Shown here piece after piece: positions 1-42,403 of a stretch of DNA of 42,403 nucleotides. Source of the stretch: Parvularia atlantis. Its lineage: Eukaryota > Opisthokonta > Rotosphaerida. Numbering within the stretch: position 1 is the first letter of the stretch; every line of letters starts with the position of its first letter. The stretch covers positions 1-42,403 of the forward strand of contig CALSCO010001185.1 of NCBI GenBank assembly GCA_943704415.1, written 5' to 3'. The notes beneath the pieces are model-generated. The model made no database searches and was not told where the DNA came from. It saw only the letters and a list, made by a program, of their open reading frames with translations. The position numbers and the translations under genes were made by a program.

Positions 1-398
1 GGGGGGGGGCGGCTGAGCGCACCGCACTAGGCCACACGGGACGGACGGCGCACCTTGTCGGTCACCGCGCTCACGAAGCTGCCCACCTCGGCCTCGCCCA
101 CCGGCTCCGGCGCCTGGGCCGGCTGCCCCTGCGCGGTCTGCGCCTGCGCGGCCTGCGCGGCCCTGCGGCTCTTCTTGCCCTTGCGGTTCTGCGGCGCGCG
201 CTTGTATCGCGCCGCAAACTCGCTGCGCCGCGGCCCTCCCCGTCAGCCGCCGGACGGACGCTGTCACGCTGTCACGCACCGCACGGCGACCAGGACGGGT
301 GCCGCCAGAAGCACCGCGGCGGCCGGGCGCGGTGCGAGGTAGGCCGGGCGCGCGACGAAGGCCGCCGAGCGCACGAGCCGCCCGATGAGCGCGGCCAT
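1..398 (-). CDS. Partial gene: small N-terminally membrane-anchored protein, family not recognised
   Basis: The ATG at 398-396 opens a first exon (398-280) encoding a basic and then strongly hydrophobic N-terminus of about 38 residues with AAAVLLAAPVLVAV. A GTGCGTGAC donor and a CAG acceptor join it in frame to a second exon (222-54). That exon encodes a basic stretch (RYKRAPQNRKGKKSRR) and then an Ala/Gln-rich, acidic linker ending VTDK. A third intron seems to start at 53 (GTGCGCC) and runs into the window edge, so the 3' part is missing. The leader could be a membrane anchor or a mitochondrial presequence. I do not recognise the family. The start codon lies only 42 bp from that of the divergent IER3IP1-like gene. 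Confidence 0.5.
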
Positions 399-440
399 GC
401 TCGGTGTCGTGCGGCTGACAATCGAGCGACACGCAAAAGC

Positions 441-952
441 ATGGGGTTCGCGCTTGCGCACCTGCTGCTCGCGTCGCTCTTCTTCGTCAACGCCGTGGCC
501 GTGCTCAACGAGCAGCGCTTCCTCGTGCACAGTGCGTCCGAGGGCGCGGGCGCTGGCCTGTGTGGACGGGCCGTCCTGACGCGGGCGCGCGCGCGCCCCG
601 CCAGTCGGCTTCAGCTCGGCCGCGCTGAACGAGCCCGGCTTCGGCGCGTCGCAGCCGCCGGGCGGGTCCGTCAAGAGCCGGCTGATCACGCTCATCTCGT
701 CCGTGCAGACGCTGCTGAGAAGTGCGTGCTGCCACGGCGGGTGCGGGGGCAGGCGGGGCGCGGTGGTTGTGTAGTGCGGACCGTGCGCTGCTGCCGCCGC
801 CGTGCGCTGCTGCCGCCGCCGTGCGCTGCTGCCGCCGCCGTGCGCTGCTGCCGCCGCCGTGCGCTGCTGCCGTGCGCTGACGCCGTGCGCGCGTAGTACC
901 GCTCATCTTCATCAACGTCGTCGTCATCCTGTACGAGCTCGTGCTCGGCTGA
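441..952 (+). CDS. YOS1 / IER3IP1-like ER-Golgi small membrane protein
   Basis: Three exons (441-531, 605-721, 897-952) splice into 87 residues, close to the roughly 80 of this family. It begins MGFALAHLLLASLFFVNAVAVL and continues NEQRFLVHIGF, matching the conserved start of Yos1/IER3IP1 (hydrophobic helix, then an NE/HEERFL motif). The middle has LISSVQTLLRIPLIFINVVV, the second hydrophobic segment, ending ELVLG. Yos1 acts with Yip1/Yif1 in ER-to-Golgi COPII transport. Phases 1 and 1 are consistent across both introns. The second intron (722-896) holds a 19-bp tandem repeat. The gene is head-to-head with the partial gene on its left. Confidence 0.88.
783..890 (+). repeat. 19-bp minisatellite inside the second IER3IP1-like intron
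   Basis: Units of 19 bp starting GTGCGCTGCTGCC recur at 783, 802, 821, 840 and 859, followed by shortened units. Every unit opens with the hexamer GTGCGC, which is this genome's usual 5' splice site. The last short unit contains CTGAC, the usual branch-point-like string, just before the acceptor. Confidence 0.9.
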
Positions 953-1025
953 CGGAGCGACGGACTCACCGACGGACGGGCGTCATCGCCCTATGGGCTG
1001 AGCGAGCGGGCGCGTCGTGTTCCTC

Positions 1026-1031
1026 TGTACA
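1026..1031. terminator. Putative shared 3'-end signal TGTACA between convergent genes
   Basis: TGTACA is its own reverse complement and lies between the stops of the IER3IP1-like (952) and roadblock (1068) genes. The same motif recurs near other stops in the window. UGUA is the known binding element of cleavage factor Im. The assignment is inference. Confidence 0.35.
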
Positions 1032-1067
1032 ACCACGCCGTCTCTAGAGCGCGCCAGGGACAGCCCG

Positions 1068-1572
1068 TCACGCCTTTTGCGGGTCCTGGATGACGACGAG
1101 CAGAAAGTCCTTGTCTGCAAACGCACGCACGCACGCGGATGTGAGCACCACGCACGCGCCACACGCACGCGCACGCGTACCCGGCGCGAGCATGAGCTCG
1201 TGCTTCTTGGTGCGCACGCGCAGGAACGTGAGCTCGTCCTGCCGCGCCGTGAGCGGTCCAGCCAGCGCCGCAACCACACGCGCGCCAGCGCACCTGCCCG
1301 TCCAGGCTACGCACGGTCTCGCGCGCCGTCGCCATGAGCCCGCTCAGCAGCTGCGCGTACTGAACCTTGACCGCGTCGGCCACGGTCGAGCGGATGATCT
1401 TGCCCTCGTGGCTGAGGATGAGGATGCCGACGACCTCCTTGCGCTTCTGCAGCCTCTCAATCGTCTCCTCGAACGTCTCGCGCGCGTCCTGCAGCGTACG
1501 CGCGGGGGGGGGGGGCGGGCCGTCAGCAGCGAAGACGCGCGACGACCTCAGCACGCTTCCTACCGCGGCCAT
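1068..1572 (-). CDS. Dynein light chain, roadblock/LC7 family
   Basis: Four exons (1572-1564, 1488-1294, 1238-1181, 1114-1068) give about 102 residues, close to the family's ~96. The protein reads ETFEETIERLQKRKEVVGIL, then EGKIIRSTVAD, QYAQLLSGLMATARETVR, DELTFLRVRTKKHELMLAP and DKDFLLVVIQDP. These are the conserved blocks of DYNLRB/LC7. It binds the dynein intermediate chain in cytoplasmic or axonemal motors. The first intron's donor is ambiguous: GTAGGAAG after MAA, or GTGCTGAG two codons later; both keep the frame. The start lies 23 bp from the start of the divergent alpha-oxoamine synthase. Confidence 0.9.
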
Positions 1573-1595
1573 TTTGGGACTCGCCTCTTTCGAAA

Positions 1596-2861
1596 ATGGT
1601 TCACGCGGCCGAGCAGCGCCTCGCGCGGTCGCTGGCCAGCCGCAGCGAGCGCGGCCTGCTGCGCGCGCTCAGCCACGCCGATGGTATGGTCGACTTCAGC
1701 AGCAACGACTACCTCGGGTGCGGCGCGGGATCTGCGCCCCCTCGCCCCGGTTTCTCACGCCGCTCTGCGCGCAGACTCTCACGCGCGCCTGAGCTGCTCA
1801 CGCTCGTCGACAACGCGCGCCAGGCCCTGACCGAGCTCGGCGGGCCCAGCCAGCCGCAGATGGCCTTCGGCTCGACTGGCTCGCGCCTGCTCACGGGCAA
1901 CAGCCACACGGCCGAGGCGCTTGAGAAGTTCCTGGCCGAGTTCCACGACGCCCCGGCCGCGCTGCTGTTCAACTCGGGCTACGACGCCAACGTGGGCTTC
2001 TTCTCGTGTGTGCCGCAGCCGGGCGACATCGTGCTGTACGACGAGCTCGTGCACGCGTCGGTGCACGACGGCATGCGCCTCGGCCGCGCCCCGCGCACAC
2101 CCTTCCGCCACAACGACGCCGCCCACGCCCGCGCGCTCCTGCTCGAGCACCGCACGCGCCACGCCGGCGCGCCCGAGCCCTCGATCGCCTTTGTCGTGGT
2201 CGAGTCGGTCTACTCGATGGACGGCGACGAGGCGCCGCTGGCCGCGCTCGCGGACGTGTGCGACGAGCTCGGCGCGTGCCTGGTCGTGGACGAAGCGCAC
2301 GCGACGGGCGTGGTGGGCGCGCACGGCGCGGGCTGCGTGCAGCAGCAGGGCCTGCAGCGGCGCGTCTTTGCGCGCCTGCACACGTTCGGCAAGGGCCTCG
2401 GCTGCCACGGCGCGGCCGTCGTCGGCTCGGTCGCGCTGCGCCAGTACCTGATCAACTACGCGCGCTCGCTCATCTACACCACGTCGCTGCCGCCGCACTC
2501 GCTCATCGCCATCCGTATGGCGTACGACGTCATGGTGCGGGCCGACGAGCGCCGCGCCCACCTCGCGCACCTCGTCGACCTCTTCCGCAAGCTGCTGCGC
2601 GCCCTGCCCGCGCCGGCCTCGCTGCTGCCGTCGACAAGCGCGATCCAGGGCGTGGTTGTGCCGGGCAACGACGCGGTTGTGCGGCTCGCGGCGGCCCTGC
2701 GCGCGGCGCAGTTTGACGTCAAGCCGATCCGCTCGCCCACGGTGCCGGCCGGGACGGAGCGCGTGCGCATCTGCCTGCACGCGCACAACAGCGAGGACGA
2801 GGTCCGGCGCCTGTGCGAGCACGTGGCGCGGTACTTTGGCACAGCGAGCGCCAAGCTGTGA
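1596..2861 (+). CDS. PLP-dependent alpha-oxoamine synthase (BioF/KBL-like)
   Basis: Two exons (1596-1717 and 1775-2861) encode 402 residues, the usual size for the family. The 57-nt intron is a multiple of three without stops. Removing it restores the conserved SSNDYLGLSRAPE that the unspliced frame breaks. Landmarks are GSTGSRLLTGN, LYDELVHASVHDGMRLG, VESVYSMDGDEAPL, DEAHATGVVG and the PLP lysine in HTFGKGLG. These enzymes condense an amino acid with an acyl-CoA with loss of CO2. The closest sense is 8-amino-7-oxononanoate synthase (biotin synthesis), but glycine acetyltransferase or a lipid-type synthase cannot be excluded. Its start lies 23 bp from the roadblock start, in a TTTCGAAAATGG context. 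Confidence 0.82.
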   Translation: MVHAAEQRLARSLASRSERGLLRALSHADGMVDFSSNDYLGCGAGSAPPRPGFSRRSARRLSRAPELLTLVDNARQALTELGGPSQPQMAFGSTGSRLLTGNSHTAEALEKFLAEFHDAPAALLFNSGYDANVGFFSCVPQPGDIVLYDELVHASVHDGMRLGRAPRTPFRHNDAAHARALLLEHRTRHAGAPEPSIAFVVVESVYSMDGDEAPLAALADVCDELGACLVVDEAHATGVVGAHGAGCVQQQGLQRRVFARLHTFGKGLGCHGAAVVGSVALRQYLINYARSLIYTTSLPPHSLIAIRMAYDVMVRADERRAHLAHLVDLFRKLLRALPAPASLLPSTSAIQGVVVPGNDAVVRLAAALRAAQFDVKPIRSPTVPAGTERVRICLHAHNSEDEVRRLCEHVARYFGTASAKL

Positions 2862-2924
2862 AGATTGCATATATACGCACAGCCGCTATACTTTGATCGC
2901 CAGCTGCGTGGCACCGTGACGGTG

Positions 2925-4074
2925 ATGAACGACGACGATGGCGCCGTGGCCGCGTTCACGCCGCAGGAGCGCGAGCTGCTCGTGTTTGTGCGGCAGCACA
3001 CGGGGGTGCGCAGGCCGCCGCGACGTGGACCGTGCGGTGCTGATCGAGAGGCGCCGCAGATGGTCTCGATCGACGAGACCGTCAACGCGCTGCGCTACAC
3101 CCTCGAGGACGGGATGCGCCTGGTCAACGCGCTCTCGAGCAAGGGCGTGATCGAGCTCGTGCAGTCCGGCAGCGTACTGCACCTGCGCGAGGTCAAGTCG
3201 GCCGAGTTCCTCAAGTACGCATCGTGTCGCCGCTCGTGCGGCCGTGCGCGCTCACCGGCCCGCTCGCCGCCGCAACGAGGTTGCACAACCTTACCACTGA
3301 CGAGCGCCTGCTCTGGGTGCTCATCCGCCAGGCCGGCAACAAGGGTGCGTGCGCCGCCGCGGCCTGCTCCGGGAGGGGGGCCGGTGGCGATGACGAGACG
3401 ATCCTTGCTCTTGAACGCTGGGAGGGCGCCTCGCGGCGCCGCGCGGCGGCGTGTGGGTCTTTGTCGGATGCGGGTGCTCGGCGACGCGGTGCCCTTGCGG
3501 CGCTGCGACGCTGCGCCCGTCTGAGCCACCTGCCTTCCTCCCTCGCCGCTCTGAGCCGCGTCCCTTTCGCCGCGCGCTGACCCCGTCGCGCAGGGATATG
3601 GACGCGCGACCTGCGCACGCGCAGCAACCTGCAGCAGGCGACGATCAACAAGGCACTCAAGGCGCTTGAGTCGCGCAAGGTGATCAAGGCCGTCAAGTCG
3701 GTCGAGGTGCGGCGCGCCTGCGCGCACACGCGTTGGCGCTCGCACGTGACTCGCGCGCGCCGCAGAGCAAGAACAAGAAGCTGTACATGCTGTACGAGCT
3801 CGAGCCGTCGCGGCAGATCACGGGCGGTGCGCTCTACAGCGACCAGGAGTTTGACGAGGAGTTTTTCAGCATCCTCAAGGAGACGGTGCTGCGCTACATC
3901 CACACGCAGGTGCGCCGCGCGTGAGCACCGTGGCTTGGTCCAACAGCGGCGGGCGCAGACGGTCCCGCACGACCAGGACGCCGTGTACTTTCTCTCGTAC
4001 GAGTCGTACCCGACCGCACAGGACGTGCTGCGGCACGTGCACGAGACGGGGCTCAGCAAGGTGCGCCCCACGGG

Positions 4075-4105
<31 letters not shown>

Positions 4106-4369
4106 AGTGCCGACGCGCGCCCGCGGCAGATCGACCTGCAGGTGGAGGAGATCGAGTCGCTCCTCGCCGTGCTCGAGCACAACAACCAGATCGAGCGGCT
4201 GCCGAACCGGGCGTACCGCGCGCTGCGCAAGACGCACGAGCCGATGCATCTGACCAACATCCCGTGCGGCACCTGCCCCGTCTTCAACCTGTGCGTCGAC
4301 GGCGGGCCGATCAACCCGACCAACTGCGTCTACCTCGACCAGTGGAAGACCCTGGCCATGGCAGAGTAG
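2925..4369 (+). CDS. DNA-directed RNA polymerase III subunit RPC6 (RPC34/POLR3F)
   Basis: Seven exons (2925-3005, 3060-3214, 3280-3344, 3594-3706, 3766-3909, 3947-4060, 4130-4369) give 303 residues with consistent phases. Tandem winged-helix sequence is clear: LLWVLIRQAGNKGIWTRDLR, SNLQQATINKALKALESRKV, IKAVKSV, YMLYELEP and ITGGALYSDQEFDEEF. The C-terminal cysteine motif reads PCGTCPVFNLC, then NPTNCVYLDQW, as in RPC6. It works in the RPC3-RPC6-RPC7 subcomplex that opens Pol III promoters. One intron is only 37 nt (3910-3946). Another (4061-4129) holds a TG repeat. The start was chosen because it directly precedes the first winged-helix region; a TATATA string lies about 50 bp upstream. Confidence 0.92.
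4077..4103 (+). repeat. (TG)n microsatellite in an RPC6 intron
   Basis: An uninterrupted run of about 13 TG units lies between the donor and acceptor of intron 6 of the RPC6 gene. A shorter TG run occurs in an intron near 39013. Confidence 0.9.
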
Positions 4370-4395
4370 GCCCCCCTCCATCGCCGCGGAAGCAA

Positions 4396-4428
4396 TGTAC
4401 GTAGAGAACAGAGACGCAGCACGGCGTA
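4396..4428. terminator. Putative 3'-end signals for both convergent genes (TGTAC on each strand)
   Basis: In the 75-bp gap between the RPC6 stop (4369) and the RanBP1 stop (4445), TGTAC occurs on the plus strand at 4396-4400 and on the minus strand at 4428-4424. Each lies downstream of the stop it would serve. Inference from recurrence only. Confidence 0.3.
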
Positions 4429-4444
4429 CAGGCCAAGCAGCGGC

Positions 4445-5415
4445 TCACGACGCCGGCGCTTCGCTCGGTGCCCCTTCGCTTGCCGGCGCTGCTGTCGCTG
4501 CCGCCGCCGCCTCCCCTGCGTCGCCCTTGCCCGACTCGGCCAGAGTCTTGTTGTCGGCCTGCGCCTTTTCAAACGCCTCCTTGAACTTCTGCGCGTCTGC
4601 TCGGCGGCGGCGACGTCAGCCCTGCCAGCGGCCGGGCGGCCGGGCCACGCGCACTCTCAGAGTTTGCCAGGCGGATGGCCAGCAGCTCCTCGCTCTTCTC
4701 GCCGTCGGCGTAGTCGGCCAGCACCTTCCACACCCACGAGCGGTCGCTGCCCACGTTGGGCGTGAGCTTCATGTCGACCGAGACTGCGCAGCCCGTCAGC
4801 GGTGCGGGCTCGCGCGCGGGGCGGCGCCGCGCACGCACTGTAGTGGTTGGCGCAGACCTTGAGCGTCTTGTCGCGCCGCATGACCAGGCGGATCTTCTTC
4901 GTCTCCTGCCGGCCGGCCGGCCGCGCGCCGTTGAGCGGGCACGTCGGCGGCGCACGGGCGCACACCTTGTTCTGCAGGAACTTGCAGTCCCCCGTGCCCC
5001 GCTCCTTCCACTCCTTCGCGCCCGTGTCGAAGCGGTACAGCTTGGCGCGCCTGCGTGCACGCGTGCGCGTTCCGGTGAGCGACGGCGCGTCAACACGGCG
5101 AGCATGCGCGCGCACATCTTGAACACCACGTCCTCGTTCTCCTCCATCGTCCGCACCTCGACCTCCTCGAGCTTCACGATCGGCTCAAAGTGCACGTCAT
5201 TGCTCGGCACGACCTCGTCGTCCTGCGGGGCGCGCGCGCACACGGTTCAGCCGCCAGCCTGCGCCGAGCATTCGCCAAGCCGTCCATCCGCGGGCCATCC
5301 AGCATCCATCCGCGGCCCGCAACACCATCGGGCCCATCCACGCCCGGCCCCGCATCGACGGCGCGCGCCGCGGTACCTTGTCGGCCGCGCTGTTGTCGGC
5401 GTCGGCGGCAGACAT
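4445..5415 (-). CDS. Ran-specific GTPase-activating/binding protein RanBP1
   Basis: Six exons (5415-5377, 5222-5116, 5050-4966, 4905-4839, 4783-4655, 4596-4445) encode 192 residues in consistent phase. The Ran-binding domain is complete: [85 protein letters not shown] and [20 protein letters not shown]. The tail is Ala/Ser-rich. RanBP1 binds Ran-GTP and helps RanGAP in nucleocytoplasmic transport. The C-terminal nuclear-export region of animal RanBP1 is not obvious here. The start lies 58 bp downstream of the transporter stop on the same strand. Confidence 0.93.
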
Positions 5416-5457
5416 ATGCGGCGACGTTGCCAGTCGAAACCTTATGTGGGCATGTAT

Positions 5458-5462
5458 GTACA
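5458..5462 (-). terminator. Putative 3'-end signal TGTAC downstream of the transporter
   Basis: On the minus strand TGTAC lies 12 nt after the transporter stop, inside the 58-bp gap before RanBP1. Same motif as near other stops in the window; function inferred. Confidence 0.3.
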
Positions 5463-5473
5463 CACGCGCATCT

Positions 5474-7352
5474 CTACTCGCACGCCTCGTCGCCAGTCGA
5501 CAGACAGCGCACGATCTCGACGAGCACGTAGTAGCTCGACACGGCCGCGCCCGCCAGCCCGAGCAGGAAGACCGTCGCGTTGACCGCGTGCATGTGCCAT
5601 CGCGCCGTCGCCCAAAACAGGCGCGAGTGGATGGCCGGCGGCAGCAGGAAGATGGCCTATGCAGCGTCAGCAAGGCGTGCGCGCACGCGGCGCGACGGCC
5701 GCATACCGTCGACGTTGCAAACGCCCCGACGAGCGCGCTCACGAGCGAGAACAGCGGGATCTGCGTCGCGAAGACCGCCGTGATCCCGACGATGCTCAGC
5801 CTGACGAGGTTGCGCTTCGTCTCGCGCCACGACACGGCCACGTCCGCGTCCAGCAGCCCGAGGGCCGACTCGGTCATCTGCGCGCACGCGTGCACGGTCA
5901 TCACATCTGTCTCTGCCGCACCGCGCCGCGCGTGCCTGCGTGACCGGGAACAGCTGCAGCGGATACGAGAACAGGATCTGCAGGGCCAGCAGGCCGTCTA
6001 CGTGCGTGCACGGTCAGCAGTCGCGCGCTTCCGCCGGCACATGAGCGCGTCGCACTGATGATCTGGCCATAGGTCGAGCCGAGGATCTCGTACAGCACAA
6101 TGTCCTGCACGTCGTCGCCGTAGAAGATGTACCCGAAGCTGCGTCGCGGGTGTGAGCACGCGGTGTGTGCGGAAACCCGCGCGCACCTGCCGACAAGGAC
6201 GTAAAGCAGCGTCACCACGAGCAGGCCGGCGTTGGCCACGGGAAAGTACTCGCTGCGCCTGCGCATGCCCGTGTAGATCGGGATGGCCTGGGACGCAGTC
6301 AGGCATCCAGACCGCAGCGGCAGCGATCGTGCGCGCACCAGGTTGATGCCCGACATCGAGAACACGGCCTGGCCGAATCCGACGGGCCAGGTCGCGCGCA
6401 CAAAGCCGTACTTGTTCTCGGACGGGTTCCACGAGTCGCGGAAGCCAAAGACAAACAGGCTGATGACAGCCGTCAGCAGCACAATGTTGGCCGTCAGGCT
6501 CGTCGGCGACAGGTATCGCAGGTCGCGCAGCAGCGACAGGGCGACGACGGCCGGCAGCACAATGCCGATGTACTGCGCGCGCGCACCACCGGCGTGCTCA
6601 GGCGTCGTGTGGAGCGGCAGCGAAGACGAGGCGCGCACCTGCGGCACGCTGAACACGCCAAACAGCAGCTCGAGCGTTTTGCCGATGAAGATGAGGTATG
6701 CGCAGCTGCGCGTGCGCCATCTCGCGTGGGCACGGGCGGATGCAGGCCAGTGCGCAGCGCGCACGCACCAGAAGCCGAGCTGCGAGAGCACGATAGACGC
6801 GGTCACCAGCCCGACGCCCCATCTGCCAAACGCCTCACGCCCGAGCAGCCCGTAGCTGATGTCGACGCCGCGCGGCCACTTGAGCTGCACGAAGCGCACC
6901 GACGCGACGAGGATCGAGATGACGTACACGGCCACGAGGCCCATGCCCGACATGAGCGCGACGCTCGACTGGCGCGCGCGTTGTGCGAGAGCGCGCCGTG
7001 AGCGCGACATGTGGGGCGCCGAGCGAGCAGACGCGCGCACGTAGAGGCCCATGAGGCTGAACGCGTAGGGCAGCGCGTACAGGCCCACACCCAGGAAGCT
7101 CGTGACCGTGTTGACGAGCGCCTGCGGCGCAGACGCCCTGGTGCTGCGGGCGCGGGGCGCGCGCGTAAGCGCGGCGGTGGTGCTCCGCGGGCTGCTCCCC
7201 GCGCGCGCGCACGCGTCGTCGTTGTCGTCGTTGTACTCGCCCGCGTCGGCGAGCAGGCGCACGCGCTCGCCGCCGCCGTCCTCCTGGTCCTGGATGCTGC
7301 CGTAGCCTGGCGGCGGCACAGGGCCGTCGAGGTCGCCCGCGGCCAACTTCAT
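5474..7352 (-). CDS. Amino-acid transporter, AAAP family (AVT3/SLC36-like)
   Basis: Ten exons splice to 447 residues with consistent phase. A soluble acidic N-terminus (GYGSIQDQEDGGGERVR) precedes about 10-11 hydrophobic helices. Family signatures are LVNTVTSFLGVGLYALPYAF, GREAFGRWGVGLVTASIVL, PVGFGQAVFSMSGINLAIPI and ILFSYPLQLFPV. Such proteins export or import neutral amino acids at vacuolar/lysosomal membranes. Introns 1 (69 nt) and 2 (72 nt) are stop-free multiples of three. Intron 8 (5935-5878) most simply starts GCACG, giving PVTQ then MTESALG. A GT donor two codons earlier (after LFP) is also in frame, so that border is open. The start lies 18 bp from the divergent GTPase start. Confidence 0.87.
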
Positions 7353-7370
7353 GCCCGTGTAGGTAGGCCT

Positions 7371-9825
7371 ATGCGCAATAGTTACACGTCGGTGGACATG
7401 TCGGACCAGGTCGTCGCGGCCCTGCACCGCCACGGGCGGGCCCTCAAGCAGCTCGCGCAGGTGCGCACGCGGGGTGCTGTGGGTGCGCGTGCTTGCGTGA
7501 TGCCGGGGGCTGGTGGTGGCAGTGTGGCGGCGGCGGGGACGCCCGCCGCGAGCGGCCGCTGATCACGCGTTTGCGGGTGCAACACACGCGCACGCGCACA
7601 GCTCGGGGCGGACGCAGACGTCGACGCGCTGCGCGAGGCCGTCCGGGCCCTGCGCGGGACCGTGTTCGGCTTCGTGGCGGATCTGGGCCTCGCACACGAC
7701 GCGCCCGCCGCCCGCCCGCTCCTGCTCGCGCTGCAGCCGCTGCTGCCGTGGGCCGACGGGGACCCGTGTGACGTCGACCGCGCGGCGCTGGCGCAGCGCG
7801 TCGGGGCCGTCCCGGGCCAACTGGTCAATGTCGTGCAAGCATTCAAGGCGTTTGCGATCGAGATGCAGCTGGTGTGCACGCCTGCGCGCTCTCGCTGCGT
7901 GGCCGTGACCCGGCGCGGGCGCAGGCACCAATACCAACACCAACAACACCACCGGCAACACCGCCGCCGCCATCGGGCACACCGCCGCCGCCGTCGGCCA
8001 ACGGTGCCGGGCAAGCGCGGCCCGAGTCGCTCGGCGGCCAGGACGAGCACGCGCTGCGCATGAAGACCGAGGGCCTGCGCGTGCAGCACAACAACGGCTC
8101 GGTGCAGGTCGTGTCCAACCAGCAGCTGCCGCCCGTGCTAAGCCTCGAGGACGTGATGCGCGCGTGGGACCACGCGCCGCCGCCGATGGACAGCACCGCC
8201 GCGGCCGCCGCGCGCGCACCGCTGGCCGGCCCGCGCGCGCGCTCGGACGAGCGGAACGAGCGGCCACCCAACCGGCGCTACTCGGAGCGCCCGCTCCCGC
8301 CCGTGCCGCAGCGGTCGGCCAGCAACGGGACGGGCGCATCGTACGACCAGGCGACGCTGCGCTCGGAGGAGTACCAGGGCAGCTTTACGGCGCGGCTGGC
8401 GAGCTACGCGGCGTCGGTCGCATCGCTGCGCGACTGGATCATTGTGGTCGAGGCGGGCGAGCGCCGGATCACGCCCGAGGCGCTGCTGCTCGGGCGCAAT
8501 CTGCTCGCCAAGACGACGCAGCGCGTGCAGGAGCTCATGCGCGGGATGCACGCGGCCCCGATCGTCGACAAGCAGCTGGCCAACCTGCGCACGGTCTTTG
8601 CGACGCTGTTCGACGAGCCCGCGCGGGCCACACCCGGCTACGTCGTGCCCGAGACCTCGCGCGTTAAGTTCAGCACGGCCGTGTTTGTGCTCTCGGGCAC
8701 GGTCAAGGGCGCGATCGCGCTGAGTGTGCTGCTGCACCGCTACTCGGTCCGCGCCGGCTCGCCGCGTGCGGGCGCGTTGGCTGACACAACGCGCGCGCAG
8801 ATCTTTGTCAACTGGAAGGCGCGTGTGTCGGTGGGCGCCGTGCCAGCGGACCAGGTGCGCCAGGTGTGCAAGCTCATGGTCGTGGGCCACTCGGGCGTGG
8901 GCAAGACGAGCCTCGTGCGGCGGTTCTACGGCGGCGCCGAGGCGGCCGTGGACGAGTACACGCCCACGCAGGGCATCGAGCTCAAGATCTGCAAGTGCAC
9001 CGTGGACGACAACGTGGTCGAGCTGCAGATCCTCGACGCGACCGGGCACCGCATGCTGCGCGAGACGTTTGAGCAGACGTACGCGGTGGTTGACGGCGTG
9101 TTTATCGTCTACGACACGACCAACGCGGCGTCATTTGGCGGTGCGCGCCACGCGTGAGTGCGTGTGCGACCGCCCGACTCAACAGCCGCGCAGACATCCA
9201 CGACTGGATGCACGACCTCGAAAAGTACACTTTCCAGCAGAAGATCATCGTCGCGAACAAGATCGACCTTGACACGCTGCGGGTCTGCGCGCGCCCGCTA
9301 CGGCCCGCACCCGCTCACACGCGCACTGTGTGCAGGAGGTGCCGGCGTATCGCGGCATCAACCTGGCCGAGGAGTACAAGGTGCAGCACCTCGAGACAAG
9401 CTGCCTGCGCAACGTGAACGTGGAGGACGTGTTCAAGACGATGATCCGGTGCTGCCGGGCCGCACACGCGCGCACATGCCGCTCATCGCCCACGGCGCGC
9501 GCAGGCTCATCCAGCACGCTCAGAGCAGCAAGGAGGAGGAGGAAGCGGCCAACTCGGACGACGAGGCCGGTGCGCTGCACACACACACGCTTGCTCGCGC
9601 AAGCACTCGACGCGACCGCAGACAACTTCACCACCGTCAATGTCGTGCGCCGCCCGAGCACCGCCACCGTCGCCGGCCCCTGGGCGCGCCACGGCCTCAG
9701 CAAGGTCAACAAGTACACGTTCTTCTCGGTGCGTGCGCGCCGGGGCGCCGGGAAAGGGCCGGACAGGGCGGCTGATGAACGGCGCACAGGCGGTGCCGAG
9801 GAGGCCTGAGCGTCAAAGTGAATAG
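7371..9825 (+). CDS. Rab/Ras-like GTPase with a long N-terminal helical extension
   Basis: Nine exons splice to 643 residues, three times the usual small-GTPase length. Residues 1-390 contain helical segments (such as AALHRHGRALKQLAQ and QLVNVVQAFKAFAIEMQL), a Pro-rich linker near 121-150 and a second helical block; I recognise no domain. The G domain follows: P-loop GHSGVGKTS (423-431), switch I PTQGIEL, then LQILDATGHRMLRETFEQ where Ras has DTAGQ, then ANKIDL and ETSCLRNVNVEDVFKTMI. The catalytic Gln position is His. The C-terminus (RRPERQSE) has no prenylation cysteine. The last intron is inferred; without it the protein ends EEA at 9809. Intron 8747-8800 (donor GTCCGC) is a stop-free multiple of three. 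An alternative start is the ATG at 7398. Confidence 0.8.
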
Positions 9826-9900
9826 ATCATATGCATGTCCACACAGACAGACAGCTAATAACTTTACATCGTGAACCGCCTCGTACTGAACCGCGTGCCG

Positions 9901-11526
9901 ATGCTCTCCTCGTCCTCGTCCTCGTCCGCGTCCGCGTCCGCGTCCTCGTCGGGCCGCAAGGTCCTGCCTGAGGACGTGTACACGGACGCGCTCGCGGCGA
10001 TCATCGAGCGCGACTTCTTCCCGAACCTGGCCAAGTACCGCGCGCAGGAGGAGTACCTGGACGTGCGTGCTGCTCGCCATGGCCTGCTTTGCCGAGTCCG
10101 TGACGCACGCGCCCGCAGGCCCTCGACAAGAACGACATGGGCCGGCTGCAGCAGCTCTCGGCACGCTTCGCCCGCGCCACGCAGACGCCCGGGCCGCCCG
10201 GCGCTGCCGCCGCCGCAACGCCGCGCCTGCCCTTCGCGACGCCGCTGCCCGAGGTCGGCGCCGGGCCGGCCGGGAGCCTCGCGGCGGCGGCGGCGGTGGT
10301 CAACCGCGAGCGCGAGCAGCGCCTGCGCGCGGCCGGTGTGGACGTGGACCTGACACTCGAGGCGTTCCAGCTGCGGTACACGTCCGAGGACGACGCCTCG
10401 TTCGAGCGCCTCGTCGAGCGGCTCAACAGGAAGCACCGCGACCGCTACCACTGGCTATATGACAAGCGCGAGCAGCGGCTGCGCAGCGGGCGGCTGCTGA
10501 CGGCGGCCAGCGCGGGCGACGTTGGCGTGCTCGTGAGCGCGGCGCCCTCGGCCACGTCGCACGCACTTGTGCCCGTCGGCCGCGCGGGCGACGACGCCGA
10601 CGATGCGGCGGCTGTGGCCGCGACGCCCGTGGAGGAGGCCGAGCGGCCGACGCTGCAGGCCAAGCAGCTGCCCAACAAGCTCGAGTACTGGGACTTCACC
10701 GTGCGGAACGCGCTGATGTACTACCCGGACGGGAGCCCGCTCACGGACGAGCAGCGCCTGCGCCTGGCCACGCACAAGACCGAGGTCAACTACGACGTCT
10801 TCAAGCGGCCCTTGCCCGTGCACAAGACGCCCGCGCCGGGCGGGGCCGCGCCCGCTAAGACGAGCGACACGAGCGAGATCGCCCGGTTCATCCAGCGCCA
10901 GGCGCTGCAGAAAAGCGTCTTCACGCCGACCGCGCACACGCCCGCACCGCTCCAGGGCTCGCCCAAGATTGCCGGCTACGGCCTCGTGCCGTCGACACCC
11001 GCGCTCGTGCCGGGCGTAGACGCGACGCCGATGATGACTTGGGTGTGCGCCTTGTTCGTCTACGGCGGCTGTTGCGCATTGCTGACGCGTGCGTGCTTGC
11101 AGGGCACCATCGAGGGCACGCCGCTCCTGCTCGACCCGACGATGACGCCGCTGCGCCCGGGTGAGCCGCACTTCCACATGCCGCCGCCGTCGGCACGTGA
11201 GCGCGCCGCCGACAAGCTGGCCGACAAGATGGCCAAGAAGAGCCGGCAACGGACGGTGCACGCTCGGCGGCTCGCGCGCTTGACCGCGCCCCTGACGCGC
11301 CACCCAACGCAGACGCTCCAGGCGGCCGCAGGACGCTCGCCCGCGCGCGGCAGCGGCACGCCGCACAGCCCCGCCGTGGCCAAGATCCTCGCCGGCGCCG
11401 ACTCGCAGCTGCGCGCGAGCTACCGGTCGCCCCTGTCGCGGCGCAGCACGACGCCGGCGAGCAAGTCGACGTCGACACGCGCGCGCACGCCGCGCAAGGC
11501 CGCCGCGGGCGGGCGATCGACCCCCG

Positions 11527-11566
<40 letters not shown>

Positions 11567-11627
11567 CGCGCCGGCAGGGCAAGCACCGCCGAAAGACTCG
11601 GTCACCGACGATCTCCTGCAGCTCTGA
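9901..11627 (+). CDS. ESS2/DGCR14-like spliceosome-associated protein
   Basis: Four exons (9901-10062, 10119-11042, 11103-11255, 11313-11627) encode 517 residues. Conserved ESS2 blocks appear in order: KVLPEDVYTDALAAIIERDF, FPNLAKYRAQEEYLDA, DLTLEAFQLRYTSEDDASFE, RHDRYHWLYD-type helix, FTVRNALMYYPDG, YGLVPSTPALVPGVDATPMM, TWGTIEGTPL, LRASYRSPLSRR and a final DSVTDDLLQL. ESS2 binds late spliceosomes and influences splice-site accuracy. The start follows a GTG-only stretch, so 9901 is the first usable ATG. A Ser/Ala repeat opens the protein. A GCA repeat encodes about ten alanines near the end. Intron 11256-11312 is a stop-free multiple of three. Confidence 0.93.
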
Positions 11628-11638
11628 GCGTTTCTCCT

Positions 11639-11643
11639 TGTAC
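11639..11643 (+). terminator. Putative 3'-end signal TGTAC downstream of ESS2
   Basis: TGTAC lies 12 nt after the ESS2 stop in the 47-bp gap to the convergent zinc-knuckle gene. Function inferred from recurrence near stops. Confidence 0.3.
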
Positions 11644-11674
11644 GTGTCCGTCGGCAAGCACACAACGCGCGCGA

Positions 11675-13426
11675 TCACACCGCCGCGGCCACGCCGAAGC
11701 GCTGCACATAGCGCGTCAGGAATTTGTCGTACGAGCAGTGCCGCGAGTCGTGGTCCGTGTGGCCGCAATAGAGGCACTTGGTCGCGGCGACGGCGGGGGC
11801 ACCTGCCTCGGCCGCCTTGGTCCGCGCACGCTCCACCGCGGGCTCCTCGTGTGCTGCGCTGCCATCATCCTCGCCGCGGCGCGGGGCAGCCACGCTAGTC
11901 CGCTCTCGATCCCGCTCGCGTTCGCGTTCACGCTCGCGATCCCGCTCCCGCTCCCGATCCCGCTCCCGATCACGCTCGCGCTCTCGCTCACGTTCGCGCT
12001 CCCGGTCTCGCTCGCGGTCGCGGTCGCGATCCTGGTCCCGGCGCGCGCGACGGTCGTCCGCCGGCGATGGCGACCGGGAACGTTTCCGATCGCGCCCGCG
12101 CCCGGCGTCGGCCTCGGCGCGCCCGTCCACGGCCGGCGGTGCCATCCAGCGCGCCTCGGCCGCGCGCGCATCCTCGGCCGCATGTGCCTCCGCCGCCGGC
12201 ATCCCGTTGCTCGCCGCTGTCGGCATCCGCAGCGCCGCCTCGTCCTCGTAGCGCCCGCCCGGGCGGTAGCCGTTGGGCGGCGCGCCGTAATAGCCGTCCG
12301 ACGGCAGCGCCGGCACGCCCTCCGGTCCAAAGTCCATCCCGAGATACCCACCGCGGGCCGCCGGCTGCGGCGCACTCGGGTCCAGGTGGCCGTACCCGTA
12401 TGCGAGCGCGGGCGGCGCGCGCATGCCGTAAGTGTCCGCGGCCGCCGGCTGCGGCGGTGCGCCGTAGACCGCCTCGGGCGGGAAACCACCGTACGGCTGG
12501 GGTTGCGCAAGCGGGTCGTAGCTGCGCGATGTCTGCGAGCGAGCGAGTGACTCAGCGCCCATGCAGCGCACGGTATCGGCAACGCAGCACACCAGGGCGC
12601 CACGCAGCGCCGCAATCTCGCGGTCCTTCTGCGTCAGCGCCAGGTCCTTCTCGTACAGTTCCTGCACCGGCGCGGTGAGGCACGAGGCCGACGCGACGCG
12701 AGCACAGCACGGACCATCACGAGCACCGACAGGCGGCTCTTGATGTACCCGACCTCCTCGGGCGAGTGGAAGTCCGGCATCGACAGCAGCCGCGCCGTCG
12801 TCGGGTCGATGCGGAAGCGCGAGCCCTCGCCGGGCATCAGGGCGGGCGGCGGGGGCGCGCCGTACGGCTGCATTGGCTGCATTGGCTGCATCGGCGGCAT
12901 CGGCGGCATCGGCGGCTGCGTTGCGGGCAGCGGCACCATCGCCGCCGGCGGCGGCGGCGCGTACATCTCGCGCGGGTACGTGTGCTCGGCCGCGTGCTGC
13001 TCCATGCCGCCGCGGTCGGGCGGGCCGGGCGAGGGCGCGCGCTTGTGCAGCGCCATCTCCCGGTCGCGGTCGCGGTCGCGGTCGCGGTCGCGGTCACGCT
13101 CCCGTCCGCCGCGGTCGCGCGCCGCGCGTGCCTCCTCGTCCTTCTCGGCGTCACGCTTGCGCCTGGTGCGGCGTGTGGCGTGAGGGGCAAGCGCGCGCGC
13201 GCCGGCCTCTGACGGGCAACACACTGCAGCTCCATGTACGGGCAGTTTGCGGCCTTGTGCTCGCCCCGCAGCTGCGCCCGGCGCGGCTCAACACGCCCGC
13301 GCGCACACGACGCGGAGGCACGCGACGCACGCCGCACAGCCGGCAGATGTAGGTCGACGCGACGGGCGGGCCGACGCGCGGGTCGACGCCGTCGCCCGGT
13401 CGCGGCGAGAAGAGCGGCTTTGACAT
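11675..13426 (-). CDS. Protein with a CCHC zinc knuckle at each end and an Arg/Asp-Glu repeat core
   Basis: Five exons (13426-13331, 13271-13225, 13162-12727, 12661-12593, 12532-11675) give 501 residues. The N-terminal knuckle CRLCGLRGEHKAANC (C-x2-C-x5-H-x4-C) is assembled across intron 1. Then come an RD repeat, a Pro/Met-rich tract (PPMPPMPPMQPMQPM), the block FRIDPTTARLLSMPDFHSPE, a short coiled coil (KDLALTQKDREIAALRGAL), a Gly/Tyr/Pro-rich region and a long RE/RD repeat. The C-terminal knuckle is CLYCGHTDHDSRHC. Alternating Arg-acid tracts and knuckles suggest RNA binding in nuclear mRNA processing, but I do not recognise an orthologue. Its start codon is 10 bp from that of the divergent J-protein gene. 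Confidence 0.75.
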
Positions 13427-13436
13427 CGCGCGAAGG

Positions 13437-14114
13437 ATGTGGCGGCGCGGCAGCGGCGTGATCGCGGCGACCGGCGCCGTCACCGCGACGCGCCGCGCGC
13501 TGGCCACGGGGGGTGCGGGCGCGGCGGCGGCCGCGGGCACGGGGCGCCCCGAGCACTACAAGGTGCTGGGCGTGCCGCCGGGCGCGTCGCTCAAGGACAT
13601 CAAGTCGTCCTACTACCGCCTCTCGCTCAAGTACCACCCGGACCGGCACGTCGGCGGCGACGCGGCCGCCGCGGCGGAGTTCGCCAAGGTCAGCGACGCC
13701 TACGCCGTGCTCAGCGACGACACCAAGCGCCGCCAATATGACCAGTCGATCGGCGGCGGCGCGGCGGCGGGCGGCGGACCGGGCACAACCTACTACTACC
13801 ACCACTCGCACGTGCACGCGCCGCGCGCCGGGGCCGGGCACACGCACGCCGGGCGCACGACAGGCGCGGGCGCGGGCGAGGCGTTCAGCGCGCACGCCGG
13901 GCGCGCCCGCTTCGACCAGCGCGAGCACTACCAGGCGCACTACGGCTTCGGGCCCAACGCGCGCGAGCGTCGGCGGCTGGAGGAGGAAAACGACCGGTTC
14001 CGGCGCACGCGCAACTACAGCTTCTGGCAGGTGCTGGCGCTGCTCGTCGTCACGTTCTGGATCGCCCGCGTGGCCGCGCATAACACGCGCTCGCCGACCA
14101 AGAACCGCTCCTAG
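13437..14114 (+). CDS. Mitochondrial-type DnaJ (J-domain) protein with C-terminal membrane helix
   Basis: A single exon of 225 residues. Residues 1-38 are rich in Arg/Ala/Gly with no acids, as in a mitochondrial presequence. The J domain follows (EHYKVLGVPPGASLKDIKSS, YYRLSLKYHPDRHVGG, FAKVSDAYAVLSDDTKRRQY) with the HPD motif intact. A Gly/His-rich linker leads to a charged helix and one membrane span (FWQVLALLVVTFWIARVA) near the end. The layout resembles DNAJC30-type inner-membrane J proteins that recruit mtHsp70; the exact orthologue is unproven. It is one of the few intronless genes here. It converges with ZNHIT2, with 20 bp between stops. Confidence 0.85.
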   Translation: MWRRGSGVIAATGAVTATRRALATGGAGAAAAAGTGRPEHYKVLGVPPGASLKDIKSSYYRLSLKYHPDRHVGGDAAAAAEFAKVSDAYAVLSDDTKRRQYDQSIGGGAAAGGGPGTTYYYHHSHVHAPRAGAGHTHAGRTTGAGAGEAFSAHAGRARFDQREHYQAHYGFGPNARERRRLEEENDRFRRTRNYSFWQVLALLVVTFWIARVAAHNTRSPTKNRS

Positions 14115-14118
14115 TTCG

Positions 14119-14124
14119 TGTACA
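14119..14124. terminator. Putative shared 3'-end signal TGTACA between convergent genes
   Basis: The palindrome TGTACA occupies 6 of the 20 bp between the J-protein stop (14114) and the ZNHIT2 stop (14135). It could serve both strands; function inferred. Confidence 0.35.
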
Positions 14125-14134
14125 GCACTCATCG

Positions 14135-15496
14135 TTACAGCTCCGAGACAAGCGGTGCCCTTGCGGACGGCGCCGGTCGCGCCTTGAGCGACTCGACCGC
14201 CTCGCGCGCGGCTGCGTGGTGCGCGTTGTCCGCGTGCCGCCGCCGCGCCTCGGCCGCGACAGCGTCCGCCAGGGCTTCGTACGCCGCAGCCGGCTGTGCC
14301 TGTGCCCAGGCGATGAAGAACGAGACCTTGCGCCAGCGCTCGTCGCGCGCCCGCCCGCGCGGCAGCGACTGCAGCCACCGGCACATGTCCGAGAGCGCCG
14401 GCACGACGTCGCGCTTGCGCAGGATCGTCGCCACATCGTCCAGCAGCAGCGCACACGCCTCGGCTGCCATCCCGAGCTCGCCGATCGCGCGCTGCACGCA
14501 CTGGGCAGCGCACGTCTCGGCCGAGGCGTGCACGAACGTGCTCCGGGGCGCGAGCACGCTGCTCACGCGCTCAAGGTCCGCCGCGGCCTGCGTCCCGTGC
14601 TCGCCCGTGAGGTCGCTGTTGTAGCGGCGCATGACGAGCGCGTAGCAGAACCTGCGCAGGAGACCGCGTCAGCCACCGCACGTCGGTTGCGCAGCGAGGG
14701 GACGCACAGCAGCTCGAGCAGATTGAACGCGAGGCCGGCGCTCGGCTCGCCCTTGACGAGCTCACGCAGCGGCGGCACGCCGTCCATCGGCTGCGGGCGC
14801 TCGTTGCCCGCGGCCTCGCCGCCGACCTCGCGCACGAGCGCCGGCCGCGCACTGACCCACCACGGCTGCTGGCGCGTCAGCCCGCTGCACACACGCACGC
14901 GAGCGCGCAGTCCGCGCACCTCGACCGCATCGACGAGCTGCCCGGCCGCGCCGCTCTGCACCATGCGCAGGAACGCTGCGCGCTCGGCCTCGGTCAGGCG
15001 CGACCACACGGCCTCGGTCGGCTCGCCCGCCAGGTCGATGTCGGCGAAGCGCGCGTGCAAGTCGTCGCCGTCGCCGTTGCCCTGCACCGCCGCGCGGCCG
15101 GTCGCCTGCGCGAGCGCCGCCTCCTCCTCAACCTGCATCGCGAGCTGACGCTCCAGCATCGCGAGCGTCTGCTGCCGCTCATCGTCCGTCGCGCGCTCGC
15201 CGTGCAGGCTGTCGGCGTACTGGTCGCGGTAGAACGTCTGCGAGCACGAGGCGTGCCGCTGCGAGGGCCCCGCGCGCGCGTAAGCGGACGGGGTGCAGCG
15301 CGTGCGTGGCGTGGCGCCCGACCTCGTCCTTGTAGCACGCGAGCGAGCAGTACGGAAGGTTGCAGCGCGGGCATGTGTAGCGCGCCGGCTGCAGCGCGCA
15401 TCTGGCGTGGGCCGCGCGCTCAGTGGCCGTGTCTGCACTGCTCACGCATGCACGCGCGCACATCCGGCACACGGCCTTTGTGTCGAGCTCGACCAT
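14135..15496 (-). CDS. Zinc finger HIT domain protein ZNHIT2
   Basis: Five exons (15496-15462, 15401-15323, 15258-14920, 14868-14708, 14651-14135) encode 376 residues in consistent phase. The HIT finger forms only after splicing: VCRICALQPARYTCPRCNLP, then YCSLACYKDERHASCSQTFY. Further family blocks are LTEAERAAFLRMVQSGAAGQ, QPWWVSARPAL, GLAFNLLELLFCYALVMRRY and ERWRKVSFFIAWAQ. ZNHIT2 links R2TP/HSP90 assembly to U5 snRNP and Pol II maturation. Introns 1 (60 nt) and 3 (51 nt) are stop-free multiples of three. The start is 57 bp downstream of the MCCC2 stop on the same strand. Confidence 0.9.
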
Positions 15497-15553
15497 CACT
15501 CCTGACAAACTGTCGCGACCTCGACCGTGCGCCAAGCGTGCACCGCTCTTTGA

Positions 15554-17912
15554 TCACATGCGGAACACGCCAAAGTCGGTCTTCTCGATCGGCGCGTTAA
15601 GCGACGCGCTGATGGCCAGGCCCAGCACGTCGCGCGTGTCGGCCGGGTTGATCACGCCGTCGTCCCACAGCCGCGCGCTCGAGAAGTACGGGTGGCCCTC
15701 GGTCTCGTACCGCCGCACGATCGGCTCCTTGAACTTGGCCTCCTCCTCGGCCGACCACTGCGACGCGCGCGCGCGCGGGCTGAGCGCGGCCGCTGTGCAC
15801 AGAACAACGGCGCGCCGCACCTTGGCGCCCTTGCGCTCGCGGATCTCGCGCTGCACTGTCGCCAGCACTGACGCGGCCTGCTCGCCGCCCATGACCGAGA
15901 TGCGCGCGTTCGGCCACATCCATAGGAAGCGCGGGCTGGCCGGCGCCGCGCGTGAGCACCCTTGTCTGTTGCGCATCGCACGCACGCGCCCAACCTGTAC
16001 GCCCGGCCGCACATGCCGTAGTTGCCCGCGCCAAAGCTGCCGCCGACAATCACCGTGAACTTGGGCACCTTGGCCGTGGCGACGGCGTTGACGAGCTTGG
16101 CGCCGTGCTTGGCGATACCGCCGGCCTCGTACGACTTGCCGACCATGAAACCTGCGCGGCGCGTGAGCGGTGCTGCCGCACGGCTCGCGGCGTGCACCGG
16201 TGATGTTCTGGAGGAACACGAGCGGGATCTTGCGCTGGCTGCAGAGCTCGATAAAGTGCGCGCCCTTCACCGCCGACTCGGAAAAGAGGATGCCGTTGTT
16301 GGCAACGATGCCGACCGGGTAGCCGTGGATGTGTGCGAAGCCTGCGCACGCACGCGCACAGCACGCATCGCTCAGCGGCGGCGGCCCACGCCACCACCAG
16401 CAGAGCGCGCACCCGTTACGAGCGTCGTCCCGTACAGCTCCTTGAACTCGTCAAAGCGGCTGCCGTCGACAATGCGCGCGATCACCTTCTTGATGTCGAA
16501 CGGTTTCCGCAGGTTCTCGCTCACGATCCCGCCGAGCTCCTCGGGCGAGTACTTGGGCGGCTCTACTGGCTCGACGCGTTGCTGCCGCAAGCGCGTCTCA
16601 GCCGACTGCGTTTGCACCGTGCGGCGCGCAAAACGCGCCTCGTGGCGCTTCGTGTAGTTGATGTTGCGCATGATGCGCCGCGCGATCGACAGCGCGTGCT
16701 CGTCGTTGAGCGCGTAGTGGTCTGTCACGCCCGACACGCGGCTGTGCACGTCCGCGCCGCCCAGGTCCTCGGCTGACACCTCCTCGCCCGTGGCCGCCTT
16801 GACCAGCGGTGGGCCGCCGAGGAAGATGGTGCCCTGCTGCCGCACGATGACGCTCTCGTCGGCCATCGCGGGCACGTATGCACCGCCGGCCGTGCACGAG
16901 CCCATGACGACGGCGACCTGTCACGCACGTCAGCGGCAGCGCGTGCGAGCTGGCAGGCGGCGCACCTGCGGGATGCCCATCGATGACATCGTCGCCTGGT
17001 TGTAGAAGATGCGGCCAAAGTGCTCGCGGTCGGCGAAGATGCCGGCCTGGTTGGGCAGGTTCGCGCCGCCCGAGTCAACTGCAGCACGCGGGTGAGTGTG
17101 CGCGCCGCGGATCGACCAGGGCATGCCACCGCACCGAGGTACACGCACGGCAGCCGGTTCTCGCGCGCGATCTCCTGCGCGCGCAGGTGCTTCTTGACCG
17201 TCATCGGGTAGTACGTGCCGCCCTTGACCGTGGCGTCGTTGGCGACGATGACGGTCTCGACGCTGCCCTCCCGGCCGCTCAGCCCACGCGTCCACTGGTC
17301 GCACGCGCGCACGCAGCCCGCACCCAGACACGCGGCCGAGGCCCGTGATGATGCCCGCGCCCGCGATGAAGTCGTCGTACATCTCGTGGCCGGCGAGGGG
17401 CGAGAACTCGAGGAAGGGCGACCTGCGCGTCACACTCAGTGACCCGATGCCGCGCAGGCCCGGCGACGCACTGCGGGTCGAGCAGGCGCGCCACGCGCTC
17501 GCGCGGCAGCAGCTTTCCCTTGGACGTGTGGCGCTTGCGGGCCTCCTCGCCGCCGCCTGCGCGGCCGTGAGCGGGCGGCGTGAGCGAAGAAGCGGCCGGG
17601 CGCACCCTCCTTGACCGCGGCGACCTTGCTCTCGAGGTCGGCCACGAGCGCGGCCATGCGCTTCGTGTTCTCCTGCGGGCGTCGCCAACGTGGCTCAGCG
17701 CGCGCCGCGTGGGAAGTCTGTGCGAGAGCGCGCACCGTGAACTCGGCGCTCGCCGTGTCGACCGCGCCGTCGAGCACGTTGATCTCGGCCGCGCGGTGGT
17801 ACATGCGGCGCCTGCGCGGGATCCGCGCTAAGCTGCCACGGCCGCCGCGCCACCCATCGGGCAGCGCGCACCAAGCCGGCGCCGCAAGCCGCTGAAGACG
17901 AGCCGCCGCCAT
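15554..17912 (-). CDS. 3-methylcrotonyl-CoA carboxylase beta subunit (MCCC2)
   Basis: About 12 exons splice to roughly 577 residues. The Arg/Ala-rich leader [16 protein letters not shown] looks mitochondrial. Carboxyltransferase blocks are [160 protein letters not shown] and the end [16 protein letters not shown]. With the biotin-bearing alpha subunit it carboxylates 3-methylcrotonyl-CoA in leucine breakdown. A candidate 36-nt in-frame intron near 16607-16572 (donor GTGCAA, acceptor CAG) would remove residues absent from other family members; it is unproven. Divergent from RIOK3. Confidence 0.95.
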
Positions 17913-17916
17913 TTTG

Positions 17917-17933
17917 CCCTCGAAAGTCGAGGG
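17917..17933. promoter_or_regulatory. Palindrome CCCTCGA-AAG-TCGAGGG in the MCCC2/RIOK3 divergent promoter
   Basis: A perfect 7-bp inverted repeat with a 3-nt centre lies 5 bp upstream of the MCCC2 ATG, in the 137-bp gap before RIOK3. The half-site CCCTCGAAA recurs at 37447-37455, upstream of the M28-like gene. TTTCGAAA occurs in the roadblock/oxoamine synthase gap. Candidate promoter element by position and recurrence. Confidence 0.4.
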
Positions 17934-18049
17934 TGTAACGTGGCAGATGGTGGTGTTATGGCGTTGCGCAAGCAGCGGGTCCCGTTGATAAAGGCCGCCA
18001 CGCTCCCGTCCTGCTTGCCTCAGCCACTTTCGCATTCGCCGCCGCCGCC

Positions 18050-21007
18050 ATGCCGACCGCCGCCGCCGCCGCTGCCGCTGTCACTGCCGCGCCCTGGGCC
18101 GCCACCCGCACCACCGCCGCCCCGAGCCTGCTCGACGTGATGGCGCAACAGTTCGTCGCAGAAGACGACGTGTGTCGCTCGCGCTTGTGCCGTTCGCGCA
18201 CGCGCTCGCTGACAGCGGCCGCGCACAGACCGACGGCGACGACGAGGCACTCGCACGGCGCCTGCAGGCGCAGTTTGACCTCGAGGCCGCGGGCGCCGCA
18301 CCCGCCGCGACCGCCGAGCCCCCCGTGCCCGCCCTCGTCGACCCGGACCTGCTCCTCGCGCGCAAGCTGCAGGCCGACTTTGACCGCGCGTACAACCGCA
18401 GCCTCGTCGCGCACGAGCGTCGCGTCAACGGCAACGCCAAGGGTGCGCCGCCCGCCCGCCCGTCACACGCGGCCGCTGACGTGGCACGGTAGTCGCCGTC
18501 TCGTTCGAGTGGCACCGGCGCCCCGTCACATTTGAGAGCGCGGCCGACGACGATGGCGACGCGGCCGACGAGCACAGCGTGTACGCGGGCGTGGACCTGT
18601 CGCAGGACGAGATTGCGGCGCAAGCCATCGTGCCGCCCGCGCACAAGCCGGCAACGGGCAGCGCGCACACGCCCGCCGCGCCCGCCGCGCCGCGCAAGGA
18701 GATCATCACCAAGCACGACATCCCAACCAACAACCGCCGCAACGCGCGCCGCATCGAGAGCCTGCCACTGTCGTTCAACTCGGGCAACACGGGCCAGTAC
18801 CCGGACCTGGTGCGCGCACTTGCACGCTCAGACAACGCGGGCGTGCCTGAGCGCACGGGCGCGCCGCGCAGAGCATCAGCAATCGCGTGTTCAACCAGGT
18901 GCGCGAGCACTCGCTGCGCTCACCGGGCGCGGGCGGACGCAACAAGCAGCGCATGTTTGGCAAAGAGGATGTGGTGCGTGCGGCGCGGCATGCTCGTTGT
19001 GGCCTCGTGCTGAACGGCACGCCCGCGCAGGCCACGAGCAACCGCGTGCTCGACCCGCGCACGCGCCTCATGGTGCGGCCGTTGCGCGCGCTCTGCAGCG
19101 TGTAACGCGTAGGCGCGCAGTTGTTTGCGATGATGTCGTCTGGCGTACTGCCCGAGCTCTCGGGCGTGATCAGCAGCGGCAAGGAGGCCAACGTCTATGC
19201 CGGCCAGTTTTCGCCGTGCGTTTGCCGGCCGTGCCTCTGGTCACGCGTGTGCTCACCCGCGCCTGCAGGCTCGCCCTCGCCGAGCAGCGCCAGAATGGCT
19301 CGTGGCCCGCGCTGAGCGAGGAGGCGCCGGAGGAGGATGACGAGGAAGAGGACGTTGACGACGCCGGTGCGGATGACGCCGGCGCGGACGACGAGCTGGT
19401 CGACTGCGCGGTCAAGGTGCGCACGCGGCCACGGCAGCCAGGCAGGCCTGACACGCGACGCAGATCTTCCGCACGAGCCTGAACGAGTTCAAGCAGCGCG
19501 AGCAGTACGTGCGCGACGACTTCCGCTTCAACCTGCGCATGAAGCGCAGCAACCCGCGCAAGTTCATCACGGTGCGCCTCTGCCGCGTGGTCTACACACA
19601 CGCAATGACGCGCGCGCGCGCGCAGCTCTGGGCCGAGAAGGAGATGCACAACCTGTTCCGGCTGCAGCGCGCGGGCGTGCGCTCGCCTCGCGTGCGTCCG
19701 CCCAGTGCACCGCGACGCACGCCGCTCACGCACGCGCACGCACGCACGCGCACGCACAGGTTCTGCTGTACAACAAGCACATCCTGGTCATGCAGCTCAT
19801 CGGCAAGCAGGGCCGCCCCGCGCCCAAGCTGCACGAGGTCGTCGGGCGGCTCGGCAAGGCCAAGCTCACGGCGCTGTACCGCGACTGGTGCGTTCGCCCG
19901 CTGCTGCGCTCGCAAGGCGTGACACCGCGCCCGCCAAGTGCAGTCTGCGCATGATGCGCACCATGTACCAGGACGCCCAGCTCGTGCACGCCGACCTCTC
20001 GGCCTACAACATCCTCTACCACAACGGCAAGCTCTGGTTCATCGACGTGTACGCGGCCCGTTTGTGCGTACGCGCGAGGCGGCTGACGCACGCGCCGCCG
20101 ACACCAGCTCGCAGGCGGTCATCTCGTCGCACGTGCACGCACACGAGTTTCTCCTGCGCGACTGCTCCAACGTGCACACGTTCTTCGCGAGCCAAGGCGC
20201 GACAGAGCTGCTCACGCCCATTGAGATGCTCGCCTTCGTCACGTTCCACCCGGGCCGCTTTGCGCGTGTGCCGCTGCCGAGCGGTGCGTGCCTCCTGCTG
20301 CTGCTGCTGGTGCTGCTGTTGCTGTCGTCTGACGGCGTGGCCAGGCGAGGTCGAAGTGGCCGAGGACGACGGCGACGACGAATGGTCCGACACCGACACG
20401 GCCTCGGTGAGCCAGGCGCCGGGCGGCAAGCGCACCGGCCGCAAGCCGCAGCGCACGATCGACACGCTCGACTACGGGCAGGAGGACGCGTTCATCGCGC
20501 AGGTGCACCAGCCCGTGCGGCTCGCTGGCACGCAGCCTCACCCGTCTGCCGCGCCGCAGGTCAAGCGCGACGTTGCGGCGCTGGCCGAGGCGCACCCGGT
20601 TGGCGTCAACCCCGTGACGAGCGCGAGCGAGCTGCTACGGTACCTGCTGCCGACGATCCGGCACATCATGGCAAGCAAAGCGCGCGCGCATGGGCCGCGG
20701 TGGCTGATCTCGACGAGGGCAGGCCGGCGACACTGACGCGGCCGACACGCTGCCGGGCGGCCACCTCAACACGGCGACGTACCGCAGCGCGCCGGGCCTC
20801 TACGGCGACAACGCAGGCGACGAGGACGAGGAGGAGGACGACGAGGAAGTTTCTGTTGAGGACGAGGACGACGAGGACTCGCAGCTGGCCAAGGAGGAGG
20901 AGCTGCTCATCGACCGCCGCCTCGTCGCACAGCTCGAGGCCGCGCTCGAGACGCCCGTGGGCGTCGGCGGGCCGGCGACGTCGCGTGCGCGGTCCAAGCG
21001 CCAGTGA
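18050..21007 (+). CDS. Atypical RIO family kinase RIOK3
   Basis: Fourteen exons splice to 746 residues. The RIOK3-specific N-terminus is present: SLLDVMAQQFVAED, LARRLQAQFDLEA, LLLARKLQADFDRAYNRSL and VAVSFEWHRRP. The kinase domain has LPELSGVISSGKEANVYAG, FKQREQYVRDDFRFNLRMK, LWAEKEMHNLFRLQRAGV, the catalytic HADLSAYNILYHN and metal-binding LWFIDVSQAV. An acidic insertion (residues near 310-345, EEDDEEEDVDDAGADDAGAD) sits between the Gly-rich loop and the expected Lys. A long C-terminal tail ends in another acidic coil. RIOK3 acts in cytosolic 40S pre-ribosome maturation. The last intron (20680-20722) is 43 nt and needs a GC donor. The start at 18050 was chosen for frame. Confidence 0.92.
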
Positions 21008-21037
21008 GCGCCTTCTGCCTGGAACCGCAGTCACACA

Positions 21038-22403
21038 TCAAAACAAGTTCAGGAACGCGCGCAGCTGCGGCGTCGTGTTCATGGTGCAGTCTGACGCCTC
21101 GCGCTTGGCCATGGCCTCGGGCATCCACTTGCGGATGCTCTCGATGCGGTCGCGCTTGGTCGGGTGGGTCGAGAGATACTTGTCGAGCGCCTTGTCCTGG
21201 TTGACAACGCTCATGCGCTGCGCCGGCGTCAGACACGCTGCGGACACCGGCGCGGTAGTCGCGCACCTGCCACAGGTAGATGGCCTCGGTCGGCTCGTAG
21301 CACGCCTGCGCCATCAGCAGCAGGCCGATGTAGTCGGCCTCGCTCTCGCTGCGTGCGCGCGTGTCGACGGCGTGCGCGGCGCCGTCTGCAAGCAGCGCAC
21401 CACGCGCGCGAGTACGGCAGGTCGTAGCCGAGCGAGAAGATGAGCCGCCCGAGCGACGTCAAGTCCGTGTTGAACACGAGCGACAGCACGATGTTGAACA
21501 CCATCGCGACCTGCGCCGTGCGTGCGCTGCGTCAGCCCGACGTCGGCACAGTCAGCGCACGCGCACGTGCCTGCGCGATCGTCATGCGCTCGGCCGAGTG
21601 CCGCGCGACCTGGTGCGCGACCTGTCGGCGTCCGCAGTGTCAGCGTTGCGCGGTTCGAGCTCGCATACGGCCAGCGAACCTCGTGCCCGAGCACGGCCGC
21701 CATGCCGTCGTCGTTGGCCATCACGGGCAGGATGCCCGTGAACACAAACACGCGCCCGCCTGCGCCCGCCCGTCGTCAGCGCACGCGTCCGGCGAGGCGG
21801 GTGCCGCCGTGTGCCGCGCACCGGGGATGACGAACGCGTTGATCTCGGGCGAGTCGATCACGTAGAACTCCCACTTGGCCTCGGGCAGGCCGCTGACGGC
21901 GGCGATGCGCTCGCCCACGCGCTGCACGCGGCGCACGGTCTGTGCGCCTCGTGCGTCGGTCCTGCACAGCTCTACCGCCAGATGGCGCGCACCGGGTGCG
22001 ACGGCGGCAGAAAGCGTCCGCGGTACTCGCGCATCAGCGCCTGGAACGCCTGCTCGCCCATCTGCCGCTCGCTCTCGATTGAGACGTTGTTGAAGCGCCT
22101 GCGGCCTGGTGCCGTGCACGCGGTCATGTCACACGCACGACCCCCTCCCCCGATGCCGCGCCGCCACGCCGCACCCGACACGGGCACGGTCTCGAGGTGC
22201 GTGACGTAGTAGACGCCGCCCGTCGCCACGATCGTACCCGCGACGACGAGGTTGCGCCGGCGCTGCTGCTGCGCCGCCTCACTCTGCCCGCGCTGGAAGT
22301 ACTGGTAGCCCTGGCGGCTGTCGAAGGCGAGCGAGCGCGCGGGCGCGCGCAGCAGCGGCGGGCGGGCCGCGATCGCGGCTGGACGGGCGATGGCGCGAAG
22401 CAT
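21038..22403 (-). CDS. OMA1-like mitochondrial M48 metalloprotease
   Basis: Eight exons encode 319 residues. Residues 1-40 are Arg/Ala-rich with no acids until ARSLAFDSRQG, consistent with mitochondrial import. One membrane span follows (NLVVAGTIVATGGVYYV). Then come NNVSIESERQMGEQAFQALM, YVIDSPEINAFVIPGGRVFV, FTGILPVMANDDGMAAVLGH, the zinc site HEVAHQVARHSAERM (HExxH across an intron), SRAESEADYIGLLLMAQACY and STHPTKRDRIESIRKWMPEA. OMA1 cleaves OPA1-type substrates at the inner membrane under stress. Intron 21570-21511 starts GCACG; no GT donor keeps the frame. The stop lies 30 bp from that of convergent RIOK3. Confidence 0.92.
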
Positions 22404-22461
22404 GCGATCTGCGATCGTTTCTGCATCTGACACGGCCAGGGCGCCGCTCTCACTACTGCCG

Positions 22462-23906
22462 TCAGTCGGCCTTCTTCGACTTGCGCTTGGTCGCCGGCGA
22501 CTGCTGCGGCGACTGCTGCGGCGACTGCTGCGGCGGCGACAGCTCCCCCTTGCCGGGCGATTGGGCCGGCGCGTCCTTGCCCTTGCTGGCGCGCTTGCCT
22601 GTCGCGCGATTCTGCACGAGGAAGTTGCCGAAGAGCACGAGCAGCGTGATCATGTAGAAGAAGAGGATGCGCGTCGTCAGCTGCGGGTAGCTCGCGTTCG
22701 TGTAGATGTCGTACGCCGACTGGGTCATCATCGTCACAAACTGGGTCATCTGCGGCGCGCGCGCTCAGCGCCCGCGGCGTGCAGCGGCGTGCAAGGGGGT
22801 GCACGGGCGGGCGCGCACCTGCAGGTACGTGATCACAAACTTGTTGCCGATCGGGATCTTGAGCACCGAGCACAGGTAGTACGTGTACATGACGACATGG
22901 ATGAACGAGTTGAGCGCGGCCGAGTAGTACGCTGTCACACGCGCGCCGCGCGGTCAGGCCGTGCACGTGGCCGTGGAGAGTGCGCACACCCTCGCCGCCG
23001 GGCGCCATGAATGTGACGAGCCACCAGATGCAGAAGATCGTGACGTGCTGCGCGCGCGAGCCGTCAGGCGCACGGCGCTATCTGTCGGCGCGACGCACGT
23101 GGTACACGTGCAGGAACGTGACCTGGCGCATGTTGCCCTTGAGAATCATGATGAACTGCGCGCCGTGTGAGCGTTGCATGCAGTCGGGAGCCGCGCGCAC
23201 CGTGTCGATGAACTCGACGATCTTGGAGACGTAGAACAGCCAGATGATCTTGGCCATCTGGCGCGCCCAGCCGTCAGGCCCCACGCGCCACGCTGTGCGA
23301 GCATCCGCACCGGCCAGCCGGCCTCGGTCTCGTCGCTCGGGTTGCCCCAGAACGAGTACTTGCCGACGACGGCTGCGCGCGAGGACGTGAGCGGCAGTGA
23401 GAGTGCGCGCGCGCGGAGAGGGCGGATCTGCGCACCCTGGCGGATGACCTCGGCCATCATGTAGCCTGCGATGCGACCCGCGCGGTCCGTGTGAGGCGGG
23501 CGAGCGCAGCGCGGACGGCCGACGGCGGCGCACCCGAAAGCACGACGAGGAAGAGGTTGTGCGCGGCGGCGAAGAGGTTGAGCGGCGTGGCCTCGAAGCC
23601 GCGCTTGACCTTGGTCTTGCCCTTGCCGTCGGCGTCGTCGTCGCCGCCCCGGCCGGCCACGGCGACGCCGAGCAGGACGACGCCGAGGTACAGCATGGTG
23701 ACGAGGGCCACATGGTACGGGTTCATGAGCGGGAGGCGCGCGGCGTGCACCGAGCCCTGCGTCTTGAGGAAGTCGTCGAGGCTCGCCTCCCACGCGTCCG
23801 GCAGCACGTCGCGGCAAAGCGCCTCCCACCGCGTGAGCAGCGGCGCAAGCGGGCCGGGCAGGTGCGCGTCGACAAAGCCAAGCAAGGCGTCCAGTGGGGC
23901 CTCCAT
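22462..23906 (-). CDS. ELO-family fatty-acid elongase, PUFA (delta-6) type
   Basis: Eight exons splice to 345 residues. After an N-terminal soluble part and helices come KIIWLFYVSKIVEFIDTFIM, LKGNMRQVTFLHVYHHVTIF, CIWWLVTFMAPGGEAYYSAA and LNSFIHVVMYTYYLCSVLKI. The catalytic HxxHH box (HVYHH) is split by the intron after the first half. The IVEFIDT and WWLVTFMAP motifs resemble C18 delta-6 PUFA elongases of mosses, oomycetes and fungi more than the C16/C18 saturated-chain type. The enzyme is the ER condensing step of chain elongation. The C-terminus has a repeated PPQQSPQQSPQQSP tract and a lysine-rich end (KRKSKKAD) that may act as an ER-retention signal. Substrate is inferred. Confidence 0.9.
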
Positions 23907-23927
23907 CGGTGTGCGGCGAATGTCGGC

Positions 23928-26008
23928 ATGGCGGACGGGTCAGCAATATCGATTTTCGAACGGATGTCGCCGCGCGCCGTGGTTGTGCTCGGCCTCGCGC
24001 TGCTCGCGGCGGCCGTGGCCGTGCCGTGGCGGGGTGTGGTGCCGGCAACGCTCGGCACGGTGCAGGCGGACTGTGTGGGGGTGCAGCACCAGCTCGACGA
24101 GGCGCTGCTGCTGCGCGCGAGCGCCGCCAAGCAGCTCAACGACGCCGAGGGCGAGCTCGAGCGCCTCGCGCGCGTCGTGGCCGAGGCGGCGGCCGAGCGC
24201 GACGCGCTACAGACGCGCCTCAACCGCGCCGTCGCCGAGCGCCGCGAGCTGCAGACGCGCGCGACCGATGCCGAGGCACGTGCGACGGCTGCCGAGACGC
24301 GCGCGGCCGATGCCGAGGCACGCGTCGCATCAGCCGAGGCCCGCGCGGCCGCATCCGAGGCGCGCGAGGTCGAGGCCGTCACGCAACTCGCCGCCGCCAG
24401 CGTGCACGTGGAGCGGCTCGTGGCCGACGTCGCGGCCGTGCCCGTGGTCGACGCCGTCGCAACCGACTGCGACTGTCAGGCGACGCGCGCCCAGGCCGAC
24501 GCCGACTGCGACGCGCGCCTGCGCCACCACGATAAGGAGTGCGCCGCGAGCCGCGCGGTGCTGCGCGACGAGGTGCTGGACGAATGCAGCGACGTCTGCG
24601 TGCAGAGCCTCGAGGAGGCCGAGGACGACTACGACGTGCGCGTGCACGAGCTCGCCGACGCCACCCGCGTGACCGAGCTCGCGCTGCGCGACGAGCGCGA
24701 GAAGGCGCTCAACCTCACGCGCCAGCTCGACGACTTGCGCAGCGACCTGCGCTACGCCCTCGCCCACGAGCTGCGCCAGCAGCGCCACGAGTACTTCTGG
24801 GGCGCGCTCGTCGTCGACGGCAACGGCGGCGTGCACTCGCCGCTCCTGGCCGACCCGGCCGTGTGGGGCACGCTCGTGGGCCTCGCCGCGGCCTGCGTGC
24901 TGCTGCAGCACTGGTTTACTGGCACCGTCCTGCTCACCACGCGCCTCGTCTCGGCCGCGCTCATCATCGGCCTCGCCGCGGCCGACTACGCCTTTATCGA
25001 CGCCCGCACCCTGCCCGGCAGCCCGCTCGCCGACACGGTTTCGCGCCTGCTCGAGCCCGTCGACGTGCGCCTCAGTCTCCTCAGCGCGCTCGTGCTGTGG
25101 TTGCTTGCACTCAGCCTTAGCGGCGGCGGCGGCCTGTCTCTGCTGCTCCTGACGCTCCTCGGCCCGCTGCACCTCGTCGCGCCCACTGCGGGCGCGGGCG
25201 CACTCGTGCTCCAGCGGGCGCCCGGCAGTGGCAGCGGAAGCGATGCGCACGAGACGCACGAAGACGACGAGACCGCGTACCGCCGCACGCGCGCGCACGC
25301 CGGCAAGGTCAACGGCAAGGCGGCGGTCAACGGCACGTCGACGCTGGCGCAGCAATTGCCCGTTCTCAAGCCCGAGCCCGCACCCGAGGCCGCACCCGCG
25401 CTCGCACCCGCGCCCGCGCCGACGCCCGTGACCGTGACCGTGCCCGTGCCCGCGACGGTCGAGCCTGTGCCCGCACCCGCGCTGCAGCCCGCACGCACGG
25501 TCAAGGCGGCACGCAGGATCGTCGACCGGGCTGCGGGCGTGGCGGGCCTGGACATGCCGCACTACGACACGTTTGACGACGCGCTCGATGTCGTCGACCC
25601 GCTCCTACCGCCGCCTCAGCCCGCCCGGCCGCCGCCGCAGCCCGCGGAGCCATCGCAGCCCGCGGAGCCGACGGCGGTGCAGTCGCAGGAGCCTGCTGCG
25701 GCCGCCGACACGAGCCACACGGACGAAGACATTGCCGAGGCACGTCTGTACTGTGCAGCGCGCGGGTTGTGCCCCTGACGCTGCGTGCGCACGCAGACCA
25801 GCACAGACGAGCGCGACCTCAACGCAAGCGTCGCCTCCTCCATTGTGGCCAGCGTGCGTGTCGCTGCCGTTGTTCGTGCGTATGCCTGCTGATGACGCGC
25901 ACACTGCAGGACACCTCGTTCGCCGCACCGGACACCTCGCGCACGAGCGTGAGCCTGGACAAGTCGTTCACGAGCACCAGCGGCGCCGCACGCTGGATGA
26001 CCCCGTAG
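23928..26008 (+). CDS. Coiled-coil multispan membrane protein, family not recognised
   Basis: Three exons (23928-25739, 25797-25853, 25910-26008) encode 655 residues. An N-terminal hydrophobic helix (AVVVLGLALLAAAVAVPW) precedes a long Ala/Glu-rich coiled coil (about residues 45-170), a Cys patch (DCDC and CSDVC), a second coil, and then three or four hydrophobic segments (TLVGLAAACVLLQHW, RLVSAALIIGLAAADYAFI, LSALVLWLLALSL, LSLLLLTLLGPLHLV). A Pro/Ala/Glu-rich tail ends in DTSFAAPDTSRTSVSLDKSF and WMTP. Reading through intron 1 would end the protein at 25778. The spliced model needs a GC-AG intron (GCACGTCTG) but gives a coherent acidic Ser/Thr tail. The ATG at 23965 is an alternative start. 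No function can be assigned. Confidence 0.7.
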
Positions 26009-26059
26009 AGTTTTTGGAGTGTGGTCTAGGCCTGGTCTACACAGCGCAGCGCAGCCAAC

Positions 26060-29000
26060 TTACGTCGCCTGTCTTTGCCCGGCCATCATGAGGGCTGCGA
26101 ACACCGCGTCAGCCGTGTGCACAAGGCGCGCGCCGCCTGACGCACTGTTGAGCAGCGAGCGCCAGTTGCTCGCTGTCGCGGCCTCGATGTGCTCGCGGTA
26201 CCGCTCCTGCGCCGCGCTCTCCTGCTCGGCGTTCTCGGCCACGTCCGCCCGACGGCGCTCCTCGGCCTCGGCCTCGGCCTGCGCCTGCTCTTGCCGGAAG
26301 CGCACGTACGCGTCCGAGTGCACGGGGCGCGGCACAGGCGGGAGCACGTCGAGCGGCGGCCGAGAGAACCAGAGCAGCTTGCCGTCGGACGTGTGCGCGT
26401 ACTGCTCGACTGTGCGACGGCCGCGTCAGATCGCACACGCAAGCGGCGACACAAGCCGCGCGCGCGCACCAAACTCCTTCGACAGCACGCCCTCGTTGAT
26501 ATACGTTGGCGGCACGTGCTCGCGCACCGGCAGAAACCTACCAAACATCTCGCTGCGCGTGCGCGAGCCGTACTTGGCGACAAACTCGGGACGGTGCGCG
26601 GCGCGGATGTGCGTAAAGAGCGCCTCGGACGACGCAAACGACCTGCCACAGGACAGCGCGCGCGCGCGCGCGCACGTGAGCGGATGCAGGTGCCAGCCGG
26701 ACGCGCGCGGTGACGGACAAGTGCTCGCACTCCTCAAAGTTGCAGCTACCCGATGTCTGCAAGGGGGACGGCGCGTCAGCTTCGGTCGTGAAAGCGGCGG
26801 ACACGCGCACCGCATCGGCCATCTCGAGCATCGACATCGGCGGCGGCTCCGGGATCACGCCGGGGCGCTGCGTCCGCGCGCGTGAGTGCCTCACAGAGCG
26901 CGGCACCGCGCGGCACCTTCCAGTACTCGGCCAGCCACGCCGAGATCGAGCTCTCCTCCACGCGCTCGGCGATTGCGGCCTGGATCGCGGGCTCGAGCAC
27001 GCCGCCCGGGGGCATGTTCTTGATCAGCAGCTTGTACCGCTCGCGCAGCTTGGGCGTCGTGTCGTGATTGTTGGCGCGCAGCACGTCAGCGCACGCGTCC
27101 CGCACGCGGCTCCAGTCGCGCGTGCCGAGCTGGCCGGGCGCATGTCAGGCGTCGTGCGCCGTGCAAAAGGCCGCAGCGTCGCACCCGCGCCACTGCCTGT
27201 GCCAGCGCCAGCGTCTCCTGCATCGTCCAGCGGATGAAGCCCGTCTCCTTCTCGCCGCGGCGCCCGTCGCTCTCGGCCGGCGCGGCAGCGGTTGCGGGCG
27301 ACAATGTCGAGCCCTCGCCCGGCACCGACAACTGCGCGCTCGTGTGAGCGGCGCCGCTCGGCTGTGCGCATGGTCGCACCCTGATTCGCTTGGACACGGA
27401 CCCGCTGTCGGCCTCGGTTGCGGCGTGTCGCTTGCCGTGGTCGTCCGCCTGGCGATGTCGCGTGAACGGGCGAGCGTGTACGTTCATAAGCGCTGCGCAC
27501 CTGCCCACGTATCCTGATCGTGTGGTCGTGCAGTGGTGACATCAGGCTAGGCAGGCGGATGACCGTGCGCCTGCAGCGTGTCAGCGGAGCGTGCCAGCAC
27601 GCGCACACGCACTCTTCTTCGGCCGCGGGCTCGGTAGTTGCCTCGGTCGCAAACACCGACGGCACGGTCTTGGTCAGCGCCTTGCGCGGTTCGCTGGATG
27701 CCCGCGCGGCGTGAGCACGCACGCACACAGCACGCTGTAGCGCACCCGACGAGCGGCGGGTGGTACACCTCGTTCGCCTGCTGCTTCTTGGGCAGTGCCG
27801 ACTTCCAGTTTTTGATCGGCTCGATCGCCTTGTCGGCCTCGACGTAGCGCGACTCGCACACGTACACGTCCTTGTCGTCAAAGCCCTCCGGGTGCCCTGC
27901 GGCGGTACGGTCAGCGCAACGGACCGCCGCAGGATGCGCCGCGTTGCCCACCCTTGACGTAGTCCTTCACGTAAAGCACGCAGCACTTGCCCTGGACGTC
28001 GTCGAACGAGTAGTCGTATGCACTGCGCGTGCGGAACACCTGCGCCGGCCGGAGGGCATTAGCACACCCTGCACGCCACTGCAAGTCCGCGGGCCGCGCC
28101 TCGTTGACGTAAAACTTGCGCGTCGGCACGTGGAACGTCTGCTCCGGGCGCATAAACGGGCAGCCGATGAAGCCCTTGTTGCGCGTCCTGACCACCGCCG
28201 CCGCCTCAGCACACTGCAGCAGAGCGCATTTTTGGCAGCGCGCACCCCTTCTCGGACCAGAGCTCGTGGATCTGCACGATCGCCGGCTTGGTCGCGTCCT
28301 CCGGGTTCTCGATGTAGACAAAGTCGCCTGCGCCCCCCATACACGCGTTGTCAGTGTGCCGCACGGGGGCATAACAGCGCCCGCACGCACCAACCTCGTA
28401 CTTGACGCCGGCCACGGTCATCGCGTCGAGGTAGTTGCGCGTCTCGAGGCGCTGCGTCGAGGGGTCAGGCGACGACCAAGCGACTGCCGTGCGTGACCGC
28501 GTACCTCGTCGATCTTGGAACTGTCGTCGGCCTTGACCGGCGCGGGCTTGGGCGCCTGTGCCACGCCGGACCTCTCCTTGAGCACGCGCTTGAACATGCG
28601 CTGCACATCGGCGCCGCGAGGGTGAGCGAGGCGCCATCATGCGTGTGCGCGCGCCGCCGCCACCTGCAGGTACACTGCGTCGTCGTAGATCTCCGAGCGC
28701 GGCTTGTTGTAGCTCTTGGCGTTGTCGAAGACGAGGTGCATGTCGTGCTCAAACGCGCCGAGGCTCTCGTACTCGCCGCGGCCGAGCTTGTCCTGTCCGC
28801 ACGGGTGAGGCACGCAGCGGCGGCGTCGAGGGTGGCCGCCGCACCTTGATCGTCTTGAGGTCCATCGGCTCGGCGATCTCCTGGTAGTAGTCGGGCAGCT
28901 CGCGCTTGCTCGGCAGCCTGCGCACGGCGGCCGCGATCAATCGCGCTGCGATGCGATGAGGACGGCGCACTTGAGGAACAGCTCGGCGCGCGCGCGCCCG

Positions 29001-29156
29001 CCGTCATCCTTGGCGCCGCGGATCTGCTCCCAGATGGCGAGGCCCGCCTCCTTCGCCTCGCGCGCCTCCTTCGCCTCCGTCGTCTCCTTCGGCTGGGTGG
29101 CGCGGCGCGCGTGAGCGGCGAGCATCATGGCGTCCGCATCGGTGACACACCGCCAT
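26060..29156 (-). CDS. Bromodomain-BAH-SANT-C2H2 chromatin protein (RSC1/2-polybromo-like)
   Basis: Nineteen exons fit one 697-residue frame with every phase consistent. Order: bromodomain (about 12-130; ELFLKLPSKRELPDYYQEI, AEPMDLKTIKDKLGRGEYES, HDMHLVFDNAKSYN); BAH (about 155-310; KYEVGDFVYIE, RPEQTFHVPTRKFYVNEVF, KCCVLYVKDYVKGHPEGF, YVCESRY); a SANT/Myb-like helix set (about 401-455; FIRWTMQETLALAQAVARLG, TRDWSRV, LRERYKLLIKNM); a C2H2 finger (about 513-540; CNFEEC, LFTHIRAAH); and a C-terminal block (LLWFSRPPLDVLPPVPR) recalling the CT region of yeast Rsc1/2. Such proteins read acetyl-lysine in SWI/SNF-type remodellers. Intron 8 (28099-28040) uses a GC donor. The exact first exon is uncertain: MAPKETT by splicing, or MMLAAH without. 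Confidence 0.85.
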
Positions 29157-29179
29157 GACTATTGCCTGGCTGCGCTGCA

Positions 29180-30818
29180 ATGTGCGCGCACGTCTACCAC
29201 GAGGCGGCCTGGGTGCTCGACGCGCTCGGGCAGCGGCGCGCGGCGCTCAAGGTGCGTTCCGTGCGCGCGCCACAGGATCATGCCGATCCGCTGACGGCGT
29301 TGGTCGTCGCGAAGACGCTCGTGCACGCGCCCGAGGTCACTGAGAAGCGCAAGGTGTACGCGCTGGTAACGCAGACGCTCAAGTACCGCGCGGTGCTGCA
29401 GGACGTGCTGGCGGCGGCCGGGTGGGCCGCGACGCCCGAGGGCCGGCGCACGCGCCCGTCGCTCGCGCTCGTCCTCGCGCACGATCTGCTCGTGAGCGGG
29501 CGCGGCGTCCAGTGCGGCGGACCGCTTAAGACCGCCCTCGCGCCGCACCGTGCCCGCCTCCGCGCCGAACTCTCGCGCATCCTCGTGCGCCGCCACGCGC
29601 GCGCCGTGGACGAGCTGCTCCCACCCGAGCTGCGCGACCCCGCCTGGATCCCGCGCTGGGTCCGCGTCAACGCCCTGCGCGCGCGCTCGCGTCAGGACGT
29701 GCTCGACCGCCTCGCGCGCGACGGCTGGCGCACGGTCGACCCGGCCGTGACGCCGCTCGACGCCCTTACGGGTGCCGGCGGCCAGTGGGCGCGCGCAGAC
29801 GATCTCCTGCCTGAGCTGCTCGCGCTGCCGCCCGCGGCCGACCTGCACGAGCACCCGTGGTACCTCGACGGCACGCTCGTGCTGCAGGACAAGGCCTCGT
29901 GCCTGCCCGCGGCCGCGCTCGGCGTGTCACCGGCGACGCGCCACGCGATCGACGCCTGCGCCGCGCCCGGCAACAAGGCACGCGCGCGTCTGCAACGCGT
30001 CGACGCCCGCCGGCTGATAGACCGCGCGGCGGCGCAGACCAGCCACCTCGCGGCGCTCATGGGTAACCGCGGGCGCATCTCGGCGTTCGACACGGACGCG
30101 CGGCGGCTGGCGCTGCTGCGGACGCTGACGGCGCGCGCGGGCGCGACCAACATCGTCGCGACGCACAAGAGCTTCCTCGACGTCGACCCGCGCGACGCGA
30201 CGTACGTCGACGTCACCCACATCCTGCTCGACCCGTCGTGCTCCGGCTCGGGCATAGTCGCGCGGCTGGACGAGCTGGTCGACGGCGGCGGCGACGAGCA
30301 CGACGACGCGGCCGACAGCGCCGAGGACCGCCTCACCGCGCTGGCCGCGTTCCAGACCGCCGCGCTCAAGCACGCCCTCGCCTTCCCGGCCGTGCAGCGC
30401 GTGGTCTACTCGACGTGCTCGGTGCACCAGCGCGAGAACGAGGACGTGGTGCGAGCGGTGCTCGAGTCGCCCGAGGGCGCGGGCTTCGGCCTCGTGCGCG
30501 TCTTTCCCGAGTGGCCGCGGTGCGTCGCCCGGGCGATCTACATTTGCGCACGGAAGTCTGAGCGCTTGCGATCGCAGACGCGGCCTGCCCGTGTTTGCCG
30601 GCGCCGAGTGCTGCCTGCGCACCGTGCCGCGCGAGGACCACATAATCGGTTTCTTTGTCGCGCTCTTTGAGCGGCGCGACGGCAACGGCGGATTGCTAGC
30701 GGGCAAGCGGGCGGCCGACGACCCCGGGCACGCGCCCGCCAAAAAGCGCCACCGCGCGGGCAAGAAAAACAAGAGGAAGAACAAGCACCCAGATGTAAAC
30801 AATGCAAGCAGTTTGTAG
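29180..30818 (+). CDS. NSUN5-like rRNA (cytosine-C5) methyltransferase
   Basis: Four exons (29180-29251, 29315-29977, 30038-30519, 30578-30818) encode 485 residues. The protein shows YHEAAWVLDALGQRRAALK, VYALVTQTLKYRAVLQDVL, RWVRVNALRARS, LQDKASCLPAAALGV, the SAM motif DACAAPGNKTSHLAALMG, HILLDPSCSGSG with the catalytic Cys of motif IV, and VVYSTCSVHQRENEDVV with the release Cys of motif VI. NSUN5/Rcm1 methylates one cytosine of 25S/28S rRNA. The second intron (29978-30037) needs a GC donor (GCACGCGCG) and splits GNK from TSH exactly where the family is contiguous. The C-terminus is Lys/Arg-rich, as expected for nucleolar targeting. An out-of-frame ATG lies at 29155. Confidence 0.93.
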
Positions 30819-30827
30819 CAGCAGTAT

Positions 30828-33800
30828 CTAGTCCGACTGCCAGCCGGACTCGTCCTCTTCGTCGGCCTCGGCCTCGCCGACGTTCTTGACGTAGCCCATC
30901 TGACGGCACACGTCAGGGCAGGCCGCCCGCACTGGTCACAGCAGGGGCGCACCTGCGCACGCAGGCCCGAGATTTGGTTGAACAGCTGGCTCATGTCGAA
31001 CGCCGACGGGCCGTTGTTGGTCGGCCGCGGGCGCGGCTCGACCGTGACCTGCGCCGTCGCGTCAGCACTGCGTGGCGGCCACTGGCAGCGCAGGCGCACC
31101 TTCTTCAGTCGGTCGCGCCCGCCGGTGCTGATGTCGCGCAGCAGGTCGTTGCGCGACCCGGCCGGCACCGCGGGCGACGTCGGCACACTCTCGGGCTCGT
31201 CATCGGCCGTCGGCACCGCGTACGCCCGCATCGACGCACTAGGTGCCCGCCCGCCCGCACCCGGCCCGGGTGGCGGTGGCGGCGGCGGCGGTGGCGGGGC
31301 GCCGGGTGCGCTGGTTACAGTAGCCGGCGCTGGTCCCGGCGGCGGAGGTGGCGGTGGCGGTGGCGGCGGTGGCGCGCCAGAGGCAGCGGGCTGCGGTGTC
31401 GGCGTGGGTGTCGGCGTGGGCGTGGGCGTGGGCGTGGGCGTGGGCGTCGCTGCCGGCGTGAAGAAGCCACTATGCGCAAACACGCAGCGATCAGGCCTGA
31501 CCGGTGCATCGGCGCGCCACGCACTTGGCCGCCGTTGTGCTCGGCTTACTGGCTGCCTTACTGGACACTGAACCGGCCTTGCTGCGCGCCTGCGAGCCGG
31601 CGGTGGCCGGCTTCGGCTGCGGGGGCGGCTGCTTGACGATCACGTCCTTGGCCACTGCGACCGTGGCACGCGTGAGCACACCGGCGATCCGCGAGCGACA
31701 CAGCAGCACCTGCGCGTGCCGAGTCGTCGTCGTCAGCCGAGTACGCCGCGAGCTTGGACACGGTGCGCTGGTCGGAAGACGTCACGGCCAGGCGCTCGAC
31801 CTCGTACGCGTTGCCGACCGACGAGCGCAGTTCCACACGCCCGTCCAACCGGTCCAGCTCAGCCTGTAGCGTGCAGGAGCGTCAGCGCATGGCGGACCGG
31901 ACAGCCGGCGCGCACCAGGCTCTCGTCCAGCGTTGACACGACGGCCTGCGCGTACAGGCGCCAGCACACGACGAACGAGCGCAGGATGATCTTCATCTCG
32001 AGCGCGCGGTTCGCGAAGAACAGCTGCGTAACGGCAGCGGCAGGTGAGGCGGCGCGCTGAGGGCCGCAGCTAGAGCGGGCGTACCTCGCATTCGGTTAGG
32101 AACTGGTCAAAGACGACGTCGAGGTTCTCGAGGTGCTGCTGGTACACCTGGTCAGCCGCGAGCTCGGCCGCGACGAGCTCGGCGAGCTGCGGGCGACGCA
32201 GTCAGAGCAGGGCGCGGCTGGGCTTAGGCCTGCCGCACCTCCTCCTCCAATAGCGGCTTGACGGTGCTGGCGTGCGCGCGCGCGATCTGGTACTGCTTGT
32301 GCGAGACAAAGTTTTGGCGCCACACCTCGAGCGGGCGGTACTGCGCGTGAGTTGCGTCAGCAGCGCGATTCGGGCACGCGTTGCGTGCACCTCATTGCTC
32401 TCGAAGGTGCGCACAAAGTGGTAGAACTCGGACACGCAGTTCATGTAGTCGCCCAGCGCGTCCGCGAACGACTCGTCGCGCAGGGCGATGTGCTGCAGGC
32501 GGACCTCAGCGGCGGAGCGGGACGCATCAGTTTGCGCACCTCCATGTTCCACGCCGCGAGGCGCTTCATGTCCATGTGCAGCTTGCCCATCGCGTCCATC
32601 AGCGTCTCGGATACACCGGGGGAGGCGACCTCCTCGAGCTTGCGCAGGGCCTCGAAGCGCACGCCGAGCTCGCCGGTGTAGTAGCTGTGTAGCGCGGGCG
32701 CAGGTATGAGGGACGCGAGGGGCAGCTGCTGCAGCAACGGCGTGCGCACTTTTTAGACATCTGCTCGTCGTTGAGGCGCATGCGCGTGCGGTCGAGGATC
32801 ATGAGGCTGCGCTTGAACTGCGCCAGGTACATCTTGACGGCGTTGATGAACAGCGGCTGGTCGATCGCGCTCAGGTCGTGCTTGAGCTCCGTCAGGCCGA
32901 TCTGGCGCAAGTATCTGCCGCGCGCATGCCCGTCAGCCGCGCGCCAGACGCCAGCACACGCGGGCGCACTTGGCCAGGCCCCACACGCCCTGGTTCGGCA
33001 CCTCGACCGCCATCGCCGCCTTCTGGGCCTTGAAGTCGGCCTGGATGACCTTGCTGGCGGCGTCTGCGCGCGCCGCAGTAAGCTGCTGCTACCACTGCCA
33101 GACGCACCGATGCGTCCGCACCGATCTTCTTCATGCCCTCCTGGAAGTCGGCGTTCGAGCGCGCCGAGAGGAAGTGGATGACGGCGTTGTGCGTGCCAAC
33201 GTGCGGGTTCTCGCGCACGCGGTTGAGCAGGCGCTGCAGCGCCTTCTGCCGCTTGAAGATGAAGCGCTGGTGCGAGGCGCGTGAGTGCCGCGTGGCAGGC
33301 GGGGGCGCGCACCTCCTCAAAGCGGCCAAACATCTGCTTGGGCGGCATCGGCGGCAGGAACACCCACGGCAGCTGCTTCTTGAGCTGCGGTGGAGGGCGC
33401 GTGAGACCGCATGTTGCTGGACGCCGCGAGAGAGCGCACCGTCTCGTGCAGCCACAGGAAGTAGCTGTAGCGCCGGCGCACGGCGATACCGGACGCTGCG
33501 CGCGCCGTCAGCCGCGCCTGCCGCGTTCAGCCGCGCCGCACCGTAGTCGGTGATCTGGTAGCTGATGTACTTGAACCAGTTGCCGCCCGTGACGGGGTTA
33601 TGCACGCGTAGGCTGCGCTCGGGCACAATCTCGTGCACCTGGCCCGTCGCGATCGCTCCGCGTCAGGCGCCGCGCGCCATCGACCTCGCGTCCGCTCGCC
33701 GCACCAGCCGCTCGGCCAGCGACGGCCCCTGCGGGCCCTGGTGCCGCTCCTTGACCTTTTCGTCGCGCTCGCGCACGACAGCGTACCAGCGCTGCAGCAG

Positions 33801-34344
33801 CACCTGCCCGCGCGGCGCTGGCGTTGCGCACGTCGCGCGTGAGACGCGCCCGCAGAGACAGCGAGGGAGACGCGACGCACACTCGGCTTCAAAGTCGGCC
33901 GCCTGCAGCGCGCGCTTGAGCTCCTCGTACGTCTGCGGGTCGGCGCTGACGGCCGCGAGGGCCACGGCGGCGGGCGCGGGCGCCGACGTGGGCGAGGCGG
34001 CGGGCGTGCTCGGCTTGGCAGGCCGCGCGGGCCCGAAGATCGCGCTCTCCTCGCTCGCGGACGCCTCGGCGCGCTGCGTCGACGCCGGTGGCTGCTGCCG
34101 TGCCGGTGCCGGTGCCGGTGCCGCTGCCGGTGCCGCTGCCGCTGCCGGTGCCGCTGAGCGGGTGTCACACGGTGCAAGCCGCTCAGCATGTGCGCGCGGT
34201 CAACGCACCCCGCGTCGTCGCTGACGCCGCCGCGCCGCCCCCGCCGACGACGCGCCCGGCCACCGCCGGCACGCTCTTGTCGACCGTCTGGACCTTGCGC
34301 AGGCGTGCGCCCGACTGGATCGAGGCCTGCAGCGCGCTGTTCAT
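30828..34344 (-). CDS. Sorting nexin-WASP fusion: WH2-PX-BAR-polyproline-WH2-CA
   Basis: Nineteen exons fit one 847-residue frame with every phase consistent. Residues 3-20 form a WH2 motif (LQASIQSGARLRKV). A Pro/Ala linker and helix follow. The PX domain (about 175-297) has WFKYISYQIT, the phosphoinositide motif RRRYSYF (213-219), FLPPMPPKQMFGRFEERF and LNRVRENPHVGTHNAVIHFL, closest in feel to SNX9/18/33. A helical BAR/Vps5-like region spans about 298-574 (YLRQIGLTELKHDLSAID, YYTGELGVRFEALRKLEEV, RPLEVWRQNFVSHKQYQIAR). Then come a Lys/Ser-rich linker, TP repeats and polyproline (about 673-750). A second WH2 is RNDLLRDISTGGRDRLKKV (775-793). A connector-like helix (MSQLFNQISGLRAQMGYV) and an acidic end EADEEDESGWQSD with the typical Trp complete a VCA. 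Inferred role: membrane-recruited Arp2/3 activation. Confidence 0.87.
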
Positions 34345-34502
34345 CTCGGGAGTTGCCCCGGTACACTCAAAATGATGTTAGTGAGGGAACTTGATCTCAA
34401 CTGTTTCGATCTTCGGTAACTGAGCTCACGCCATCGAGGGCGCGCACTCACAAGCAGGGGCCGCACCACGGGCGCGCCGCCAAGAACACAGACACGGCAC
34501 GC
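34345..34502 (-). promoter_or_regulatory. Upstream region of the sorting nexin-WASP gene
   Basis: This 158-bp gap separates the SAHH stop from the fusion gene's start on the same strand. About 34370-34430 is clearly AT-richer than its surroundings and includes AAAATGATGTTAGTG and GTTTCGATCTTCGG. That contrast is seen at other promoters here. No defined element can be assigned. Confidence 0.35.
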
Positions 34503-36289
<1,787 letters not shown>

Positions 36290-36501
36290 CTCGTGTGCTG
36301 CTGGCGGAGGGACGAAGAGTTGGGGGCGTGTGAAGCCGGGGTGAAAGTGGCGCCATGTGGCCGCGCGCACGTGGCCGGCGGTGCCCCTCGAGCTGCAGCT
36401 CATGTTTCGGGGCTGGGCCGCGAAACCCGAGCTGCCAGCCCGCCGTAGGGAAGGGCACAGTCAGGTCTCTTTTCCTTCTCTGTCCCGGACCGCGCACAGC
36501 C
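36290..36501. promoter_or_regulatory. Divergent promoter between SAHH and RPS11, with a pyrimidine tract
   Basis: 212 bp with no gene. Near the RPS11 side lies CTCTTTTCCTTCTCTGTC (about 36468-36485), 17 nt before the ATG. It resembles the 5' terminal oligopyrimidine tracts at ribosomal-protein transcription starts in other eukaryotes. The SAHH side has no recognisable element. Confidence 0.4.
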
Positions 36502-37344
36502 ATGCAGGCCGAGCTGCAGCAGGTGCGTCGCCGTGCGGCTGCCGCGGCGCGTCCCGGCGGGATCGTGGCGCGGGGCGGGCGGTCGAGGGCGTGGCGACGG
36601 CGCGACGTGCGCGACCGCGGAGCGTCGACGGCGCTGCAGGCGTCTTTCCCCCCCCCCCCCTCTCACGTCTTGCCTCGCTCGCCCGCGTGCGCCTTGTCTG
36701 CTCACGAGCGCGCACGTCGCTGCAGACCGAGCGTGCGTACCAGAAGCAGGAGGCCGTCTTCCAGAACTCGAAGTCGGCGCTGCTCAAGAAGACCAAGACC
36801 GGCCGCTGGGTCAAGAACGTCGGCCTCGGCTTCAAGACGCCGCGCGAGGTGCGCGCACGCACGCGCCCGGCACACCCGTCGGCGCGGTGGCCAACACACC
36901 TGCGCGCGCGTGCGTGCGCGTGTGTTTTTCCAGGCGATCGAGGGCACGTACGTCGACAAGAAGTGCCCGTTCACCGGCAACGTGTCGATCCGCGGCGCCA
37001 TCCTCTCGGGTACGGTCGCGTCCAACAAGATGAAGAACACGATCACCGTCCGCCGCGAGGTGCGGCCCCGGCGTCGCGAGGCCGTGCGCCCGGGCCCACA
37101 GGCAGTATCGCTGACACCGCCCGCGGCGCATGCGGCGCAGTACCTGCACTACGTGCGCAAGTACAACCGCTACGAGAAGCGCCACAAGAAGCTCTCGGCG
37201 CACCTCTCGCCCGCGTTCCGCGTGGAGGAGGGCGACACGGTCACGGTGGGCCAGTGCCGGCCGCTGTCGAAGACCGTGCGCTTCAACGTGCTCAAGGTCG
37301 ACAAGAAGCAGAGCGCCGCGAGCAAGAAGTTCCAGAAGTTCTGA
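36502..37344 (+). CDS. RPS11: 40S ribosomal protein S11 (uS17)
   Basis: Four exons (36502-36522, 36726-36848, 36934-37059, 37141-37344) encode 157 residues, the standard length. It reads [100 protein letters not shown] and [13 protein letters not shown], ending KKFQKF. uS17 is a primary 16S/18S rRNA-binding protein of the small subunit. The first exon holds only seven codons and is followed by a 203-nt intron, a layout common in ribosomal-protein genes. Intron 2 ends in a rare T-rich tract (TGTTTTTCCAG). Confidence 0.97.
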
Positions 37345-37491
37345 GCTCTCTGCGCTTGCGCGCCTCCCCCCCCAATCACCACCACCCTGCTGGACGCGTG
37401 TGCGCGTGTCGCTGTGTGGTGTGAACCGGTGCAGCGTGGGACAACCCCCTCGAAACAAGACCGTTCAAGCCTTGTGCTGTTGTCGTCAATA

Positions 37492-40400
37492 ATGGCACGC
37501 GACGACCTTGAGGGCCTGCTCGCGCCGCGCCTCGACGACGGCGGCGACCACGCCAGCGCGCACTACATGCGCCGCTCGCGCCCGGCGCCGCCGACGTGGG
37601 TCGCGCTGGCGATCTACGCGCTCGTGGTGCGCCGCGCGCCCCGCAACGGCCGCCGCCGCGACGGCGGCTCACGCGGCGCCGCGTCGCACACCGCAGGGCG
37701 CGTATGTCGCCGTGCTCTTCAGCGGCGTCCTGCTCGCGCAGCTCCCGTCCAACGTCGTCCCGCCCAACCCGCCCGCGCCCGTTTCGCTTGTCGACTTTAG
37801 CGAGACGCGCGCCGCCGCGACGCTCGGCGCGCTCGTCGAAGTGGCGCTCGCGGCGTCGCGTGTCGTGCGCCCCGACGGCAACCTTGGCATCGCCGGTGCG
37901 GCCACCTGCGCTGCCTCGTCCAGCCTGACTAGCACGCGCGCGCCGGCCAGGCCGCCTGAGCACGACGGACGCGATCGTGCGCGCCGCCGACCTGCTGCAG
38001 GCCGAGCTCAAGGAGCTGCAGGCGACGTACCCCGACCTCGGGCTCGAGGTCGACCGGACGAGCTCGGCGGGCGTGCGCTCGTTCGCAGACCAGGTGTGCG
38101 CGCACGCACAGCATGAGGGGCGGCTGACGAGAGCGCGCGCGCACGGCAGGCCTACGTGATCGCCTACACCGACGTCGTCAACGTTGTGGCGCGCCTGCCC
38201 GGCCGCAACGGCCCCGACGACCGCGCCGTGCTGCTGTCGGCGCACTACGACAGCACGCACTGGTCGCCCGGCGCGTCCGCCAACGCCGCCTCGGTCGCCA
38301 CCGCGGTCGAGGTCCTGCGCACGCTAATGGCGCGGGCCGCCGCCGGCGACGTGCTCAACGCGACGGTCATCGTGCTCTTTGACGACTCGAAGGAGGCCGG
38401 TGCGCGGGCGCGCTAGGCTGCAGTGACACGCCTAACATGCACACATGCGTTGCAGACCTACTCGGCATCGACGCCTTCTCGACGCACCCGTGGTTCCCGC
38501 AGATCGCGACCTACGTCAACATGGTGCGAGCACGACCGCGCGCGCGACCGCACGCGCCGCGCCTCAACGTGTTGCCGCAGAACTCGCTCGGCGGCTGGGG
38601 CCGCCCGCTGCTCACGCAGCTCGGCCCGGGCAATGACTGGCTCGCGTCGGTCTACAAGAGCACGGTGCCGTACGCCGAGGCGTCGGTCATCGGCACCGAG
38701 CTGTTTGAGGTCTCGCCGTCGTTCACCAACTTCAACGTGCGCCGCCCACGCACGCGCGCGCGTGCGTGCGACGGCACGGCTGACACGCGTGCGCTCGCAG
38801 GACTTTGCCGAGACCGGCGTGCCCGGCATCGGTGCGGCGACGTGGTGCTGTGGCGACGGCAGCGCTCACGACGGCGCCGCGCAGAGTTTGACCTGTACCG
38901 CAACGGCTACATCTACAATACGGGCCTGGACACGCTCGACACGTACCAGAACGGGACGCTGTACGTCTACGGCCAGAACGTGCTTGCGTACCTGAGCGGG
39001 TGCGCGCCCTCGTGTGTGTGTGTGTGTGCCTCGCATCGCGCTGACGCCGCTGTTCAGCGTGGTCGCCGCGCACGAGTTTTACGCGCTTGAGCGGCTCACG
39101 GCGAGCCAAAATCGCACGACGGCGACGTACTACGACGTGCTGCTGGGCCCGGTCGTCGCCTACGCGCCCACGACGGCGATCGTGCGTGCGCCCGCGCCTG
39201 CGCCCGCGTTTGGTGCTGACGACGACGACGGCGAACAGGCGCTGACGTCGATGAGCGCGGTGCTCACGCTCATCATCTTCGCCGCGGGCCTGTACCTGTA
39301 CACGCGCCAGAGCCGCCTGCCGGTGTTGGACCGCATCGCGGGCATCTCGATCCAGATGCTGTTCTCAGTCATCTTCATCGGCTTTGACGTCTTTGTGAGC
39401 GTGCTGATGGCGGCCGCGTTTGGGTGCGCGTGAGCGTGCTCGCGCCTGTGGAGGGCTGACGCGCCGGGCCACGAACGCAAAGCGTCATCCTCGACCAGGT
39501 CAACCCGCTTGCCTGGTATGCCAACGTGCCCATCGGCGTCTTTGCCATCGCCGCCTGGGCCGTCGTCTGCTCCAACTTTTTCCTGCTCGCGCACGCGTCG
39601 GGCCTGCACTGGGTGCGTGTGCGGGCACAAACGTGTGGCGGGGATGCTCACGGACCTGGTGCCAGTTCCGCTGGCCGCTCTGGAACCGCGGCTACGGCGG
39701 CGCGGTCGTGCCGAACGAGGTGCTCGTGGCCTGCTCGGTTCAGATCATCTTCACTGCGATCATGATTATACTCACGGCTGGTGGCTGGGGCGCGGCGTAT
39801 CTGCCGTTCTGGTGCGTGGCGTGGTCGGCCTTGAGTTGGCTCACGCGCGCGGCACGCAGGTACTGCATGAGCTTCAACGTGGCGGCGCTCGGCGCGGTCA
39901 TCTACTTTGGCGCGACGTCGTCGCCCGACACCGTGCGGCCCAACTACGACGCGGTGGCGCACGAGGATACGTGCGTACCGCACGCGCTGCCACGGCCGTC
40001 TCATGTGCGCTGATCCCACCTGCGTCCGCAGCAACGACGACGTCTGGGGCAGCGCGAGCAAGGTCATCAACGCCCCCGACACCTCCGAGCGCGTCTCGAC
40101 GTTCCCGTACCCCGCGCAGACGGCCGCGTCGCTCACCCGCCGGGACCGCGTCGCGTGGACGCTGTTCTACGTCACGTGGACCATCTTCCCGACGCTGCTC
40201 ACGCTCAACCTGGCCTACAGCAGCACGTTCAGCATCGTGCCCGTGCTCGCGCGGCTGGGCGTGCCCCAGGGCGGCACGTACCTCGGCCTGTTTGTCGGCA
40301 TCATCTACGGCCTGTTTGCGGTGGCCGTGACGGCGCCGTGGTTCGCGCTGCAGCAGCGCTACCAGCACCGCTCCGTGCTCTCGGCCATCCTCGCGACGGG

Positions 40401-41386
40401 CGCGCTCATCGCGCTGCTCGTGGGCATGTTTGCCGTCGCGCCGTTCACCGACGCACGCCCGCGCCAAGTCGAGGTCACGCACTACACCCGCCTCGACTAC
40501 AACAACGAGACCGCGTCGCAGTCTTTCATCACGCTCTCGGCGCCCAACCCGGGCCGGCTGAGCGACGTGCGTTTTTCCCTCCGCTGCTGCCGCGCGGCAC
40601 GGACCGCTGACGTTGCGCCGCACGCCCCATGGCAGATCACCAACGAGATGAGCGCCTACACCGCCTGGAACGCGTGCACCGTGCCGCAGTACCGCTTCCT
40701 GCTCAGCGACGGCCTGTGCCTGGGCCGCGTGGACGTCGTGAAGCCCAACGTGACCACGCCGACGCTGCGCAAGCTCGGTGCGCCGCACCACGTTGTCCCG
40801 TGTGCCGCCGCAGCCCGCTGACTGTGCACGGCGCGCGCGCGCGCGCAGGCTCGGCCATCATCAACGGCGTGTGGGAGGTCGAGCTCGAGCTCGCCGCGCC
40901 CGACGCCTCAGCCATCCTCTTCCGCTTCACCGGCGACCTCGTCGGGTGGTCGCTCGTCGCGCCGGTGCGCACCCGACACGTGCGCCTTTTTCACGCTGAC
41001 CTCACCGTAGATCCCACCGCCTGGCCCGCTTGGCACCTACATCGCCGGCTACAACGTGCGTGCCCGCCCGCGCACGCCGACCCCGGGCCGCGCACTCAAC
41101 GCACGCGCACGCACAGTTCCCCGGCTACATCGAGGTCAAGGAGGGGCGCGCGATCCTCATCCGCTCGCGCGCCGACGTGCAGCAGCTCACGCTGCGGTTC
41201 GACGTCGGCACGGCCACCTCGGCCGGCATCGCGTTCGAGCTCTGGAGCAACGTGCGCGCGGTCTCGCCTCTTCAGCAGGCCGTGATCGACGACCTGCCGA
41301 GCTGGGCCGCGGTCTGGGGCAAGAGCAACGTACCCGGGCCGATCGTGACAGTGCTGGCGGGCGCGCTCTCGAGTGCGGCGCCGTGA
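37492..41386 (+). CDS. ERMP1/Vps70-like M28 membrane protein, probably catalytically dead
   Basis: Seventeen exons splice to 985 residues with consistent phases. One N-terminal membrane span (WVALAIYALVGAYVAVLFSG) precedes an M28 zinc-peptidase fold (about 60-360: VIAYTDVVNVVARLPGR, AVLLSAHYDSTHWSPGAS, HPWFPQIATYV, RNGYIYNTGLDTLDTYQNG). About nine further spans (such as LTLIIFAAGLYLYTR, MLFSVIFIGFDVFVSVLMA and QIIFTAIMIILTAGGWGAAY) and a C-terminal luminal domain follow. This is the ERMP1/Felix-ina layout of the ER membrane. Of the metal/catalytic positions only His191 and Glu241 remain. The bridging Asp is Ala203, the catalytic Glu is Lys240, the next ligand is Asn266 and the last His is Asn339. 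A non-proteolytic role is inferred. Confidence 0.87.
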
Positions 41387-41714
41387 TGCTCTCCCTGTCT
41401 TTGTGCCAGTTGCGCCTCTTACAAAAGTGCCTAAACTGAACTCCTTGTGTCATTGTGGAGCCGAGTCGTCCTTGGTGGCACCTTTCTCCGGGCCCGAGGC
41501 AGCCTCAGGGGTTTCCCCCCGCATCACGAGCAGTGCTCGTGGTTCTTGAGATAAGCCAGGCCTGTTCCGTGCGCCGTTGATGCGGTGTTTGGGCTTCTAT
41601 AAGGTCGAGTTCGAGCTCGCTTCCCCGCCACACCGCACCCATCATGGCCTCCGCTCTTGCTGTCGTCTGCACGCGCTCACCCGCCCGCCCTCACCCCTGC
41701 CCCTCCCACGCAGC
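41387..41714 (+). promoter_or_regulatory. Longest intergenic stretch: uL23m upstream region with two palindromes and a TATA-like box
   Basis: 328 bp without a recognisable gene. It is less GC-rich at the start. GAGGC-A-GCCTC lies at 41496-41506 and the perfect 17-nt inverted repeat CACGAGCA-G-TGCTCGTG at 41525-41541. TATAA is at 41598-41602. An ATG at 41644 opens an out-of-frame reading of the next gene. The sequence from about 41660 to 41711 (CTCACC, pyrimidine-rich, CCCACGCAG) looks like the end of a 5'UTR intron whose acceptor sits just before the uL23m start. No tRNA fold was found. Confidence 0.4.
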
Positions 41715-42180
41715 ATGGCAGCCAAGACGCACGCGTTCCTGCCGAACCTCGTGTTCAAGCTCGTGCGCTCGCCCTCGACCAAGTTCAACCAGGTCGCCTT
41801 CCGCGTGGTGCGCCTTGCGCGCGCCTTGCGCACGGTCGACCGGCTCACGCGAACGCGCGCGCACGCAGAGCCCGACGCTGTCCAAGATCGACATCAGGAA
41901 GTGCGCGCGGCCCCCGTGCGAGCCGCTGTCAGCACTGACGACCCGCACGCACAGCTACCTCGAGCGCGTGTACGGCCTGAACGTGCTGCAGGTCAACACG
42001 ATGAACTACATGGCGCGGCAGAAGCGCGACAAGTTTGGGCGGCCGCGCACCGAGGCCAAGTTCAAGAAGGCCATCGTCACGCTCAACCAGGAGTTCAAGT
42101 TCCCGGACCCGCCGCGCAACAAGGACAAGGACAAGCCGCTGCAGCAGAAGCCCGGCGGCGCGCCGCAGTACTCGATCTGA
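41715..42180 (+). CDS. Mitochondrial large-subunit ribosomal protein uL23m (MRPL23)
   Basis: Three exons (41715-41807, 41869-41900, 41955-42180) encode 116 residues. It reads FLPNLVFKLVRSPSTKFNQV, SPTLSKIDIRNYLERVYGLN, VLQVNTMNYMARQKRDKFGR and KKAIVTLNQEFKFPDPPRNK. The PNLVFKLVR start, the IRNYLERVYG helix and the FKFPDP end match mitochondrial uL23 of yeast and animals. uL23m lines the polypeptide exit of the mitoribosome. The AAC of IRNYL is formed across the second intron. The start follows an acceptor-like CCCACGCAG, so the mRNA may carry an upstream non-coding exon. Confidence 0.87.
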
Positions 42181-42189
42181 ACATTGCAC

Positions 42190-42195
42190 TGTACA
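42190..42195. terminator. Putative shared 3'-end signal TGTACA between convergent genes
   Basis: TGTACA lies 10 nt after the uL23m stop (42180) and 18 nt after the convergent partial gene's stop (42214, minus). Third example of the palindrome in a convergent gap; function inferred. Confidence 0.35.
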
Positions 42196-42213
42196 CAACC
42201 AGGGCAGCGGCGA

Positions 42214-42362
42214 TCACCGCACGCACGCGACCGTCGTCAGCGGCCGCTCGCAGCCGCGCCGCCCGTAGCCGTCGGGCACCTGGCCCGGCAGGCACGAGTC
42301 GATGAGCACGTTGAGCACGGCGCCGTTGTCGTAGAGCGTCGTGCTGCCGCCGCCTACAATCA
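42214..42362 (-). CDS. Partial gene: last exon of an unidentified protein
   Basis: Reading the minus strand, a CAG acceptor at 42363 opens an exon with IVGGGSTTLYDNGAVLNVLI, DSCLPGQVPDGYGRRGC and ERPLTTVACVR, then TGA. The upstream donor and the rest of the gene lie beyond the window. Two or three cysteines and the Gly/Tyr pattern hint at a secreted or luminal part, but I do not recognise it. It converges with uL23m, with 33 bp between stops. Confidence 0.5.
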
Positions 42363-42403
42363 CTGCGTGTCACATCGCGCAGCGCGCAAGGTCCAGCCCC
42401 CCC

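Follow-up and report, generated by a model that had tools for sequence, protein, structure and literature searches.

A single gene of Parvularia atlantis appears to join a sorting-nexin-type PX domain to a WASP-type actin-regulatory tail

The sorting nexins SNX9, SNX18 and SNX33 link membranes to Arp2/3 by way of N-WASP. PXK/MONaKA consists of a PX domain, a kinase-like region and a WH2 motif. The order polyproline, WH2, connector, acidic region is found in WASP, WAVE, WASH, WHAMM and WAWH. The PDZ-BAR protein PICK1 has, to our knowledge, neither WH2 nor polyproline. A contact of this protein with Arp2/3, as an inhibitor, is described as proposed and later contested (PMC5487894). SNX9 has been described as assembling through its PX-BAR on curved PI(4,5)P2/PI(3)P membrane and oligomerizing N-WASP; in reconstitution it converts membrane signals to actin through N-WASP-WIP and Cdc42, whereas in earlier SNX9 assays with N-WASP alone Cdc42 was dispensable (PMC5674896). 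Two VCAs on one Arp2/3 are reported to potentiate nucleation greatly (PMC3762362). The nearest known kind of protein to the one described below is WAML (WASP and MIM like) of Entamoeba, a fusion of IMD and VCA (PMC3298513).

The gene studied here lies on a GC-rich contig (C297) of the 16.25 Mb, 616-contig genome of P. atlantis; the window is the whole stretch of this contig that was analysed, 42,403 nt. A tail of the actin- and Arp2/3-binding type that is usually carried by separate WASP proteins appears here to be joined to a PX module (Table 1). In comparison with SNX9, SNX18 and SNX33, which follow Vps5 among the closest PDB relatives of its PX domain, the fusion is without SH3 and bears its own WH2 motifs, polyproline and an acidic tail, and any BAR in it is unrecognizable by sequence; it also gives no match to BAR_3_WASP_bdg, whereas the SNX9 of the same genome matches that family at 97.6 bits. 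The fusion follows the order of the WASP-family VCA proteins, but its N-terminal part is a PX domain plus a helical region, and its connector is atypical. PX and WH2 occur in one chain in PXK/MONaKA as well, which differs by its kinase-like region and by having no acidic tail that we could see by eye. WAML shares with the fusion a membrane-deforming helical domain (a putative one in the fusion), polyproline, a C-terminal VCA (VCA-like in the fusion) and the lack of a CRIB, but has IMD and WAID where the fusion has PX and a BAR-like region, with one more WH2 at the N-terminus (PMC3298513). The terms 'PX domain' and 'sorting nexin' have zero occurrences in the main text of that paper. The initial annotation was aware of no described protein with such an order, and among the openly licensed literature matches listed nothing contradicted it: from titles and abstract openings, we recognized no PX-VCA protein there. 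Searches of a protein collection likewise gave no hit, and so no homologue of the same domain order (E up to 0.01 and up to 10), an absence of little weight because that collection presumably contains few spliced eukaryotic proteins.

Table 1. Features of the fusion gene and of its training-gene neighbour, in window coordinates.
Feature	Position	Strand	Basis or remark
Whole gene	30828..34344	-	hand splicing; same ends from SAHH-trained codon/splice DP
Exons 1-5	34344-34209, 34153-33881, 33817-33705, 33638-33542, 33495-33440	-	hand splicing
Exons 6-10	33384-33313, 33266-33122, 33063-32970, 32914-32750, 32684-32540	-	hand splicing
Exons 11-15	32504-32391, 32340-32239, 32186-32085, 32023-31916, 31863-31710	-	hand splicing
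Exons 16-19	31654-31525, 31469-31100, 31048-30953, 30899-30828	-	hand splicing
N-terminal WH2, residues 2-24	34273..34341	-	Pfam WH2 30.1 bits, cut-off 23.1
PX domain, Pfam residues 211-284, exons 5-7	33162..33484	-	Pfam E 9.7e-19
Helix-rich region, residues about 318-590	31816..33004	-	BAR assignment solely from position and composition
Linker exons 15 and 16 (31863-31710, 31654-31525)	31525..31863	-	join helical region to proline tract
TP repeat and two polyproline tracts	31265..31447	-	35 Pro, 11 Thr codons
Second WH2, residues about 771-792, exon 17 (Pfam to 795)	31100..31165	-	Pfam 23.9 bits
Connector-like helix, MSQLFNQISGLRAQ followed by MGYV, residues 811-828, interrupted by intron 18	30888..30994	-	sequence
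Acidic tail, KNVGEAEADEEDESGWQSD and stop, Trp four residues from end	30828..30887	-	sequence
S-adenosylhomocysteine hydrolase (SAHH)	34503-36460	-	short introns; DP training gene

Hand splicing of the minus strand gave 19 exons of consistent phase that encode 847 residues with a single stop at the end, in agreement with the initial annotation. All 18 introns are GT-AG and measure 35-66 nt; 16 end in CAG, and 15 begin with GTGCG, a donor that makes up 490 of the 4906 GT dinucleotides on both window strands. Intron 10, the one of 35 nt, ends in GAG, and a CAG situated 12 nt downstream is the more typical and more likely acceptor; with it, exon 11 would start at 32492 and the product would have 843 residues. 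With the neighbouring SAHH gene as its training set, a codon and splice DP over 34430-30700 returned one gene from 34344 to 30828 at each of seven intron penalties. Thirteen of the 18 hand introns were shared in every run; introns 1, 8, 10, 11 and 16 differed in the one setting for which details were compared, the DP taking the downstream CAG for intron 10. An amino-acid-neutral variant of the DP placed the gene ends identically at five of five penalties; 11 or 12 hand introns were shared, and introns 2 and 15 also differed from the hand model in some or all settings. The modelled frame had the best coding score in 17 of the 19 hand exons, the exceptions being the low-complexity exons 2 and 17. 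The gene is flanked by SAHH on the same strand (stop at 34503) and by a convergent NSUN5 on the opposite strand, both confirmed by Pfam. The gene model and most of its modules look solid.

The modules listed in the initial annotation (PX, two WH2 motifs, TP and PPP tracts, and a Trp-bearing acidic tail) were recovered, by Pfam for PX and WH2 and from the sequence for the rest. The PX domain scored 68.1 bits against a cut-off of 21.6, and its best PDB matches were Vps5 (6h7w), SNX33 (4akv) and SNX9 (3dyt and 2rai); the alignments with SNX33 (197-299) and SNX9 (197-298) were both longer than that with Vps5 (210-286). Compared with the PX domain of the genome's own SNX9, it scored 177, against a shuffle mean of 27 and with none of 500 shuffles equal to it. 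The N-terminal WH2 was also recovered by a six-frame genome search. The second WH2 is marginal, with 23.9 bits against the cut-off of 23.1 for the C-terminal piece alone and 21.1 bits, under the cut-off, in the genome search. WH2 matches genome-wide numbered ten at E up to 1, two of which belong to the fusion gene. The Pfam scan of the product gave no match to SH3, CRIB, WH1, WAHD or IMD.

A sceptical reading is that the model has joined on paper two neighbouring genes, one for a sorting nexin of PX and helical region and the other for a short protein of WH2 and acidic tail. Standard GTGCG donors had been claimed for both introns flanking exon 31654-31525, which holds for one (GTGCGT), whereas the other linking donor is GTGCTG. 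The DP failed to recover the linking intron before the proline exon (31524-31470), in the one setting of the SAHH-trained run that was compared in detail and in five of five amino-acid-neutral runs, and the latter also missed the linking intron 31709-31655 five times out of five; other introns bridged the link region and the repeat was placed in another frame. Nevertheless, the correctly trained DP yielded a single gene at every penalty (7/7 and 5/5), exons 15, 16 and 17 each have a single open frame on the strand, and both linker exons have their top coding score in the modelled frame. Within 31930-31040, the first ATG of the proline frame is at 31231, downstream of the tracts, which means that translation of the tracts requires an exon farther upstream. 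Four AATAAA-like hexamers were looked for in 34344-30700 and none is present, and the units of the TP and P runs vary at the third codon position of the Pro/Thr frame, as judged by sequence inspection and codon counts alone. We strongly infer from the sequence that the helical region and the proline/WH2/acidic tail belong to one gene, and we regard a pair of genes as very unlikely.

Given a single gene, the nature of its helical region and of its tail can each be read in another way. The region after the PX domain had been called BAR-like, and its helix-rich composition (5.1% Pro plus Gly over 273 residues) agrees with this, but no BAR family match does. With E allowed up to 10 and two alternative splicings included, Pfam matched the region to neither BAR nor Vps5 nor BAR_3_WASP_bdg, and the PDB gave no BAR-type match, again with the alternative splicings. 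Against the BAR of the genome's own SNX9, the local score was reached by 174 of 500 shuffles and the global score by 66 of 500; z values against the own BARs of C133, C589 and SNX9 were 0.49, −0.09 and 0.62, and with a three-sequence profile of own BARs the region ranked below 16 of 1000 shuffles. Control pairs of these BARs scored z 24 (C133-C589), 2.5 (SNX9-C133; 9/400 shuffles) and 0.66 (SNX9-C589; 96/400); the pairwise test misses the last of these pairs, and both it and the small profile are insensitive at such distance, though not blind altogether. The hydrophobic periodicity of the region is weak as well (z 1.4, versus 4.8 for the SNX9 BAR). These results would suit a different helical domain placed ahead of a tail that still regulates actin, a reading that we consider unlikely; the position straight after an SNX-type PX domain and the helix-rich make-up suit a BAR. 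As to the tail, the connector-like helix of the initial annotation has a hydrophobic ladder (M..LF..I..LR..M), with one Arg at atypical spacing and no R/K doublet. The C domain of the WASP family is described as three large hydrophobic residues followed by an R/K doublet or triplet and then one more hydrophobic (PMC3298513), a pattern that the predicted connector fits only in part. The same protein could thus end in a WH2/polyproline actin binder or filament elongator, or in an Arp2/3-binding inhibitor of the kind proposed, and contested, for PICK1, and would then not activate Arp2/3; the BAR protein MIM is described as having a WH2 without connector and acidic tail (PMC5487894). Yet the succession of WH2, Pro-rich spacer, amphipathic stretch, acidic stretch and near-terminal Trp is the WASP-family order, with the acidic tail ending in EAEADEEDESGWQSD, GWQSD being the last residues before the stop. 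The genome's own WASH carries IDMFSDLLNALKIRRKGISDK and ends in EWND (last exon by eye), its WH2 reaching only 17.4 bits, below the cut-off, and the two connectors resemble each other weakly, 41 of 2000 shuffles reaching their local score and 69 of 2000 their global one. When the last 55 residues were shuffled 20000 times, an acidic-Trp end arose in 165 cases, a hydrophobic ladder in 90 and both in 3, for patterns that were composed after the tail was seen. A tail without activating function seems to us rather unlikely. It is compatible with a region other than BAR, and our confidences in these two readings need not sum to one.

The initial annotation held that an SH3-mediated partnership was replaced by the fusion, and here the genome spoke against it. 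An SNX9 gene, hand-spliced to 524 residues, has SH3, PX and BAR_3_WASP_bdg in Pfam (nine of 13 donors GTGCG, introns of 46-66 nt); a WH1-CRIB WASP is encoded on C330, where the contig stops ahead of the VCA, and WASH is encoded on C156. The Arp2/3 subunits ARPC2 (C313) and ARPC3 (C94) are present as well. Because SNX9, WASP, WASH and Arp2/3 subunits are all in the genome, the fusion is an addition and not a replacement. The tenth intron of the SNX9 gene (C471:7565-7617) has an apparent GC-AG donor, GCACGC.

Other loci of the genome combine some of the same modules. C123, the one further contig on which matches to PX and to WH2 coincide, was considered as a second copy of the fusion and rejected, since by eye it looks PXK-like: about 2 kb separates a PX exon from a WH2 exon of the same strand (C123:26743-28942), and Pfam found no kinase in the single piece tested. 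At C411:1471-2970, a WH2 (42.5 bits) is followed by a connector-like NPMMSELASRMRR, with membrane-like hydrophobic segments upstream in the same frame, by eye; taken as a possible connector relative, NPMMSELASRMRR gave a local score reached by 324 of 2000 shuffles and a global score reached by 14 of 2000. At C73:10075-11231, neighbouring frames contain polyproline, a strong WH2 (42.4 bits) and a segment that looks like SH3 by eye but that Pfam did not confirm in the piece examined. At C235:3383-4184, an EH domain exon (34.6 bits) adjoins a PX exon, a layout that we take to resemble SNX8/Mvp1.

The analysis supports the initial annotation on the coupling, in one gene, of polyproline, WH2, connector-like and acidic modules with an SNX-type PX domain, and Arp2/3 subunits are encoded in the same genome. 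Judged from its sequence, the fusion is likely a new WASP-type variant and a putative membrane-recruited Arp2/3 activator. We propose that the PX domain would bind phosphoinositide and that the helical region, as a BAR, would dimerize the chain. Two C-terminal WH2-connector-acidic tails would thereby be held together on the membrane and could engage Arp2/3, while polyproline and WH2 would supply actin. The switch would consist of recruitment and dimerization and not of a GTPase, which is disfavoured because Pfam finds no CRIB, WH1 or WAHD in the product, and the protein would act alongside SNX9, WASP and WASH, not instead of them. The odds that this gene codes for a nucleation-promoting factor targeted to membranes, with an SNX-type PX, a VCA-like tail and dimerization through a predicted BAR, are in our estimate even. 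More tentative, and somewhat short of even, is the proposal of a new WASP-type subfamily in which PX-BAR dimer and VCA in one chain would make the VCA constitutively divalent, with phosphoinositide and curvature turning it on and neither Cdc42 nor an SH3 adaptor involved.

Should the helical region be a BAR, this protein would itself hold two VCAs on the membrane. A natural single-chain version of this kind would allow a direct test of whether membrane recruitment plus dimerization suffices for Arp2/3 activation. The fusion would mirror the pathway from SNX9 to N-WASP, as WAML mirrors the IMD proteins, and, if the proposal is true, one molecule might both find the membrane and start actin growth there.
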